The notes under the pieces were generated by a model. That model saw only the letters and a program-made list of their open reading frames with translations, did not search any database and had not been told where the DNA came from. This document shows, piece by piece, positions 1 through 64,000 of a stretch of 64,000 nucleotides of DNA. This DNA is from Emcibacter nanhaiensis. Lineage in GTDB: Bacteria > Pseudomonadota > Alphaproteobacteria > Sphingomonadales > Emcibacteraceae. The stretch is taken from positions 689,501 through 753,500 of the forward strand of contig NZ_VFIY01000005.1 in assembly GCF_006385175.1 (NCBI RefSeq), in the 5' to 3' direction. A program made the translations under genes and the position numbers. The stretch's first letter is position 1. Every line of letters starts with the position of its first letter.

Positions 1-1
1 G

Positions 2-1531
2 CAGCGAAAACGTCTTGAAAAAGCCCGGAAATCGGATCGCCCGGTTCATATCATCACCCCGGACGAGGCCCTGGCCAACCAGCACCAGCGCAGCAAGGAG
101 ACGAAGACCTGGCGCTTCAAGGCGGAAAATGTCCGCGATTTTGCCTTTGCCTCCTCCCGCAAGTTTATCTGGGACGCCATGGGATATAAACAGAAGGAAA
201 ACGGCGAGACGGTCATGGCCATGTCCTTCTATCCGGAAGAAGCCAACCCGCTGTGGGGGCTCTATTCCACCCATGCCGTGGCCCATACGCTGCAGGTCTA
301 TAACAAATATGCCCTGGTCTATCCCTATCCGGTGGCCATTTCCGTGCACGGGGCGGTGACCGGCGGCATGGAATATCCCATGATCAGCTTCAACGGCTAC
401 CGGCCGACCAAGCATGACGACGGCACCCGGACCTATGAGCGCAAGACCAAATACGGGCTGATCAGTGTGGTGATCCACGAGGTAGGCCACAATTATTTCC
501 CGATGATCGTCAATTCCGATGAACGGCAGTGGACCTGGATGGACGAAGGCCTCAACACCTTCCTGCAGTATCTGGCGGAACAGGAATGGGAGCAGGACTA
601 TCCCTCCAGACGGGGCGAGCCCTACAAGATTGTCGACTTCATGAAAGGCGACAACCAGGTGCCGATCATGACCAATGCGGAATCCCTGCTGCAAAAGGGC
701 AACAATGCCTATGCCAAGCCGGCGACGGCGCTCAACATCCTGCGCGAATCCATTCTTGGCCGGGAGCTGTTTGATTTTTCCTTCCGGGAATATTCCCGCC
801 GCTGGCAGTTCAAGCGGCCGACTCCGGCCGATTTGTTCCGCACCATGGAGGATGCCTCCGGGGTGGACCTGGACTGGTTCTGGCGTGGCTGGTTCTATAC
901 CACCAACCATGTGGACATTTCGCTGGATAACGTGCGCCACCTGCATCTGGACACCAAGAATCCCGAGGTGGAGCAGGACTGGCTCCGCACGCAGGAGGAA
1001 AAACGCCCGGAAACCCTCAGTGAACAACGCAACAAGGACCTGCCCAAGCGCATAGACCGTTTCAAGGAACTCAGGGATTTCTACAATGAAAATGACGAGT
1101 ACACGGTGACCAACCGCCAACGCAACAATTACCAGACCCTGCTCGGGGAACTGGAAGAGCACGAGCGTAAGCTTCTGGAGGAAAAGTCCCATATCTATAT
1201 GCTGGACCTGACCAACAGGGGCGGCCTGGTGATGCCGGTCTATGCGGAAGTCACCTATGCCGACGGCAAGACCGAGGAATTCCGCTGGGCGGCGGAAATC
1301 TGGCGCAAGAACAACAAGCAGGTCAGCAAGATGATTCTCAGCGACAAGCCGATCGTCTCGGTGCAGCTGGATCCACGCCTGGAGACGGCAGACGTGGATA
1401 CAACCAATAACAGCTTCCCGCGCAAAATCAGTGAGGACAGCCGCTTTGACCTGTTCAAAACCAAGAAGAAGCGCGACATGATGCGGGAAATGCGTGAACC
1501 GCTGGCAACCGGCGGAAAAGAGAAAAAATAA
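2..1531 (+). CDS. M1 family zinc aminopeptidase, C-terminal part (5' end outside window)
   Basis: The frame is already open at base 2, so the start lies upstream and only about 509 C-terminal residues are visible. The zinc site is complete: HEVGH followed 18 residues later by the glutamate of WMDEGL, the HExxH-x18-E signature of gluzincins. A GGMEYP stretch about 40 residues before it matches the substrate-binding GxMEN loop of M1 peptidases. The part after the catalytic domain is rich in charged residues and ends in a lysine-rich tail. The stop TAA shares its last A with the ATG of the next gene, so the two are probably translationally coupled. Family knowledge suggests an aminopeptidase; the substrate cannot be read from sequence. 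Confidence 0.9.
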   Translation, partial: QRKRLEKARKSDRPVHIITPDEALANQHQRSKETKTWRFKAENVRDFAFASSRKFIWDAMGYKQKENGETVMAMSFYPEEANPLWGLYSTHAVAHTLQVYNKYALVYPYPVAISVHGAVTGGMEYPMISFNGYRPTKHDDGTRTYERKTKYGLISVVIHEVGHNYFPMIVNSDERQWTWMDEGLNTFLQYLAEQEWEQDYPSRRGEPYKIVDFMKGDNQVPIMTNAESLLQKGNNAYAKPATALNILRESILGRELFDFSFREYSRRWQFKRPTPADLFRTMEDASGVDLDWFWRGWFYTTNHVDISLDNVRHLHLDTKNPEVEQDWLRTQEEKRPETLSEQRNKDLPKRIDRFKELRDFYNENDEYTVTNRQRNNYQTLLGELEEHERKLLEEKSHIYMLDLTNRGGLVMPVYAEVTYADGKTEEFRWAAEIWRKNNKQVSKMILSDKPIVSVQLDPRLETADVDTTNNSFPRKISEDSRFDLFKTKKKRDMMREMREPLATGGKEKK

Positions 1532-2037
1532 TGCGTCGGCTGCTGCTTTCCCTGATAGCGATCTTGGTGCTGGTTTCCGGCGGCCAGGCGCTGGCGCACC
1601 GCTTTGCGGCCTCCTTCACCGTGGTACAACTGCGCGAAGACAAGGGCGCCATCCAGGTGACGCACCGGCTGTTCACCCATGATGTTGAGGATCTGATCCG
1701 TACCCACAGTGCCGTCGGGGGCGGGGAACTGACCGATGACAATATCTCGTCCTTCCTCAAGGACTATGTCGGCAGCAGTTTCGCCCTCTATGACGGGAAC
1801 GGCGAACGCATCGACCTCAAATGGGTCGGCTATGAGTATACGGTGGAGGATATCCACGTCTACCAGGAGGTGCCCCTGCCGGACGGGCTGAAACAGATTG
1901 GCGTCATTGACCGGATATTGACGGAAACTTTTCCGGACCAGGTTAACCGGGTCAATATCGAAAAAAGCGATAAGGTCCAGACCCTGATCTTCCGCAAGGG
2001 CGACGGTCTTAAAATCGCCGACATTGACAGCAAGTAA
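1531..2037 (+). CDS. Secreted small protein, DUF6702-like
   Basis: A 168-residue protein with a clear signal peptide (MRRLLLSLIAILVLVSGGQA, cleavage near residue 22, just before HRFAAS). The mature part begins with a conserved-looking HRF motif and has the pattern of DUF6702 proteins, small periplasmic or lipoprotein-like proteins often encoded beside M1 peptidases. The family assignment is from memory of the pattern and is moderate. It starts inside the stop of the M1 peptidase gene (TAATG), which supports one operon and a related role. Function unknown. Confidence 0.72.
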   Translation: MRRLLLSLIAILVLVSGGQALAHRFAASFTVVQLREDKGAIQVTHRLFTHDVEDLIRTHSAVGGGELTDDNISSFLKDYVGSSFALYDGNGERIDLKWVGYEYTVEDIHVYQEVPLPDGLKQIGVIDRILTETFPDQVNRVNIEKSDKVQTLIFRKGDGLKIADIDSK

Positions 2038-2099
2038 AAGATAACAATAAAGCGCGCTCGGCGAAGCGTACGCCGGGACAAAAGAGCAAGGAAGTGGAT

Positions 2100-3269
2100 G
2101 TGCGAAAGGGCGGATTGATCCTCCGGGTCTTGTTGGCGATCGGGTTTGCGACCGTGTGCCAGGCGGCGCCGGTGCCGCGCGACAAGCCGATCATTTTCGA
2201 CCATGAAAACCTGCCCGAATTTGCCCGTTCCTTTGACCGGCTTTTCCAGCAGGAACTGGCCCGGGCCAATGTGCCGGGCGGCGCCTATGCCATCGTCAAG
2301 GGCGACAAGATCATCAGCATCCGCGGCTATGGCGTGCGGGAAATGGGCGGGAGTGCCCCGGTCGACGAACATACCGTATTCCGGCTGGCGTCGGTGTCCA
2401 AGACCTTTGCCGCCGGGCTCAGCATGAAACTGGTGCAGGAACATAAATTCTCGCTTGAAGATCATCTGGTGGCCTACATGCCGGAGTTTCGGTTCAAGAC
2501 CGACCATCTGGCCGACCAGGTGCAGCTCAAGCATCTGTTGAGCCATTCGGCGGGCGTTATGCCCAATGCCTATGACAATATGCTGGAGGCCAATGTCCCG
2601 CTGCCGAAAATTGTCACCAGTTTCAACAAGGTGGATCCCATGTGTGATCCCGGACAATGTTACGGCTATCAGAATGTGCTGTATGGCCTGATCGGTCCGG
2701 TGATTGAAAAGACCACCCTGCATACTTATGAAGACCTGATCAACGACAGGATCTTCAAGCCGCTGGACATGGAAAATGCTTCGGTGGGGTTTGACGGCTA
2801 TATGCACAGCAAAAACCGCGCCACCCCGCATGTGAGGACCCGAAAAGGCTGGCTCAAGTCCAGGGTCAAGCCAGCCTATTACGAGGTGTTGCCGGCGGCC
2901 GGGGTCAATGCCAGTGTGTCTGATATGGCCAGCTGGCTGATGGCCCAGCTCGGCCACCGGCCCGATGTATTGCCGCCGCAGGTGCTCAACAGTCTGCAGG
3001 AAAAGCGGATACGCACCAAGAAGGAGCTGCGCCGCCGGGACTGGCGCAGGTATTTGAAGGATGCCTACTATGGACTCGGCTGGCGCATTTATCAGTTTGG
3101 CAAGGAACAGCTGATCTACCACGGCGGCTGGGTTGCCGGCTTCCGGGCCGATGTGGCCTTTTCCCCGAAACGGGATGTGGGGCTGGTGATCCTGCTCAAT
3201 GCGGAGTCCAATGTCATCAACAAGCTCAGCACCCGTTTCTGGTCGGAAATGATGAAAGATCCGATCTGA
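2100..3269 (+). CDS. Serine hydrolase, class C beta-lactamase/esterase fold
   Basis: About 389 residues with an N-terminal signal peptide ending near CQAAP. The three penicillin-binding-type motifs are visible: SxxK as SVSK (nucleophile Ser), YxN as YQN, and HGG as YHGGW near the C terminus. This is the beta-lactamase-related serine hydrolase family (DD-peptidase, esterase or lactamase activity cannot be separated by eye). Two GTG starts are possible, at 2094 and 2100; the AAGGAA ribosome-binding site directly abuts the first, so the second, six bases further on, is preferred. It follows the DUF6702-like gene by about 60 bp and may belong to the same operon. Confidence 0.85.
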   Translation: MRKGGLILRVLLAIGFATVCQAAPVPRDKPIIFDHENLPEFARSFDRLFQQELARANVPGGAYAIVKGDKIISIRGYGVREMGGSAPVDEHTVFRLASVSKTFAAGLSMKLVQEHKFSLEDHLVAYMPEFRFKTDHLADQVQLKHLLSHSAGVMPNAYDNMLEANVPLPKIVTSFNKVDPMCDPGQCYGYQNVLYGLIGPVIEKTTLHTYEDLINDRIFKPLDMENASVGFDGYMHSKNRATPHVRTRKGWLKSRVKPAYYEVLPAAGVNASVSDMASWLMAQLGHRPDVLPPQVLNSLQEKRIRTKKELRRRDWRRYLKDAYYGLGWRIYQFGKEQLIYHGGWVAGFRADVAFSPKRDVGLVILLNAESNVINKLSTRFWSEMMKDPI

Positions 3270-3483
3270 GTCTCTGTACACTTTACCGAGTCTGTGGCAA
3301 TCCGCTTCCCGTATGGCGGTTAACGACTTGTTTCCGCAAAAAATTTTCGGTCCCTGTCCGGGATGACGAAATGACAGAAATCGGCCATTTATGGGACGTG
3401 AGGGAGAATAATCTTCGGTCTGTTGCACCTCTGTCGCAATTTCTTCACTTGACGCTGAACTTTCCATCTCTATATTCCGCTGT

Positions 3484-3531
3484 GGGCTATCCCTCCCCAA
3501 CGAGGGACAGCTATTCTGGAAGGAATAGGAG
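3484..3531 (+). ncRNA. Structured serC leader (candidate alphaproteobacterial serC motif)
   Basis: Two back-to-back hairpins lie immediately before serC. Hairpin 1 pairs 3486-3488 and TCCCTC (3490-3495) with GAGGGA (3502-3507) and 3509-3511, with a 1x1 mismatch and loop CCCAAC. Hairpin 2 pairs CTATTC (3511-3516) with GAATAG (3523-3528), loop TGGAAG. The 3' arm of hairpin 2 runs into the ribosome-binding site AGGAG (3527-3531), nine bases before the serC ATG, so folding could occlude translation initiation. A serC leader motif is known from alphaproteobacteria; its placement fits, but I cannot run the covariance model. Confidence 0.6.
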
Positions 3532-3539
3532 ATATATTT

Positions 3540-4688
3540 ATGAAACCGGAAGTGAAACCAGCGAATCCGCTGTTTTCGTCAGGCCCCTGTGCAAAGCGCC
3601 CGGGCTGGACGTTGGACTCTCTCAAAGACGCCCCCCTGGGACGCTCTCACCGCGCCAAAATCGGCAAATCCAAACTGAAACAAGCAATCGACCGCACCGC
3701 CGAAATCCTCGGTGTGCCCGCCGACTATAAAGTCGGTATCGTGCCCGGCTCCGACACCGGCGCCGTTGAAATGGCGCTCTGGTCCATGCTTGGCGCCCGC
3801 GGCGTTGACATGCTGGCCTGGGAAAGTTTCGGTTCCGGTTGGGTTACCGATGTGACCAAACAGCTTAAACTTGATGACGTCCGTATTATGGAAGCCCCTT
3901 ATGGCGAGCTCCCGGACCTCAGCAAAGTCGATCCCGCCCGCGATGTGGTCTTTACCTGGAACGGCACCACGTCCGGCGTGAAAGTGCCGAACGGTGACTG
4001 GATTTCCGATGATCGTGCCGGACTGACCATTTGTGACGCCACTTCTGCAGCCTTCGCCATGGATCTGCCATGGGAGAAACTGGACGTGGTCACCTTCAGC
4101 TGGCAGAAAGTGCTCGGCGGCGAAGGCGCCCACGGCGTGATCATCCTGTCACCCCGTGCGGTCGAACGGCTCGAAAGCTTTACCCCGAACCGGCCGCTGC
4201 CGAAAATCTTCCGCCTCACCAAGGGCGGCAAACTGATCGACGGCATCTTCACCGGTGCAACCATCAACACACCTTCCATGCTTTGCGTGGAGGACTATCT
4301 GGACGCCCTGAACTGGGCGGAAAGTGTCGGCGGACTTCAGGGCATGATCAAACGCTCCGAAGCCAATCTGGCCGTTCTCAGGGCCTGGGTTGAAAAGTCC
4401 GACAATGTGGCCTTTCTGGCCAAGGACCCTGCAACCGTGTCCAATACCTCTGTCTGTCTGAATATCACAGCGCCCTGGTTTACTGCGCTGTCAGAGGACG
4501 ATCAGGCAGCCGCCGCCAAGAAAGTCGTGGCGCTGCTGGATGACGAAGGCGCTGCCTATGACATTGGTGCCTACCGCGATGCGCCGGCCGGCCTGCGCAT
4601 CTGGGCAGGCTCCACCATCGAAACAGCTGACCTTGAGAAGCTGGTTCCCTGGGTGGAATGGGCGCTCGAGGAAGTCAAGGCTTCCTAA
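3540..4688 (+). CDS. serC: Phosphoserine aminotransferase
   Basis: A 382-residue class V PLP aminotransferase converting 3-phosphohydroxypyruvate and glutamate to O-phosphoserine, the second step of serine synthesis; also used in pyridoxal phosphate synthesis. The PLP lysine is K190 in the stretch [15 protein letters not shown]. The opening [17 protein letters not shown] is typical of the alphaproteobacterial SerC branch. The start is supported by AGGAG nine bases upstream, which overlaps a leader hairpin (3484-3531). serA follows after 86 bp, in the expected pathway pair. Confidence 0.95.
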
Positions 4689-4706
4689 GTCTGACATGAT
4701 GAACAG

Positions 4707-4734
4707 GCGGATGCCGCCAACGACCGGCATCCGC
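4707..4734 (+). other. Intercistronic hairpin between serC and serA
   Basis: A perfect 10-bp stem, GCGGATGCCG (4707-4716) with CGGCATCCGC (4725-4734), closes an 8-base loop CCAACGAC. No run of T follows, so it is not a standard intrinsic terminator; it more likely sets mRNA stability or differential expression between serC and serA. The loop shares the heptamer CCAACGA with the first hairpin of the serC leader. Confidence 0.65.
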
Positions 4735-4774
4735 ACACAAAGTCTCCGAACAGATAGAATTTTGAAAGGTATTT

Positions 4775-6355
4775 ATGATGGTTAAGGTCCTGATTTCAGA
4801 TAAACTGAGCCCCCTTGCCAAGGAAATTTTTGAAAAACGCGGTATCCAGACTGACCAGATCGTCGGCATGACGCCGGAAGAACTGATTGCCAAGATCCCC
4901 GAATATGATGGCCTGGCTATCCGCTCCGCCACCAAGGTGACACCGGAAGTTCTGGCTGCTGCCGAAAACCTGAAAGTGGTCGGTCGCGCCGGTATCGGTG
5001 TGGACAATGTGGACATCAAGGCCGCAACCGCCAACGGTGTGGTGGTCATGAACACGCCGTTCGGCAACAGCATCACCACGGCGGAACATGCCATCGCCAT
5101 GATGTTCGCCGTCGCCCGCCAGATCCCGCAGGCCAATGAATCGACCCACGCCGGCAAATGGGAAAAGTCAAAATTCATGGGTGTGGAGCTGACCTCCAAG
5201 ACCCTCGGCGTGATCGGCTGCGGCAATATCGGCGCCATCGCTGCCGACCGGGCCCTTGGCCTGAAAATGAAAGTGGTGGCCTTTGACCCGTTCCTGTCCC
5301 AGGAGCGGGCTGAAGAAATCGGCGTTGAAAAAGTTGAGCTGGATGAACTGTTGTCCCGGGCCGACTTCATCACCCTGCATACGCCGCTGACCGACAGTAC
5401 CCGCGGCATCATCGGCAAGGACGCCTTTGCTAAAATGAAAGACGGTGTGCGCATCATCAACTGTGCCCGCGGCGGCCTGATTGACGAGGAAGCCCTCAAG
5501 GAAGCACTCGACAGCGGCAAGGTTGCCGGTGCCGCCCTCGACGTGTTTGCCGTTGAGCCGGCCAAGGAAAATGCCCTGTTCGGTCACGAGAAAGTGGTGG
5601 CGACGCCGCATCTCGGCGCCTCCACCACCGAGGCTCAGGTCAATGTAGCGGTCCAGGTTGCGGAACAGATGGCCGATTATCTTCTGGACGGCGCTGTGAC
5701 GAACGCACTCAACATGCCGTCTGTATCTGCTGAAGAGGCGACCCGCCTGAACCCCTATATGAAGCTCGCGGGTGAACTGGGCAGCTTTGCCGGTCAGCTC
5801 ACTGAGAATGCCCTGCAGAAAATCCAGATCGAATATCAGGGCGATGTGACCGAACTCAATATCCGTCCGCTGACCGCCATTGTGGTCGAAGGTCTGTTGC
5901 AGCCGCTGATGGACAGCGTCAACATGGTCAACGCCATGGCCATCGCCAAGGAGCGTGACATCGAGATCATCGAGAGTAAAAACGAAGGTGAAGGCGATTA
6001 CCACACTATGATCAAGGTCAGCGTTACCACCGACAAGCAGACCCGCTCTGTGGCCGGCACCCTGTTCGCCGATCGCCGCCCGCGTATTGTCGAAGTAAAG
6101 GATATCCGCCTCGAAGCGGAGCTGTCCCATGATATGCTTTATGTCACCAACGAGGATCTGCCCGGATTTATCGGCGCCCTTGGTACGGTGCTTGGGGATG
6201 CCGGACTGAATATTGCTACCTTCAGTCTTGGTCGCGCCGCAGAAGGCGGGGAAGCCATTGCCCTGGTCTCCATTGACCAGCCGGCTTCCGACGAAGTGCT
6301 GGCGAAGGTGCAGGCATTGCCCCATGTGCGTCAGGTCAAGGCACTCAAATTTTAA
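4775..6355 (+). CDS. serA: D-3-phosphoglycerate dehydrogenase
   Basis: A 526-residue long-form enzyme that oxidises 3-phosphoglycerate with NAD+, the committed step of serine synthesis. Domains in order: substrate domain, Rossmann NAD domain with GCGNIG (148-153), catalytic R232 (NCARGG), E261 and H279 (ATPHLG), an intervening allosteric substrate-binding domain (about 320-450), and a C-terminal ACT domain (about 455-526) of the type that binds serine. ATG codons at 4775 and 4778 are both possible; GAAAGGT stands just upstream. An intrinsic terminator follows, closing a serC-serA operon. Confidence 0.96.
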   Translation: MMVKVLISDKLSPLAKEIFEKRGIQTDQIVGMTPEELIAKIPEYDGLAIRSATKVTPEVLAAAENLKVVGRAGIGVDNVDIKAATANGVVVMNTPFGNSITTAEHAIAMMFAVARQIPQANESTHAGKWEKSKFMGVELTSKTLGVIGCGNIGAIAADRALGLKMKVVAFDPFLSQERAEEIGVEKVELDELLSRADFITLHTPLTDSTRGIIGKDAFAKMKDGVRIINCARGGLIDEEALKEALDSGKVAGAALDVFAVEPAKENALFGHEKVVATPHLGASTTEAQVNVAVQVAEQMADYLLDGAVTNALNMPSVSAEEATRLNPYMKLAGELGSFAGQLTENALQKIQIEYQGDVTELNIRPLTAIVVEGLLQPLMDSVNMVNAMAIAKERDIEIIESKNEGEGDYHTMIKVSVTTDKQTRSVAGTLFADRRPRIVEVKDIRLEAELSHDMLYVTNEDLPGFIGALGTVLGDAGLNIATFSLGRAAEGGEAIALVSIDQPASDEVLAKVQALPHVRQVKALKF

Positions 6356-6397
6356 GGTTTTACAACACGGGTTAATTTAACCTGTATCCATAAACTG

Positions 6398-6427
6398 AGG
6401 AGGTCATGTCCTGGCCTCCTTTTTTTG
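6398..6427 (+). terminator. Intrinsic terminator of serC-serA
   Basis: Stem AGGAGGT (6398-6404) pairs with GCCTCCT (6414-6420), one wobble pair, followed at once by six T. It sits about 40 bases after the serA stop. Confidence 0.8.
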
Positions 6428-6822
6428 TTTGCCGGCCTGCTTTTCGGGGTGACGGTGCCGAGTGAGTTCAGGAAAAGTCCTGTTTGTGGGCGAGAAAATC
6501 GAATTCTTGATAAAATTAATATTTTGTTCACCACTATAGCGCGAGAATGAAGTGAATATTCCGGGTTTTGGCGCTAAAAAAAATGGAAGATAATTTTCTA
6601 AAGTGCTAGTCTGGGCAGAGATTTTCAAGGTTTGTTTAGTTGATGCTTACTCAGTGCTTTTAAACATACGCTAATGCAACTTGACATTGTGGATGGGGCA
6701 TACTGTGTATAAATCATCAATTAGTTAAGGGTTTTCGGCGTGGGGAGCGGTTTAAACAGAATTTCCGACAGACAGGACGTCAGCCAGAAGAGCGAGGACG
6801 CTGATTTCGAGGAGAACTACGG
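6428..6822 (+). promoter_or_regulatory. Non-coding region before the histidine kinase, with a candidate promoter
   Basis: Nearly 400 bases, noticeably A+T-rich, without a credible gene. TTGACA at 6681-6686 is a good -35 element; the matching -10 is imperfect (TGTATA at 6706-6711 with a 19-base gap, or TACTGT at 14). No other repeat or conserved element was recognised. Confidence 0.35.
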
Positions 6823-8373
6823 ATGAGGCCGTTGCCGTCAAAGAGCCTGTCATTCAGATTGGCCAAGATCGGTGTGTTTCTGGCGTTCCTGGTGGGGATC
6901 GTGCTGTCGGGGGTACAGGTCTATTTGGACTTTCTGGATGAAGACAGCTATCTGGAAAAACGGATGGGCGACATCCTGCAGGTTGCCGAAAAGCCTGCGG
7001 CCCGGGCGGTCTATATTATTGACCCTGCTTTGGCAAACCATGTTCTTGACGGTCTGTTCGTCTATGAATTTGTTCAGGAAGCAACTATCAGGGATGACCT
7101 GGGGCAGGTTCTCGCCAGCAAGTCGCGGGAACATATCCCAAGCTCTACCAAGTGGCTTACCAGCCGTATTTCCGGTGTCAATGAAGTATATTCAAGAACA
7201 CTGGCGGTGATGAGCGATGCAACAGTCGGGGCCGGCCGGATCGATATCACGATTAACCGGGATGTGGCACTGGCGGGTTTTTATGACCGTGCTGTCCTTG
7301 TCTTCTTTACCGGTATTGTCCGGAACCTGCTTCTCGTGTTTCTGCTGTACCTGGCCTACTATTTTGTCATTACCAAACCGCTGAATCTTTTTGTTCGCAA
7401 GATTGCCTCAATTGATCCGGAAAATTCGGATGAAAATCCGGTTGAAATACCGCCGGGCCATGAAAATGACGAGCTGGGCTGGCTGGCCCGAACCTTTAAT
7501 GGCTTTTCCAATGCTATTGTCGTCCATTTCCGCAAACTCAAGAAAACCCAGGATGAGCTTTCCTTCGCCAGGGATGAATTGATCAAGGAACTGGAGGCTC
7601 ACAAGGAGACGGCAGAGCATCTTGTGGAGATGAGGATTCAGGCGGACAATGCCAACCGGGCAAAATCGGCCTTTTTGGCCAATATGAGCCATGAACTGCG
7701 CACACCGCTCAATGCGATTATCGGTTTCGCCTCCCTCATGTCCAGCGAGGCCAAGGGGCCGGTCGGAAACAAGGATTATCTCGGATATCTCAAGGATATC
7801 GAGGAGGCCGGGACCAAGCTGACGGATCAGCTGGGGCAATTACTTGACCTGTCCAGGATTGAGTCCGGCGAATTCACGCTGAAGGAAAGCGAATTCCGGA
7901 TCGCTGACCTCATTGACAACAGCCTGCAGATGTTTCAGGCGGAAATGGACGAAAAGAAACTGGTCCTGAAAAAACAGATCGATGACGGGCTCGGGGAAGT
8001 CACTGCCGACAGGCGCCGGATGCGCCAGGTGTTGGACAATCTGATTTCCAACGCCATTAAGTTTTCCCACAAGGGTGGCGAGGTCATTCTTGCCGCCCAC
8101 AAAGATTCCGAAGGCGGCCTGCTGATTGAAATTAAGGATTTTGGCGTCGGCATGCCGGAAGAGAGCATTCCCCGTATGCTGGAACCCTTTGTCCAGGCGG
8201 AGAGCAGATACAACAAATCGTTCCAGGGGGCGGGCCTCGGGCTGTCCCTGTCCAACCTGCTGGTCAAAATGCATGGCGGCAAGGTCTGGATCGAAAGTGA
8301 AACCGGCAAGGGAACCACGGTTTCTGTCCGCTTGCCGGAAAAACGGTTCGTCAACCTGTCGGAGATGAGCTGA
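6823..8373 (+). CDS. Membrane sensor histidine kinase
   Basis: 516 residues: TM1 about 16-36, periplasmic sensor domain about 37-155, TM2 about 158-183, HAMP-like linker about 184-240, coiled coil, HisKA domain with phospho-acceptor H290 in SHELRTPLNAIIGF, and a HATPase domain with N-box (DNLISNAIKFSH, around 405-416), G1 (DFGVGMP) and G2 (GAGLGLSLSN). It autophosphorylates and passes phosphate to a response regulator, but no regulator gene is adjacent, so it is an orphan kinase. The HisKA/ATPase part resembles the PleC/DivJ-like kinases of alphaproteobacteria; a cell-cycle role is only a guess. ATG follows GAGGAG. Confidence 0.92.
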   Translation: MRPLPSKSLSFRLAKIGVFLAFLVGIVLSGVQVYLDFLDEDSYLEKRMGDILQVAEKPAARAVYIIDPALANHVLDGLFVYEFVQEATIRDDLGQVLASKSREHIPSSTKWLTSRISGVNEVYSRTLAVMSDATVGAGRIDITINRDVALAGFYDRAVLVFFTGIVRNLLLVFLLYLAYYFVITKPLNLFVRKIASIDPENSDENPVEIPPGHENDELGWLARTFNGFSNAIVVHFRKLKKTQDELSFARDELIKELEAHKETAEHLVEMRIQADNANRAKSAFLANMSHELRTPLNAIIGFASLMSSEAKGPVGNKDYLGYLKDIEEAGTKLTDQLGQLLDLSRIESGEFTLKESEFRIADLIDNSLQMFQAEMDEKKLVLKKQIDDGLGEVTADRRRMRQVLDNLISNAIKFSHKGGEVILAAHKDSEGGLLIEIKDFGVGMPEESIPRMLEPFVQAESRYNKSFQGAGLGLSLSNLLVKMHGGKVWIESETGKGTTVSVRLPEKRFVNLSEMS

Positions 8374-8510
8374 GCCCCGGGCGGCAAGGGGACGCAGATT
8401 CCGCAAGCGCTGTGGATTTTCCTCTTTAGATTCCAAATTCAGGGTGATATAAGCACGGCGGTGCCCCGGGGATAGATGGATATCCCGAAAGAAAATCTTG
8501 GATTGCGCAT

Positions 8511-9662
8511 ATGCTTGAACCAAATGACAAAGCCCTTCTGCCTGAGGGGCTGCACGACACTCTCGCCAACGACGCGGAATATGAAGCGGTAACCGTCAAC
8601 CGGTTGCTGGACAGCTTCGCCGCCCAGGGCTATGCCCGGGTCGAGCCGCCACTGGTTGAGTTTGAGGAAAGCCTGCTCAGCGGCCCCGGCGCCGCCCAGT
8701 CCCGGCATATGTTCCGGGTCATGGATCCGGCGTCCCAGCGCATGATGGGGGTGCGCACCGATATCACCGGCCAGGTCGCCCGCATTGCCCGCACCCGCTT
8801 GAAGAATTCGCCCCGCCCGTTGCGGCTGTCCTATGCCGGACAGGTGCTGCGCATCAAGGGGACCATGCTGCGTCCCGAACGGCAGTTCGTGCAGACCGGC
8901 GTGGAGCTGATCGGCTCGGACAGTTTCCAGGCCTATGTGGAAGTGATCCTGCTGGCCCATGACGCCCTGACGTCAGTGGGGGTCGGGGACCTGAGCCTGG
9001 ACCTCTCCCTGCCGTTGCTGGTGCCGGCCATCTGCGACGGCCTCGCCATTGACGAAGAGACCACCCGCATCGTCCGTGAGGCGCTCAACGCCCGCGATGT
9101 GGGCGAACTGGAAAATGTTGAAGGTGCCATCGGTGAAATCGCCCGCCAGCTGCTCAGCGCTGCCGGCCGCGCCGACAAGGCGCTGGACATTCTCGACGGC
9201 CTCAAGCTGCCGGAACAAGCCCGCAACATGTGCGACGAACTGGCCCAGGTGGTCTCAATCCTCGCCGATGTGGCCCCGGGCCTGCATGTCACGGTGGATC
9301 CGGGCGAATACCAGGGTCTTGAGTTCCAGACCGGCATCGGCTTTACCTATTTTGCCAAGGGCGTGCGCGGCGAACTGGGGCGCGGCGGCCGGTATGAGGC
9401 CAATGCGGAAATGGACCAGGGTGAAGCCGCTACCGGCTTTTCGCTCTATCTCGACAGCCTGATGCGGGCGCTGCCGGAAGCGCCGGCACCGGAGACCATT
9501 TATGTGCCGTTCGGCACCGATCTGGCGGAACTGCCGCCGTTGCGCGAACAGGGCTATCGCACCGTGCAGGGGCTCGAGCCCGCCAATGATGCCGGGGCGG
9601 AAGCCCGGCGGCTCGGTTGCCGCCATCTGTGGCAGAACGGCAAAATCAGTCCGCTGGGCTAG
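8511..9662 (+). CDS. hisZ: ATP phosphoribosyltransferase regulatory subunit
   Basis: A 383-residue HisRS-like protein without an anticodon-binding domain. The visible class II synthetase core includes FRVMDPASQRMMGVRTDIT and the C-terminal GRGGRYE motif. HisZ partners the short form of HisG to start histidine synthesis and mediates feedback inhibition. It stands directly before purA (32-base gap), an arrangement frequent in alphaproteobacteria; both pathways draw on purine and PRPP metabolism. hisG itself is not in the window. Confidence 0.92.
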   Translation: MLEPNDKALLPEGLHDTLANDAEYEAVTVNRLLDSFAAQGYARVEPPLVEFEESLLSGPGAAQSRHMFRVMDPASQRMMGVRTDITGQVARIARTRLKNSPRPLRLSYAGQVLRIKGTMLRPERQFVQTGVELIGSDSFQAYVEVILLAHDALTSVGVGDLSLDLSLPLLVPAICDGLAIDEETTRIVREALNARDVGELENVEGAIGEIARQLLSAAGRADKALDILDGLKLPEQARNMCDELAQVVSILADVAPGLHVTVDPGEYQGLEFQTGIGFTYFAKGVRGELGRGGRYEANAEMDQGEAATGFSLYLDSLMRALPEAPAPETIYVPFGTDLAELPPLREQGYRTVQGLEPANDAGAEARRLGCRHLWQNGKISPLG

Positions 9663-9694
9663 AATTTAAATTGAAGACAGTGAAAGGTTAAGAC

Positions 9695-11002
9695 GTGGCG
9701 AATGTTGTAGTGATCGGGTCCCAGTGGGGCGACGAAGGCAAGGGCAAGATTGTTGACTGGCTTTCCGAACGTGCCGACGTGGTGGTGCGTTTCCAGGGTG
9801 GTCACAACGCCGGTCACACCCTTGTGGTGGACGGTGAAGTCTACAAGCTCTCCCTGCTGCCGTCCGGTATCGTGCGCGGCGGCAAACAGTCGGTGATCGG
9901 CAACGGCGTCGTGGTTGACCCCTGGGCGCTGGTTGCGGAAATGGAGCGCCTCGGCGGTCAGGGCGTCGATGTCGGACCGCATAACCTGATCGTGGCGGAA
10001 AATGCGCCGCTGATCCTGCCGCTGCACGGCGAACTGGATGCGATCCGCGAAGACGCCAGCAATGCGTCCAGCAAGGGCGGACCCAAGATCGGCACCACCC
10101 GCCGTGGTATCGGCCCGGCCTATGAAGATAAAGTGGCCCGCCGCGCGCTGCGCGCCTGCGACCTCAAGTCCGACAGCGCCATCGAGGCCCGGGTCGACGT
10201 ACTGCTGTCCCATCACAACCCGCTGCGACGCGGCCTCGGCGTGGCCGAGATCGACCGCGACGAGCTGATTGCCAGAATCAAGGACATCGCCCCCAAGATT
10301 ATCCCGTTCGTGCAGGCGAGCTGGCGGGTGCTGGATGACGCCCGGCACAGCCGCAAGCGCATCCTGTTCGAGGGCGCCCAGGGCTCCATGCTGGACATCG
10401 ACCACGGCACTTATCCGTTTGTGACCTCCTCCAACACCGTCGCCGGCCAGGCGGCGGGCGGCAGCGGCACCGGCCCGTCAACCCTCGACTATGTGCTCGG
10501 CATCACCAAGGCCTATACCACCCGGGTCGGCGAGGGACCGTTCCCCACTGAACTGACCGACGACGTGGGTCAGGGCCTCGGCGAGCGCGGCCATGAATTC
10601 GGCACCGTGACCGGGCGTAGTCGCCGCTGCGGCTGGTTCGATGCGGTGATGGTGCGCCAGGCCGCCAAGATCGGCGGTATTTCCGGCATCGCCCTGACCA
10701 AGCTTGACGTGCTCGACGGCATGGACGAGCTCAAGGTCTGTATCGGCTATGAACTCGACGGTGAGAAGATCGACTATTTCCCGGCCTCGACCGAGGACCA
10801 GGCCAAGGTCACCCCGATCTATGAGAGCCTGGAAGGCTGGTCCGAGAGCACCTTCGGGGCCCGCAGCTGGAAGGACCTGCCGGCGACGGCGGTGAAATAT
10901 ATCCGCCGCATCGAGGAGCTGATCGAGACTCCGGTGGCGCTGCTCAGTACCAGCCCGGAGCGCGACGACACCATTCTGGTGACCGATCCGTTCGAGGGCT
11001 GA
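9695..11002 (+). CDS. purA: Adenylosuccinate synthetase
   Basis: A 435-residue GTP-dependent enzyme joining IMP and aspartate, the first step from IMP to AMP. The N terminus has the P-loop-like GDEGKGK (residues 12-18, catalytic D13) and GGHNAGHT with H41. It starts with GTG at 9695; the frame [18 protein letters not shown] matches family N termini exactly. A strong intrinsic terminator follows at 11040. Likely co-transcribed with hisZ. Confidence 0.97.
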
Positions 11003-11039
11003 CGTCTCAAAAATTTCATAAATACCCAATCTTTCACGG

Positions 11040-11075
11040 GCGTCCCGCAATTGCTTGCGGGGCGCTTTTTCTTTT
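11040..11075 (+). terminator. Intrinsic terminator of hisZ-purA
   Basis: An 11-bp stem, GCGTCCCGCAA (11040-11050) with TTGCGGGGCGC (11055-11065), one wobble pair, loop TTGC, followed by TTTTTCTTTT. Confidence 0.9.
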
Positions 11076-11108
11076 GCAAAGCAGCAAAAATAATGGGGTA
11101 TTAAAATA

Positions 11109-11137
11109 TTGACATCGGGGGGTATAGGCCCTACATA
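11109..11137 (+). promoter_or_regulatory. Candidate promoter of the polyamine operon
   Basis: TTGACA (11109-11114), a 17-base spacer, then TACATA (11132-11137) as a -10-like element. Predicted transcription start is about 11144, just before the leader hairpin at 11147. The -35 is perfect and the -10 imperfect. Confidence 0.5.
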
Positions 11138-11146
11138 AGACGCCTC

Positions 11147-11240
11147 TTGCCGAATCGGGCCTTCGCAACGTCGGCAACTTTTTTATTCATTACGAATGAT
11201 GGATGGATTTGGACGATGATACGTTGTGGAGGTCTCATGA
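11147..11240 (+). ncRNA. Leader RNA of the ornithine decarboxylase operon (candidate speF-type motif)
   Basis: A 7-bp hairpin TTGCCGA (11147-11153) with TCGGCAA (11171-11177) is followed by a run of six T (11179-11184), which reads like a terminator. Bases 11164-11170 (CGCAACG), inside its loop, are complementary over 7 bp (one G-U) to CGTTGTG at 11222-11228, directly before the ribosome-binding site GGAGG. The two helices would form a pseudoknot and could gate initiation. A speF leader motif is described in alphaproteobacteria upstream of ornithine decarboxylase genes; identity with it is unverified. Confidence 0.55.
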
Positions 11241-12455
11241 ATGGACTACTACCATAGTGTTAATGGGGTTCTGGCTGACCTTGAGCCAGTAGAGCCTGTT
11301 TTCTGCCACCGGCCGCACACCGCGCGCCGGGCCGCGAAATGGTTCCTCGATAATTTCCAGGGCGATGTACTTTATGCGGTGAAGGCCAATCCTTCGCCGG
11401 TGGTGCTTGACGCCTTGTATGAAGCGGGAGTACGTCACTTCGACGTAGCCTCTCCAAAGGAGCTCGAAAGGGTGTCCTCCTTTAAGGACGCCCGCTTCTA
11501 CAACATGAACCCGGTGAAGCATCCCCGCCATATTGCGATCAGCTATTTCGACTATGGCGTGCGGGATTTCTCCGTCGATTGCATGGACGAGCTGGACAAA
11601 GTGCTGCGCGCCACAGGTCACGCCAAGGATCTGAATATTTTCGTGCGCCTGGCCGTTAACAACAACAGCAGCATGCTGCCGCTGGACCGCAAATACGGCG
11701 TGCCGCTGCTGGACAGCGCCGAGCTGCTGATGGCTGCGCGTCTCAACGCCGCCAAACTGGGTGTCTGTTTCCATGTGGGCAGTCAGTGCATGGACCCGGA
11801 AGCCTACCGCCAGGCCATTACCCTCGCCAACCAGGCGATCGTGCGCGCCGGCGTGCTGGTCGACACCCTGGATGTGGGCGGCGGGTTCCCGTCCGCCTAT
11901 CCGGGCGTGCAGCCGCTCGAGCTTGGTCATTATATGAATGTGATTCACGAGGCCTTTGAAGACTCGCTGGCGTCCGACAACGCGCGCCTGATCTGCGAGC
12001 CCGGCCGGGCGCTCTGTGCCGAGGCGGGATCGCTGATCACCTCCGTGACCCTGAGGAAGGACAATTACCTGTACCTGACCGAGGGCGCTTACGGCGCACT
12101 GTTCGATGCCGCCCACCTGAAATTCAAATTTCCGGTGCAGATGCATCGTGTGGGGGCCAACAGTGAGCAGGCCAAACTGACCGGCTTTAGCTTTTATGGC
12201 CCGACCTGTGATAGTATCGACTATATGCCCGGCCCCTTTATGCTGCCGGAAGACATTGGGATCGGCGACTATGTGGAAGTCGGCATGCTCGGCGCTTACG
12301 GTCAGAGCATGCGTACCGCCTTTAACGGGTTCCATGAGGGACCCGAAGTCATCGTGGGCGATGAGCCCATGCACTCTATGTATAATTTCGATCAGGAGCA
12401 GGAGGACGTCCTCGCGGACAATGTTCTCGCCCTGGAAGCACACCTAAGCGAATGA
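11241..12455 (+). CDS. Type III PLP-dependent ornithine (or lysine/ornithine) decarboxylase
   Basis: A 404-residue alanine-racemase-fold decarboxylase making putrescine from ornithine (possibly also cadaverine from lysine). PLP lysine K48 lies in LYAVKANPSP; HVGSQ (178-182), GGGFP (213-217), CEPGRAL (252-258) and the active-site cysteine C323 in GPTCDSID are all present. The ATG at 11241 follows TGGAGGT with a 7-base gap; an ATG at 11237 in another frame encodes only six codons. The next gene overlaps the stop by 4 bp (ATGA). The structured leader upstream suggests feedback by a polyamine or ornithine. Confidence 0.9.
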   Translation: MDYYHSVNGVLADLEPVEPVFCHRPHTARRAAKWFLDNFQGDVLYAVKANPSPVVLDALYEAGVRHFDVASPKELERVSSFKDARFYNMNPVKHPRHIAISYFDYGVRDFSVDCMDELDKVLRATGHAKDLNIFVRLAVNNNSSMLPLDRKYGVPLLDSAELLMAARLNAAKLGVCFHVGSQCMDPEAYRQAITLANQAIVRAGVLVDTLDVGGGFPSAYPGVQPLELGHYMNVIHEAFEDSLASDNARLICEPGRALCAEAGSLITSVTLRKDNYLYLTEGAYGALFDAAHLKFKFPVQMHRVGANSEQAKLTGFSFYGPTCDSIDYMPGPFMLPEDIGIGDYVEVGMLGAYGQSMRTAFNGFHEGPEVIVGDEPMHSMYNFDQEQEDVLADNVLALEAHLSE

Positions 12456-13501
12456 AAGACAAGATTATGGATACCAAATCAAACAAAAAGGCCGAACTGC
12501 TGAGCAAAGTAGTGGAGCACATCGATATCACCGGCTTCGATGCGCGGCCGATCATTGACAGCATGGGCAAAATGTCCTTCACCTCCCGGGATCTGGCCCG
12601 GGCCACCGGCATTTTCAACGAGATGCTGGCCGACAAGGACTGCTCCGTGATCCTGACCATCGCCGGCTCCACCTCCGCCGGCGGCTGCATGGACCTCTAT
12701 GCCGACCTGGTGAAATACAATATGGTTGACGCCATTGTCGCCACCGGCGCCAGCATCGTCGACATGGACTTTTTCGAAGCCCTGGGATTCAAGCATTACC
12801 AGGCGCAATCCGACGTGGACGACCGTGAGCTGCGCGACCTCTATATCGACCGGATCTATGATACCTATATCGACGAGGAAGAACTGCAGAACTGCGACCA
12901 CACCATCAAGGAAATCGCCAACGGCCTGGAACGCCGCCCCTACAGCTCGCGCGAGTTTATTCACGAGATGGGCAAATGGCTGACCACAAACGCCAAGAAA
13001 GAAGGCAGCCTGATCCAGACCGCGTATGAGAACAACGTGCCGATCTTCTGCCCGGCGTTTACGGATTCCAGCGCCGGTTTTGGCCTGGTGGGGCACCAGG
13101 TGGAAAACCCGGGCAATTACATGAGCATCGACAGTGTCGCCGATTTCCGTGAGCTCACCGAAATCAAGATCGAAGCCGGCCAGACCGGCCTGCTGATGAT
13201 CGGCGGCGGCGTGCCGAAGAACTTCACCCAGGACACCGTGGTCTGTGCGGAAATCCTCGGCCGGGATGTGGACATGCATAAATATGCCATCCAGATCACC
13301 GTCGCCGACGTGCGCGACGGCGCCTGCTCTTCCTCGACGCTGAAGGAAGCCTGCAGCTGGGGCAAGGTGGATGTGGTCAAGGAACAGATGGTCTTTGCCG
13401 AGGCCGGTTCCGTGCTGCCGCTGCTCGCCTCTGACGCCTATCACCGCGAGCACTGGAAAGCCCGCGAGCGCCGTCACTTCGCGAAAATCTTCCAGAAGTA
13501 A
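12452..13501 (+). CDS. Deoxyhypusine-synthase-family protein (probable homospermidine-type synthase)
   Basis: 349 residues of the deoxyhypusine synthase (DHS) fold: NAD-binding stretches TIAGSTSAGG and VATGASIVDMDF, and the conserved SWGK segment whose lysine (about K305) corresponds to the human DHS enzyme-intermediate lysine. Bacteria lack eIF5A, so the real substrate is not that protein; bacterial relatives are thought to make homospermidine or a guanidino precursor of it. It lies between ornithine decarboxylase (4-bp overlap) and an agmatinase-family gene, which supports a polyamine role. Exact substrates are inference. ATG at 12467 is an alternative start. Confidence 0.85.
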   Translation: MKDKIMDTKSNKKAELLSKVVEHIDITGFDARPIIDSMGKMSFTSRDLARATGIFNEMLADKDCSVILTIAGSTSAGGCMDLYADLVKYNMVDAIVATGASIVDMDFFEALGFKHYQAQSDVDDRELRDLYIDRIYDTYIDEEELQNCDHTIKEIANGLERRPYSSREFIHEMGKWLTTNAKKEGSLIQTAYENNVPIFCPAFTDSSAGFGLVGHQVENPGNYMSIDSVADFRELTEIKIEAGQTGLLMIGGGVPKNFTQDTVVCAEILGRDVDMHKYAIQITVADVRDGACSSSTLKEACSWGKVDVVKEQMVFAEAGSVLPLLASDAYHREHWKARERRHFAKIFQK

Positions 13502-13513
13502 TCAGGAAGCGTA

Positions 13514-14398
13514 ATGGATTATCTTTCCCCGGAAGAAGGTTTCCTCGGGCTCGCGCCGGAACAGGCGGGCAATCCCGAGGAGGCCAAAGCGGTCATCATT
13601 CCCTTCGGGCTCGAGGGCTCCGTCTCCTATGAGGGCGGCACCCGGCTCGGCCCGCGGGCGATGATTGCCGCGAGCCACCAGGTGGAGCTGTTCGATGAGG
13701 AGCTCTGGTGCGAACCGTTTGAAAAATACGGCGTCGCCACGCTCAGGGAACCGGAGATCGGGGAAGATATCGCCAAGGAACTCGACCGGCTGGAAGCGAC
13801 CGTTCAAGCTGTTATGGACAGCGGCCGCTTCCCCATGACCTTCGGCGGCGAACACAGCATCACCGCCGGCACCATCCGGCCGTTCGCCCGCAAATACCCG
13901 GATCTCACCATCCTGCATTTTGACGCCCATGCCGACCTGAGGGACGGCTATGAAGGCGAACATTACAGCCATGCCGCTGCGCTGCGCCGGTGCCTCGATT
14001 TCGAGCATATCGAGCTGGTCTCGGTCGGCATCCGTAATATCTCGGCCGGGGAAATTCCGTTTCTCGAGCAGAACCGCGAGCGTATCCACATCCACTGGGG
14101 CCGGGACCGCGCCCGCTATGACGTGGCCGACATTGTCGCGCCGCTCAAAGGCCGGCCGATCTATGTCACCTTTGACGTCGACGGTTTTGACGCCAGCCTG
14201 ATGCCCGCCACCGGCACGCCGGAGCCCGGCGGCCTGTTCTGGCAGGAATGCATGGAAATCATCCGCGCCGCCTCCGAGATCGGCACCATCGTCGGCGCCG
14301 ACGTCAACGAACTCGCCCCGCGCGAGGGCCTGCATGGCTGCGACTTCATCGCCGCCAAACTGGCCTACAAGATCCTCAACTACGCGCTGGGGAAATAG
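13514..14398 (+). CDS. speB: Agmatinase-family ureohydrolase
   Basis: 294 residues of the arginase/agmatinase superfamily. All six binuclear Mn ligands are visible: H114 (GGEHS), D137, H139 and D141 (FDAHAD), D221 and D223 (TFDVDGFD). Agmatinase turns agmatine into putrescine and urea; because the gene sits 12 bp behind the DHS-like gene, it might instead remove urea from a guanidino-polyamine. No terminator is obvious after it. The symbol denotes the family, the exact substrate is not proven. Confidence 0.85.
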   Translation: MDYLSPEEGFLGLAPEQAGNPEEAKAVIIPFGLEGSVSYEGGTRLGPRAMIAASHQVELFDEELWCEPFEKYGVATLREPEIGEDIAKELDRLEATVQAVMDSGRFPMTFGGEHSITAGTIRPFARKYPDLTILHFDAHADLRDGYEGEHYSHAAALRRCLDFEHIELVSVGIRNISAGEIPFLEQNRERIHIHWGRDRARYDVADIVAPLKGRPIYVTFDVDGFDASLMPATGTPEPGGLFWQECMEIIRAASEIGTIVGADVNELAPREGLHGCDFIAAKLAYKILNYALGK

Positions 14399-14439
14399 GG
14401 CTCGTCAGCCCCCGGCGCATACTCCCCCCTCACATCGTC

Positions 14440-14459
14440 ATGCTCGTGCAAACGGGCAT
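14440..14459. repeat. REP-like short hairpin after speB
   Basis: ATGCTCGT (14440-14447) pairs with ACGGGCAT (14452-14459), loop GCAA, inside the context CGTC..ATC that resembles the short palindromic intergenic repeats common in alphaproteobacteria. Only one copy was noticed in this window. It marks the left border of the AT-rich island. Confidence 0.45.
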
Positions 14460-14550
14460 CTGATCGACGCAGAAAATTACAGAAAGTATACCTAAATCGC
14501 TAGGTTGTATCTGTTTGATTCATTGTATTTTTGCTTTTTTATACTCTTTT

Positions 14551-14608
14551 TGTAAAATACAAGTATTGTACTGGCTTGTTGTAACAATGTTAGGAATTGT
14601 ATTTTACA
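14551..14608. promoter_or_regulatory. Inverted repeat in the AT-rich region before the unknown gene pair
   Basis: TGTAAAATACAA (14551-14562) and its exact reverse complement TTGTATTTTACA (14597-14608) are separated by 34 bases that hold further ATTGTA fragments; a partial copy (TTGTATTTTT) lies at about 14523. It is placed 60-115 bases before the first gene of the pair, where a promoter and operator are expected. The whole 14399-14666 gap has no credible gene. Confidence 0.5.
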
Positions 14609-14666
14609 ATTTTTAATTGTGTGATAGATAGCTAGTGTAGATACAAAATAAGAAAAGGGGGAAAGA

Positions 14667-15101
14667 TTGACTAGAAGTGCTCCAGAGAAAAAATTTTGTG
14701 AGCCTAAAGAGTATCTTGAAGACTTACCCGATGGGTGCCCTCCTTCTTCGGCAACAAGTGTAGACTGTAGAAAAGTTTTGAGGCTTGTTCCGACATCAAA
14801 TCCCCAAAATTCGGATTTTTTCTCGCATGCAAAACTAGGCAAGAGAAGGCCACCTTCAGTATCGCCATGTTTTTGGGCTTCTTGCTCAGTATTTTGTGTG
14901 GATTCCGGTAAGAACCGGCCTACAGCGATGAAAAGTTTACCTAAACTAAGAAACCGAAATTTTGTCGCAATCTTGGATATTAATGAAAATTCAGGAAAAA
15001 TATTAGAGTCTACAAATGGAAGCGGCCATATTCACTTATGGCCATACAAAATGTTTGATCCAGTTGGTGCGGTAATTGAGACAAAGAAGATAGAGCGATG
15101 A
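14667..15101 (+). CDS. Hypothetical protein, first gene of AT-rich pair
   Basis: 144 residues, not recognised. Start TTG at 14667 is preceded by AGGGGGAAAG, a good ribosome-binding site; no ATG or GTG fits better. The N-terminal half is Pro/Ser/Cys-rich, while the C-terminal half (from about residue 95, RNFVAILDINENSGKI) looks globular with the motif GHIHLWPYK. Its A+T content is far above that of flanking genes, which points to recent acquisition. It overlaps the next gene by 4 bp (ATGA), so the two act together. Which part is really translated is uncertain. Confidence 0.55.
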   Translation: MTRSAPEKKFCEPKEYLEDLPDGCPPSSATSVDCRKVLRLVPTSNPQNSDFFSHAKLGKRRPPSVSPCFWASCSVFCVDSGKNRPTAMKSLPKLRNRNFVAILDINENSGKILESTNGSGHIHLWPYKMFDPVGAVIETKKIER

Positions 15102-16141
15102 AGGCAAAGCTTGTTAAAACGCTTGTCTTTTATGATGAGCCACAACTTTTATTACTGAATAGTACCGGTAAGAGGCAAGATGTAATCATAGCTGTCGCAA
15201 TTGAACGTGACGATCTGGAGTTTCCGTTTTTCGCATGTAAAGTTTATCGTCGTGATTGGACGAGATATCTGAATGGTAAGGCAGACTTAAGATATCTTTT
15301 TAATCGGGCTTCTCGTCGGGAATATTTTTTCTTTGATCTCGCCACTGAGAAAGATGGTGAGATAACTTTGAATAAAGCAAAGTCAGTGGAAGAATTTGAA
15401 AAACCAGAATACTGGCCAGCCCACGGATTCTTCAGTTCCAGCCATACTGTAGCCACTGACGAAGACGATTATGCTTCTAAGTGTATCCAGGTTTTTAATA
15501 TTGACGGGATGTGGGAAACTATTGATTTTTCGAGTTTTTACTCAAAAGTTTCGGATATTTATGGAATTTTATTTGCGCAAAATGAATTAAATTCGCCAAA
15601 AAACGATAGCGAAAAAGAAAAGTTGCGAACTTCAATAATCTCTAGATTGTGGCGTGGGGGAGGAAGTTATTCAGGTTTTTATAAAGACCTTCGGTTTGCT
15701 CTACCTGATATGGCGCCTCTGCGTGTAAACAAAATTCAATATGCTTCTCCCGGCAAAATTGAACTGATCGGTGAAGAATTCATATTTTCAGATATCATGG
15801 CTATGCTGAAGGAGTTTAATGCAAACTACGTTGAAGCAAAAAATGCTTACGATGATATAAACAAAATATTGTCAAAAGAGAAACTCAAAAAGAAAGGCCC
15901 TGACGCAAGTTTTGCCTTAGATGCTAATAGGGATTTTGTAAAGAAAAGGTCCAAAGAGCTATTAGAGGCAATTGGAGTTTCTGTTCCTAAGACGATGTTT
16001 GAGGTTTGCGACAAGAATGTTCTTGTTTACTCAAAAGTGTCTTTATCAATTTACAGACGTTTTAAGGGATTACACGACTTTATCAGCGAAGGCCGTGTCG
16101 AGGTGATTTCAAGTAACGATACGAGTGGTCTACCGATGTGA
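15098..16141 (+). CDS. Hypothetical protein, second gene of AT-rich pair (possibly DUF6575-like N terminus)
   Basis: 347 residues. The N-terminal 150 or so residues carry the pattern LVFYDEPQLLL, then a beta-rich stretch and GKADLRYLFNRASRREYFFFDL; this resembles a family of unknown function I remember as DUF6575, with low certainty. The C-terminal half is Lys/Glu-rich and predicted helical (AKNAYDDINKILSKEKLKKK). No catalytic motif or membrane segment is evident. Base composition and codon use (many ATA, TTT, AAA) differ strongly from neighbours. Co-translated with the preceding small gene. A defence or stress role is possible but only by analogy with other AT-rich gene pairs. Confidence 0.7.
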   Translation: MKAKLVKTLVFYDEPQLLLLNSTGKRQDVIIAVAIERDDLEFPFFACKVYRRDWTRYLNGKADLRYLFNRASRREYFFFDLATEKDGEITLNKAKSVEEFEKPEYWPAHGFFSSSHTVATDEDDYASKCIQVFNIDGMWETIDFSSFYSKVSDIYGILFAQNELNSPKNDSEKEKLRTSIISRLWRGGGSYSGFYKDLRFALPDMAPLRVNKIQYASPGKIELIGEEFIFSDIMAMLKEFNANYVEAKNAYDDINKILSKEKLKKKGPDASFALDANRDFVKKRSKELLEAIGVSVPKTMFEVCDKNVLVYSKVSLSIYRRFKGLHDFISEGRVEVISSNDTSGLPM

Positions 16142-16243
16142 GATTGAGGTTGCTCCTCCCCAGTCACCCCCTACACACTTCCCGCTTGTCCCCATATCCC
16201 CCCGTCCGCTACACTCATCCGGTAACCGGACAGGGACCCGACC

Positions 16244-16693
16244 ATGACTGACAGCAGCCCGATACGCTTTTCCGCGCCGTTCCAGGTGGCCTGGCGCGAT
16301 CTGGACGCCAATAATCATATGGCCAATATCTCCTATTTCTCCTTTGCGGCCCAGGCGCGCTCCCTGTTCTTTGCCGAACATGGCTTCGGGCCGGAGGCGT
16401 TCGAGGCGGCGGGCATCGGCCCGGCCACCCTCGAGGAGACCATGCGCTACCACAGGGAAATGAAATTCCTCGAGAAATTCACCGTCGATTTTCTGGTCGC
16501 CGGCATCAACGGCAAGAACAGCCGCTATATCATCACCAACCGCCTCCGGGGCGAGGACGGCGAGCTCAGGGCCGAGCTGCGCACCCATTTTGTGTGGATG
16601 GACCTTGCGAGCAGGCGCGCGATCCCGGCGCCGGAGCCGCTGGCGGCGCTGATGGACCGGCTCGAGAAGACCGAGGATTTTGAAGAGCTGTAA
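16244..16693 (+). CDS. Acyl-CoA thioesterase, 4HBT/hotdog family
   Basis: 149 residues of the YbgC/4-hydroxybenzoyl-CoA thioesterase type. The N-terminal motif WRDLDANNHMANISYF carries the family's catalytic Asp and the conserved NxHxxN, and a typical core follows (MKFLEKFTVDFLV). It probably hydrolyses acyl-CoA thioesters; the acyl group is not predictable. AGGGA stands eight bases before the ATG. Composition returns to the GC-rich norm here, so the AT-rich island ends before it. Its stop abuts the stop of the convergent gene. Confidence 0.82.
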   Translation: MTDSSPIRFSAPFQVAWRDLDANNHMANISYFSFAAQARSLFFAEHGFGPEAFEAAGIGPATLEETMRYHREMKFLEKFTVDFLVAGINGKNSRYIITNRLRGEDGELRAELRTHFVWMDLASRRAIPAPEPLAALMDRLEKTEDFEEL

Positions 16694-17170
16694 CTAGTCG
16701 GACGGGCTGTCCGGTGTGAAGGTGACTTCAAATCCTTCACCGTTGGCACCGCGTACATCGGCCCACAGATTGCCGCCGCGGAGCGCATAATGAAGCCGCA
16801 TTGGGAAATCATGGTCCGGATTTTCAAACACCGCTTCCTGCGGGCCGCAGGAGGTCAGGCGGAAGGAAACCGGGTCGTCATTCTGGGACGCCAGGACGAT
16901 ATAGAAGATACCGTCCTGGCGCTCCACAAGGTTCATGTCTTCGTGGAAGGTGACTTCACCCGTGGCCAGTGTTTTGGTCTCTCCGAGCCCGGTAAAGCGG
17001 TCCGGAGACCGTCTGAGCCAGGTTTCTATGGTCCGGCTGGTCTCGTCCTTCTGTACCCAGTTGCCCAGCATCCACTCCAGACTGCCGAGCGGGCAGGGCG
17101 GTTCCGCCCGGGCGGAAAGCGGCAGGATGGCAAAAGCGAGCACAAGCAGAAAATGGCGGTCCAGCAGCAT
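16694..17170 (-). CDS. Secreted DUF6265-like protein
   Basis: About 158 residues from the preferred start (ATG at 17170, eight bases behind AGGGG; the open frame extends to 17242). A signal peptide (LLDRHFLLVLAFAILPLSARA) precedes a domain with LEWMLGNWVQ and a later ENPDHDFPMRLHY, the two signatures of DUF6265, probably a lipocalin-like beta barrel. Function unknown. It is downstream of rpoH but separated by a strong terminator, so it is independently expressed. Confidence 0.75.
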   Translation of the reverse strand: MLLDRHFLLVLAFAILPLSARAEPPCPLGSLEWMLGNWVQKDETSRTIETWLRRSPDRFTGLGETKTLATGEVTFHEDMNLVERQDGIFYIVLASQNDDPVSFRLTSCGPQEAVFENPDHDFPMRLHYALRGGNLWADVRGANGEGFEVTFTPDSPSD

Positions 17171-17240
17171 GATCATCCCCTTTTTTATTCCTGCCTTCAT
17201 AGTCGCACAAATCGCCGGAGTTGTCAGGCCGGATTGCTCC

Positions 17241-17270
17241 AAAAAAAGAACCCCGGTGTCTCCACCGGGG
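17241..17270 (-). terminator. Intrinsic terminator of rpoH
   Basis: CCCCGGTG (17251-17258) pairs with CACCGGGG (17263-17270), loop of four. On the minus strand the stem is followed by TTCTTTTTTT. It is 28 bases beyond the rpoH stop. Confidence 0.88.
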
Positions 17271-17298
17271 CCATTGGCTGTAGGATCTGTTGGATAAT

Positions 17299-18201
17299 TT
17301 ATTCGGCGTTATGGGCGAGGGCGGCGGCCTGCTGTTCCCTGGCCGCATCGGTCATGGCTTTCTGCAGTTTCTCGAACGCCCGGACCTCGATCTGGCGGAC
17401 CCGCTCGCGGCTGATGTTATAGACCTGGGAAAGCTCCTCCAGCGTGGACGGATTGTCCTTGAGGCGGCGTTCGGTCAGGATATGCTGTTCGCGCTCGTTG
17501 AGGCCTTTCATGGCGTCGGCCATCAGGGTGCGGCGGTAATCCAGCTCCTCGTTCTCGGCGAAGGCGGTTTCCTGATCGACGCTGTCTTCGTCCACCAGCC
17601 AGTCCTGCCATTCGCCTTCCGCATCGGCCCGCATGGGGGCGTTGAGGCTGTGGTCGGCGCCGGCGAGGCGGCGGTTCATCTGCACCACGTCATTTTCCGA
17701 CACATCGAGCCGGGTGGCGATCTCGGTCACCTGGTCCGGATGCAGGTCGCCTTCATCGACGGCCTCCAGCTGGCCCTTGAGGCGGCGCAGGTTGAAAAAC
17801 AGTTTTTTCTGGGCGGCGGTGGTGCCGATTTTAACCAGAGACCATGAGCGCAGGATATATTCCTGGATGCTGGCCCGGATCCACCACATGGCATAGGTGG
17901 CGAGCCGGAAACCGCGGTCCGGGTCAAAGCGCTTGACCGCCTGCATCATGCCGACATTGCCTTCGGAAATCAGTTCGCCGATGGGCAGGCCGTAGCCGCG
18001 GTACCCCATGGCGATCTTGGCCACCAGGCGCAGGTGAGAGGTCACCAGCTGATGGGCGGCGTCGGTGTCGCCATGCTCGCGCCAGGCCTTGGCCAGCATG
18101 AATTCCTGTTCCGGCTTGAGCATCGGAAACTTACGGATATCCTGCAGGTACCTGGTGAGGCTGCCTTCCGGCGTTAATACGGGCATGTCTTTACTGGACA
18201 T
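17299..18201 (-). CDS. rpoH: RNA polymerase heat-shock sigma factor (sigma-32)
   Basis: 300 residues. Sigma region 2 contains EGNVGMMQAVKRFDPDRGFRLATYAMWWIRASIQEYI, and directly after it comes the RpoH box SWSLVKIGTTAAQKKLFFNLR that distinguishes sigma-32 from other sigma factors. Region 4 ends with RVRQIEVRAFEKLQ, the -35-binding helix-turn-helix. The start follows GGTGGAGAG. A short GC-rich hairpin (18218-18230) lies just before the ribosome-binding site. The 173-base gap to rluD, on the same strand, presumably holds its own promoter. Confidence 0.96.
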   Translation of the reverse strand: MSSKDMPVLTPEGSLTRYLQDIRKFPMLKPEQEFMLAKAWREHGDTDAAHQLVTSHLRLVAKIAMGYRGYGLPIGELISEGNVGMMQAVKRFDPDRGFRLATYAMWWIRASIQEYILRSWSLVKIGTTAAQKKLFFNLRRLKGQLEAVDEGDLHPDQVTEIATRLDVSENDVVQMNRRLAGADHSLNAPMRADAEGEWQDWLVDEDSVDQETAFAENEELDYRRTLMADAMKGLNEREQHILTERRLKDNPSTLEELSQVYNISRERVRQIEVRAFEKLQKAMTDAAREQQAAALAHNAE

Positions 18202-18374
18202 AAGATCTCTCCACCTTGCAGCGGCGCTGCTTTATTCCATTTTACTTGCCATACGACACCGGAGTCAAACCGGATGCCGTGAGCTACCTGATTATTGTTA
18301 TAACATAGCAAAATGAACAGGAAATGAATTAATTGTGAGGAGGGTCCCCCGATTCCCGTTCGCCTTTTGTTATA

Positions 18375-19418
18375 TCAGCTTTCCAGGGCAGCAATAAGGC
18401 GTTTCATGTCATATGGGAGTTCTGATTCAAATTTCAAGTGTTCGCCGGTCACGGGATGCTTGAATCCGATCACATAGGCGTGAAGCGCCTGGCGGTTGAA
18501 CGACTCGATGGCTTTTCTCGCCTTTTCCGAGAAATTTTTCATCGGCGGGCTGCGCCGGCCATACAGAGGATCGCCGACCAGCGGATGGCCGGCGGCGGAC
18601 ATATGCACCCGCACCTGGTGAGTGCGGCCGGTTTCCAGCTCGCATTCCACCAAAGAGATGCTGGGCGGCAGGGCGGCGGCCTTGATTTTCTTGCCGCCGG
18701 TCACTTTCTGCACCTGCCTCGGCGGCTCCAGCCGGCGCACCACCCGGTAATTGGTCAGGGCGTATTTGCCGCCTTCCTTGACCACGCCCATGCGCAGGCG
18801 GTTATGGGGATCGCGGCCGATATTGGCCTCGATAAAACCGTCGGCCGGGTTGGGTACGCCCCAGACCACGGCGAGGTAGGCCCGCTCCATGGAGTGGTTG
18901 GCGAACTGCTTGGCCAGCTTCTTGTGCGCCCTGTCGGTCTTGGCCACCACCATCAGGCCGCTGGTGTCCTTGTCGATGCGGTGGACGATGCCCGGGCGCT
19001 TGACGCCGTTGATGCCGGACAGGCTGTCGCCGCAATGGTGGATCAGGGCGTTGACCAGGGTGCCGTGCCAGCTGCCGGGGGCGGGATGCACCACCATGCC
19101 GGCCTTTTTGTTGAGCACGATCAGCTGGTCATCCTCATAGACGATGTCGAGCGGGATATCCTCGCCCTCCGGATCCGGCTCGGTGAGGTCGGGAATTTTG
19201 ACCCGGAACTGCTCATCCGGTTTGACCCGGTGGGACGGGTCGTTTATTGTCTGCTGAGCTTTTTCCGGGCCGGTCGAGACCTGTCCGTCGGTGATCAGCT
19301 GTTTCAGGCGTGAACGGCTGAGTTCCGGCAGCTTTTCGGCCAGGAATTTGTCGAGACGCAGGCCACGGGCCTCGTCTTCCACCGTCAGTTCATATATTTC
19401 AGGATCATTGTTCGTCAT
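18375..19418 (-). CDS. rluD: Ribosomal large subunit pseudouridine synthase, RluD family
   Basis: 347 residues from ATG at 19418: N-terminal S4 RNA-binding domain (RLDKFLAEKLPELSRSRLKQ), then the pseudouridine synthase domain with catalytic D149 in HRIDKDTSGL and the RLU signature. It isomerises uridines in helix 69 of 23S rRNA if truly RluD. The open frame runs upstream to 19721, but that stretch is antisense to a divergent gene and is not used. Its ATG interlocks with the divergent gene's ATG in a shared CATG, so no spacer is left and its promoter must lie within that gene. Confidence 0.92.
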   Translation of the reverse strand: MTNNDPEIYELTVEDEARGLRLDKFLAEKLPELSRSRLKQLITDGQVSTGPEKAQQTINDPSHRVKPDEQFRVKIPDLTEPDPEGEDIPLDIVYEDDQLIVLNKKAGMVVHPAPGSWHGTLVNALIHHCGDSLSGINGVKRPGIVHRIDKDTSGLMVVAKTDRAHKKLAKQFANHSMERAYLAVVWGVPNPADGFIEANIGRDPHNRLRMGVVKEGGKYALTNYRVVRRLEPPRQVQKVTGGKKIKAAALPPSISLVECELETGRTHQVRVHMSAAGHPLVGDPLYGRRSPPMKNFSEKARKAIESFNRQALHAYVIGFKHPVTGEHLKFESELPYDMKRLIAALES

Positions 19419-19809
19419 GTCAGAACCACAGATGCCAGTTAATCCCCGTTTTCTCAAGTGGATTGTGATTATTTTGGGAATTTTAATCGTTGTCGGGATC
19501 GTTGTGATTGGCGTGACCATCGCCAGCCGGCTGTCGAAAATGGCGGAACGGCAGGAAGCGGAGAAGCAGGCGGAGTTGGCGGCCCTGCAGCCGAAACCGG
19601 TGGAACCGGCCTGGGCCATGACCGGCGGCCTGACTTTCCCGGAAAATGTGACAGTGGCGCTGGAAGCGGGAGAGAATGTCGCCGCCGCCCAGATGGTGCC
19701 GCAGGGATTGCTGCTGACCATTCAGCGGGGCGGGGAAACCACCGGGCTTTTGCTGGTCAGCCCGGACGGCACGGTACGCAGCCGCTTTACCATTATCCGG
19801 CCCGAATAA
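19417..19809 (+). CDS. Small inner-membrane protein, DUF6476-like
   Basis: 130 residues: one transmembrane helix (about 13-35, WIVIILGILIVVGIVVIGV) and a periplasmic or cytoplasmic beta-rich tail (LTFPENVTVALEAGENV). It matches the layout of DUF6476, alphaproteobacterial proteins that I recall being encoded beside rluD. ATG at 19417 shares CATG with the rluD start; ATG at 19432 is an alternative that would leave a small spacer. Function unknown. The next gene starts three bases after the stop. Confidence 0.7.
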   Translation: MSEPQMPVNPRFLKWIVIILGILIVVGIVVIGVTIASRLSKMAERQEAEKQAELAALQPKPVEPAWAMTGGLTFPENVTVALEAGENVAAAQMVPQGLLLTIQRGGETTGLLLVSPDGTVRSRFTIIRPE

Positions 19810-19812
19810 ACC

Positions 19813-20217
19813 ATGACCCTGCGCGTTCCCCGAAGCTGTCTCGATCAGATCAGGGCCGCGGGGCAGGATGCCTATCCCCTGGAAGCCTGCGGCCTGCTGA
19901 TCGGCCGGGACGGGGAGGTTATGCAGGTGGTGCCCGCAGACAATATCTCCGCCACCCCGGACAAGGCCTTCGAGGTCGATCCGCAAACTCTCATTCACTG
20001 GCAAAAGAAACTGCGCGGCACCGGCCGCTGCATCCTTGGTTCCTATCACAGCCATCCCGACCATCCGGCCGCCCCGTCAGGGCGGGACCGGGTCCGCATC
20101 ACGGAAGACGGTCAGCTCTGGGTAATCCTGTCGGTGACACCGGACGGGGCGGGGGAGATCAATTTTTTTCAGGCACAGGAGGGCGATTTCGCCCCCCTGA
20201 AGGTTTCAGTCTTCTGA
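19813..20217 (+). CDS. M67 family metallopeptidase (JAB/MPN domain)
   Basis: 134 residues, a single JAMM domain. The zinc motif is intact: H79 and H81 in SYHSHPDH, S89 and D92 in SGRD, plus E24 near the N terminus (LEACG). Such free-standing bacterial JAMM proteases remove ubiquitin-like tails, for example from sulfur-carrier proteins, or act in cysteine synthesis. No ubiquitin-like partner gene is next to it. Its 3' end overlaps the convergent DUF3253 gene by 12 bp. Confidence 0.85.
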   Translation: MTLRVPRSCLDQIRAAGQDAYPLEACGLLIGRDGEVMQVVPADNISATPDKAFEVDPQTLIHWQKKLRGTGRCILGSYHSHPDHPAAPSGRDRVRITEDGQLWVILSVTPDGAGEINFFQAQEGDFAPLKVSVF

Positions 20218-20529
20218 CTTTTCCCGTTTGGGGAAACTGACGCCTTCAACCGGCGCGGAGAATTTCACCAGACCCTTCATTTTTTCCGGATCGATCGGTT
20301 CGCCGCGGCGCAGGATGCTGATCCGGCCCTGCCTCGCCAGATGCTTGGCCTGCTGCTTGACCGCCAGCATATATTTGCGCCAGTAATCCTGCGGCGCGTC
20401 CTTGGGGGCGCGGTCGTTGGCGATCATGATGGCGATATCCCGGGGCGCGGCGGTCTTGCCGTCCTCGATCGCCTCCATGATATAGCTGATCACATAGTCT
20501 TCGGTTTTTTCGTCCTGCTCGTCGGTCAT
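20206..20529 (-). CDS. DUF3253-like small protein
   Basis: 107 residues, predicted winged-helix-like: helical N terminus, PRDIAIMIANDRAP, then DYWRKYMLAVKQQAKHLARQGRISILRRGEPIDPEKMKG. The WR..M..V...A..L...G.I.I...G..IDP pattern fits DUF3253. A nucleic-acid-binding role is possible from the fold but not shown. Convergent with the M67 peptidase gene, with overlapping 3' ends. Confidence 0.75.
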   Translation of the reverse strand: MTDEQDEKTEDYVISYIMEAIEDGKTAAPRDIAIMIANDRAPKDAPQDYWRKYMLAVKQQAKHLARQGRISILRRGEPIDPEKMKGLVKFSAPVEGVSFPKREKSED

Positions 20530-20678
20530 TCTCGTGTCCTTTGCTTTCCGCGCTCTAGCATGAAATTTTGCTGACCGCCATATTTCTTTTCTGTGAAATC
20601 GCCGAAAAATGCCGCTTTGGGGTTTTCCGGACCGAATCTTTGGCTATATATAGGCAAAATCATAATACGGACCACACT

Positions 20679-21305
20679 ATGTCGCCAGTATACCTGTTAT
20701 GGGGAGTCCTGATCGGGATCATCGTCGCCGCGCCCATGGGGCCGGTCAATATCCTCTGTATCCGCCGCACCCTGACCCACGGGCCCATGAACGGCTTTGT
20801 CATCGGCATGGGCGCGGCCTGCGCCGATACCATCTTTGGCGCCATTGCCGCTTTCGGCCTGGCCGGCGTGACCCACCTGCTGAACGACTACAGCCTGTGG
20901 GTGGAACTGGTCGGCGGCGTGATCCTGCTGGCGGTGGGGCTCAGGATCTGGAACAGCCATCCGCACCTGACCGACGCCAGGGATGACGCCAGCGACCGCA
21001 TCAAGGCCTCCATCGGTGCCTTCCTGCTGACCATCACCAATCCCATGACCATCCTCGGCTTTGTCGCCATCTTTGCCGGGCTCGGCCTGGGCAATATGGC
21101 CAAGACCCCCTTAAACGGCATCCTGCTGGTGGCCGGGGTGCTGCTGGGTTCGGCGCTGTGGTGGTTTGTCCTTACCGAGGGCGTCGGCCATATGAAAAAG
21201 AAGCTGACCGACGATCACCTGCTGTGGATCAACCGCGGCTGCAGCGTCGTGGTGATCGGTTTCGGAGTGTGGGCGCTCGGCAAGAATGTGCCCCTGATGT
21301 TATAG
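20679..21305 (+). CDS. LysE-family amino-acid/metabolite exporter
   Basis: 208 residues with about six hydrophobic helices. The first helix carries APMGPVNILCIRR, the LysE/RhtB signature. The substrate (basic amino acid, threonine, homoserine or other) is not readable. The open frame extends to 20568, but ATG at 20679 begins the first membrane helix as in family members. The stop overlaps the convergent cysQ 3' end by 6 bp. Confidence 0.87.
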   Translation: MSPVYLLWGVLIGIIVAAPMGPVNILCIRRTLTHGPMNGFVIGMGAACADTIFGAIAAFGLAGVTHLLNDYSLWVELVGGVILLAVGLRIWNSHPHLTDARDDASDRIKASIGAFLLTITNPMTILGFVAIFAGLGLGNMAKTPLNGILLVAGVLLGSALWWFVLTEGVGHMKKKLTDDHLLWINRGCSVVVIGFGVWALGKNVPLML

Positions 21306-22097
21306 AGCCACCTTGCCGTTGGCGATGAACGGGCCGTTGCGGAAATCATTCTTGCCGTACAGGAACGGCGAGCCGTCCGGATTGACCACCTCTCCGCCGG
21401 CGGCGCGCAGCACCGCATGGCCGGCCCCGGTGTCCCATTCCATGGTCGGGCCGAACCGGGGATAGATGTCGGCTTCGGCGCTGGCCACCAGGCAGAACTT
21501 CAGGGAACTGCCGATGGATTTGGTGTCGCTGATGCCGTATCGGTCGAGGAATTCGTTGGTGGCCTCGTCCCGGTGGGACTTGCTGGCAACCCCGACAATG
21601 CCGCTTGCCGGCACGTCGCGCACGGTGATCGGGGTGGCATTTGACGGCACGCCGTCACTATCCACATCCATGATCAGAGCCTCGTCGGCGGACTTGGCCA
21701 GATAGAGCTTTCCAAGCGCCGGGGCATAGACAATGCCGAACACCGGCAGGCGATCTTCCACCAGCGCGATGTTGACGGTAAAATCGGAGCCTTTCTTGAT
21801 AAACTCCTTGGTGCCGTCCAGCGGATCGACCAGCCAGAAGCGGTTGTCCACATCGGGGATATGACCGGCGGCAGCACTCTCTTCCGCCACCACCGGGATT
21901 TCCGGGGTTAATGGCTCCAGGTCGGCAAGGATGATTTTTTCCGCCGCTTCATCGGCCACGGTTACCGGCGAGGTATCGTCTTTATACACCACCTCAAAGT
22001 CCTGGGCGTATATCTCCATGATTTTGCGGCCTGCCGCAATAGCGGTGGGGACAAGCACGTCTGCAAGTTTCTGAAAATCAACGGGCTGCTCGGTCAT
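21300..22097 (-). CDS. cysQ: 3'(2'),5'-bisphosphate nucleotidase
   Basis: 265 residues of the inositol monophosphatase superfamily. Metal and phosphate site residues are visible: E72-E73 (VAEES), D91 and D94 in WLVDPLDGTKEF, and the C-terminal EWDTGAGHAVL. CysQ hydrolyses PAP, the by-product of sulfate assimilation, to AMP. Starts divergently from chpT with a 106-base gap. Confidence 0.9.
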   Translation of the reverse strand: MTEQPVDFQKLADVLVPTAIAAGRKIMEIYAQDFEVVYKDDTSPVTVADEAAEKIILADLEPLTPEIPVVAEESAAAGHIPDVDNRFWLVDPLDGTKEFIKKGSDFTVNIALVEDRLPVFGIVYAPALGKLYLAKSADEALIMDVDSDGVPSNATPITVRDVPASGIVGVASKSHRDEATNEFLDRYGISDTKSIGSSLKFCLVASAEADIYPRFGPTMEWDTGAGHAVLRAAGGEVVNPDGSPFLYGKNDFRNGPFIANGKVAL

Positions 22098-22203
22098 AAA
22101 TTAAAACTTTCTTCTTTACTGCCTATGGTTAATGTCGTTAATTTATGACCCATTATATGGCCGTAAATCCGGCTGTCACCTATCTTGAGAGAAAACCGTA
22201 CAG
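22098..22203. promoter_or_regulatory. Divergent cysQ/chpT promoter region
   Basis: This 106-base spacer must hold both promoters. It contains GGTTAATGTCGTTAATTT (about 22128-22145), two TTAA half-sites five bases apart, reminiscent of but not equal to the CtrA box (TTAA-N7-TTAA). Confidence 0.3.
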
Positions 22204-22842
22204 ATGAAAGATATCGAATTCGCCGCCCTCCTGTGTTCACGCCTGTGCCATGACCTGATCAGCCCGGTGGGCGCCATCGCCAACGGCATTGAAATCCTGG
22301 CGGACGAAGACGATGAGATGATGCGCACAGAGGTTCTCAAGCTGCTCGATCAGAGCGCGTCGCAGACGTCGAACCGGCTGCAGTTTTTCCGGCTTGCCTT
22401 TGGCGCGGCCGGCGGTTTTGGCGAGGAGGTGCCGCTGGATGAGGCGGAGAAGGCCGCCCGGGCCCTGTTTGCCGCGTCCAAGGTGGATGTGGACTGGAAG
22501 CCGCAGGTCGGCATGATGAACAAGGACGCGATCAAGCTGCTGCTGAATTTGGTGCTTTTGGCCGGGGAAAGCCTGATCCGCGGTGGCGAAATGACCATTG
22601 AAGTAGAGGATCTCGGCGAAAATATCCTGATCAATGTAACCGTCACCGGCGACAAGGTGATTTTCCAGGACAAAATCAGTGAAGCCCTGTTGGGCAATGT
22701 TGATGAACAGGCCATCGAGCCGAAGACCGCCCCGGCGTTCCTGGCCAGGAATGTGGCCGAGAAGATCGGTGCCAGCATCAGTAAAACCGATCATAGCGAA
22801 CAGAGTTTCACCCTGTCGGCTTCCTATCCTTCCGCGCAGTAG
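22204..22842 (+). CDS. chpT: Histidine phosphotransferase of the CtrA phosphorelay
   Basis: 212 residues. The N-terminal helix carries the phospho-acceptor H16 in RLCHDLISPVGAI, the ChpT hallmark, followed by a degenerate HATPase-like domain that lacks the ATP-binding boxes. ChpT receives phosphate from the hybrid kinase CckA and passes it to CtrA and CpdR. ctrA lies 6 kb downstream. It is followed by cheA (151-base gap), which ties cell-cycle and motility control together in one region. Confidence 0.9.
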   Translation: MKDIEFAALLCSRLCHDLISPVGAIANGIEILADEDDEMMRTEVLKLLDQSASQTSNRLQFFRLAFGAAGGFGEEVPLDEAEKAARALFAASKVDVDWKPQVGMMNKDAIKLLLNLVLLAGESLIRGGEMTIEVEDLGENILINVTVTGDKVIFQDKISEALLGNVDEQAIEPKTAPAFLARNVAEKIGASISKTDHSEQSFTLSASYPSAQ

Positions 22843-22993
22843 GCACGGCTGCCGACCTGCTGCTCAACCTTTATTCCAGTCAAAGATCAAATAGTTCCAG
22901 AAAAGCCGGAAGACTTTACAGCTTTTTAACCAATTTCTCTCATCTTAGTGAAAACTAAAAGTATCTTTATCCCCAAGGAAGAAGGTTGAGAGT

Positions 22994-25705
22994 ATGGATG
23001 ATCTGTTAAACGAGTTTCTGACGGAAACAGCTGAGAGCATTGATGTTGTTGACGTCGAACTGGTCACCCTCGAGCAGGACCCGAACAATAAATCCGTGCT
23101 GGATAATATTTTCCGGCTTGTACACACAATCAAAGGAACCTGCGGTTTTCTGGGCCTGCCACGGCTTGAATCTGTGGCCCACGCCGCTGAAAACGTTCTT
23201 GGTAAATTCCGCGACGGCGAAATTCAGGTAACGCCGGATGCGGTTACCCTGATTCTGGCCTCTCTCGACCGAATTAAGGAAATTCTGGCCGGACTGGAAG
23301 CCACCGAGGAAGAACCGGCCGGGGATGACAGCGAAATTATTTCTCAGCTGAACGCCATGGCCTCGGGCGAGGCAGCGCCGGCCGCTCCGGTAGCGGAAGT
23401 AGCCCCCGAGCCCGAGCCGGAACCCGAAATTGTCTCCTCCATCGGCAAAGTGCCGGGCGAGGTTTCCCTGGAAGAACTGGAAGCCGCTTTCCAGGCTGCC
23501 CCCGGTCCAGATGACCTGGATCCTGAGGAGGAAGTTGCCGAGGCGCCTGCGGAAGAACCCGCTCCGGTAGAAGAAACGGTTGCTGTCGAGGCTCCGGCCC
23601 AGGAAGCTGCTGCTGCCAAAGGCAAGGCTGGCAACGAACCGAGCGTGGCCACACAGAGCATCCGCGTGAATGTGCACCTGCTTGAAGACCTTATGAATAT
23701 GGTCAGTGAGCTGGTTCTGACCAGGAACCAGCTGATGCAGATCCTGCGTCGTTCCGGGGATACTGAATTTTCCATCCCGCTGCAGCGTCTGAGCCAGTGC
23801 ACCACCGAACTGCAGGAAGGGGTCATGAAAACCCGCATGCAGCCGATCGGCAATGCCTGGGCCAAACTGCCCCGCATCATCCGCGACCTGCAGGTGGAAC
23901 TGGGTAAGAAAATCGACCTGCAGATGCTGGGCGCCGATACCGAGCTGGACCGTCAGGTACTTGAACTGATCAAGGATCCGCTGACCCATATGGTCCGCAA
24001 CTCCGCCGACCACGGCATCGAAATGCCGGAAGCCCGTAAAGCCAGCGGCAAAAAAGAAACCGGTACTATCCGCCTCAATGCCTTCCATGAAGGTGGTCAT
24101 ATTATTATCGACATTACCGATGACGGTGCCGGTCTCGCGGTTGACAAACTGAAGGCCAAGGCGCTGAAAAACGAGCTGGCCACGGAGGCCGAACTGGCTG
24201 AAATGTCCGACCAGCAGATCCAGAAATTCATTTTCCACCCGGGTTTCTCCACAGCGGAGAAAGTCACCAGCGTCTCCGGGCGCGGCGTGGGTATGGATGT
24301 GGTCCGCAGCAATATTGAGAAAATCGGCGGTACCATTGACCTGAAATCCATTGAAGGCAAGGGAACCAGCTTCTCCATCAAGATTCCGCTGACCCTGGCC
24401 ATCGTGTCCGCCCTGATCGTTAAATCTCGGGAAGAGCGTTTCGCCATTCCGCAGATCAGCGTTCTCGAACTGGTGCGGACTTCCGATGATTCAGAACACC
24501 GCATTGAATATATTAATGATACGCCGGTTCTGCGCCTGCGCGATCGTCTCCTGCCGCTTGTCTATCTGGAGAAAATCCTTGGCGTCAATGGCCAGGACGG
24601 CGAGGAAGATGCCGAGAGAAAAGAAGACTTTATCGTGATCACCCAGGTTGGCGCCTTTACCTTCGGTATTGTGGTCGACCAGGTCTTCGATACGGAAGAA
24701 ATTGTGGTGAAACCGGTGGCGCCGATCCTGCGCGACCTGAATATCTACTCCGGGAATACCATTCTGGGTGACGGCAGCGTGATCATGATCCTGGATCCGA
24801 ACGGTATTGCTTCCGAAACAGGCGACGCCCTGTCCGATCTGTCCGACAATGACACGGCCCAGGATGACAGTGTCTCCGTTGCCAATGTCTTCAACGAGAA
24901 AGAAGCCATCCTGCTGTTCCGCGCCGGCGATGACGTACAGCGGGCTGTGCCCCTGTCCCTGGTTGCCCGCCTTGAAGAGGTCGATGCAGAAAATATCGAA
25001 TCCTCCGACGGCAAGCCGGTTGTCCAGTATCGCGGACAGCTGATGCCGCTGGTCAAGCCTTTCGACAATATGCAGATCAAGGAAAGTGGCCGTCAGGCGG
25101 TACTGGTCTTCTCTGACGGTGACCGGACCATGGGGCTGACCGTAGACGAGATCGTCGATATTCTGGAAGACCGTATTGATGTGGAACTGTCTTCCAAGAT
25201 GCCGGGTCAGATCGGTACCGCGGTCATCAACGGCAAGGCCACAGAAGTTATTGATGTGGCGTTCTATATCGAGAAGGCCTTCGGCAAGGTCGGAGGCGCC
25301 GGTACAACGGAAAAAGCCAGGGATCGCCAGCACATCCTGCTGGTCGATGACAGTCCTTTCTTCCTGAATATGATCCGCCCGCTGCTGAGCGCCGCCGGAT
25401 ATCATATCACAGCGGTCAGCACGGCGTCAGAAGCCCTGACCCTGAGGGACAAGGGAATGAACTATGATGTGATTATCAGCGATATTGAAATGCCTGAAAT
25501 CGACGGCTTCTCCTTTGCCGAACAGGTTCGCAAGGATGGGGCATGGCAGGATACCCCGCTGGTGGCCCTGTCCTCCCGCTCTACCCCGCAGGATTTCGAG
25601 CGTGGACGTGAAGTCGGTTTCAATGACTATGTAACAAAACTTGACCGTGAGATGCTGCTGGAAACCATTAACCAGCAGATCGGCAACAAAGTAACAGCAG
25701 CTTAG
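22994..25705 (+). CDS. cheA: Chemotaxis hybrid histidine kinase CheA with receiver domain
   Basis: 903 residues. Order: HPt/P1 domain (H44 in LVHTIKGTCGFLG), acidic Pro/Ala-rich linker (about 120-210, no clear CheY-binding P2 domain), dimerisation helices, HATPase (HMVRNSADHGIE; GRGVGMDVVRSNI), a CheW-like domain (RFAIPQISVLELVRT), a second CheW-like domain (about 630-760), and a C-terminal receiver domain (ILLVDDSPFFLN; phospho-Asp in IISDIEMPEIDG). It autophosphorylates in response to chemoreceptors. The extra CheW-like module and the fused receiver differ from the enterobacterial form; the receiver may act as a phosphate sink. First gene of cheA-W-Y-B-R. Confidence 0.95.
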   Translation: MDDLLNEFLTETAESIDVVDVELVTLEQDPNNKSVLDNIFRLVHTIKGTCGFLGLPRLESVAHAAENVLGKFRDGEIQVTPDAVTLILASLDRIKEILAGLEATEEEPAGDDSEIISQLNAMASGEAAPAAPVAEVAPEPEPEPEIVSSIGKVPGEVSLEELEAAFQAAPGPDDLDPEEEVAEAPAEEPAPVEETVAVEAPAQEAAAAKGKAGNEPSVATQSIRVNVHLLEDLMNMVSELVLTRNQLMQILRRSGDTEFSIPLQRLSQCTTELQEGVMKTRMQPIGNAWAKLPRIIRDLQVELGKKIDLQMLGADTELDRQVLELIKDPLTHMVRNSADHGIEMPEARKASGKKETGTIRLNAFHEGGHIIIDITDDGAGLAVDKLKAKALKNELATEAELAEMSDQQIQKFIFHPGFSTAEKVTSVSGRGVGMDVVRSNIEKIGGTIDLKSIEGKGTSFSIKIPLTLAIVSALIVKSREERFAIPQISVLELVRTSDDSEHRIEYINDTPVLRLRDRLLPLVYLEKILGVNGQDGEEDAERKEDFIVITQVGAFTFGIVVDQVFDTEEIVVKPVAPILRDLNIYSGNTILGDGSVIMILDPNGIASETGDALSDLSDNDTAQDDSVSVANVFNEKEAILLFRAGDDVQRAVPLSLVARLEEVDAENIESSDGKPVVQYRGQLMPLVKPFDNMQIKESGRQAVLVFSDGDRTMGLTVDEIVDILEDRIDVELSSKMPGQIGTAVINGKATEVIDVAFYIEKAFGKVGGAGTTEKARDRQHILLVDDSPFFLNMIRPLLSAAGYHITAVSTASEALTLRDKGMNYDVIISDIEMPEIDGFSFAEQVRKDGAWQDTPLVALSSRSTPQDFERGREVGFNDYVTKLDREMLLETINQQIGNKVTAA

Positions 25706-25716
25706 GAGTATCGGTT

Positions 25717-26175
25717 ATGACAACAAGCGTAAATAACAATGATTTTGTAACCATACGTCTTGCCGGCCAACTGTGCGGCATCCCGGTTCTCACTGTGCAT
25801 GATGTTCTGTCTTCACAGAAGATCACCAAGATCCCCCTGGCGCCCGGCTATGTCGCCGGTGTCCTGAACCTGAGGGGACGGATTGTGACGGCGATCAACC
25901 TGCGCAAGCGCCTTGGCCTTCCGGAAGCCGATAGCAGCGGCGAAAATATGAGTGTCGTTGTCGAGCACAATGGTGAACCCTATAGCCTGTTAATTGATGA
26001 TATAGGGGACGTGCTCTCTCTGCCTGAGGAAGCATATGAGCGTAATCCGGTGACACTGGATGCCTGTTGGCAAGAGGTTTCCGGCGGCATTTACCGTCTG
26101 GAAAAAGAGCTTCTTGTTATCCTGGATGTTCAAAAATTACTAAATTACGGGGCAGATCAAGCTGCAGCAGCATAA
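25717..26175 (+). CDS. cheW: Chemotaxis coupling protein
   Basis: 152 residues, one CheW domain (TIRLAGQLCGIPVLTVHDVL, then YVAGVLNLRGRIVTAINLRKRL, the conserved NLRG segment). It couples chemoreceptors to CheA. AGGAG stands seven bases before the ATG, 11 bases after the cheA stop. Confidence 0.95.
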   Translation: MTTSVNNNDFVTIRLAGQLCGIPVLTVHDVLSSQKITKIPLAPGYVAGVLNLRGRIVTAINLRKRLGLPEADSSGENMSVVVEHNGEPYSLLIDDIGDVLSLPEEAYERNPVTLDACWQEVSGGIYRLEKELLVILDVQKLLNYGADQAAAA

Positions 26176-26219
26176 GGCAGCAGATCAAATATTTAAAAAA
26201 GAGTCTGGAGAATAAAAAA

Positions 26220-26585
26220 ATGAAATCCTGTCTTGTTGTGGATGACTCAAAAGTCATCAGGAAGGTAGCAAGGAGAATCCTGGAAGAGCTCAGCTTCGAA
26301 GTAGTCGAAGCCGTGGATGGACAGGATGCGCTTGACGCATGCAAAAGGGAAATGCCGGATGTTGTCCTGCTGGACTGGAATATGCCGGTAATGAACGGTC
26401 TCGACTATCTGAAGGCGCTCAGAAGCACCGAGGGTGGCGACGGACCGGTTGTGGTTTTCTGCACAACGGAAAACGACATGAGCCATATCAGCGCTGCAAT
26501 TTCTGCCGGTGCCGACGAATATATTATGAAACCCTTTGACCGCGAAATTATTGAATCAAAATTTTCCCAGGTAGGTCTAATTTAA
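26220..26585 (+). CDS. cheY: Chemotaxis response regulator
   Basis: 121 residues, a single receiver domain: acidic pair D8-D9 (VVDDS), phospho-acceptor D52 (LLDWNMP), T83 region (FCTTEND) and K104 (IMKPFD). Phospho-CheY binds the flagellar switch (FliN/FliM) to change rotation. The open frame begins earlier (26067), but ATG at 26220 with GGAG about eight bases upstream gives the exact family N terminus. Confidence 0.94.
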   Translation: MKSCLVVDDSKVIRKVARRILEELSFEVVEAVDGQDALDACKREMPDVVLLDWNMPVMNGLDYLKALRSTEGGDGPVVVFCTTENDMSHISAAISAGADEYIMKPFDREIIESKFSQVGLI

Positions 26586-26600
26586 TAGGAATTACATACA

Positions 26601-27758
26601 GTGAGTTCACCTGTCCTTAGTAAAGACGTTCAAAGGGGTAATGTAAGCAGAACCGGTCCTTACCGGGTGATGGTAGTCGATGATTCTGCAGTCGTCAGGG
26701 GACTTATTGCCAAGTGGCTGGGAGATGATCCCAGTGTCGAGGTTGTGGCGACAGCCAGCAACGGGGAAATGGCATTGAAAAACCTGGCTGGCGCCGACCC
26801 GGAAATTGTGGTCCTGGATATTGAAATGCCGGTCATGGATGGCCTGACGGCATTGCCTAAAATACTTGAACACAGCAACGAGATCCAGGTACTCATGGCC
26901 TCTACTCTTACCAAACGCAACGCGGAAATCAGTATGCGCGCCCTGTCCATGGGGGCCGCTGATTATGTTTCCAAACCGGAAACAACCCGTGAAGTGACCA
27001 CATCGCTCAGCTTCCAGCAGGAGCTTGTCGGCAAGGTCGTTAATCTTGCCGCAGCACGGCGTCTGCAGAATGGCGGCAAAGTATACAGGGGCAAGGGTTC
27101 AAACAGCCTGAATGAAGATATTCTGCCCCAGGTCTCCAGCCGCGGCGTCGTCGCCAAGCGCAAGATGTCATCCTCACTGCCCAGGATTATTGGCGTGGGC
27201 AGCTCCACAGGCGGACCCCAGGCTCTTCTCAAGTTCCTGAATTCCATGAAGGACGAATTGCGTCTGCCGGTTCTGATCACGCAGCATATGCCGTCCGCTT
27301 TCACCAGTATACTGGCCGATCATCTCGCCAAGGCGACCGGTCTGCCCTGTAAACAGGCGGAAAATGGTGACATCATTCACACCGGCCATGTTTATGTTGC
27401 GCCGGGGGATTACCACATGATTGTGGTCAACGAAGGCGGCAAAAAAGTCATCCGGCTGAATCAGGACGAGCCGGAGAATTTCTGTCGCCCGGCTGTGGAC
27501 CCGATGTTCAGAAGCCTGGCAAAACTATTCGGCCCTTCCGTTCTGGGGGTTATCCTGACAGGTATGGGCCATGACGGTCTGAAAGGCAGCCAGGAAATTG
27601 TCGATGCGGGAGGGACTGTGATCGCACAAGATGAGGCAAGCAGCATTGTCTGGGGAATGCCCGGGGCGGTAAGTCAGGCAGGACTGTGCAGCGCGGTGTT
27701 GCCGTTGGATGAAATTGGGGCGAAAGTAATTGATATAACCATGGGAGAAGCAGTATGA
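26601..27758 (+). CDS. cheB: Chemoreceptor glutamate methylesterase/deamidase
   Basis: 385 residues: receiver domain (D27-D28, phospho-acceptor D73 in VVLDIEMPVMDG), linker about 145-190, then the methylesterase domain with catalytic S202 (GVGSSTGG), H229 (ITQHMPSAF) and D325 (GMGHDG). It removes methyl groups from chemoreceptors during adaptation. Start is GTG at 26601. The end overlaps cheR by 4 bp (ATGA). Confidence 0.95.
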   Translation: MSSPVLSKDVQRGNVSRTGPYRVMVVDDSAVVRGLIAKWLGDDPSVEVVATASNGEMALKNLAGADPEIVVLDIEMPVMDGLTALPKILEHSNEIQVLMASTLTKRNAEISMRALSMGAADYVSKPETTREVTTSLSFQQELVGKVVNLAAARRLQNGGKVYRGKGSNSLNEDILPQVSSRGVVAKRKMSSSLPRIIGVGSSTGGPQALLKFLNSMKDELRLPVLITQHMPSAFTSILADHLAKATGLPCKQAENGDIIHTGHVYVAPGDYHMIVVNEGGKKVIRLNQDEPENFCRPAVDPMFRSLAKLFGPSVLGVILTGMGHDGLKGSQEIVDAGGTVIAQDEASSIVWGMPGAVSQAGLCSAVLPLDEIGAKVIDITMGEAV

Positions 27759-28591
27759 GGCCAGAAGACTTCCAGCTCATCAGCGGTATCCTTAAGGAAC
27801 GATCTGGCCTGGTTCTCACTGAAGACAAGGTATATCTTCTGGAAAGCCGCCTGACACCGATCGCCCGTCAAAAAGGGATGGAATCCCTGGATGACCTGAT
27901 TGGAGAAGTCAGGATCAACCGCCAGGAAGACCTGCTGAATGAAATTACGGAAGCAATGACCACCAACGAGTCATTCTTTTTCCGTGACAATACGCCCTTT
28001 GATCACCTTCGCGACAAGGTGCTGCCGGAGCTTATCCAAAAGCGTTCCGCCCAGCGCCGGATCAGGATTTGGTGTGCCGCGGCATCGACCGGCCAGGAAC
28101 CCTATTCCATTGCTATGATCCTGAAGGAGATGGAAGCGAAACTCCAGGGCTGGAACGTGGAAATCGTTGGCACCGACCTGTCCAATCAGGTTCTGGAAAA
28201 AGCCAAGGCCGGTCTCTATTCCCAGTTCGAGGTGCAAAGAGGACTGCCCATTAAGCTGCTGATCAAATATTTCACCCAGGTCGGTGAAATGTGGCAGCTG
28301 AGTGATGAGCTGCGCCAGATGGTCAGCTATCGTCCGTTCAATTTGCTCGACAGTTTCTCCCTGTTGGGAAGCTTTGACATTATTTTCTGCCGCAACGTCT
28401 TGATCTACTTCGATCAGGACACCAAAACCAGGGTCCTGGACCGGATGCGCGGTCAGATTGCCGATGATGGTACGCTGTTCCTCGGGGCGGCCGAAACGGT
28501 GCTTGGTGTGACCGAGAAATTCAAACCGGTCGCCGGTCACCGCGGCATGTATGTCACCACCAATGGCGGGGCCATGCGGGCGGCCGGCTAG
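27755..28591 (+). CDS. cheR: Chemoreceptor glutamate methyltransferase
   Basis: 278 residues: N-terminal helical domain and a SAM-dependent methyltransferase domain with TNESFFFRD, IWCAAASTGQEPYSIAM (SAM site) and FDIIFCRNVLIYFD. It methylates receptor glutamates, opposing CheB. Starts within the cheB stop. Last gene of the chemotaxis operon; a hairpin terminator shared with ctrA follows. No chemoreceptor gene, cheD or cheZ is in the window. Confidence 0.95.
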   Translation: MRPEDFQLISGILKERSGLVLTEDKVYLLESRLTPIARQKGMESLDDLIGEVRINRQEDLLNEITEAMTTNESFFFRDNTPFDHLRDKVLPELIQKRSAQRRIRIWCAAASTGQEPYSIAMILKEMEAKLQGWNVEIVGTDLSNQVLEKAKAGLYSQFEVQRGLPIKLLIKYFTQVGEMWQLSDELRQMVSYRPFNLLDSFSLLGSFDIIFCRNVLIYFDQDTKTRVLDRMRGQIADDGTLFLGAAETVLGVTEKFKPVAGHRGMYVTTNGGAMRAAG

Positions 28592-28632
28592 AGCGGTCAG
28601 TATCCTCGCCCCGTCAGGGTGCAAAATAAAGA

Positions 28633-28661
28633 AAGGGCCGGCTTCCTGGAAGCTGGCCCTT
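28633..28661. terminator. Bidirectional terminator between cheR and ctrA
   Basis: A 13-bp stem (28633-28645 with 28649-28661; one wobble) and 3-base loop. The plus strand is followed by CAGTTTTGG, the minus strand by TCTTTATTTT, so it probably works mainly for ctrA and partly for cheR. Confidence 0.75.
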
Positions 28662-28708
28662 CAGTTTTGGTAAACGTGTTAAATTTACCGGAGATCTCTT
28701 CTGCTGTC

Positions 28709-29413
28709 TTAACTTGCCTCGGCGATATTCTGGTCGCTTTCGTTCGGGTCGCGCAGGACATAACCGCGGCCCCAGACAGTCTCGATGTAGTTTTCACCGC
28801 TGATGGCTGCCAGTTTCTTGCGCAGTTTACAGATGAAAACGTCGATGATTTTCAGTTCAGGCTCGTCCATACCGCCATACAGGTGGTTGAGGAACATTTC
28901 CTTGGTCAATGTGGTGCCTTTGCGCAGGGACAGCAGCTCGAGCATGGCGTATTCCTTGCCGGTCAGGTGAACGCGCTGGCCTTCCACTTCAACAGTTTTG
29001 GTATCCAGGTTAACCGCCAGCTTGCCGGTGCGGATAATGGATTCCGCATGGCCTTTGGAGCGGCGGATAATGGCCTGGATGCGGGCAACCAGTTCTTCCT
29101 TGTAGAAGGGCTTGGTCAGATAGTCGTCGGCGCCGAAACCGAGGCCTTTAACTTTATTTTCCAGTTCGGCCATGCCGGACAGGATCAGGATCGGGGTGTT
29201 GACCTTGGACAGGCGCAGTTTTTTCAGAACGTCATAGCCGTGCATGTCCGGGAGGTTAAGGTCAAGCAGAATGATGTCGTAATCATACAGCTTGCCAAGA
29301 TCAATACCTTCCTCGCCGAGGTCAGTGCTGTAAATGTTAAAGCCTTCTGCTGACAGCATCAGTTCGATGCTTTTGGATGTTGATGGATCATCTTCTATGA
29401 GTAGCACCCGCAT
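28709..29413 (-). CDS. ctrA: Cell-cycle master response regulator
   Basis: 234 residues: receiver domain with D51 ([12 protein letters not shown]) and K in [10 protein letters not shown], then an OmpR-type winged helix ([37 protein letters not shown]), near-identical in pattern to Caulobacter CtrA. It binds TTAA-N7-TTAA boxes and, in this class, controls division, flagella and chemotaxis. The 340-base upstream region has many TTAA half-sites, in keeping with autoregulation. It is transcribed towards cheR and away from fliI. Confidence 0.97.
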
Positions 29414-29753
29414 TTTTCAAACCCTTTTTCGTTTCCAGTTACGGTTAACCATTAATTTTTATACTGCTAACCTCTTGACATTAACTATTCTTAACAGAAT
29501 TGGTTAACAAATCGTAACTAAAACAATTTTTTATGGCTCAATTGTAAGGAGATATTAATCAAGATTAATGAAATGGCGAAAAATAACCTTATTAACTTAT
29601 TGAAAAATAAGCAATATTATGCTACTTGTATATAATAATATCACCTTAATGATTTTATGTTAATTTTTCTCTTTCATTAAGAATGTTCTGGGTTTCGCCT
29701 GATATTTTGCTTATGATCTGGTGAATCCCCCCTCAGGAAGGCATCTATAGAAC
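29414..29753. promoter_or_regulatory. Divergent ctrA/fliI control region with TTAA half-sites
   Basis: 340 A+T-rich bases without a gene. TTAACCAT occurs exactly at 29445-29452 and TTAACCAA on the minus strand at about 29500-29507. TTAA pairs are at 29481/29491 (six-base gap) and 29555/29565 (six-base gap). A CcrM-type GAATC lies at 29723-29727. The canonical seven-base spacing was not found, so these are half-site clusters rather than proven CtrA boxes. Confidence 0.5.
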
Positions 29754-31106
29754 GTGTATACATTAACGACTGAAATCGATCGTATTCAACCCTGGAACTT
29801 TTACGGCCGGGTGGTTGGAATACAGGGGCTTTTGGTTGAAGTCGCCGGTGCCCAGCGGTCTCTCAGCATCGGTTCCCGCGTCAATATCCTGTCCCGTCAG
29901 AACAAGGTTATTCCCAGCGAAGTGGTCGGCTTCCGTTCCGACCGGGCATTGCTGATGCCCTACCAGATGCTGGAAGGCGTCGGGGTGGGGTGCCAGGCCT
30001 TTGTCGAAGGGGAGGTTGCTGTTGTTCATCCCAGCGAAGCCTGGCTGGGCCGGGTGGTCAATGCCATGGGGGAGCCCATTGACGGCAAGGGGCCGCTGCA
30101 GGCAGGTGGAGAATCCTATCCGCTCAGGGCGCAGCCGCTGGCCGCGCACATGCGCAAGCGGGTCGGTGACAAGATTGATCTTGGTGTCCGCTCGCTGAAT
30201 ACGTTCGTCACCTGTTGCAAGGGGCAGAGGATGGGGATCTTCGCCGGTTCCGGTGTGGGTAAATCGGTGCTGTTGTCCATGTTCGCCCGCTATGCGGCGT
30301 CCAATGTCTCGGTCATCGGCCTGATTGGCGAGAGGGGGCGCGAGGTACAGGAGTTTCTCGAGGATGATCTGGGGGAAGAGGGGCTGAAACGCAGCGTTGT
30401 GGTGGTGGCCACCTCCGATGAGACCGCCCTGATGCGGCGCCAGGCCGCTTACCTGACCATGACCATCAGCGAATATTTCCGGGACCGCGGCCAGGATGTG
30501 TTGACCCTGATGGACAGTGTGACCCGTTTTGCCATGGCCCAGCGCGAAATCGGCCTCGCCGGCGGGGAGCCGCCGGCCAGCAAAGGCTATACGCCGACGG
30601 TTTTCGCCGAACTGCCGCGGCTGCTGGAGCGGGCCGGTCCGGGCGAAGAAGGAAAAGGCGGCAGTATTACCGGCCTGTTTACGGTTCTGGTGGAAGGGGA
30701 CGACCATAACGAGCCGGTGTCTGATGCGGTGCGCGGCATTCTCGACGGCCACATCGTGCTTGATCGCTCCATCGCCGAACGGGGCCGGTTCCCGGCTGTC
30801 AATGTTCTGCGGTCCGTGTCCCGTACCCTGCCGGGTTGCAACAACGAGGAAGAAAACGAACTTCTGAAAAAGGCGCGGAAATATCTGGCCGATTATAATG
30901 ATATGGAAGAAATGATCCGCCTGGGCGCCTACCGTCCCGGGGCCAATGCGGAAGTTGATGAAGCCATTTTCTATCACCCGGCGCTGGAGGAGTTCCTGGC
31001 CCAGGGCAAGGAGGAGCATAGTAGCCTGCAGGAAGGATATGCCCGGCTGGCAGAAATCCTCAGCATGCATCCTTCAGTGGGCGGCAGCCGGGAGCAGCAA
31101 GCGTAA
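29754..31106 (+). CDS. fliI: Flagellar export ATPase
   Basis: 450 residues, homologous to the F1 beta subunit. Walker A is [14 protein letters not shown] (161-174); Walker B/catalytic stretch [18 protein letters not shown] follows, then the FliI-specific [27 protein letters not shown]. It powers unfolding and delivery of flagellar export substrates together with FliH and FliJ. Start is GTG at 29754. fliJ follows after about 300 bases on the same strand, while fliH lies 10 kb away in the opposite operon. Confidence 0.96.
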
Positions 31107-31409
31107 TAGTCTGCTTTTATTGATTTTTTTGCAAAAAAATCCGGAATACCCCCGACTCTATTCTTTTGGTTACGGTCCGTAAATATTTGCAGGCTATACT
31201 GATTCACATAACTGATTCAGTAAAAGCACACCGGGTTTTCAACCGGGATGAATCAAAAATATAAGTGGTACGGGAAGAAGTCCTGTTGCATAATCGGATG
31301 ACCGGCAAATTCATCGTTTGCCAGGTTCAGGGCATAAACCTCCGGAGTCAGAAAGACCGGTCCTGAAAAGAAAGAATATCAGGTTTGTGATCCGTTTATT
31401 GAGGTGGAT
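31107..31409. promoter_or_regulatory. fliI-fliJ spacer with palindrome and direct repeat
   Basis: About 300 bases with no gene. It holds a 20-bp perfect palindrome, GATTTTTTT-GC-AAAAAAATC (31122-31141), 16 bases after fliI, and a 9-base direct repeat ACTGATTCA at 31198-31206 and 31211-31219, each copy containing a GATTC (CcrM-type GANTC) site. This suggests fliJ has its own promoter. Confidence 0.4.
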
Positions 31410-31838
31410 ATGACTAAGGGAATTGACGGCATGATCAGGTTGCACAAGTGGCAGCTTGATGAAAAAAGAAGGCAACTGACCGAACTGGAAACCATGCGGG
31501 ATGATCTTCTGGCGAAGAAAGATCAACTTGCCGCGCAGCTGGTTTCGGAACAGGAAAAGGTGGCCAGTTCTCAGGTGGTCGATATTTCCTACGCAAATTT
31601 CGCTGCCGCCATCACCCAGCGTCAGGAAAAGCTTGATGAAAGCCTGGTCGAAATCGAAGCCTCCATCGAAGAGATGAAGGACCAGGTCGCCGAATCCTTC
31701 AAGGAACTGAAAAAATATGAAGTTGTCGAGCAGCGTGAGCGCGAACGGCAACGGGCCAAGGAAAACCGCCGCCAGCAGGCGGAACTGGACGAACTGGCGA
31801 TCCAGATGCATCGTCGCAACAACATGCGGGCCGGCTGA
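31410..31838 (+). CDS. fliJ: Flagellar export chaperone FliJ
   Basis: About 142 residues, almost entirely charged and helical, predicted as a long antiparallel coiled coil (KWQLDEKRRQLTELETMRDD; REREREQ-like repeats near the C terminus), the typical FliJ architecture. FliJ links the FliI ring to the FlhA export gate. ATG at 31410 is preferred to GTG at 31404, because GAGG lies right at the GTG. Downstream of fliI on the same strand. Assignment relies on shape and context more than on motifs. Confidence 0.8.
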   Translation: MTKGIDGMIRLHKWQLDEKRRQLTELETMRDDLLAKKDQLAAQLVSEQEKVASSQVVDISYANFAAAITQRQEKLDESLVEIEASIEEMKDQVAESFKELKKYEVVEQRERERQRAKENRRQQAELDELAIQMHRRNNMRAG

Positions 31839-31856
31839 TCAAGCCGGTCTTTTTCT
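31830..31856 (+). terminator. Intrinsic terminator of fliJ
   Basis: CCGGCT (31831-31836) with AGCCGG (31842-31847), extended by a G-T pair, loop of five, followed by CTTTTTCTTTCT. The stem overlaps the fliJ stop codon. Confidence 0.75.
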
Positions 31857-31870
31857 TTCTCTAAAACCAA

Positions 31871-32236
31871 TCAGTAGCTGCGGGAAACCAAGGCGTCGTC
31901 ATTCCAGTTGGGTTGCCGGTCCTCGATATAGATATTCGCCTGCAGACCGCTGTCTTCGTCCATGCAGAAAATCTGCACCCTGATCCATTTGGGCACCAGG
32001 ATATCCATACAGTCTTCCAGGATATTGGAGGCAAGCCCCTCCGGTGTGTTCCATTCCTGCACCTGGCACTGGTCCAGGTAATCGTCGAAACTGCTGTGCG
32101 CCAGGATCAGCTTGTCGGCGACATATTTCAGGGTGATGCCAAAGGATTCACTTTCGAAATCCAGGGTTTTGTGCAACTCGATCACATATTCCCGTTGTTT
32201 GTCGGGGTTTGGGGTTGCTTTCAGTATTTCCTTCAC
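31871..32236 (-). CDS. QueF-like T-fold protein lacking the catalytic segment
   Basis: 121 residues. By eye it aligns with NADPH-dependent preQ0 reductase QueF: NPDKQREYVIEL with QueF NPxxxxDYxxxF, FGITLKYVADKLILAHSSFDDYL with the QueF ATIxISYxPDxxxVExKSLKLYL segment, and NILEDCMDILVPKWIRV with NxIxxDLxxxxxPRYxxV. The QueF active-site stretch with the catalytic Cys and Asp (CPxTGQPDF) is absent, so no reductase activity is expected. It is the last gene of the leftward flagellar operon, 39 bases after the FliK-like gene, which suggests a structural or regulatory role. The homology is my reading and has not been tested by a search. Confidence 0.6.
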   Translation of the reverse strand: MKEILKATPNPDKQREYVIELHKTLDFESESFGITLKYVADKLILAHSSFDDYLDQCQVQEWNTPEGLASNILEDCMDILVPKWIRVQIFCMDEDSGLQANIYIEDRQPNWNDDALVSRSY

Positions 32237-32274
32237 GGAAAAATCCTTCTCTTACTGGTCGTCCCGGTGCCTGG

Positions 32275-34647
32275 TCAGGCCTCTTGTGAGGCGCTGCCCG
32301 AAAAATGGAGTTTGGTTTCCATCAGCTTTCTTACCGAAAATTCCGGTTTTCTGCCATCCTGAAAAACAAGCTCTCCTTCAAAGCCGCTGTGTTGCACTGA
32401 ATTGCCGAACATTTTTACCAGCTGTTCCTTGAGCGGAGCGGCGAGGGTCTTTTCCGTTTTCAGGATGATATCCAGGCGTTTTTTCTGCAGCATGCCGTCC
32501 AGGACCGTGTTGCCGGTGCCTTTCAGGTCCAGTTCGAGGATAAACCGTGTCGCTTTTTCCTTGTCCTCCGGCGTGCCTTGCTCTCCATCCCGGGCCGCCT
32601 GCTTCCCGCCTTCATCGCCGATGTGCCGGACCAGCATGGGGATGGCGGTGATGTCGGGGCCTGTCTGCAACGGCAGCAGGACAGGACGCCAGTCGCCTGC
32701 CGGCCCCTCGGTGCGCAAGGCGGATATCCGCCGCATGTCCGTATCCATTTGCTGGATCAGTCGTTCCTGGCCGGCCCGCTGCAGGTGCTGCACCACTTCC
32801 TGGCCGAGCCAGGCCTGGGCCGGGTTGGGCGATCCCAGCGCTGCCATGAAAAACAGGATGCCGGCGGTCATCTGCTGCGGCGCCTGCAGGTTTGGCATGC
32901 GCTGGGTCATGGCAGCGGCCGCAGCTCCCTGCTGGGCGGCCAGGGTTGAAATCGCAAGACTGAGGCTTTCCCAGTTGTCCAGCATCTCCAGAAGGGGTTG
33001 CGGCGGTGCCTCCGCGGCGGCGGGTGCCGCTTCCGGGGCCGGTGCGGGCGGTGTGGACGGCGCGGGGGCTTCCGTTGCAGGCGCCGGTGAGGTGGGGGTT
33101 GCCGATGCCGGTGCCGCCTCGGGACGCGGGCCCGCTTGTGCGGACTTTGCCGGTTCCTGCGGGCCTTGGGGCGCGGTTATATTTTCCGCGCCCGGTGATG
33201 GGGTTACTGAAAAGGTGACAATGGTTCCCGGCGGCAAGTCAGCGCTGCTTTCAAATTTAACCACTGAAACCGGTGTGGCCAGATAGTGGGTTTTCAGGCC
33301 CGCCGGCGACTGGGATTGCTGGCCGTAAGGGACCGCCTTCGGCAGGGGAGGCTGTGTTTCCGGTGCGATGTCCTCCCGTGACGGGCTGATCCTGGACGCG
33401 TTCTTCGGGTCGACAATAATAGCCGAAATGGTTTGCGGCGGCGGGGTTTGTCCCGGCAGGGCAGTGTCCGTCGGGGTGGCAGATACTGTCTGGGGGGCCG
33501 GGGGCGCCGCCAGGGGAGAGCCCGGGGGGATGGCGGCCGCCGGCGGTGGCGTTTTTCCCGCTTCAGCCGCAGGGATTTCCGCCCCGCTGACAGGAGTCGA
33601 CCCGGGGGCAGAGGGCAGAACGGGCTGGATTGTCGCCTCCTCGCCTTCATTGGGAATGGCGATCGACTGGACTGACAAATTGAAGCCCTTTCCCTTCGGT
33701 ATGTCGTCGAGGGGAGAATCCAGCGCGATTTCCTTTTGTACAAAGGCCGGCAGGGGGGTGTCCGGCTTGGGATAGGTTTTGATGACCGTAGCGAACACCG
33801 GTTTCTGCAGAAGTTGTTCGAGACCGGTTTGCTGAACCCTGTTTGGCGGTGAAGCCGGGGCCGGGGCAGAGGCTTCCTGGGCGATGATCGGAGCGCCGAT
33901 GACAGAGCTGGACAATCCGCCGCCTGTACTTGATGCAGTGTTGGACTGGCCGGGCTCCTGACCTCCTGCGTGTCCGGCTCTTCCGGAATCAAAAAAAGTG
34001 TAACTTCGGGTTACCGTCGGCAGCGGGATCTGTTCAATGGCGCCGGAAAGATTTTTCGCAATTTGTTCGGCCTTGTAGAGATTGCTGGCCTGGTAATGAA
34101 AGCCCGGCTCCGTTGCAGAGGCGGATGGCGGCTGACCGGTGTCGGGCAGGACAGCGGAATTTACATTAACAAGTGTCAGGGTGACCTCGGTGGGGCGAAA
34201 GATCTGCTCTTCCAGACCAATATGTTTTTCCGTGCGCACCGGGGTGATTGTGGCGTTGATCTCCTTGTCCACCGAGGTGATCTGGACGGCCGCCTTGGTG
34301 TCGGGCGGCAGTTTCGCCAGGGCTTGCTCCAGTTCCGGCTGGGCCTGGACCACATAGGTGCCCTTGTCGGTCGCAATAACCGGCCGGCTTTCCCCGTCAC
34401 GGCCCTCGACCCGCGCGATAAAACTGCTGCCTGCCTGTAAATGGACCAGCGAGGCAGACAGGGTCACGGCAGGATCGTGATGATGCACCTGCTTGCTGCT
34501 CTCGGCGGTTTTCTCTCCGCGGCGGGCCTGTTCGTTCGGCGTCTGCTGGTGTGCGCCCTGATCGGAAGTGGTCGAAGTCGGCGTAACCCTGCTCGGGCTT
34601 TCCTGCTGGTTGAATTCCGGTTTCTGTGTGCTGCCTATTTCACTCAT
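32275..34647 (-). CDS. Large Pro/Ala-rich FliK-like flagellar protein
   Basis: 790 residues. The N-terminal part is Ser/Thr/Gln-rich; the middle (about 250-570) is low-complexity Pro/Ala/Thr, probably disordered; the C-terminal about 150 residues are folded (RFILELDLKGTGNTVLDGML, then KRLDIILKTEKTLAAPLKEQL) and resemble the FliK hook-length-control C-terminal domain. A second, canonical fliK lies at 47882-49789. The gene is in the flhA-flhF-flhG operon. It may be a hook-length or export-switch factor, or a rod or ring protein of this lineage; the symbol is left blank. Confidence 0.65.
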   Translation of the reverse strand: MSEIGSTQKPEFNQQESPSRVTPTSTTSDQGAHQQTPNEQARRGEKTAESSKQVHHHDPAVTLSASLVHLQAGSSFIARVEGRDGESRPVIATDKGTYVVQAQPELEQALAKLPPDTKAAVQITSVDKEINATITPVRTEKHIGLEEQIFRPTEVTLTLVNVNSAVLPDTGQPPSASATEPGFHYQASNLYKAEQIAKNLSGAIEQIPLPTVTRSYTFFDSGRAGHAGGQEPGQSNTASSTGGGLSSSVIGAPIIAQEASAPAPASPPNRVQQTGLEQLLQKPVFATVIKTYPKPDTPLPAFVQKEIALDSPLDDIPKGKGFNLSVQSIAIPNEGEEATIQPVLPSAPGSTPVSGAEIPAAEAGKTPPPAAAIPPGSPLAAPPAPQTVSATPTDTALPGQTPPPQTISAIIVDPKNASRISPSREDIAPETQPPLPKAVPYGQQSQSPAGLKTHYLATPVSVVKFESSADLPPGTIVTFSVTPSPGAENITAPQGPQEPAKSAQAGPRPEAAPASATPTSPAPATEAPAPSTPPAPAPEAAPAAAEAPPQPLLEMLDNWESLSLAISTLAAQQGAAAAAMTQRMPNLQAPQQMTAGILFFMAALGSPNPAQAWLGQEVVQHLQRAGQERLIQQMDTDMRRISALRTEGPAGDWRPVLLPLQTGPDITAIPMLVRHIGDEGGKQAARDGEQGTPEDKEKATRFILELDLKGTGNTVLDGMLQKKRLDIILKTEKTLAAPLKEQLVKMFGNSVQHSGFEGELVFQDGRKPEFSVRKLMETKLHFSGSASQEA

Positions 34648-34725
34648 TCATGCTTTCCACTGACATGAACGGAAAGGGCGTCCCGTTCATGAACCGGGAC
34701 AATTTTACACTTTTTCGGCTGCAAA

Positions 34726-35493
34726 CTATAGTTTTTTGACAATTTCCGTAACATCGTCGCCCGCCGGGCATTCCGGATGCCGGGACAGAAGCGGTTGTTG
34801 GTGGCGGATGGCGGAGACCACATGGTCGTCCTGCCTGACGGCACCAAGATAGTCCGGGGTGAATTTGAGGAAGTTTTCACAGGCCTTTTTCAGGGCTTCA
34901 TAGACCCTTTTGCCGGCGTGCCGGTCCTTGACCATATTGACGACGATGGAAATCCGGCTGTCCGGGTTGCGCATGCGGGTGATCTTGATAAAGGCATAGG
35001 CATCGGTCAGCGAGGTCGGATCGCCGGTGACCACCACCACAATATGGCCGGAGATGGAGGAAAAGGCTGTCACAGAGGTCTCCACGCCGGCACCCAGATC
35101 CAGCAGGGTATAGTCATAGGACTGTTTGAGTTTCAGGATTTCCTGACCGAGGGTTTGCAAAGCTTCCTGCTTGATTGACGCCAGGGCGCCGGAGCCGGAC
35201 TGCCCCGAGATGACGTCAAAGGTGACTTTGCTGTTGCTGGGATCGGCGTAGCTGGTGACGGCCTGGTCAAGCGTGATGCGTCCTGAAAAAACCATGGACA
35301 GATCCTTGTCAGGCGTCAGGCCAAGCTGGATATCGATATTGGCCAAGCCCAGGTCGCCGTCAAACAGCAGGACATGCTTGCCTTTGCGCGCCAGGGTGTG
35401 AGCGATGGTGGATGACAGCCAGGTTTTGCCGACACCGCCCTTGCCGGACGCGATCGTAATCAGTTTATGGGTGTCAGAGGCGTTGGTGGTCAT
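34726..35493 (-). CDS. flhG: MinD/ParA-type ATPase controlling flagellar number
   Basis: 255 residues with the deviant Walker A SGKGGVGKTWL (residues 16-26), switch I region FDGDLGLANIDIQLG, and the Walker B-like YTLLDLGAGV. FlhG (FleN, YlxH) limits flagellar number and acts with FlhF. It overlaps the flhF 3' end by 4 bp (ATGA), supporting this identity over a chromosome-partition ParA. The C-terminal membrane-targeting helix is short (VTEIVKKL). Confidence 0.9.
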   Translation of the reverse strand: MTTNASDTHKLITIASGKGGVGKTWLSSTIAHTLARKGKHVLLFDGDLGLANIDIQLGLTPDKDLSMVFSGRITLDQAVTSYADPSNSKVTFDVISGQSGSGALASIKQEALQTLGQEILKLKQSYDYTLLDLGAGVETSVTAFSSISGHIVVVVTGDPTSLTDAYAFIKITRMRNPDSRISIVVNMVKDRHAGKRVYEALKKACENFLKFTPDYLGAVRQDDHVVSAIRHQQPLLSRHPECPAGDDVTEIVKKL

Positions 35494-36611
35494 TTCTGAA
35501 CGCTTTCTTCGGGGTTTTCTGGGTTGTCTTCTTCAGTCGGTTCCGACAGCGGTTTCAGCAGTTCTTCGATATCGGAATGCTGTTCTTCTTCCGTCGGGGC
35601 CTGTTTCAAATGGTCGAGTTCCTGCCGTTTCGGGATTTTGGTCAGCAGCCGGGCCAGGTGCAGGGCGTCAAGCGGCTGGATACCGTCGGCCAGATAGGGC
35701 GTGATGCCGACGCCGGCGAAGGTCAGTCCGCCGCTGTCGGCGGTGACCATCAGGCTGGCATAGCGACGCGACACATCCAGCCGGGTGGCAATGAAGCGAC
35801 GCACGCCCAAGGCGGCATAGGTTTCGGCAATTTCCCGGGCTTCCACCGGATCGGCCCCGGCTGAAATCACCAGCACCGGCTCGACATCGCCGGCGGTTAT
35901 ATACTGGTGCAGCTGGTCCAGCTCCTCGGCCGAGAAGGGATTGAAGCCGCCGGTATCGATCAGGATAAGCTCTTTCTCATCGGTCAGCGGCTTGAGCGCC
36001 GTCGCCAACTGGTCGGGTGAGGATACTTCCGTCACCGGGATATGGAGCCGGTCGGCATAGCCTTCCAGCTGCGCGAGGCCGCCCATCCTCAGGGTGTCGG
36101 TACTGACCAGCCTGACAGGTATCCGGTTGAGCAGGGCCTGGCTCGCCAGTTTGGCGGCGGTCACGGTCTTGCCCACGCCGGGCGGGCCGACCAGCAGGAT
36201 CGGCTTTTCCTGGGGACCGGTCAGCGGTTCAAACTTGAACTGGCTGTCGAGTGCGCTGGCCAGCGACAACAGCTTGCTTTCGCGCTCCATGGCGTTGGCC
36301 AGGTCAAGCAGCCTGAGTTTCAGGCTGTCCGGCAGGCCATGGTGGCTGAGGAAGAATTCAAGATCCTGTTCCTCGATTTTTTGCTCGTCATCCAGTTCCC
36401 GGAGCGATTTTTTGACCGGGGAGGGCGCCGGGGCCGGCGGGGCTGTTTTCCTCGGATTGACCCGGGCGGCCGGTGCTTCAACGGCGGCCGTGATCTTGAC
36501 CAGGCCGTCTTCTTCTTCAGTATCCAGAATAACCGCATTGTCCCCCAGTTTCTCCCGGATCTGGGACAGGGCTTCCTGCATTGTCTTGGCGCTGAATATT
36601 TTTAGTCGCAT
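35490..36611 (-). CDS. flhF: SRP-type GTPase placing the flagellum
   Basis: 373 residues: N-terminal basic-domain stretch (MRLKIFSAKTMQEALSQIRE), Pro-rich linker, then an NG GTPase domain with G1 at 142-149 (GPPGVGKT), DTLRMGG, DTGG and the later TRLD. FlhF marks the site of flagellar assembly, usually a pole. Co-translated with flhG. Polar flagellation is an inference from this pair. Confidence 0.92.
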   Translation of the reverse strand: MRLKIFSAKTMQEALSQIREKLGDNAVILDTEEEDGLVKITAAVEAPAARVNPRKTAPPAPAPSPVKKSLRELDDEQKIEEQDLEFFLSHHGLPDSLKLRLLDLANAMERESKLLSLASALDSQFKFEPLTGPQEKPILLVGPPGVGKTVTAAKLASQALLNRIPVRLVSTDTLRMGGLAQLEGYADRLHIPVTEVSSPDQLATALKPLTDEKELILIDTGGFNPFSAEELDQLHQYITAGDVEPVLVISAGADPVEAREIAETYAALGVRRFIATRLDVSRRYASLMVTADSGGLTFAGVGITPYLADGIQPLDALHLARLLTKIPKRQELDHLKQAPTEEEQHSDIEELLKPLSEPTEEDNPENPEESVQK

Positions 36612-36689
36612 GTTTTCCGGTCAGAATAGTGAAGTCGGTTGGGGCAGATGATAATTCACCTTTGCGGGATGGTTAATCTATATTTATCG

Positions 36690-38789
36690 CTATATTTGTC
36701 CAAGGGTTCTTATTTTTACCTTCGGGTGCACTTCATTTTGCGACATCACCACCGTTGCCGGACGGAACCGCTCGATAATGGATCGCACATAGGGCCGGGT
36801 CATGGGGCTGGTCAGGAGAACCGGAAGTTCGCCCGCATGGGCCTGGTCTTCAAATGTCATCCGCACCAGTCCGATAAATTCCTGAAGCTGGCTCGGCGCC
36901 ATGGCCAGCTGTTTTTCCTCGCCGCCGCCGATCAGGGCATCCATAAAGGCCTGTTCCCACTGCGGGGACAGGTTGATCAGGGGAATCACATTGTCCGCAT
37001 CCGCATTGTCATGGCTGATCTGGCGGGCGAGGCGGGTCCGCACATGCTCGGTAATCATAACCACATTCTGGGTATAGCCGCAGGCTTCGGCAATGCCCTC
37101 AAGGATAGTGGGCAGGTCGCGAATGCTGATCCGTTCGTTGAGCAGGTTCTGCAGGATGCGTTGCACGCCACTCTGGGTAATCAGGTTCGGGATCAGGTCG
37201 GCCACCAGTTTCTGGTGCTCCTTGGGCAGGTCATCCATCAGTTTCTGAACTTCCGCATAGGACAGCAGCTCGGACATATTGTCTTTGATCACTTCCGTAA
37301 TATGGGTGGTAATCACGGTGGCGGCATCAACGACCGTATAACCGCGGAAGGAGGCTTCCTCTTTCATGCTTTTCTCGACCCAGACCGCCGGCAGGCCGAA
37401 GGCCGGTTCGCGGGTTTCCTCGCCGGGCAGGGCAACCTGCTCACCCCGCGGATCCATGACCATCAGCATGTTGGGGCGGATATCGCCGCGGCCGACTTCC
37501 GACTCCTTCAGGCGCAGGACGTAGGTATTGGCCGGCAACTGCATGTTGTCGAGGATTCGCACGGACGGCATGACAAAGCCCATCTCGGAAGCCAGCTGGC
37601 GCCGCAGCGCCTTGATCTGGTCGGTGAGGCGGATGCCGCTGTCGTCATTGATCAGGGGCAGCAGGCCGTATCCCAGTTCCAGGCGGACCGGATCGATGGC
37701 GAGCGCGGTAGTGATCGGTTCTTCCACCGGCTGGGCTTTTTCCGCCTCTTTCTGTTCCGCGATCATCAGTTGTTCTTCTTCCGCCCGTTCTTCCTGCAGC
37801 CGGGTCAGGGACCAGGAGGTCAGGCCGAGGATGCCGGAGACGACAGCAAACGGCAGGAACGGAATGCCCGGCAGCAGGGACAGCAGGAACAGCAGGAAGG
37901 AGGTTACGCCTATGGCGCGCGGGTACGTACTGAACTGGCTGAACAGCGCCTTGTCGGTCTTGCCGGTGACGCCGGATTTTGTCACCAGCAGACCGGCAGC
38001 GGTAGACACAATCAGGGCCGGGATCTGGCTGACCAGGCCGTCGCCGACGGTCAGCAGGGTATAGGTATTGGCGGCATCGCCAAAGCCCATGCCTTTCTGG
38101 GCCACGCCGATGATCATGCCGGCGATAATGTTGATGAAGGTGATCAGCAGGCCGGCAATGGCGTCACCGCGCACATATTTGGCGGCACCGTCCATGGAGC
38201 CGAAGAAGGTGCTTTCGTCTTCCAGCTCCTTACGGCGGGCCCGGGCCTGGTCTTCGTTGATCAGGCCGGAGGAGAGGTCTGCATCAATGGCCATCTGTTT
38301 ACCGGGCATGGCGTCCAGGCTGAACCGGGCGGCCACTTCGGCGATCCTGCCGGAACCCTTGGTAATCACCATGAAGTTCACAATCAGAAGGACGGTAAAG
38401 ACGATGATCCCGATCACGAAATTGCCGCCCATGACGAAAGAGCCGAAGGCTTCGATCACATGTCCCGCGGCCGAGGGGCCGGTATGTCCTTCGCTCAGGA
38501 TCAGGCGGGTGGACGCCACATTGAGCGCCAGGCGCAGCATGGTGGCGATCAGCAGCACTGTCGGGAAACTGTTGAAATCCAGCGGCCGCTCGATAAACAA
38601 CGCGGTCATCAGGATCATCACGGAAAAAGTAATGGACAGGGTGAGGCTCATGTCCAGCAACCACGGTGGCATGGGCAGGAACAGCACCACAAGAATAGCC
38701 ACGACCACCAGCGCCATCAGGATGTCGCTGCGTTGTGACAACTGGCTTAGAAAGCCTGTCTGTGTCGTGTCCGTGGAGGTTTCACTCAT
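36690..38789 (-). CDS. flhA: Flagellar export gate protein FlhA
   Basis: 699 residues: about eight transmembrane helices in the first 330 residues, the conserved FHIPEP-type cytoplasmic loop region (ARFSLDAMPGKQMAIDADL, about 150-170), and a large cytoplasmic domain that docks chaperone-substrate complexes. Near-standard length for FlhA. A 699-codon antisense open frame exists over the same DNA but is a shadow. flhB is not in the window. Confidence 0.96.
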   Translation of the reverse strand: MSETSTDTTQTGFLSQLSQRSDILMALVVVAILVVLFLPMPPWLLDMSLTLSITFSVMILMTALFIERPLDFNSFPTVLLIATMLRLALNVASTRLILSEGHTGPSAAGHVIEAFGSFVMGGNFVIGIIVFTVLLIVNFMVITKGSGRIAEVAARFSLDAMPGKQMAIDADLSSGLINEDQARARRKELEDESTFFGSMDGAAKYVRGDAIAGLLITFINIIAGMIIGVAQKGMGFGDAANTYTLLTVGDGLVSQIPALIVSTAAGLLVTKSGVTGKTDKALFSQFSTYPRAIGVTSFLLFLLSLLPGIPFLPFAVVSGILGLTSWSLTRLQEERAEEEQLMIAEQKEAEKAQPVEEPITTALAIDPVRLELGYGLLPLINDDSGIRLTDQIKALRRQLASEMGFVMPSVRILDNMQLPANTYVLRLKESEVGRGDIRPNMLMVMDPRGEQVALPGEETREPAFGLPAVWVEKSMKEEASFRGYTVVDAATVITTHITEVIKDNMSELLSYAEVQKLMDDLPKEHQKLVADLIPNLITQSGVQRILQNLLNERISIRDLPTILEGIAEACGYTQNVVMITEHVRTRLARQISHDNADADNVIPLINLSPQWEQAFMDALIGGGEEKQLAMAPSQLQEFIGLVRMTFEDQAHAGELPVLLTSPMTRPYVRSIIERFRPATVVMSQNEVHPKVKIRTLGQI

Positions 38790-38815
38790 AATTTCTTTTC
38801 CGGGGCCTCACGGGA

Positions 38816-40192
38816 TCAGGTGACATGTTGTCCGGGTTCACCCGGACTGGGAACGTTACGCCCCTCGGCCATATACTGATTGAGCTTGTTGCGCAGGGTC
38901 CGAATGGAAATGCCCAGCACATTTGCGGCATGGGTCCTGTTGCCGAGGCAATGTTTCAGGGTATCAATGATCAGGTCCCGTTCCACATCGGCAACTGTGC
39001 GGCCGATCTGGGAACCGGTGGCGAAGGGCGCATCGTCTTCATCCGCATCTGCCGTGGCCGTGCCGCCGCGGCTGTGAATGGCCACGTGGGGTTTGCCGTC
39101 GGGCAGGACAATGTCCTGCTTGGCGATCCGGTCGCCGCCGGCCAGCAGCACTGCCCGGTGCATGGTGTTTTCCAGTTCGCGGACGTTGCCCGGCCAGTCG
39201 TGGTTGATCAGGACCTCCATGGCTTCCGCCGAAATCGGTTTCGGCTCCAGGGCGTTGAACTCCGCATATTTCTGGGCGAAATGCTTGCACAGGGCCCGGG
39301 TGTCTTCCGGCCGTTCCCGAAGCGGCGGGATGTGCAGATTGACCACATTGAGCCGGAACAGAAGGTCTTCGCGGAAGGTGCCTTTCTTGACTTCTTCCTG
39401 CAGGTCCCGGTTGGAGGTGGCGATGATGCGGATGTCCACCTTGACTGGCCCACCACTGCCGCCGACGCGGTCGATTTCCCGTTCCTGGATGGCGCGCAGC
39501 AGCTTGGACTGCAGACGGATGTCCATCTCGGTAATCTCGTCCAGCAGCAGGGTGCCGCCATTGGCTTCCTCGAATTTACCGACCCTGCGGGCAACGGCGC
39601 CGGTGAAGGCGCCTTTTTCATGGCCGAACAGTTCGGATTCCAGAAGGTTTTCCGGGATTGCGGCGCAGTTGACGCTCACATAGGGCTTGTTGGCGCGGCG
39701 GCTTTTGCTGTGTACATAGCGGGCCATGACCTCTTTACCGGTGCCGGATTCCCCTGTGATCATGATGCTGGCTTCGCTTTTGGCAACCTGGTCGGCAAGC
39801 GAGACCACCTGCATCATGGTCCGGTCGCGATAGATGAAATCATGTTCATCGTCGGCGACGGCGGTCAGAACCGCGGCAATCAGGTCAGGGTCCGGCGGCA
39901 GGGGAATATATTCCTTGGCCCCGGCCTTGATGGCCCGTACCGCAGCTTCGGAATCATTGCCGATGCCGCAGGCGACGGCCGGGGTCGAAATGCGCTCGGA
40001 TTTCAGTTGCTCCAACAGCCCCTTGATGTCCAGCTTGACATCGACCATCAGCAGGTCGGCGCCTTTGGAGCGCACAAGGTTCAATGCGGCATTTTCATCG
40101 TCAACATGCAGGACCTGTGCTCCCTGTTTTATGGCAATCTGGGAGGCCGCACTTAACTGTCCCTGTAGTGTACCAACAATGATAAGACGCAT
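38816..40192 (-). CDS. flbD: Sigma-54-dependent flagellar regulator FlbD
   Basis: 458 residues. The N-terminal receiver-like domain keeps D51 but lacks the usual acidic pair (MRLIIVGTLQG instead of VDD), so it is degenerate, as in Caulobacter FlbD. The central AAA+ domain has Walker A GESGTGKE (148-155) and the sigma-54 contact loop GAFTGA (195-200). The C terminus is a Fis-type helix-turn-helix (NRTHAANVLGISIRTLRNKLNQY). Expected to activate the middle/late flagellar promoters; two sigma-54-type sites are seen between fliK and flgK. Part of the fliF operon. Confidence 0.92.
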   Translation of the reverse strand: MRLIIVGTLQGQLSAASQIAIKQGAQVLHVDDENAALNLVRSKGADLLMVDVKLDIKGLLEQLKSERISTPAVACGIGNDSEAAVRAIKAGAKEYIPLPPDPDLIAAVLTAVADDEHDFIYRDRTMMQVVSLADQVAKSEASIMITGESGTGKEVMARYVHSKSRRANKPYVSVNCAAIPENLLESELFGHEKGAFTGAVARRVGKFEEANGGTLLLDEITEMDIRLQSKLLRAIQEREIDRVGGSGGPVKVDIRIIATSNRDLQEEVKKGTFREDLLFRLNVVNLHIPPLRERPEDTRALCKHFAQKYAEFNALEPKPISAEAMEVLINHDWPGNVRELENTMHRAVLLAGGDRIAKQDIVLPDGKPHVAIHSRGGTATADADEDDAPFATGSQIGRTVADVERDLIIDTLKHCLGNRTHAANVLGISIRTLRNKLNQYMAEGRNVPSPGEPGQHVT

Positions 40193-40214
40193 TTTCTTTC
40201 AGAACTCCGGGTGT

Positions 40215-40976
40215 CTATTCAAAATAATTGATGCGGTGTGACTGGGGCAGCATTGAGTTGAGCTGCATTTCCAGACGCCGCGGGTTTTCTTCCCGGCCGA
40301 TGGACAAAGCCCCGGCCAGGTAGAGGGAATTGAGGATGGACTCATTATGGGAATTGCGCTCGGCCTTGGTGGCCAGAGGCATCAGCACCATATGGGCCAG
40401 GATGGCGCCGTAGAAAGTGGTCAGCAAGGCCACGGACATGGCGGGACCGATGGTGCTGGGATCGCTCAGGTTGCCCAGCATCTGCACCAGGCCGACCAGG
40501 GTGCCGATCAGGCCCATGGCCGGGGCCACTTCCGCCGCCCGGCGCAACAGGTCGACGCTTTTTGACTGGATATTGGCCGTATAATGGATTTCCTTTTGCA
40601 GCATCTGCTCGATCTCATGGCTTTCCGCCCCGTCAATGGTCAGGTTCAGCGCCTTCTGCAGGAACGGTTCGTCATTCAGGGTCGGGGTGACCTTTTCCAG
40701 CGAGATCAGGCCGTTTTTGCGGGCCCGTTCGGAAATCTGGATCATGGTAATGCCCACATCCCGCGGATCATGGGGGGTGTAGGCCATCAGCCGCCACAAA
40801 GCGCCGGGGATCTGTCCCAGGTCCTTGAGGGAAAAGCTGACAATGGTGATGGCGACGGTGCCCCCGAGTACGATCAATATTGACGGCAGGTCAAGAAAGG
40901 CCGTAGGTGAGCCACCGATGACCATGGCAGAGATGATCAGGGCGAAGCCGATAACTATTCCGATAAGCGTAATCAC
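40215..40976 (-). CDS. motA: Flagellar motor stator protein MotA
   Basis: 253 residues with four hydrophobic helices: two near the N terminus (LIGIVIGFALIISAMVIGG; LIVLGGTVAITIVSF) and two near 150-205 (APAMGLIGTLVGLVQML; SVALLTTFYGAILAHMVL), a MotA/TolQ/ExbB fold with the conserved proline and GLIGTLVG. It forms the proton- or sodium-driven stator with MotB. No motB is present in the window. Encoded between fliN and flbD. Confidence 0.92.
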   Translation of the reverse strand: MITLIGIVIGFALIISAMVIGGSPTAFLDLPSILIVLGGTVAITIVSFSLKDLGQIPGALWRLMAYTPHDPRDVGITMIQISERARKNGLISLEKVTPTLNDEPFLQKALNLTIDGAESHEIEQMLQKEIHYTANIQSKSVDLLRRAAEVAPAMGLIGTLVGLVQMLGNLSDPSTIGPAMSVALLTTFYGAILAHMVLMPLATKAERNSHNESILNSLYLAGALSIGREENPRRLEMQLNSMLPQSHRINYFE

Positions 40977-40999
40977 TGTTTAACCTCCAGGATCAACTT

Positions 41000-41335
41000 T
41001 TATTCTTCGCCTTTGATGATTTCCGTCATGGTGATACCGAGTTTATCGTCAACCAGAACGACTTCTCCGCGGGCGACAAGGCGGTTATTTACATAAATGT
41101 CGATGGCTTCCCCGACTTTCCGGTCCAGCTCCACCACCGCGCCCGGACCGAGCCGCAGCAGTTTGCTGACCGCAATGTTGGTTTTGCCGAGAACCGCAGA
41201 AACTTTGACCGGAACGTCAAATACAGCTTCCAGGTCGCCGGTGCTGACATTCTCAGTATCAACTTCCGCGCCGGTGTCGGCTGCATCGGGGTTCCCTTCA
41301 AGTTCCTCCCAGTCCATATTTTCCGTATCAGACAT
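41000..41335 (-). CDS. fliN: Flagellar motor switch protein FliN
   Basis: 111 residues: acidic N-terminal tail, then one SpoA (surface presentation of antigens) domain with VPVKVSAVLGKTNIAVSKLL, GAVVELDRKVGEAIDIYVNN and LVARGEVVLVDDKLGI, all typical of FliN. It builds the C ring and binds phospho-CheY. The partner fliM is not in the window. Confidence 0.95.
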   Translation of the reverse strand: MSDTENMDWEELEGNPDAADTGAEVDTENVSTGDLEAVFDVPVKVSAVLGKTNIAVSKLLRLGPGAVVELDRKVGEAIDIYVNNRLVARGEVVLVDDKLGITMTEIIKGEE

Positions 41336-41419
41336 TACCTTATCGTCCTTAATAATTTCTTTTCAAACGGTGCTTTATCGCACCAATCCCCGCAATAAGC
41401 GGTTGTAATTCCATCAGCT

Positions 41420-42079
41420 TTACTGGTCCGGTGCAAATTGCCCGCTATCAGCACTCACTTCAACCGACATGTCATCGCCTGACAGGTGTCCCGGGGTTGG
41501 TGCTTCGATGAACAGCTGTACCGTCCGGTCAATGGTCGCCTTGAGGGCGTCAAAATCCCGTTCTGCGCCGCCGTCAGCCCACTCCACCTTGCAGTCGCTG
41601 ATATGCCGCATGGGCTCAGCCAGCAGCACGATCTGGCCCGCATAGCCGGTACTTTCTTTCAGCCGGGTGATTTCTCTCTCCAGATGCGGCAAAATCCGGT
41701 CATCGACCCGGATCACGATCCTCGGTTCGAGCGGACTGTTTTTCAGGCATTGCACCACCAAGGCTTCGATTTCCTGAAGCGGCGTATTGGCAACCAGGGC
41801 CGGGGCCAGCTTGCCGATGATGCTGTGGGCCAGGATGGCGGCTTCCTTATGCATCATGGAAAGCTGTTCCTCATGTCTCGTCGTCAGGGTTTGCATGGCA
41901 GCCACCAGGTTCTGCAGCAGGAACTGGACCTGTTGTTCAATTCCGTTCAGGATCTCTTCCCGCCCTTCGGCAAGTCCTCGCTGATAGGCGGCATTTTCCA
42001 GCTCCTCGATCTTGGCCTTGGAGCGTGGGCCGTATTCATCCTCGAAGTTATTGTCAAAGGTGTATTTGACTGCAGTCAT
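41420..42079 (-). CDS. fliH: Flagellar export ATPase regulator FliH
   Basis: 219 residues: N-terminal acidic region, a central long helix (AYQRGLAEGREEI and onward, coiled coil about 25-90), then a globular C-terminal domain (IVIRVDDRILPHLEREITRL; VEWADGGAERDFDAL) that matches FliH/FlbE/HrpE-type proteins. It holds FliI and tethers it to the C ring. Position between fliG and fliN is the standard one. Confidence 0.85.
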   Translation of the reverse strand: MTAVKYTFDNNFEDEYGPRSKAKIEELENAAYQRGLAEGREEILNGIEQQVQFLLQNLVAAMQTLTTRHEEQLSMMHKEAAILAHSIIGKLAPALVANTPLQEIEALVVQCLKNSPLEPRIVIRVDDRILPHLEREITRLKESTGYAGQIVLLAEPMRHISDCKVEWADGGAERDFDALKATIDRTVQLFIEAPTPGHLSGDDMSVEVSADSGQFAPDQ

Positions 42080-42111
42080 TTATTTGCCCTGTCTAACAGT
42101 ATTTTCAAATT

Positions 42112-43125
42112 CTAGTAAACCAGTTCGTCTTCGCCTTTGCTGTCGGCCAGGACGATTTCACCCGCATCGGCGAGGTCTTTGGCCACATTGACGATTTCCA
42201 TCTGGGCTTCATCCACATCCTTGAGCCGCACCGGACCCATGGCTTCCATATCCTCCTTGAGGATCTTGGCGGCGCGTTCGGACATATTGCTGAAGAACAT
42301 ATCCCGGATTTTGTCGGACGAGCCCTTGAGCGCCAGCCCCAGACGATCCTTGTCGATGCCGCGCAGCAGGGTCTGCACGCCGGTAGCATCCAGTTTCTGC
42401 AGGTCCTCGAAGGTAAACATCAGGGCCCGGATACGTTCCGCACTTTCGCGGTTGCGGTCTTCCAGGGTGGTCAGGAAGCGGGTTTCGGAACTCCGGTCCA
42501 GATAGTTGAAGATTTCGGCGATGGTTTCATGGCTGTCCTTGCGGCTGGTCCGGGCAAGGTTGTTCATGAACTCGATCCGCAGGGTCTGTTCCACCCGGTC
42601 GAGAATTTCCTTCTGTACCGGTTCCATACGCAGCATGCGCATCACAACTTCCATGGCGAAATCGTCAGGCAGCACACTGAGCACAGAGGCTGCGTGTTCC
42701 GGCTTGATCTTGGACATCACGACGGCCACGGTTTGCGGATATTCATTCTTCAGATAAGTGGCGAGGACTACCTCGTTCACATTGCCCAGTTTATCCCACA
42801 TGGTCCGGCCGGCCGGACCGCGGATTTCCTCCATGATCTGGGCAACGCGATCGCCGGGCAGCATTTTCTGCAGCAGCCGTTCGGTATTGTCAAAGTTACC
42901 GGTCATGGAGCCGACGGAACTTACCCCGTTGGCAAATTCGAGGAACAGTTCCTCGATGACCTCTGATGAGACTGTACCCAGCGAGGACATGGCCAGGGAT
43001 AATTCCTTCACCTCCTCGTCATCCAGCAGATTCCAGATCAGGCGGCCGTAATCCTCGCCCAATGCCATCATCAGGGCGGCTGCCTTGTCACTTGCACTTA
43101 AATCACTTAAACGGGCCAATGCCAT
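42112..43125 (-). CDS. fliG: Flagellar motor switch protein FliG
   Basis: 337 residues with N, middle and C armadillo-type domains. The middle domain has [22 protein letters not shown] (EHPQ-type motif) and the C-terminal torque helix has conserved charged residues ([41 protein letters not shown]). It transmits stator torque to the FliF ring. 22 bases after fliF. Confidence 0.96.
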
Positions 43126-43146
43126 TGGTATTCACCTGTACTGTTT

Positions 43147-44880
43147 TTATCCATAAAGCCAGTTTCTGACTACAGCGGTTGATTCCTCGGGATATTTCTC
43201 CACGAGTTCGCCGACCTTCTTGATCGCAGTGGCTTCGATTTTTCCTTCCACCGCGGCAATATCAATGGCGGACTCGATGCCCTGCTTCTGGGCGACTTCC
43301 CGGGCTGTCAGCTTCTTGCCGGTTTCGTCTACCGGAATGACCACGCTTTTGCCTTCGCCAGTCTGGACAACCTTGCCCTCGGGCTGCGGCGGGGCAAGGG
43401 CGGCCTGTTCAGGCGCCTGGCCTGGCGGCAGTTGGGCCTGTTCCCCGCCTTCGAGAACATATCTCAGCGGGCCGCCTTCACCTTCAGCCGTGATATATTT
43501 AATGAGCGGCCGCAGGCCAAAGAAGGTGACGGCCAGGAAGCCGATAAGCAGGACGCCCAGTTCGATCAGCCAGAGAATATCGCCCTTGCCGAAGCTAAAC
43601 AGGCCTTCCTCGGGCAGGGATTCGCCATAATCCACTTCAGCGAACTGCATGTTGACGATGCTGACATTGTCGCCCCGTTCCTCATCATAGCCGATGGCTG
43701 ACTTGACCAGATTTTCCAGCTGGGCCAGTTCTTCGGGGCTGCGCGGCTGGTAGATCGCAGGCTCGCCTTCACCCTGTTCGGCATAGGTGCCGTCGACCAG
43801 GACGGCGACAGAGATCCGCTTGATGGTGCCGGCTTCGTGAATCTGGGTCCGGATGGTTTTGGAAACCTTATAGTTGACGGTTTCCTCGGTTGTACTGCCG
43901 CTGGACTGGTTCTTGATCGCCGGCTCTCCGGCGTTGGCGGCATCCTGGTCAGGCAGGTTGTTGGCGACGGAAACTTCTGCCTCATCAGCATTTTCAAGGT
44001 CCGTGGATGTAGACTCGCGGGTCTGGGACGACAGGACGACCTGACCGTCGGGGTCATAAATCTCGGAATTACTGGTGATCCGGTTCAGGTCCAGTTCCGC
44101 ATTGACTTCCGCCCGGACCTTGCCGAGCCCAACGGTTTTCTCAAGCAGTTCCTCGATCTGCCGGCGCAGGCGACTTTCCGTAGAGACTTTCTTTTCTTCC
44201 AGGGAGGAGGCCAATACCGAGGCGGCATCCTCGGAATTGCCGCGCGCCAGCAGGGACCCTTTCTGGTCGACAATGGAAATCCTTTCAGGGCTCAGATCCG
44301 GCACGGCGGCAGCAACCAGATTCTGGACGGCGGCCACCTGAGTGCGGGACAGTCGGTCGCTTCCGGTTTTGATAAAAATGGAAGCTGTTGCCTCGCGGCT
44401 TTCATTGCTGAACAGGCGCCGCTCCGGCATCACAAGATGGACCCTGGCGCTGTTGACTTTTTCCATGGACTGGATGGTCCGGGCCAGTTCCCCTTCAAGG
44501 GCGCGCAGGTGGTTGATATTCTGTACAAAGCTTGTTGTGCCCAGGCTGTCCTGGCGGTCAAAAATGTCATAGCCCACACTGCCGCCGCTGTTCAGTCCCT
44601 GGCCGGCCACCATCATGCGCAGGCGATGAACCTGGTCTTCCGGAACCAGGATGGTGCCGCCGTCGCCGGCAATCTGGTAGGGAATGGCCTGGCTTTCCAG
44701 CTGCTGCACTATATTATTGGCGTCGCCCAGGTCCAGGCCGCTGTATAGCAAACCCATGGTCGGGGTGGAAAGGCGCATGGTCAGATATATAAAGAAGCCG
44801 ATAATAATGGCTGCAACGGTGCCCATTGCAGCAAGGCGGGCAGGGCCGAGAGTTCTGAAAAAGACGGATAAGCTGTTCAC
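43147..44880 (-). CDS. fliF: Flagellar MS-ring protein FliF
   Basis: 577 residues: N-terminal membrane helix (about 15-36), periplasmic ring-building motifs (YSGLDLGDANNIVQQLESQAIPY; VNSARVHLVMPERRLF), a variable Pro/Gly region, a second membrane helix (LIELGVLLIGFLAVTFFGLRPL, about 435-456), and a C-terminal cytoplasmic tail that binds FliG. First gene of the long leftward operon. Upstream are two inverted repeats and a TATAAT-like element. Confidence 0.96.
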   Translation of the reverse strand: MNSLSVFFRTLGPARLAAMGTVAAIIIGFFIYLTMRLSTPTMGLLYSGLDLGDANNIVQQLESQAIPYQIAGDGGTILVPEDQVHRLRMMVAGQGLNSGGSVGYDIFDRQDSLGTTSFVQNINHLRALEGELARTIQSMEKVNSARVHLVMPERRLFSNESREATASIFIKTGSDRLSRTQVAAVQNLVAAAVPDLSPERISIVDQKGSLLARGNSEDAASVLASSLEEKKVSTESRLRRQIEELLEKTVGLGKVRAEVNAELDLNRITSNSEIYDPDGQVVLSSQTRESTSTDLENADEAEVSVANNLPDQDAANAGEPAIKNQSSGSTTEETVNYKVSKTIRTQIHEAGTIKRISVAVLVDGTYAEQGEGEPAIYQPRSPEELAQLENLVKSAIGYDEERGDNVSIVNMQFAEVDYGESLPEEGLFSFGKGDILWLIELGVLLIGFLAVTFFGLRPLIKYITAEGEGGPLRYVLEGGEQAQLPPGQAPEQAALAPPQPEGKVVQTGEGKSVVIPVDETGKKLTAREVAQKQGIESAIDIAAVEGKIEATAIKKVGELVEKYPEESTAVVRNWLYG

Positions 44881-44941
44881 GATTGCACTTCCTGCTTGCG
44901 AGCCCTAATGAGTTTCAAATTGAGTGTTCTTTTCAATTTCC

Positions 44942-45045
44942 TGTTTCGATTTGAAACACAGTTTACATATTCTTAAGTAAATAAGAAGTTAATGCTAGGC
45001 AAAAATTGCCTAGTTGATTTCCTTTTATATCAGAAGGGTATTATA
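44942..45045 (-). promoter_or_regulatory. Candidate fliF promoter with two inverted repeats
   Basis: CTAGGCAA (44995-45002) and TTGCCTAG (45006-45013) form a perfect 8-bp inverted repeat with a 3-base spacer, an operator-like shape. TGTTTC/GAAACA (44942-44958, five-base spacer) is a second one. On the minus strand TATAAT reads at 45040-45045. No convincing -35, sigma-54 site or CtrA box was found. The rest of the 44881-45202 gap holds two hairpins (see next entries). Confidence 0.4.
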
Positions 45046-45084
45046 AAGCGGGGGAAACCGAGGCTTTCCCATTTATTGTATGAC

Positions 45085-45116
45085 CAAAAAAAAATACCAC
45101 AATATGTGGTATTTTT
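45085..45116. terminator. A/T-flanked hairpin terminator downstream of sciP
   Basis: ATACCACA pairs with TGTGGTAT around a 3-base loop (ATA), and both arms are extended by A6/T6. It works equally on either strand; on the minus strand it ends in T9 and would stop read-through from sciP towards fliF. Confidence 0.75.
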
Positions 45117-45149
45117 TGTCGGTAATCGCGGAAGATATGTTTCTAAATA

Positions 45150-45185
45150 AAATTAACCATGAGAATCGCTTCTCATGGTTAATTT
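45150..45185. repeat. 16-bp perfect inverted repeat with CtrA-type half-sites after sciP
   Basis: Arms 45150-45165 and 45170-45185 are exact reverse complements with the 4-base loop TCGC. Each arm contains TTAACCAT (one per strand), the CtrA half-site octamer. It lies 17 bases beyond the sciP stop; on the minus strand the stem is followed by A+T-rich sequence, so it could also serve as a sciP transcript-end hairpin. Confidence 0.75.
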
Positions 45186-45202
45186 CCGAAATATTCGATC
45201 GG

Positions 45203-45502
45203 TTAACTGTTAGCGGCGGACGAATTGTTTGAGCGATAATCTTGTACCCGAGTTACCCTTAAGCCCATGAGTCCGTCGTTATCAATAGCTCTCTGCCAGG
45301 AAAGAAATTCTTCCACGGACAGAGTATATTTTTTACAGGCTTCCTCAAGAGACAGCAGTCCGCCTCTGACAGCGGCTACCACTTCCGCCTTCCGTCGAAC
45401 AACCCAACGTTTGGTGTTGGAAGGAGGAAGGTCGTCCAGCGTAAGAGGTTCGCCTGTCGGCCCCATAATGGATGCCGGTTGGATCTTATCATTTGTACTC
45501 AT
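45203..45502 (-). CDS. sciP: CtrA inhibitory protein SciP (DUF1153)
   Basis: 99 residues. The core IMGPTGEPLTLDDLPPSNTKRWVVRRKAEVVAAVRGGLL (split here only as a description: residues about 12-50) and SLEEACKKYTLSVEEFLSWQR are those of DUF1153, a helix-turn-helix protein. In Caulobacter SciP binds CtrA at promoters and blocks activation in G1 cells. Here it lies between fliF and flgE, both leftward. Upstream there is a TTAACC half-site (minus strand, near 45581-45586) and a GAATC CcrM-type site at 45513-45517. Confidence 0.93.
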   Translation of the reverse strand: MSTNDKIQPASIMGPTGEPLTLDDLPPSNTKRWVVRRKAEVVAAVRGGLLSLEEACKKYTLSVEEFLSWQRAIDNDGLMGLRVTRVQDYRSNNSSAANS

Positions 45503-45635
45503 TATAACACGAATCTCCGGTAACGTTTATTCACAGTCCGGAGGATACGCAAAGCTCTTTAAAAAATGCCTAATGAATTCGGTTAATTTGGGAAAAATAT
45601 TAGATAAATTTTTACGGAGTTGTCGGCGGAAAACC

Positions 45636-45670
45636 TAAAAAAAGCCGCCCTGTTGTGGGGGCGGCTTTTT
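45636..45670 (-). terminator. Intrinsic terminator of the fliK-flgD-flgE operon
   Basis: A 12-bp stem, AAAAAGCCGCCC (45639-45650) with GGGCGGCTTTTT (45659-45670), loop of eight; on the minus strand it ends in a run of seven T. It is 16 bases beyond the flgE stop. Confidence 0.92.
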
Positions 45671-45685
45671 CTAACTATATGATTT

Positions 45686-47044
45686 TTAACGTTTAATATT
45701 GTTCAATTCGCTCAGCATCTCGTCAGCTGTCGTGATGATCTTGGTGCTGGCCGAGAAGGCGCGCTGGGTCGTAATCAGCTCGGTGAACTCCTTCGACAGA
45801 TCTACCGTAGAGGCTTCCAGAGTGGACGGGGCCACGAAACCGGCGCCACCGGTACCGGCGATCTGCAGGGCAAATTCACCGGACTGGTCGGAAACCGTGT
45901 AGCTGTTGCCCTGGCGTCTGGTCAGACCATCCGGGTTCTGGAATACGGCCACCGGCAACTGGGCGACTTCACGGGTCAGGCCGTTGTCGAACAGGGCGGT
46001 GACCACGCCGTCTTCACCGATTGACACGCCGGTTACGTTGCCGAACACGGCGCCGTCAACGGAAGATGAAATCAGGGTGGACAGGCTGTCAAACTGGGTG
46101 AAGCCGTCGCCGGTGCCATCGGTTCCGAAATCGAATGTCAGGGTGCTGGGGTCCGCCAGGGCGCCGTTGGAGCCACTGGTTGTCCAGGTTACGCCGACCG
46201 GGTTCAGAAGAGCCGCACTGGTATTGCTCAGATCGATGGTACCGTCACTGTTGAAAGCCAGGGTACCGGTTGCGATCTGGCCGTTATGCAGGGGCGCTAC
46301 AGTGGAGACTTCAGCCGCCGGGTCGACGAACAATTCCACATGCCATTCGTTGGCGGTAGAGCTCTTCAGCGCTGCGATGGTAACCGTGTGGGCCGTTCCC
46401 AGGGAGTCATAAACTGTCACGTCGCGCTGGAAGTCCGACGTCACTGAACCGTCGGCCATGGAGAAGCCGGCCAGTCCTGTATAGGTAGCTTCCTGAGCGC
46501 TGATCGGCTGGGTGGACTGCAGGTTCGCCCTCAGGGTAACGGAAGTTGAGGCTTCCGCCGTACCGGTCAGCCCGGACACGTTAATGGGTTGCAGGGCGCT
46601 GATTTCCCTGTTCTGGGTAATCGTACCGTCAGAGGCGATCGGGAAGCCCATCAGATAAAGGCCGGCGGTGTTTTTCAGATAGCCTTCCTCATCGGGGGTG
46701 AATGATCCGGCCCGGGTAAAGCTGATGGAGCTGCTTTCCGTTACTGCAGAGGGCGTTTCGCCGACCACGAAGAAGCCGGCGCCGTCGATACTCAGGTCCG
46801 TGGCGGATGCGGAAGACTGCAGCAGGCCCTGGCGGCTGATCAGGCTCTGGGGGATGGATTGCACACCGCCGGGGGAATAGGATGTGGTGGAACGGGATTC
46901 CGTCACCAAGGTTGTGAAACTGGCCCGGGTTTCCTTGTATCCGATCGTGTTCACATTCACGATGTTGTCGGAAATCATGCCCAGCGCGCTGCTATAGGCG
47001 CTCAGGCCGGAAACTCCGGAATAGAGTGAAGCGTAAAGACTCAT
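45686..47044 (-). CDS. flgE: Flagellar hook protein FlgE
   Basis: 452 residues. The N terminus MSLYASLYSGVSGLSAYSSALGMISDNIVNVNTIGYK is the rod/hook-family signature (about residues 1-37, helical D0 domain), and the C terminus ends in the matching helix (STVDLSKEFTELITTQRAFSAS). The variable centre forms the hook surface. A GC-rich hairpin (47065-47079) stands between flgD and flgE. Last gene of a fliK-flgD-flgE operon. Confidence 0.94.
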   Translation of the reverse strand: MSLYASLYSGVSGLSAYSSALGMISDNIVNVNTIGYKETRASFTTLVTESRSTTSYSPGGVQSIPQSLISRQGLLQSSASATDLSIDGAGFFVVGETPSAVTESSSISFTRAGSFTPDEEGYLKNTAGLYLMGFPIASDGTITQNREISALQPINVSGLTGTAEASTSVTLRANLQSTQPISAQEATYTGLAGFSMADGSVTSDFQRDVTVYDSLGTAHTVTIAALKSSTANEWHVELFVDPAAEVSTVAPLHNGQIATGTLAFNSDGTIDLSNTSAALLNPVGVTWTTSGSNGALADPSTLTFDFGTDGTGDGFTQFDSLSTLISSSVDGAVFGNVTGVSIGEDGVVTALFDNGLTREVAQLPVAVFQNPDGLTRRQGNSYTVSDQSGEFALQIAGTGGAGFVAPSTLEASTVDLSKEFTELITTQRAFSASTKIITTADEMLSELNNIKR

Positions 47045-47151
47045 GCCATTACTCCTGTTTATGGGCTGCCGGGGGCAGCGGGTTAATCTTTTCGAGTGAT
47101 GCGTTTCACGCGTTCCATCCTGATGTCTTCTTCACCAGAGTTTGTTTTTGG

Positions 47152-47868
47152 TTATTCTGTTGTTGTGTCAGAGGAGGAGGTATCCTCCGTTGTCTGAGTG
47201 TTAGTGCCGCTGTCAGCGACCTCGACCTGCTTTACAGCAAGGACATTTTCCGGTGCCAGGATGATGCCATTGGCGGCGAGGTAGGGCAGGCCGCCAATGT
47301 TCTCAATACTGGTCACTTTGCCGACCGAGTAGATATTGGTCGCAATGCCCGTTTCCCCTGTGGTGGCCGAAACGGTCAGGGTGTAAATTCCCTCGGTTGT
47401 TCCCTCCGGAACGTCCCAGGAAAACTCATGAAGGCCGGGGTCAGTTTCGCCGTATCCTTCGTAGACCACGTCGCCGGTTTCATCATCGGTAACGGTGATC
47501 TTGGTGGTGTCTGCCGTGCTGTCCACGGTATATTCCCATTTCACCTTGCCGTCATAAACGCCGGCTTTGGGAGTCTCGACGGTGATTTCCTTGCCCAGAT
47601 AGGAGACCGCGTCGCTGGCGCTCTGGCTGTTCATCTGGCTGATCAGGGTTTCCAGGTTTTTGTTGGCGGCAATCTGTTGTTCCACGCCGGTAAAGGAAAC
47701 AAGTTGCTGGGTGAACTCGTTGGAGTCCAGCGGGTCCAGCGGATCCTGATACTGCAGCTGGGTTGTCAGCAGGGCCAGAAAGTCATCAAAGTCCGAAGCC
47801 AGTTTCTGGTCTGCTGACTGGGCTGCCGATGTTGTTGATGCCGATGTGGCAGAAGTTACTTCTGACAT
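47152..47868 (-). CDS. flgD: Hook assembly scaffold protein FlgD
   Basis: 238 residues: N-terminal FLALLTTQLQYQDPLDPLDSNEFTQQLVSFTGVEQQ (about residues 28-64) is the FlgD export/capping signature, followed by a tudor-like/FnIII core (GVYDGKVKWEYTV; GLHEFSWDVPEG). FlgD caps the growing hook. 13 bases behind fliK. Confidence 0.94.
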   Translation of the reverse strand: MSEVTSATSASTTSAAQSADQKLASDFDDFLALLTTQLQYQDPLDPLDSNEFTQQLVSFTGVEQQIAANKNLETLISQMNSQSASDAVSYLGKEITVETPKAGVYDGKVKWEYTVDSTADTTKITVTDDETGDVVYEGYGETDPGLHEFSWDVPEGTTEGIYTLTVSATTGETGIATNIYSVGKVTSIENIGGLPYLAANGIILAPENVLAVKQVEVADSGTNTQTTEDTSSSDTTTE

Positions 47869-47881
47869 TTATTCATCCTTG

Positions 47882-49789
47882 TTAAACACTGATATCCAGG
47901 CCGCTGTTACTGACGTTGACGGCAATAATTTCTGCCGGTGCCAGGTCATCTTCAGCCTGTATGTCGTCACCGCTGGCAAATCCACTGTCCGGATTGCCAA
48001 AGCCGTTACCATTGCCGGCCTGCTGCCGGAGATTGAAGTTCAGGTTCCCCTGATCCATGTTAAATCCTGCATTCCCGAGCATCCTGCTCAGGGTATGCTG
48101 GTCCCGTTGCAGCAGATGCAGGGTTTTTTCATTGTCAACCGTCAGGGTCGTCATCATCTTGCCGTCGGCGGCGAAATCCATTTTGACATCAACCTGACCA
48201 AGCTCGGCGGGGTGCAGCTGTACCCGGAAGGTGCTTTTGCCGTTGGCCATATGGCGGCTGACCGCGGCCAGGATCTGATCGGCTGCCGCCTGAGCAGAGG
48301 CGAGACCGTTTTGCAGGATGGTGCCGCTGTGCTGCAGGCCGGTAGAGGCTGCTTCCTGAACAACAAGATTATGGGCGCCAACGACAAGCTGCTGTCCCAT
48401 GTTGAGATTATGTGTGGCCGCTGCTGTCTTGCTGGCAAGGCTGTCGAGCGGCGTCTTCTGCAGGAGGGCAAACTGCTCCCCGGCGGGTTTGGCGGCCGTG
48501 GGTTCTGTTTGTCCGCTGCTGCCGGCCGCATCTCCTGAAGCGGCTTTTGCAACACCGTCCCTGTTATCGGCTGCTGCGGCCGCCAGGTTTTTGTTTTCGC
48601 GATTATCCTGTGGCTGGCCGTTGCTATTCTGTTGCCTGTTGCCACTGCGGCTGCTGTCGACCGGTACAGTTTCATCACCGGTGGGCGCGCCGGTCCTGCT
48701 GTCCGCCTCGGCACGACTTGCCACTTGTTTTTCCGCGGGGGCTTGAGTGGCGGCGACGGCGACATCGGAAAGGTCTTCCTCATTATCATCGCTTTCGGAT
48801 GGTTTCGAAGAAGTATCTTTTTTGGCTTCAGCATGGGATGCCGGGGTAAGCGGCGCCGCGGGCTCATCGTTGGAAGCATCTGCGACCTCTACAGGGGGTT
48901 CGGCAGGGCTTTCCTTGTCACTGTCTTTGGTGTCGGCAACTTGTTTCCCAGGCCCAGATTTCTCTTCAGACGCGCGACCGGTGCCTCTTTCTTCTTTATC
49001 GGCAATAACCGTATCGGTATCATCAACAGCCGCTTTAGGTGATACTTCGGCCTGTTGTTTTGCCGGGGCGGGGTCCGTTTCGGGCTCAGTGGTTCCCTGA
49101 GCAGCCTGTTCCGCGGGAGCTTCGGCATTTTTCTGGGGCGCTTTCTCGTCGGACGCGGCAGCGGCCTGTACCTGTTTACCTTCCGCGCTGTTTTCCTGAC
49201 CGGATGCGGCACCGTCGGAGACGGCAACCTGTTTGCCGTCCTCTGCAGTTGTCTGGGCCTCAGGCGCGGCATCAGCCTTTAGCCCAGCGCCGGGCTGCCC
49301 GGCCGCTTCCGGCGGCGCGTCGTCCGCCACACCATCAACCGCAGCGTCCGGCAGTTCTTCCGGTGAGGCGGTCGGTGTCTGGTCCGGGCTGGCAATGCCG
49401 GGCGATGTTTTGGATTTGCCGGTTTCTTTATTAAAGAGGGCAACTTCTTCCGCCTGGTCGGCTTTTGCTGCGGGATTTTCAGCAGCCTGTTCCTTCGGTG
49501 CCTCGGCAGATGCGTTTTCTGTTGGGGCGGTTTTGCCTTCAGCCGTCTTTTTTGCGGGGGCGGTTGTTTGTTCCGCTGTCTCGGAGGCACCGTCGTTCCG
49601 GGCCTCCGGCGCGGCCTTGGTCTCTTTTTTAGACGGGGCTGCGGCTTTGGCGTTTTCTTCAGACACATACTGACCAAACAGACCTTTGGTCTCCTGGTCA
49701 GCGCCAGAGGCATGGGAACCGCCACCTGAGCGGGAGGTGGTGGCGCCGGCGGCCTGCAGGGCATTATATATGTCTGTACCAGATGTCAT
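47882..49789 (-). CDS. fliK: Flagellar hook-length control protein FliK
   Basis: 635 residues. The first about 470 residues are low-complexity Ala/Glu/Pro/Lys-rich, expected for the molecular ruler. The C-terminal domain has the canonical motif FRVQLHPAELGQVDVKMDF followed by TLHLLQRDQHTLSRMLGNAGF and a Gln/Asn-rich tail. FliK measures the hook and switches export specificity. First gene of fliK-flgD-flgE; a sigma-54-type promoter ends 35 bases before its ATG. Confidence 0.92.
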   Translation of the reverse strand: MTSGTDIYNALQAAGATTSRSGGGSHASGADQETKGLFGQYVSEENAKAAAPSKKETKAAPEARNDGASETAEQTTAPAKKTAEGKTAPTENASAEAPKEQAAENPAAKADQAEEVALFNKETGKSKTSPGIASPDQTPTASPEELPDAAVDGVADDAPPEAAGQPGAGLKADAAPEAQTTAEDGKQVAVSDGAASGQENSAEGKQVQAAAASDEKAPQKNAEAPAEQAAQGTTEPETDPAPAKQQAEVSPKAAVDDTDTVIADKEERGTGRASEEKSGPGKQVADTKDSDKESPAEPPVEVADASNDEPAAPLTPASHAEAKKDTSSKPSESDDNEEDLSDVAVAATQAPAEKQVASRAEADSRTGAPTGDETVPVDSSRSGNRQQNSNGQPQDNRENKNLAAAAADNRDGVAKAASGDAAGSSGQTEPTAAKPAGEQFALLQKTPLDSLASKTAAATHNLNMGQQLVVGAHNLVVQEAASTGLQHSGTILQNGLASAQAAADQILAAVSRHMANGKSTFRVQLHPAELGQVDVKMDFAADGKMMTTLTVDNEKTLHLLQRDQHTLSRMLGNAGFNMDQGNLNFNLRQQAGNGNGFGNPDSGFASGDDIQAEDDLAPAEIIAVNVSNSGLDISV

Positions 49790-49823
49790 TTTTTACCTGT
49801 CAAAATTGTCCACCCGGTTACTA

Positions 49824-49839
49824 AGCAAGAAGCGGGCCA
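49824..49839 (-). promoter_or_regulatory. Sigma-54-type promoter for fliK-flgD-flgE
   Basis: On the minus strand TGGCCC, five bases, TTGCT: the -24 GG and -12 GC are at the required spacing (consensus TGGCAC-N5-TTGCW; 1 mismatch). It is about 35 bases before the fliK ATG. FlbD, encoded in the neighbouring operon, is the likely activator. Confidence 0.7.
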
Positions 49840-50034
49840 AGTTTTTCAAAAAAATAACCCATTGAAAAATAAGAGTTAAATATTTTCCCGTTCTTCCGGG
49901 CAGGTGATGCCGGGGCAAAAGATTCCGTCAAGGGGACAGATTTTTCCTCCTGCATGTTTCTTGAGGGGGATTTTCTTGCAGGAGCCCCGCCGTTCCCCCG
50001 GAATTCATCGCAGTCCGGGGGCGGTTTCACAAAC

Positions 50035-50050
50035 TGGCCCCATCTTTGCA
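50035..50050 (+). promoter_or_regulatory. Sigma-54-type promoter for flgK-flgL
   Basis: TGGCCC (50035-50040), five bases, TTGCA (50046-50050): same form as the divergent site at 49824-49839, one mismatch to consensus. The predicted 5' leader before flgK is about 210 bases, with two hairpins (around 50196-50213 and 50219-50234). The rest of 49790-50271 has no gene. Confidence 0.65.
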
Positions 50051-50271
50051 TATAGACAGGGTGAGATGAAAAAGATCCGGACTAACAGAGCAGATGCTCT
50101 TTTCGGTGACTTTATATTAAATGTATTAGTTTCAAAGGGTTGTTGGAATTTTCATGGAAATGAAAAGACGTTACAGGAAAAGTGACCAGGCCGGGCAGGA
50201 GGCAAAAAACTCCTCTCGGGGGAAAGCTTTTCCCACTGATTGTGACAATCCAGGCGAACCGGAGGTGCTGA

Positions 50272-52383
50272 ATGTCGATAAATAATATCATCAGTACAGC
50301 CTTGACGGGACTGTATGTAAACCAGTCCGCCCTGTCGGTGACATCCAACAATGTGGCGAACGTGAATACGCCCGGCTATTCGCGCCAGGTGGTCCAGCAG
50401 GAAGCCTTTGTTACCGGGACGCAGTCCGGCGGCGTCAAAATTTCCGGCATTGAAAGGGTGATTGATCAGTTCCTGGTGGCGGCGACCTATGATGCCTCCT
50501 CGCAATATGGCCGGTATGAGGTTGAAAATGCTTTTCATGACCGGATACAGGCGTTTCTCGGACGTCCCGATGAGAATGCCTCCCTGCCCGGGGAACTGGA
50601 TGCGATTTTTGCCTCCCTGTCTGACCTGGCGCTGAACCCGCTTTCCACCGTGCTCAAGGAAAATACCCTGACGGCCATTGACCAGTTGGGGACCGACCTC
50701 GGCACACTGGCCAGCAATGTTCAGCAATTGCGGCAGGATGCCAGCGAGCAGATTTCACAGGCTGTTGCCGAGATTAACTCCCTGCTGGAGCGCATTGACA
50801 GCCTCAATCCCCTGATTATCCGGGAAACGGTGACCGGCGGAAATGCCGGCTCGCTGCTTGAGCAGCGGGCCCAGGCTCTGTCCGACCTTTCCGAACTGGT
50901 TGACATCAGTATTCGCGATACCGGTGACGGCGGCATCGCGGTCACCACCTCGACCGGGGTCAGCCTGGTGGGCCAGACCGGCTTCCGGCTTGTGTATGAG
51001 GCGCCGGGGACGGTCACCTCTTCCACTCCCTTTTCAGCGATTACTGTGCACAAGGTGGATCGCACCACAGGCGCTCTGTCTGCAAGCGGAGTAGAGCTTG
51101 ATGGTGATGTTCATGGAGGCAAGCTCAAGGGATTGCTTACGCTCCGGGACAAGGAACTGCCGGAAATTGCCGAACAGCTTGGCAATCTCGGGGCGGAGTT
51201 TGTGGACGAGATTAACCGCATTCACAATGAAAGCTCAGCGGTCCCGGCGCCGGATGTCCTGACCGGTAATAATGTCGGCCTGATCGGCACAGATCCGCAC
51301 GGCTTCACCGGCGAGGCGATTTTCGCCATCACCGACGCCAACGGAGACCTGGTCAACAGCGTCACTATCGATTTCGGGGCCATCGGCGGCACCATCAATG
51401 ATGTCATTGCCGCGGTAAATGCCGGTCTCGGCGGGGATGCGACCCTGGCCCTGACCAATGGCGTGATGAGCTTCACTTCCAACGTGGCCGGACAGGGGGT
51501 CTCCATCTCCCAGCTTGACGGTAATCCCAGCGATCGTGCCGGGCGCGGGTTCTCCCACTTTTTCGGCCTGAACGATCTGGTGGAAACCAGCGTTCCGGCT
51601 CATTACGAGACCGGGGTCAGCGGCGCTGATAACCATGAATTTGCCGCCGGCGGCACCGTGCATCTGCAGTTGAACGACGAGGACGGTCTGATGCTCGAGG
51701 AATATACCTTGACCATTGGCGGCGCCTCATTCAATGATCTTTTGGCCGACCTGAATGCCAGCCCGCTGTCGACCTATGTAACTTTCTCCCTGTCTGCCAA
51801 CGGCGAACTGCAGATGACTGAAAATGCGGCGGGACGCGATCTTTCCGTGCATGTCAAAAGCGACAGCACCGCCCGGGGTACCACCGGTGTGCCGATCTCA
51901 ACTTTCTTCGGCATCGGCGATGAATTTGTCGCAGATGCTGCGCTCGGCCTGCAGGTCAGAAGCCATATTTCCGAGAATGCGTCCCTCTTTTCAACGGCGC
52001 GCCTGGACCAGACGGCTCTGGTCGGCGACAACGCCCTGAGCATCGGTGACCAGGACGGGGTCCAGGCGCTTCTGGCGCTCGAGGATACAATTTTCAGTTT
52101 CCGCCAGGCCGGCGGGCTGAGTTCCATGGATGTCAGCCTGTCCCAATATGCCACCTCCATTCTGTCCGACCTTGGCCTGCGGGCCGACATGGCGGAAGGG
52201 TTTGCCACAGACAATGAAGCCCTGACCACCCAGTTGAAGCAGAAATCCATGGATATTTCCGGGGTAAACCTGGATGAGGAATTGGCCAACATGATTATTT
52301 ACCAGAATGCCTACAGCGCTGCGGCGCGGGTACTGCAGTCCGCGCAGGAGGTCTATGACTCTCTGCTGGCCGCGTTCCTGTAG
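50272..52383 (+). CDS. flgK: Flagellar hook-associated protein 1
   Basis: 703 residues. The N terminus (SINNIISTALTGLYVNQSAL, then SNNVANVNTPGYSRQ) is the FlgK rod/hook-type D0 signature and the C terminus (NLDEELANMIIYQNAYSAAARVLQ) is the matching partner helix. Longer than enterobacterial FlgK because of an inserted variable central region (about 300-580). Start ATG follows GGAGG by six bases. It joins hook and filament together with FlgL. Confidence 0.94.
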   Translation: MSINNIISTALTGLYVNQSALSVTSNNVANVNTPGYSRQVVQQEAFVTGTQSGGVKISGIERVIDQFLVAATYDASSQYGRYEVENAFHDRIQAFLGRPDENASLPGELDAIFASLSDLALNPLSTVLKENTLTAIDQLGTDLGTLASNVQQLRQDASEQISQAVAEINSLLERIDSLNPLIIRETVTGGNAGSLLEQRAQALSDLSELVDISIRDTGDGGIAVTTSTGVSLVGQTGFRLVYEAPGTVTSSTPFSAITVHKVDRTTGALSASGVELDGDVHGGKLKGLLTLRDKELPEIAEQLGNLGAEFVDEINRIHNESSAVPAPDVLTGNNVGLIGTDPHGFTGEAIFAITDANGDLVNSVTIDFGAIGGTINDVIAAVNAGLGGDATLALTNGVMSFTSNVAGQGVSISQLDGNPSDRAGRGFSHFFGLNDLVETSVPAHYETGVSGADNHEFAAGGTVHLQLNDEDGLMLEEYTLTIGGASFNDLLADLNASPLSTYVTFSLSANGELQMTENAAGRDLSVHVKSDSTARGTTGVPISTFFGIGDEFVADAALGLQVRSHISENASLFSTARLDQTALVGDNALSIGDQDGVQALLALEDTIFSFRQAGGLSSMDVSLSQYATSILSDLGLRADMAEGFATDNEALTTQLKQKSMDISGVNLDEELANMIIYQNAYSAAARVLQSAQEVYDSLLAAFL

Positions 52384-52414
52384 GTTTCCGGATGATTGAG
52401 AGCAGGAAAAGACA

Positions 52415-53338
52415 ATGACACGTGTATCCAGTTTTGGTCATCAGCAAGTGATGCTTTCCGGGTTGTTGAACAACCAGGAAAAAGTCTTCACCGGCCAGCT
52501 GACCATCAACACCGGCAAGAAAGAGCTCGAATACAAAGGATTCGCCACCGAGCTGAACACCCTGCTCGGGGCGAAAAATGCCTTGACCCGGACCCAGAGC
52601 TTCATCGGCTCGGCGGAATATGTGCAGCGCCAGCTCGATACCAACGATGTCCAGTTGAACGCCCTGGTAGATAATGCCAACAATGTCCGCGAGGCGGTGT
52701 TGAACGCCATCGCCATGGACGAGACTTTCGCCCTTGGGGAAACCTTGCGCGAAGCTTTCTCCTCCATGGTCAGCGCGCTCAATACCAATATCGGCGGGGT
52801 GCATATTTTCAGCGGCGCCCGTACCGATGTGCCGCCGGTGAACAGCTCTGATCTGGCGGACCTGGTGGCGGCGGCCTCCGCCGCTGACATGTTTGAAAAT
52901 GACAGCCGCATTCCTACCGCCAAGATCGGCCAGAATACCGACGTCCAGTATGGCATTCTGGCGGAGGATGTGGCCGGCGATATTTTCGCCGCGCTCAAGA
53001 ATCTTGCCGATTTTGATGCCGGCGGCTTCGGCCCGATCGACGGGCCGCTGACGACGGTACAAAGGACATTCCTGGAAGGTGAACTTTCCACGTTGGATAA
53101 CGCCATCGATACGCTGCAGCTGTTTGTGGCCCGCAACGGCAACCGTCAGGCCTCAGTCGAGGAAATGATTAGCCAGCATGCGGATGAAGAAGCTTTCCTG
53201 GAGACCTTTATCTCCGATATCGAGGATGCGGACCTGGCCGAGGCCATTACCAACCTGGAAAATGACCAGGTGGCGTTGCAGGCCTCCTATGAGATTACCT
53301 CGCAGCTGTCCCAGCTCAGCCTGCTGAACTTCATCTGA
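52415..53338 (+). CDS. flgL: Flagellar hook-associated protein 3
   Basis: 307 residues, flagellin-like ends: N-terminal TRVSSFGHQQVMLSGLLNNQEKV with helical heptads and C-terminal DLAEAITNLENDQVALQASY followed by LSQLSLLNFI, the typical flagellin-family C-terminal helix. It forms the second junction layer. 31 bases after flgK. No flagellin (fliC) gene is in the window. Confidence 0.93.
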   Translation: MTRVSSFGHQQVMLSGLLNNQEKVFTGQLTINTGKKELEYKGFATELNTLLGAKNALTRTQSFIGSAEYVQRQLDTNDVQLNALVDNANNVREAVLNAIAMDETFALGETLREAFSSMVSALNTNIGGVHIFSGARTDVPPVNSSDLADLVAAASAADMFENDSRIPTAKIGQNTDVQYGILAEDVAGDIFAALKNLADFDAGGFGPIDGPLTTVQRTFLEGELSTLDNAIDTLQLFVARNGNRQASVEEMISQHADEEAFLETFISDIEDADLAEAITNLENDQVALQASYEITSQLSQLSLLNFI

Positions 53339-53349
53339 TTGGGGCGGTG

Positions 53350-53372
53350 AAGGGCCAAAACCGGCTCTTTTA
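53350..53372 (+). terminator. Weak terminator after flgL
   Basis: AAGGGCC pairs with GGCTCTT (one wobble) around a 6-base loop, then TTTACG. Short stem and short T tract, so only moderate support. Confidence 0.4.
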
Positions 53373-53419
53373 CGCGCTTTCCCCTTGAAGTCGGGCAGGG
53401 GATGCTATATCTGCCCCTT

Positions 53420-54631
53420 ATGAACACTGTGTCAGACACATATCTGCCCGGGGCGGCAAGCCTCGCCGACGCGCCCGTCAATTCCCAAGTGAATTCCCCC
53501 GTGAATTCTTTGGGCGTGGCCAAACCCGTGTCCGAGACCCGGGTGGTGGTGGCCATGTCCGGCGGCGTCGACAGCTCCGTGGTTGCCGCGCTCCTCAAAG
53601 AGGAGGGCTATGATGTGATCGGCATTACCCTGCAGCTTTATGATCACGGGGTGGCGGTGCAGAAAAAAGGCGCCTGCTGCGCCGGCCAGGACATCCATGA
53701 TGCGCGCCGGGTCGCCGAAGCGATCGACATTCCCCATTATGTGCTGGATTACGAGAGCCGCTTCAAGGACAGCGTGATGGAGGAGTTTGCCGACAGCTAT
53801 ATCCGCGGCGAAACCCCGATCCCCTGCGTGCGCTGTAACCAGGAAGTGAAATTCAAGGATTTGCTGGATACGGCCCGGGACCTGGGCGCCGACGTGATGG
53901 CCACCGGCCATTATGTGCGACAAAGAGTCGAGGACGGCCGGGTAACGCTGGAACGGGCGGTGGACCGGAACCGCGACCAGAGCTATTTCCTGTTCGCCAC
54001 CACCCAGGAGCAGCTGGATTTCATCCGCTTTCCCCTGGGCGGTATGGAAAAGGACGAGGTCAGGAAACTGGCGGCGAAATACGGCCTCGAAGTCGCGGCC
54101 AAGCCGGACAGCCAGGATATCTGTTTCGTGCCCGACGGCAGTTACGTCAGCGTCATTGAACGGCTGCGTCCCGGGGCCAGTGAGCCGGGCGAGATTGTCG
54201 ATCTCGACGGCCGGGTGCTGGGTGAACACAAGGGCATCATTCATTATACCATCGGCCAGCGCCGCGGCATCGGCATCGGCGGCGGCGACCCGCTCTATGT
54301 GATCAAGCTCGATCCGGACAACGCCCGGGTCATTGTCGGGCCGAAGGAGGCGCTGGAAATCACCCGGCTCGAGCTCCGGGAAGTGAACTGGATCGGCGGC
54401 CGCGAGATCCCGGAAGAAGGCATCGAGGTCATGGCCAAGGTGCGCTCGACCCGCCCGCCGGTCAAAGCCCGGTTGTACCCGGTCCGGGACGGCGTCGCCC
54501 GCATCGACCTGCTGGTGCCGGAAAAGGGCGTGTCCGCCGGCCAGGCCTGCGTCTTTTATGACGGGGAGCGGGTGCTCGGCGGCGGCTGGATCAGGCGCGC
54601 GCTCGCCGACTGGGAACAGGATGCGGCCTGA
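53420..54631 (+). CDS. mnmA: tRNA-specific 2-thiouridylase
   Basis: About 403 residues. It thiolates U34 of Glu, Gln and Lys tRNAs. Counted from an ATG at 53402, the PP-loop SGGVDSS is at 53-59, the two catalytic cysteines at C145 ([11 protein letters not shown]) and C241 ([11 protein letters not shown]). The start is unclear: ATG 53402 abuts AGGGG, ATG 53420 has no ribosome-binding site, and homologues seem to begin near GTG 53501 (VNSLG). Just before SGGVDSS there are three 12-base tandem copies of the form GTSAATTCY (about 53477-53512), each coding for VNS. Confidence 0.93.
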
Positions 54632-54727
54632 GGCTCCTGTCGGGGCCAAAAAATGCCGATTTCGGGTAAAAAGATAATTGACTATAGGGCGGGCAGGTTA
54701 TATACCCCTGCAAGTCCATTCGACCGG

Positions 54728-54804
54728 GGCGGAGTAGCTCAGCTGGTTAGAGCAGCGGAATCATAATCCGCGTGTCGGGGGTTCAAGTCCCTCCTCCGCT
54801 ACCA
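54728..54804 (+). tRNA. tRNA with CAU anticodon (elongator Met)
   Basis: 77 bases: acceptor GGCGGAG with CTCCGCT (first pair G-U), U8-A9, D stem GCTC/GAGC, anticodon stem GCGGA/TCCGC with loop ATCATAA (anticodon CAT), T stem and loop GGGGGTTCAAGTCCC, encoded CCA end. The lack of a C1-A72 mismatch argues against initiator tRNA. A CAU anticodon can also be the lysidine-modified Ile tRNA, but the body looks like alphaproteobacterial elongator tRNA-Met. Confidence 0.93.
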
Positions 54805-54903
54805 AATTCCTGAAAAGTTTATTTTATTCCTTGCCAGGCTGGCCTGATGTTTCAGAGTGCCAGGGCGATCGCTTGCGTCTTTGGGGCAGGACCTTCCCGA
54901 ATT

Positions 54904-56457
54904 TTATCGAAGTTTCTGGAAAACACGCGGATCGACAGCGGCGGCACCGAACAGGCCGCCGGCGAGGGCGCCGGCGATTCCGGGAGTAAATACGTCCTGA
55001 CCGGCGAGATAGAGGCCGGGCACGGGCGTGTGGGCATCGAAGGCGTTTGACAACATGCGGCGCGGGCTTGTCTCGATGCCGTAAAAGCCGCCCTTCTCGT
55101 GGCCGGTAAACGCGGCGGTCGCGAGTGGCGTGCCGAGTTCGTGATAGGTAATCAGCGGGGCCAGGTCCGGGAATTTCTCAGTATAGAAGGCCAGCATCCT
55201 GGCCTCGATCTTCTCTTTGAACGCCTTCCAGTCCGCCGGGCGCGCCGCTGCTCCGCCGTCGGCAAATTCGGCGACCACCGACCAGTCGGTAAAGACCATC
55301 ATTTCACCGCAGTACCGGTTTTCGGGGCCCGGGTCATGCGCCGGATCCTTCAGGGATTGGAAGGAGGTGAACATCATCTTGATCGGGTCATCATCGGCAG
55401 TGGACCAGACGCCGTCATTGGGGTCCCAGGATTCGTGGAACCAGTGATTGGCGCGCGTGGCGCCATGTTTGGCGATATCTCCCTCGAAGCCCAGATAAAC
55501 CTCGAAATGGCAGACCGACGGCTTGAAACTTTCGATCTCGTGGGTCCAGTCCAGGGGACGGAGGTCTTCGGGCAGAAGCCGGTTTATCGTCTCGCCGACG
55601 CCGATAGCCGAGACGATTGCGGGGGCCCTGAATTCCTCCCCCGCACTTGTTCGTACGCCAACCGCCTTGCCGTCTTCGATCAGGATTTCGTTGACCGGGG
55701 TTGCCGCCCGGGCGCTGCCGCCGGCGTCTTCGATGACCGGAACCAGTGCCCTGGCGATGGAGCTGGCGCCGCCGACCGGATAGCCTGCGCCGTCGAGATA
55801 ATGGCCGATGACGGTGGCGTGAACGGCGAAACTGGCCTCTTTCGGTCTTCCCCCGAAGGTGCCCCACTGGGCCGTGAGCACCGCAGCGAGTTTCGGGTCG
55901 GTGACGATCTCGCCGATGACCTCGGCGGTCGTCCGGCTGCACCAGCGCTCGATTCTGCGCTTGTTCCACCAGAGATGCATGGTGCGGAGCGGCTCGGGCA
56001 TTGACCGCTCGCCGCCGACCATATGGGCCGCTTCTTCCGCCGACAGCAAGGCTTCGAAATAGGCGTCGATTTCGGCGGAACTGTCCGGAAACCAGTCCTT
56101 GAGTTCCATCTTGTAGGCTTCGGTCGGGCGCGCTACCGAAATTTCAAATCCCTCAGGGAAATGCAGTGTGTCATAGACGGTGCCGACAGAGTGAAACTCG
56201 ATTGCGCCGCCGCTCAGCCAGTCCAGGATTCTACCGCCAAACTGATCATGTCTGAACATGCCGCAATAATGCAGCCCGACATCCCAGGAAAAGCCGTCGC
56301 GGGAAAAGGAATGGGTCAGGCCGCCAATCATCGGTGCCTGCTCAAGAAGCAGAACTTTGTGTTTGAAGCGGGACAGCGCGGCGGCAGTTGTCATGCCGCC
56401 CATGCCCGACCCGATTACAATGGCGTCGAATTCGCCTGCTGGGGATACGGTAGCCAT
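54904..56457 (-). CDS. FAD-dependent oxidoreductase, phytoene desaturase/retinol saturase-like
   Basis: 517 residues. FAD/NAD Rossmann motif at the N terminus (VIGSGMGGMTTAAAL, GxGxxG at 16-21; acidic residue E39), PMIGGLTHSF after it, and the C-terminal flavin motif GLYLAGQDVFTPGIAGALAGG. The pattern fits the CrtI/CrtISO/all-trans-retinol saturase superfamily, which desaturates, isomerises or saturates polyene chains. No other carotenoid gene is nearby, so the substrate is open. Divergent from the esterase gene; 3' end faces the tRNA. Confidence 0.87.
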   Translation of the reverse strand: MATVSPAGEFDAIVIGSGMGGMTTAAALSRFKHKVLLLEQAPMIGGLTHSFSRDGFSWDVGLHYCGMFRHDQFGGRILDWLSGGAIEFHSVGTVYDTLHFPEGFEISVARPTEAYKMELKDWFPDSSAEIDAYFEALLSAEEAAHMVGGERSMPEPLRTMHLWWNKRRIERWCSRTTAEVIGEIVTDPKLAAVLTAQWGTFGGRPKEASFAVHATVIGHYLDGAGYPVGGASSIARALVPVIEDAGGSARAATPVNEILIEDGKAVGVRTSAGEEFRAPAIVSAIGVGETINRLLPEDLRPLDWTHEIESFKPSVCHFEVYLGFEGDIAKHGATRANHWFHESWDPNDGVWSTADDDPIKMMFTSFQSLKDPAHDPGPENRYCGEMMVFTDWSVVAEFADGGAAARPADWKAFKEKIEARMLAFYTEKFPDLAPLITYHELGTPLATAAFTGHEKGGFYGIETSPRRMLSNAFDAHTPVPGLYLAGQDVFTPGIAGALAGGLFGAAAVDPRVFQKLR

Positions 56458-56622
56458 GGCATAACTATATCAATTGCGGCTGTCATGACAATGACTCACA
56501 TCAAGCCGGGGGCAGGCGAGCTTTGTCTTTCAAACAGAACAGTTCATCGTAATTCCTTTGTAATATGGGGTGAGATTGGGCACTGTGAGCAGACAAGCAT
56601 GCTAAAAATGCGGGGATATAAT

Positions 56623-57498
56623 ATGAAGGTCTTGATTAAGTTTGTTTCCACAGCTTTGGTTTTGCTTGTGGGGAATGTACAGTCTGTCGCCGGGACTGTC
56701 GGGCAACAGGTCGTCCAAGAGGCCGGCGCGCAAAAATCATACGCAATGCCCAGAACACAGGTAGTGCCTGTCCCGGATACAAAGGCGGACAGACAGTATG
56801 AGTTGTACGTAAAGTTGCCAGAGGACTACCAGAAAAATACCGACCTGAAATATCCGGTGATTTATACCACAGACGCCATCTGGCACATGGATATGTTGTC
56901 CGGCGCCACGGACTATCTGATGCCAGATGTTATTTTGGTTGGCATATCCTGGCAAAAGGACCTGGACGGTGAAGTGGCGTATGCCAGCAGATTCCGGGAC
57001 TATTCGCTAGAGAAAGTCGCAGGATCAAAGACCCCGAGAGGCGAAGCCGCAAATCACCTGTCGTTCATTCGTGACGATGTTATCAAATATGTGGAAGACA
57101 ATTATCGCGCGGACCCCGGGGAACGGACCTATTTCGGCTATTCTCTGGGCGGCGTATTTGGCGCCTACGTTTTGTTGGCAGAGCCGGAGACCTTCAAGCA
57201 TTATATTCTCGGCAGCCCTGCCCTTGGCCCGCGCAGTGCCAAATATCTTGATGCGCTTGAAGGTAAAATGGCGCCCCGGCAAAAGGAATTTAACGCAAAT
57301 GTTTTTCTGTCCATCGGCGAACTGGAAAAATCCCAGATGGAGGTGACGAAAGACCTTGTGTCGGTGCTCCAGCGCAGAAGCCAGGCCGGTCTCACGCTAA
57401 CCGGGCTGGAGGTCATGGAAGATTCTGACCACGGCACTGCATTTCCTGTGACTGTAATACGCAGCATAAAATGGTTGTCACAGCAGAGCAGTGAGTAA
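56623..57498 (+). CDS. Secreted alpha/beta-hydrolase, esterase D/IroE-like
   Basis: 291 residues. A signal peptide (VLIKFVSTALVLLVGNVQSVAG) is followed by an esterase domain with the nucleophile elbow GYSLGG (S174), and a late His (DSDHG, H270) as probable catalytic base. Similar folds act on siderophore esters, S-formylglutathione or antibiotics; the substrate here is not readable. CGGGGA precedes ATG 56623 by six bases; ATG 56599 is possible but has no ribosome-binding site. It may form an operon with the two propeller genes that follow. Confidence 0.82.
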   Translation: MKVLIKFVSTALVLLVGNVQSVAGTVGQQVVQEAGAQKSYAMPRTQVVPVPDTKADRQYELYVKLPEDYQKNTDLKYPVIYTTDAIWHMDMLSGATDYLMPDVILVGISWQKDLDGEVAYASRFRDYSLEKVAGSKTPRGEAANHLSFIRDDVIKYVEDNYRADPGERTYFGYSLGGVFGAYVLLAEPETFKHYILGSPALGPRSAKYLDALEGKMAPRQKEFNANVFLSIGELEKSQMEVTKDLVSVLQRRSQAGLTLTGLEVMEDSDHGTAFPVTVIRSIKWLSQQSSE

Positions 57499-57526
57499 TT
57501 TCCTGCGCATGAAGAAAGGTAGTTTA

Positions 57527-58420
57527 ATGAAGCGTTTTTCCGCGACTGTTGCCCTGTTTTTCACATCTTTCATCGTGAGTGGCAATAGTCACGCCCAGGA
57601 TGAATCTCCGGTGCTCGAAGGGCCCTATCTCGGGCAGGAGCCGCCGGGCCTGACCGCAAAATCCTTTGCCCCCGGCATTGTGAATACAAAAGAATGGGGA
57701 GACGCCGGTGGTTTCTCTCAGGATATGAGGGAATTTTATGTTAGCCGGTGGCGGCATTCTCGTGACGTAAAAGAGCCAGAGTCTGTCATTTTCAAAAAAG
57801 TGGGGAATGAATGGCACAAGGTAGCGATGCCGGCTGAAGAGCGTAAACTTTTCCAGTCGCCAGACGGTAATACCTTGCATTATGGCGCTAAATATAGGGA
57901 GCGCTCGGCAGACGGCTGGTCAGAAATGAAAAGCCTTGGCCCTGCTTTTGAAGAAATTCAAATTATGACCTTGAAGGCGTCGGCCAAAGGTACGCTGGTT
58001 CTGGACGAGAGGGGCACCAGGGAAGGCGACAGCATACTTCGCTATTCACGGCTCATTGACGGCAAGCGCGAAGACCCGAAACCATTTCCCAAGGAGATTA
58101 ATACCGGTAAGTGGAACGCCCATCCGTTCATCGCTCCAGACGAGAGCTACATTATGTGGGACGGCGAAAGAGAGAGCGGATTTGGAAAAAATGACATCTA
58201 TATCAGTTTCCGCCAGAAAGATGGCTCCTGGGGGGACGCGATTAACCTCGGCGATAAAGTAAACACCGAAGCCGAAGAAGGTGGCCCAAGGGTGACACCT
58301 GACGGGAAACATCTGTTCTTCAACAGAATGGTGCCGAAAGCAGGCGGCGACGGGGAACGTCAGTCCGACTTGTTCTGGATTGATGCTCAAATCATCGAGG
58401 ACCTCAGGCCCACACAATAA
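57527..58420 (+). CDS. Secreted WD40/PD40-like beta-propeller protein, copy 1
   Basis: About 297 residues. A signal peptide (KRFSATVALFFTSFIVSGNSHAQ) precedes repeats with FxxPDGxxL/HFxx patterns: KLFQSPDGNTLHYG, FIAPDESYIMWDG, RVTPDGKHLFFNR, separated by KxDIYISFRQKDGSWGDAINLG. These are PD40/TolB-type propeller blades. The open frame begins at 57491, but ATG 57527 with AAAGG upstream gives a clean signal peptide. A close paralogue follows 32 bases on. Function unknown. Confidence 0.75.
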   Translation: MKRFSATVALFFTSFIVSGNSHAQDESPVLEGPYLGQEPPGLTAKSFAPGIVNTKEWGDAGGFSQDMREFYVSRWRHSRDVKEPESVIFKKVGNEWHKVAMPAEERKLFQSPDGNTLHYGAKYRERSADGWSEMKSLGPAFEEIQIMTLKASAKGTLVLDERGTREGDSILRYSRLIDGKREDPKPFPKEINTGKWNAHPFIAPDESYIMWDGERESGFGKNDIYISFRQKDGSWGDAINLGDKVNTEAEEGGPRVTPDGKHLFFNRMVPKAGGDGERQSDLFWIDAQIIEDLRPTQ

Positions 58421-58452
58421 ACACTAATTTAGTCTCAGAGAGGGGGACATTT

Positions 58453-59331
58453 ATGATTCCTACTTCTATTTCAACAGCTCTGCTGTTTTACGCGATGCTA
58501 ATGGGCGGTACCAGTTATGCAGGGGATAAAGCGCCAGTGACTGAAGGCCCGTATCTCGGGCAGGAGCCGCCCGGCCTGACGCCTGAGGCCTTTGCGCCCG
58601 GCATTGTGTCGACAGAGCATTGGGAATATGGCGGGGCCTTCACGCCCGATCTGAAGGAATTCTACCTTCTCAGGAGCGGCGGCAAATACGAAGCCGCAAC
58701 GTTTGTTGTTTATCGCAATGAAAATAACCGCTGGCGCGAGACCGTTGTCTCGCCCTGGGCCGGTCAGCCAGTCATCTCTCCCGACGGCAGGACCATGCAT
58801 CTGGGGCGGCGCTATAAGGAGCGCACCGAAAGCGGCTGGTCGGAGGTGAAAAATCTGAAAGCCCCCTTTAAAGACCTGCTGATCATGCGCCTTTCGGCGT
58901 CTGCCAACGGCACCTATTATTTTGATACCTATGATAAAGAGAAACCGGACTTCCCCATTCGCTATTCACGCCTGATCGATGGGAAATATGAAGAGCCAAA
59001 AGTATTGGGCAAGGAAATCAATACCGGAACAAACCTCAACCATCCCTTTATTGCGCCTGATGAATCCTATCTGATATGGGATGCGGTCCGGGAAGGCGGG
59101 CAGGGTTCTTCAGACCTTTATATCAGTTTCCGCCAGCCGGATGGCTCCTGGGGAGAGGCCGTTAACCTGGGCGACAAGATCAACACCGGTGCCTGGGAAG
59201 CGTCTGCGAGCGTGACGCCGGATGGAAAATATCTTTTCTTCAGCAGGAATATGGGTTCGGACAAGTATGAAAATGTCGATATCTTCTGGGTCGATGCCCA
59301 GATTATTGAGGAGCTCCGGCCCAAAGATTAA
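58453..59331 (+). CDS. Secreted WD40/PD40-like beta-propeller protein, copy 2
   Basis: 292 residues, a tandem paralogue of the preceding gene: the segments EGPYLGQEPPGL, FAPGIV, RYSRLIDGK, DESYxxWD, DGSWG and DIFWVDAQIIEELRP-type ends are shared. A signal peptide (about 1-23, to GTSYAG) is present. Blades carry PDG/PDE motifs. The strong match to copy 1 implies a fairly old gene duplication. Possibly a surface or periplasmic binding or enzymatic propeller. Confidence 0.75.
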   Translation: MIPTSISTALLFYAMLMGGTSYAGDKAPVTEGPYLGQEPPGLTPEAFAPGIVSTEHWEYGGAFTPDLKEFYLLRSGGKYEAATFVVYRNENNRWRETVVSPWAGQPVISPDGRTMHLGRRYKERTESGWSEVKNLKAPFKDLLIMRLSASANGTYYFDTYDKEKPDFPIRYSRLIDGKYEEPKVLGKEINTGTNLNHPFIAPDESYLIWDAVREGGQGSSDLYISFRQPDGSWGEAVNLGDKINTGAWEASASVTPDGKYLFFSRNMGSDKYENVDIFWVDAQIIEELRPKD

Positions 59332-59813
59332 ACCTGAGCAGAAATCACTGTCATGGACCGGAGGACAGAGATTGGACTTAGTTCAACAAGGGGCTTCCAC
59401 GGAGATAGTCTTTCTGAATCATATGAATTTCATTCACTAGCGGGCGGGTGCCATTCTCGGCCATAGCGGCCGTCCACTGGCTGCCGACACTGTGGGGGCA
59501 GAGTTTATCATGCTGCCAGGTGTAAAAAGTCCGCATATATGTTGAAGCTGGATCCTGCTCTGCAACCAACAAAAAGCGCCTTTCATTTTGCCCGGTAAGG
59601 TGCCTGGAAATCCGGGGGCATTCAATTAGAATAGATGAGTGTTGATCACCCAGTATGAAAAATGATATCAGATTTAATAATAAATTTTGCAGAATGATAC
59701 GGCCGGGTAGGCTCCAGTTATATTGACACTGAACTTTGGGTCGCGGTGACGACAAATTATAAGTGGAGAAGGCCATATTGACGGTGGTTGTCTTGCTTCG
59801 TTGAGGGTGGAAT
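59332..59813. other. Gap without a credible gene before the TetR gene
   Basis: 482 bases, moderately A+T-rich. A 132-codon open frame on the minus strand (59378-59776) has no ribosome-binding site or recognisable domain, though its last about 60 residues look weakly protein-like, so a decayed gene cannot be excluded. The TetR promoter is presumably in the right part; no clear operator was found. Confidence 0.4.
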
Positions 59814-60584
59814 ATGGAAGGTTATAGTTTCCTGGAACATAGTTACATTGAATGGCTCACAAGTCGTATCGACAGCGGCTTCTTCAAGAAAAAAGGGGAA
59901 AGGTCGAGGGAGCGCCTTAAGCTTGCCGCCGCGCGGAATCTCGAGACCAAAGGGTACCATGAAATGCGCGTTGCCGACATCACGCATGACGCCGGTGTGT
60001 CGGACGGGGCGTTTTACGTGTATTTCCAGGATAAGCGGGATGTTACTCTTGCGGTTATGAAGGAGTTTGTCGAACTCCTTGAAAAGTCTTCTGAAAATTC
60101 GACAGAGAAAGCTTCCCAGGCCACTTCTGCTGCGCCGTTCGAAATGGTGCGGCGGCAGAATCTCAGATATATCTCGGTGGGGCGGGCAAACGCCGGCCTC
60201 ATGCGTTGTATCCTGCAGATCACTGACCAGGAGGCAGAGTTTGATCGACTGGTGCAGAAGATGAACCATGATTATTATCTCCGGATCACTAAAAGTGCCC
60301 TTAAAAAAAATGAAGGGAAGGGCTGGACCGAAGATACGGTATTGTTCCTGGCCTATTCACTGGGCGCTATGATGGATGAACTGTTCCGGCGGTTGGTTAT
60401 CCAGCCTGACAAATATCTTTGTGCAATCGTCGCGGAGATTGCCCCGTCCGATGCCGCGTTGGCTGATTTGCTTAGTATAATCTGGATCAGGGTTCTCTAT
60501 CCTTCCGCTGTCGTCCCGGAAGGGCTGTCGCGTTCCGCAAAAGAGCTTATGTCCGCGATCAGATCATCGGACAACGCAGCCTGA
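59814..60584 (+). CDS. TetR/AcrR family transcriptional regulator
   Basis: 256 residues. Helix-turn-helix at about 33-78 (RERLKLAAARNLETKGYHE, then VADITHDAGVSDGAFYVYF), the TetR signature; the C-terminal ligand/dimer domain is variable. It is encoded directly before, and on the same strand as, the MaoC/ligase/CocE genes and probably represses them in answer to an acyl-CoA or related inducer. The promoter after it has palindromic sequences that may be its operator. Confidence 0.88.
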   Translation: MEGYSFLEHSYIEWLTSRIDSGFFKKKGERSRERLKLAAARNLETKGYHEMRVADITHDAGVSDGAFYVYFQDKRDVTLAVMKEFVELLEKSSENSTEKASQATSAAPFEMVRRQNLRYISVGRANAGLMRCILQITDQEAEFDRLVQKMNHDYYLRITKSALKKNEGKGWTEDTVLFLAYSLGAMMDELFRRLVIQPDKYLCAIVAEIAPSDAALADLLSIIWIRVLYPSAVVPEGLSRSAKELMSAIRSSDNAA

Positions 60585-60608
60585 AGGAAACAGGGGCGTG
60601 TTGCCTTC

Positions 60609-60629
60609 ATTCATTTTTAAAAAATGAAT
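60609..60629. repeat. 21-bp A/T palindrome after the TetR gene
   Basis: ATTCATTTTT (60609-60618), centre A, AAAAATGAAT (60620-60629): a perfect palindrome 25 bases after the TetR stop and before the next promoter. It may be a TetR operator or a weak transcript end. Confidence 0.5.
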
Positions 60630-60645
60630 ATGACATCATATTTTA

Positions 60646-60674
60646 TTGACATTGCTCAGTGAGCCGATTACAAA
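60646..60674 (+). promoter_or_regulatory. Candidate promoter of the MaoC-ligase-CocE module
   Basis: TTGACA (60646-60651), 17-base spacer, TACAAA (60669-60674) as a weak -10. It stands 46 bases before the MaoC ATG. GTTC-N7-GAAC (about 60676-60690) overlaps the predicted start region and could be an operator. Confidence 0.4.
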
Positions 60675-60719
60675 AGTTCCGATTAAGAACATACGATCGT
60701 CCTATTATCGGAGTAAAAA

Positions 60720-61232
60720 ATGACCAAGAGTGACAAATCCGCCGGCGACCAGGTCGCTGTAGAAAAATCAATCCTCGGTCCGGCCGGTAAGGATCTTGGT
60801 ACTTCTGAGTGGATCACGGTAAATCAGGATATGATCACTCGTTTCGGAGACGTCACTCTTGATCCTGATCCGATGCATATGGATGCCGAGTGGGCGAAAG
60901 AAAATACTCCATACGGCGATACTATCAGCTATGGTTTCCTTACGCTGTCATTTCTGACACACATGTTTGCCTCTGCGATGAAGGTACCGTCAGCAAGTGA
61001 AGGGGCGGGAGAGGGATATTTCCTGAACTATGGCTTTAATCGTCTGAGGTTTGTTGATCCGGTGCCAGTCAATTCCAGGGTTCGCGGGCATTTCAAAGTT
61101 GCTAAAAAGGAAGCAGAGGAGCGTTCGGGGTTCAGGTTGGTGCATATGGATGTTGAAATCGAGATCGAGGGAGGGGGGCGGCCGGCAGTTGTGGCAGAGT
61201 GGATCGGGGCTTGGGTCAATGATCTCGGTTGA
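60720..61232 (+). CDS. MaoC-family (R)-hydratase-like protein
   Basis: 170 residues, hotdog fold. The hydratase motif reads FGDVTLDPDPMHMD, with the catalytic D-x(4)-H arrangement, then PYGDTISYGFLTLS, as in (R)-specific enoyl-CoA hydratases. It would hydrate enoyl-CoA or act as a similar thioester dehydratase. GGAG stands seven bases before the ATG. The neighbouring acyl-CoA ligase supports an acyl-CoA pathway. Confidence 0.87.
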   Translation: MTKSDKSAGDQVAVEKSILGPAGKDLGTSEWITVNQDMITRFGDVTLDPDPMHMDAEWAKENTPYGDTISYGFLTLSFLTHMFASAMKVPSASEGAGEGYFLNYGFNRLRFVDPVPVNSRVRGHFKVAKKEAEERSGFRLVHMDVEIEIEGGGRPAVVAEWIGAWVNDLG

Positions 61233-61284
61233 ACTGGTAAAGTCAATGACGGCGCTCGGGGTGAATACGGGGAGATAAGCGAGG

Positions 61285-62886
61285 ATGGTAATGCCTGAGT
61301 TCGCGTGTATAAGCGACTATGTAACCTGGTATGCCGAAAAAACGCCGTCCGCGGAGGCTTGTGTTTTTAACGGTAGCCGGGTGACTTATGCGCAGCTCGA
61401 ACTACAGGTTGAAAGACTGGCTTGCGCTTATATTGCGGCCGGTGTCTCAAAGGGGGACCGCGTAGCGGTTCTGGCCACAACATCTCCCGATTTTCTCGTA
61501 AGTTTCCTCGCTGTCGCCCGTATCGGCGCAATCTGGGTGGGGCTGAATGCCAAATACAAGCGTGACGAACTCCTGTATGTGGTGAGCGACTGCAAGCCGA
61601 AAATATTGCTGGCCCGTACAAGGATCGGGGAGCGGCAGTATGACGAGGATATAAAGCATATTCTGTCAGAGGTTTCAGGTATTGAGAAGGTCGTTTTGCT
61701 GGATGATGCCAATGCTTTATCCGGGGCCGTAAGCTATCGTGATTTTTTGCATTCAGGTGAGAATATTCTCCACACGCATGTAAAGGCGCCGTCTTCCGGG
61801 GGCGGCGACAAGAAGCCCTGTCTTATAGTCTATACGTCGGGGTCTACCGGAAAGCCAAAGGGGGCGCTGCTTCATCAGCAGGGTATTATTCGTTTCTGCC
61901 TGGAACAAAACCGAATCTGGTATGTAAATCCGCATCGCGTTATCAATTTTTTGCCCATCAACCATGTGGGCTGTGTCGTTGATTTGTCTCTGCCTGCTGT
62001 ACTTGCTGGGGGAACCCAGATCCTGTGTGAGAAATTTGATCCGGTAAAAATGCTGGAGCTGGTTGAGCGGGAGAAGGTCACATTGTGGGCTTCGGTTCCC
62101 AGCACCTTCATCATGCAGCTGGGGTTACCTGATTTTGATAAATATGACCTCGCCTCTGTGCAGTTGATCGCCTGGGGTGGGGCAGCCATGCCGGAAGAGA
62201 CGGTTCGTCGCCTTGTTGAAGTTTGTCCGCGGATGAGCACCAACTATGCAATGACGGAGACTCTTGTCACTACCGTTGTGGAGCCTACTGACAATGTTGA
62301 GGCCCTGACAAGAACTGTGGGCCATCCTTTCCCCGGTGTCGAACTTCGTCTTGTTGATGACAGGGGCAATGACGTCGACAAGGGGGAGCCGGGAGAGTTG
62401 CTGGTCCGTTCGGTTTACAACATGCTTGGATACTGGAACAGGCCCGAGGCTTCAAAAGAAGCATTTCTTGGCGATGGATGGTTTCGTACAGGGGATGTTC
62501 TGGCCGAGAACCGGGATGGAAGTTTTTCTGTGGTTGGTCGTCTGAAGGAAATGTACAAATCCGGCGGGTATAATGTCTATCCCAAGGAAGTCGAGGCAGC
62601 GATCGAAACCTGCCCGGGGATTGTCGAGGCTGCTGTTGTATCGGTGCCGGATCCAAAATGGCAGGAAGTCGGTATTGCCTATGTGACCTTGCGGCAAAGT
62701 TGTGACTGGAATGAAGAGGGTCTGCGTTCTTTTTGCAGTGAACGGCTGGCCAACTACAAGATGCCCAAAAAATTCTTGTGTCTCCCCGAAATGCCGTTGT
62801 TGCCAATCGGCAAGGTGGACAAGGTTGCCCTGAAAAAAATGGCAGTGTTGGAGTATGGAGCCACAAAAGGGGGGGCAGAGAAGTAG
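61285..62886 (+). CDS. AMP-forming acyl-CoA ligase
   Basis: 533 residues of the ANL superfamily. P-loop A3 motif VYTSGSTGKPKG (182-193), A5 NYAMTET, A7 WFRTGD, A8 GRLKEMYKSGGYNVYPKEVE, and the C-terminal lysine region PIGKVDKVALKK (A10) are all present, so it should adenylate a carboxylic acid and form its CoA thioester. Fatty, aromatic or steroid-side-chain acids cannot be separated by eye. ATG at 61285 or 61291 (both behind GCGAGG). 52 bases after the MaoC gene. Confidence 0.93.
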   Translation: MVMPEFACISDYVTWYAEKTPSAEACVFNGSRVTYAQLELQVERLACAYIAAGVSKGDRVAVLATTSPDFLVSFLAVARIGAIWVGLNAKYKRDELLYVVSDCKPKILLARTRIGERQYDEDIKHILSEVSGIEKVVLLDDANALSGAVSYRDFLHSGENILHTHVKAPSSGGGDKKPCLIVYTSGSTGKPKGALLHQQGIIRFCLEQNRIWYVNPHRVINFLPINHVGCVVDLSLPAVLAGGTQILCEKFDPVKMLELVEREKVTLWASVPSTFIMQLGLPDFDKYDLASVQLIAWGGAAMPEETVRRLVEVCPRMSTNYAMTETLVTTVVEPTDNVEALTRTVGHPFPGVELRLVDDRGNDVDKGEPGELLVRSVYNMLGYWNRPEASKEAFLGDGWFRTGDVLAENRDGSFSVVGRLKEMYKSGGYNVYPKEVEAAIETCPGIVEAAVVSVPDPKWQEVGIAYVTLRQSCDWNEEGLRSFCSERLANYKMPKKFLCLPEMPLLPIGKVDKVALKKMAVLEYGATKGGAEK

Positions 62887-62957
62887 GGCTGTGGCGGTTT
62901 ATTGTTTTTGAAAATAGAGTTGCGAACCGAAGATATCTGCAGAAAAGGTGTAATGCT

Positions 62958-64000
62958 GTGTCTCAGTTAAAGAAATGGATGTTCCGTCTTTTAAAAGCGT
63001 TTACCGCTACTGTGCTTGTTATAGTGGCGCTTATCGTAATTGTCGACCAGTTGGTAAAAACGCCGGGCGAAAAAATATTATCGCCAGGTGTGACACGGAA
63101 CTCAGCACAATATATTGTCATGCGCGATGGCGTGAAGATTGCGGTGGATGTTTGGTTGCCGCGAGAATACGAGCCGGGTCAAAAGCTCCCTTCAATCATG
63201 TATATGACCAGGTATTGGCGGGCATCCGAACTTGGTATTCTGCGGCATGTTGCTGTAGGCCTTGGGTTGGCGGAAGATCCAAATTTGACTTTGCTTGTCA
63301 GGCTGTTTAACGAAAAGGGATATGCATTTGTGAAAGTCGACGCCCGTGGCAGTGGGGCTTCCTTTGGTGGCCGGCAAACAGAGTTAAGTCCAGATGAGGT
63401 TGCCGACTATGGGGAGATTGCTGACTGGATCGTACGCCAGACCTGGTCGAACGGCCGTATCGGCGCACTTGGTGTCTCTTATCTGGGGAATACGGCGGAA
63501 CTCCTGACGACGACGCAGCGCGGCGCCGTTCGCGTGGTGGCGCCGATGTACAGTGATTTTGATCCTGTTTACCAGTTGATCCAGCCCGGCGGCGCAAAAA
63601 ATAAATATATGGACAACTGGGGCGAGGCGGTTGGTCATATGGACCGAAATGAAACTTGCGCTCTTCTCGAAATCAAAGGGGTGTTGTGTACCCTCAGTGG
63701 GCTTTGGGTCGGCGGGGTCAAACCGGTAGACGCAGATCGTCATGGGGCATTACTGCGGGAGGCCGTTAACGGCCATGCTGACAATGTGAATGTGGGCCGG
63801 CTTTTTGAGGGTATCAATTTTTCCGATGACCCCATGGGGATTGCGGGAAGCGACGCCTGGTCATTCATGCCGGCGGGCAGGGGCCGGGAAATAGAAGCTT
63901 CAGACATTCCCATGTTTGTCTGGGCGGGGTGGTATGATGCCGCTACCGCGGATGGAGCATTGTCCAGGTTTCAGACGTTCTCTAACCCGCAAAGAGTCAT
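62958..64000 (+). CDS. CocE/NonD-family serine hydrolase, N-terminal part (3' end outside window)
   Basis: The frame opens at GTG 62958 (AAGG about ten bases before) and runs without a stop to the window end, 347 codons visible. An N-terminal membrane or signal helix (about 14-29) is followed by the X-Pro dipeptidyl peptidase/cocaine-esterase domain: YIVMRDGVKIAVDVWLP, VDARGSGASFGG (128-138, oxyanion loop), and nucleophile elbow GVSYLG with S174; FVWAGWYD-type segment later. It hydrolyses an ester or amide, perhaps releasing the acid that the adjacent ligase activates. The catalytic Asp and His lie partly outside. Confidence 0.87.
   Translation, partial: MSQLKKWMFRLLKAFTATVLVIVALIVIVDQLVKTPGEKILSPGVTRNSAQYIVMRDGVKIAVDVWLPREYEPGQKLPSIMYMTRYWRASELGILRHVAVGLGLAEDPNLTLLVRLFNEKGYAFVKVDARGSGASFGGRQTELSPDEVADYGEIADWIVRQTWSNGRIGALGVSYLGNTAELLTTTQRGAVRVVAPMYSDFDPVYQLIQPGGAKNKYMDNWGEAVGHMDRNETCALLEIKGVLCTLSGLWVGGVKPVDADRHGALLREAVNGHADNVNVGRLFEGINFSDDPMGIAGSDAWSFMPAGRGREIEASDIPMFVWAGWYDAATADGALSRFQTFSNPQRV

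Follow-up and report, generated by a model that had tools for sequence, protein, structure and literature searches.

The 64,000-nucleotide stretch of Emcibacter nanhaiensis DNA analysed here (the window) carries a minus-strand run consisting of a MotA/ExbB-like gene, a sigma-54 response regulator, FlhA, FlhF, FlhG, a gene that we call FliK-like and, in last position, a small gene starting with GTG. We use the name QFL (QueF-related flagellar T-fold protein) for the 121-aa protein encoded by this last gene. The first-pass annotation, made from the letters alone, had placed it at the end of a flagellar operon; the open reading frame exists as described and is a conserved gene, with FlhA, FlhF, FlhG and FliK-like upstream on the same strand and the convergent FliJ beyond. 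The features of the locus, with the evidence for each, are as follows.

31404..31838 (+): FliJ, convergent (Pfam FliJ 33.5 bits), with 32 nt between its end and the QFL stop
31871..32236 (-): QFL, 121 aa, GTG start (ORF listing, profile and structure matches)
32039..32041 (-): codon of QFL E66, aligned with B. subtilis QueF Glu97 (place derived from the ORF coordinates)
32244..32252 (-): Shine-Dalgarno-like AGAGAAGGA, 7 nt before the QFL GTG (read by eye on the reverse strand)
32275..34647 (-): FliK-like gene, 790 aa, 38 nt upstream of QFL, folded C-terminal part of about 240 aa
34726..35493 (-): FlhG, MinD/ParA-like ATPase (Pfam CbiA/ParA; operon position)
35490..36611 (-): FlhF, SRP-type GTPase (Pfam SRP54; FlhF model matched in two parts, under its cut-off)
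36690..38789 (-): FlhA export-gate protein (Pfam FHIPEP 878.7 bits)
38816..40192 (-): sigma-54-dependent response regulator (same order in Azospirillum)
40215..40976 (-): MotA/ExbB-family proton channel protein, with which the conserved run begins (same order in Azospirillum)
47882..49789: canonical FliK of the E. nanhaiensis genome

FliI adjoins FliJ in the window. The response regulator of the run is presumably FlbD-like; another one (28709-29413, minus strand), which we take to resemble CtrA, sits between CheR and FliI. Plasmids of two Azospirillum species, A. lipoferum (strain 4B) and A. ramasamyi, carry the same order of seven genes, the last two of them annotated 'hypothetical protein'. 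From the gene order, we infer that QFL is co-transcribed with the flagellar genes.

Relationship of QFL to QueF

Judged by profile searches, the similarity of QFL to QueF is real yet lies under the curated cut-offs. QFL scored 19.5 bits against Pfam QueF (E 0.0011; cut-off 27.3) and 26.5 bits against the NCBIfam QueF-II model TIGR03139 (E 4.7e-6), short of the equivalog cut-off of 86.9 bits. A Pfam scan at E<=10 returned QueF and DUF1419 (0.19) only, and phmmer of the lone sequence against the PDB gave no useful match. Within the QFL family alignment of 58 members (A3), QueF-II was matched by 56 and Pfam QueF by 41 at E<=0.01. The family profile recovered three B. subtilis QueF entries from the PDB (1.9e-5, 2.3e-5 and 1.6e-4), followed by QueF-Like (0.009), a tRNA ligase (0.32) and GTP cyclohydrolase I (0.59); the tail of this search is not specific, since the unrelated tRNA ligase outranks GTP cyclohydrolase I. 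Comparison by hhalign of the QFL family with 22 QueF sequences of the class (Alphaproteobacteria) yielded a probability of 97.5% (E 7e-12). The QueF-II matches across the alignment, the best PDB value and the hhalign result show that the similarity is not due to chance.

The genome of E. nanhaiensis encodes an ordinary QueF elsewhere, and its FolE is a separate gene. A second QueF match in this genome (L002) was rejected as QueF, its sequence reading as what we take to be FolE. In an unrooted quick tree of 75 QFL and 27 QueF sequences, each group falls on one side of a branch with an SH-aLRT support of 100. Scores under the curated QueF cut-offs are what one would expect of a decaying QueF copy or a functionless passenger open reading frame. 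However, the separation from QueF on the tree, the conserved residues, the many genera concerned and the strong gene linkage described below make such an origin scarcely credible.

An AlphaFold2 model of QFL, built as a single chain from 58 sequences, reached a pLDDT of 93.9 and a pTM of 0.86. It comprises strands 18-27 and 30-39, helices 47-59 and 65-79, and strands 84-93 and 99-107; this predicted ββααββ topology is that of a T-fold. The best Foldseek match of the model was QueF 4f8b (E 2.1e-7, TM 0.82). QueF was also the best match by Z score in the PDB (Z 15.4, rmsd 2.9, 119 of 121 residues aligned), followed by GTP cyclohydrolase I (Z up to 14.0), QueF-Like (13.4) and dihydroneopterin aldolase (up to 10.4). 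Because the fold alone puts QueF just slightly ahead (15.4 against 14.0), it is the sequence profiles that decide for QueF. Taken together, profiles and predicted structure confirm QFL as a distant QueF relative. The statement made at first pass that QFL follows QueF through most of its length agrees with the extent of the structural match, and QueF was the top match in both kinds of search.

Absence of the catalytic segment and retention of a glutamate

One study of QueF takes Cys55, Asp62, Glu97 and the QueF motif, which includes Glu78, as the marks of the family and classes a protein lacking any of them as non-QueF (PMC5372742). The hairpin that bears Cys55 and Asp62 in QueF is shorter in QFL and has no conserved cysteine: a cysteine at any position of it occurs in 10 of the 58 QFL members, whereas all 22 QueF controls possess the loop cysteine (EFTSLCP). 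None of QFL residues 18-36 is among the 26 most conserved positions, so Asp62 has no conserved counterpart, with the alignment of the shortened loop being uncertain. As for the NADPH motif, E(S/L)K(S/A)hK, an ESK or ELK string was found in a single QFL member out of 58, and ESK in 22/22 QueF controls. The first-pass annotation had reported the catalytic Cys/Asp segment as missing, which holds for the family; a normal active site placed elsewhere in the protein had been the possible objection, and we saw no sign of one, the commonest cysteine column being shared by just 6 of 58 members.

Glu97 is the sole one of the four QueF signature features retained in QFL. Its counterpart is E66, which HMMER and hhalign both align with Glu97 of B. 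subtilis QueF and which the model places in the first turn of helix 2. E74 in 'LED' was considered as the counterpart and rejected: its column is mostly D/E plus S, T, G and others, and both profile alignments give E66. According to the same QueF study, Glu97 anchors preQ0, the E97Q substitution raises KM 280-fold and helix 2 lines the subunit interface (PMC5372742). E66 is a glutamate in 58/58 A3 members and in 41/47 sequences of a wider set.

The way in which the sequences were collected affects how conservation should be read. Eighty named loci were gathered with two sequence patterns, the C-terminal EDRQPxW(D/N)N stretch and D-x-NNE-x-VPR; E66 is in neither. As both stretches served as search patterns, their conservation in A3 is inflated. 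Counts from the wider set are fairer (its 47 sequences, 29 of them from class loci and 18 from the window and relatives, were gathered by protein or profile search), since the patterns covered or touched most conserved residues. In these 47 sequences, conservation is high at D75 (45/47), W84 (41/47), D106 (41/47), Q108 (43/47), P109 (47/47) and W111 (39/47). The most conserved patch of QFL is the C-terminal EDRQPxW(D/N)N, a stretch that QueF does not have.

One could suppose that QFL is still an enzyme that acts on a deazapurine or pterin substrate by a different chemistry, as the substrate glutamate is kept and T-folds are known to carry diverse chemistry (PMC5485725). Without a conserved cysteine or an NADPH motif, and in a flagellar gene context, this strikes us as very unlikely. 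Alternatively, QFL could play a purely structural part in the export gate or in a polar complex, as a ring or an adaptor that binds no small molecule and whose oligomer is held together by E66 and other conserved residues. Unimodular QueF is indeed described as a ring decamer with ligand pockets at the subunit interfaces (PMC5372742), and the highly conserved E66, D75 and N78 all lie on predicted helix 2, the helix that lines the interface in QueF. The role of E66 may be structural, and this residue is not universal (6/47 differ). However, the one QueF signature feature retained is the ligand-anchoring glutamate, and we find the purely structural reading doubtful.

Distribution and gene neighbourhood

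QFL was matched in 24 of 60 genomes of near relatives, E. nanhaiensis included; four of the 24 contributed no locus. In the class survey, 43 of 385 genomes matched and 38 were kept, after removal of G120, G215 and G422, whose match was QueF by coordinates, and of the uncertain G368 and G394. The named loci (best 80 of 132 confirmed) come from Thalassospira, Azospirillum, Magnetovibrio, Terasakiella, Hwanghaeella and many uncultured lineages. At the phylum scale, 102 of 339 genomes matched, but only G000 and G323, both of the class, scored above 100 bits, the next value being 42.8. Over 152 residues, the QFL of G323 has 100% identity with that of Thalassospira lucentensis. Spread beyond the class was rejected for the five non-class matches examined (L188-L192), which read as QueF, as did the class match L193; far diverged QFL could hide among the remaining phylum matches, since diverged copies score just 18 to 45 bits.

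The presence of FlhA, QueF and FliK-like in the 38 class genomes was read by eye from match tables. FlhA is found in 36 of them, against 221 of 385 overall (hypergeometric p 9e-8, relatedness ignored), and the two QFL genomes without an FlhA match (G117 and G180) have FliI and FliJ beside QFL. Thirteen of the 38 lack a strong QueF match, a few of these genomes being incomplete (e.g. 64% and 81%); this argues against a role of QFL in queuosine synthesis.

QFL typically closes a run of the form flhA-(flhF)-flhG-(FliK-like)-QFL. In the 80 named loci, its neighbours include FlhG (65), FlhA (63), FlhF (50), FliJ (59) and FliI (59), the shortfall being partly due to contig ends. FliK-like precedes QFL on the same strand in 73 of these 80 loci. 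It is adjacent in all 19 relatives' loci, upstream and on the same strand, and is present in 24 of 29 class loci; whether relatives keep the two genes side by side, a check proposed at first pass, can thus be answered positively. A possible QFL start is located from 30 nt before to 110 nt after the upstream stop in 71 of 76 FliK-like/FlhG loci, with an exact 4-nt overlap with the upstream gene in 11. In two Thalassospira loci (L057 and L064), about 1.06 kb separates FliK-like from QFL, leaving room for an inserted gene. Fusions of QFL with FliK-like, suggested by long open frames in L027 and L040, were rejected because the genes are in different frames.

In its own right, FliK-like constitutes a flagellar gene family that is widespread in the class (131 of 385 genomes), located after flhG and distinct from canonical FliK. 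The first-pass annotation was correct in placing such a gene beside QFL, but this gene is not the canonical FliK, which lies farther along the window. The FliK-like protein of the window has no Pfam match, and the scattered weak ones of other members disagree. Comparison with the canonical FliK profile by hhalign gave 1.4%. A model of its C-terminal 240 aa (pLDDT 85.8) had no Foldseek match at E<=0.001; its last domain superposed on the substrate-switch (SS) domain of PscP with Z 6.2 and on FliK-C with Z 4.8, values under 8 that may reflect a common arrangement only.

This neighbour raises the possibility that QFL is a dedicated chaperone or export escort of FliK-like, affecting hook length or substrate switching, with the pocket as a relic. 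The frequent adjacency of the two genes and the co-occurrence of FliK-like in 31 of 38 QFL genomes point in this direction, as does the resemblance of the FliK-like C-terminal domain to PscP and FliK-C. However, a FliK-like match was missing in 5 of the 7 genomes, of unstated completeness, whose QFL lacks an adjacent FliK-like gene and in 7 of the 38 class QFL genomes (although G408, counted among these 7, has a weak match in locus scans), and FlhG directly precedes QFL in 8 of these 12 places. Conversely, 100 of the 131 FliK-like genomes have no core QFL, and the homology to FliK is itself weak. We therefore consider a FliK-like escort rather unlikely. The tie to hook length implied by the earlier annotation is weaker than its core idea, given that the C-terminal fold of this neighbour is just faintly FliK/PscP-like and that QFL is present beside FlhG where FliK-like was not found.

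The exceptions to the usual order are of several kinds. QFL directly follows FlhG, with no FliK-like gene between, in L079, L081 and L106; going by the first start codon of its frame, it overlaps the FlhG end by 4 nt in G414, G244, G337 and G287 (loci L194, L196, L197 and L198). In G166 (L195), the gene before QFL is an apparent natural FlhF-FlhG fusion, a 615-aa open frame (L195:2317-4164, minus strand) that matches both proteins and whose end is overlapped by the QFL frame. Eight loci, L085, L102, L116, L126 and L199-L202, showed no FlhG next to QFL. In L200, L201 and L202, a diverged QFL follows a CheR gene, itself preceded by FliK-like in L200 and L201, and no flagellar neighbour was seen beside QFL in L199. 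The L201 copy seems by eye to have no E66 equivalent.

In the part of a 2025 review of the FlhF/FlhG switch consulted here, flhF and flhG are presented as consistently encoded together, Caulobacter, the sole alphaproteobacterium named there, is said to lack the pair, and the main text has no mention of 'QueF' (PMC12826062). In eight of our loci (L092, L094, L097, L100, L108, L110, L113 and L125), FlhG comes straight after FlhA, without an FlhF gene separating them. When genomes were searched with the N-terminal part of the FlhF model, these eight, which have the order FlhA-FlhG-FliK-like-QFL, gave no match, whereas the three others searched (E. nanhaiensis, L055 and L090) did. FlhF is thus disfavoured as an obligate partner of QFL, by a weak test in which none of the 11 genomes reached the family cut-off. 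Since exceptions exist for FliK-like, FlhF and FlhG, no single partner appears to be obligate; it is to FlhG and FlhA that QFL stays linked most persistently, though neighbouring genes need not encode proteins that touch.

Proposed role and comparison with known systems

The idea put forward at first pass that a T-fold has been reused in flagella is supported as far as the fold, the missing catalytic segment and the synteny are concerned; for the partner, the ligand and the role, we can offer the following proposal. We read QFL as non-enzymatic, and as a protein that is probably oligomeric and probably binds a purine-like ligand. The reading that we favour, tentatively, is that QFL is a catalytically dead QueF-related T-fold that forms a dedicated part of the alphaproteobacterial flhA-flhF-flhG module and serves as a ligand-responsive adaptor. 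It would descend from a QueF that lost its chemistry and, like many T-folds, would assemble into a ring, with the purine pocket preserved where the subunits meet. In this pocket, it could bind a ligand of the purine or pterin type without reacting with it. The adaptor may act on FlhG, perhaps on FlhA or the FliK-like protein, and could tune flagellar number or the timing of the export switch. A ring with such a ligand is favoured because unimodular QueF forms rings with ligands at the interfaces and QFL keeps the pocket glutamate. Bimodular QueF is no such ring, and not all T-folds form one: the QueF of Vibrio cholerae is described as a dimer without a tunnel (PMC5372742).

The earlier suggestion of a nucleotide sensor gains support, of an indirect kind, from the retention of the substrate-anchoring glutamate. 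In its most specific form, QFL would be a ligand-sensing pseudoenzyme ring in which the former QueF substrate pocket detects a guanine-type metabolite, with FlhG or the FlhA export gate receiving the signal. In this version, which we hold to be unlikely, the number of polar flagella or their assembly would track nucleotide status in many Alphaproteobacteria.

The T-folds that QFL matched here are enzymes involved in purine and pterin chemistry. Unimodular QueF, the preQ0 reductase (TIGR03139/PF14489; PDB 4f8b, 4fgc), has in common with QFL the T-fold, superposable over the full length, and the substrate glutamate. In contrast, the Cys55/Asp62 loop and the E(S/L)K(S/A) NADPH motif are present in QueF only, the EDRQPxW(D/N)N stretch and the flagellar operon in QFL only, and the two lie on opposite sides of a fully supported branch. 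The archaeosine synthase QueF-Like (PDB 5jyx) is likewise a QueF-related single T-fold, similar to QFL in size and in predicted structure (Z 13.4). It is described as a tRNA-modifying enzyme that retains its catalytic Cys21 as well as an Asp in the active site (PMC5485725); QFL, unlike QueF-Like, has no conserved cysteine at the position of Cys21. GTP cyclohydrolase I (FolE) and dihydroneopterin aldolase, also members of the T-fold superfamily (with Z reaching 14.0 and 10.4, respectively), are pterin-synthesis enzymes of lower sequence similarity to QFL (E 0.59 for GTP cyclohydrolase I). A search of open-licence papers returned no description of a QueF-like flagellar protein. If our reading is correct, QFL would clearly exemplify the conversion of an enzyme fold into an element of cell architecture.

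The position of the QFL gene has a precedent in FipA of gammaproteobacteria, which is reported to be encoded downstream of the flhA/flhF/flhG operon and to bind FlhF (PMC11620751). Both are small extra genes downstream of flhA, flhF and flhG. However, FipA sits in the membrane and carries a DUF2802 domain, whereas QFL has no DUF2802 match and matches QueF; the E. nanhaiensis genome gave no credible match to DUF2802 (best E 0.39, in a search run without a positive control). Should the proposal hold, QFL would be a candidate extra factor for flagellar number and placement in Alphaproteobacteria with FlhG, comparable to FipA near flhFG.
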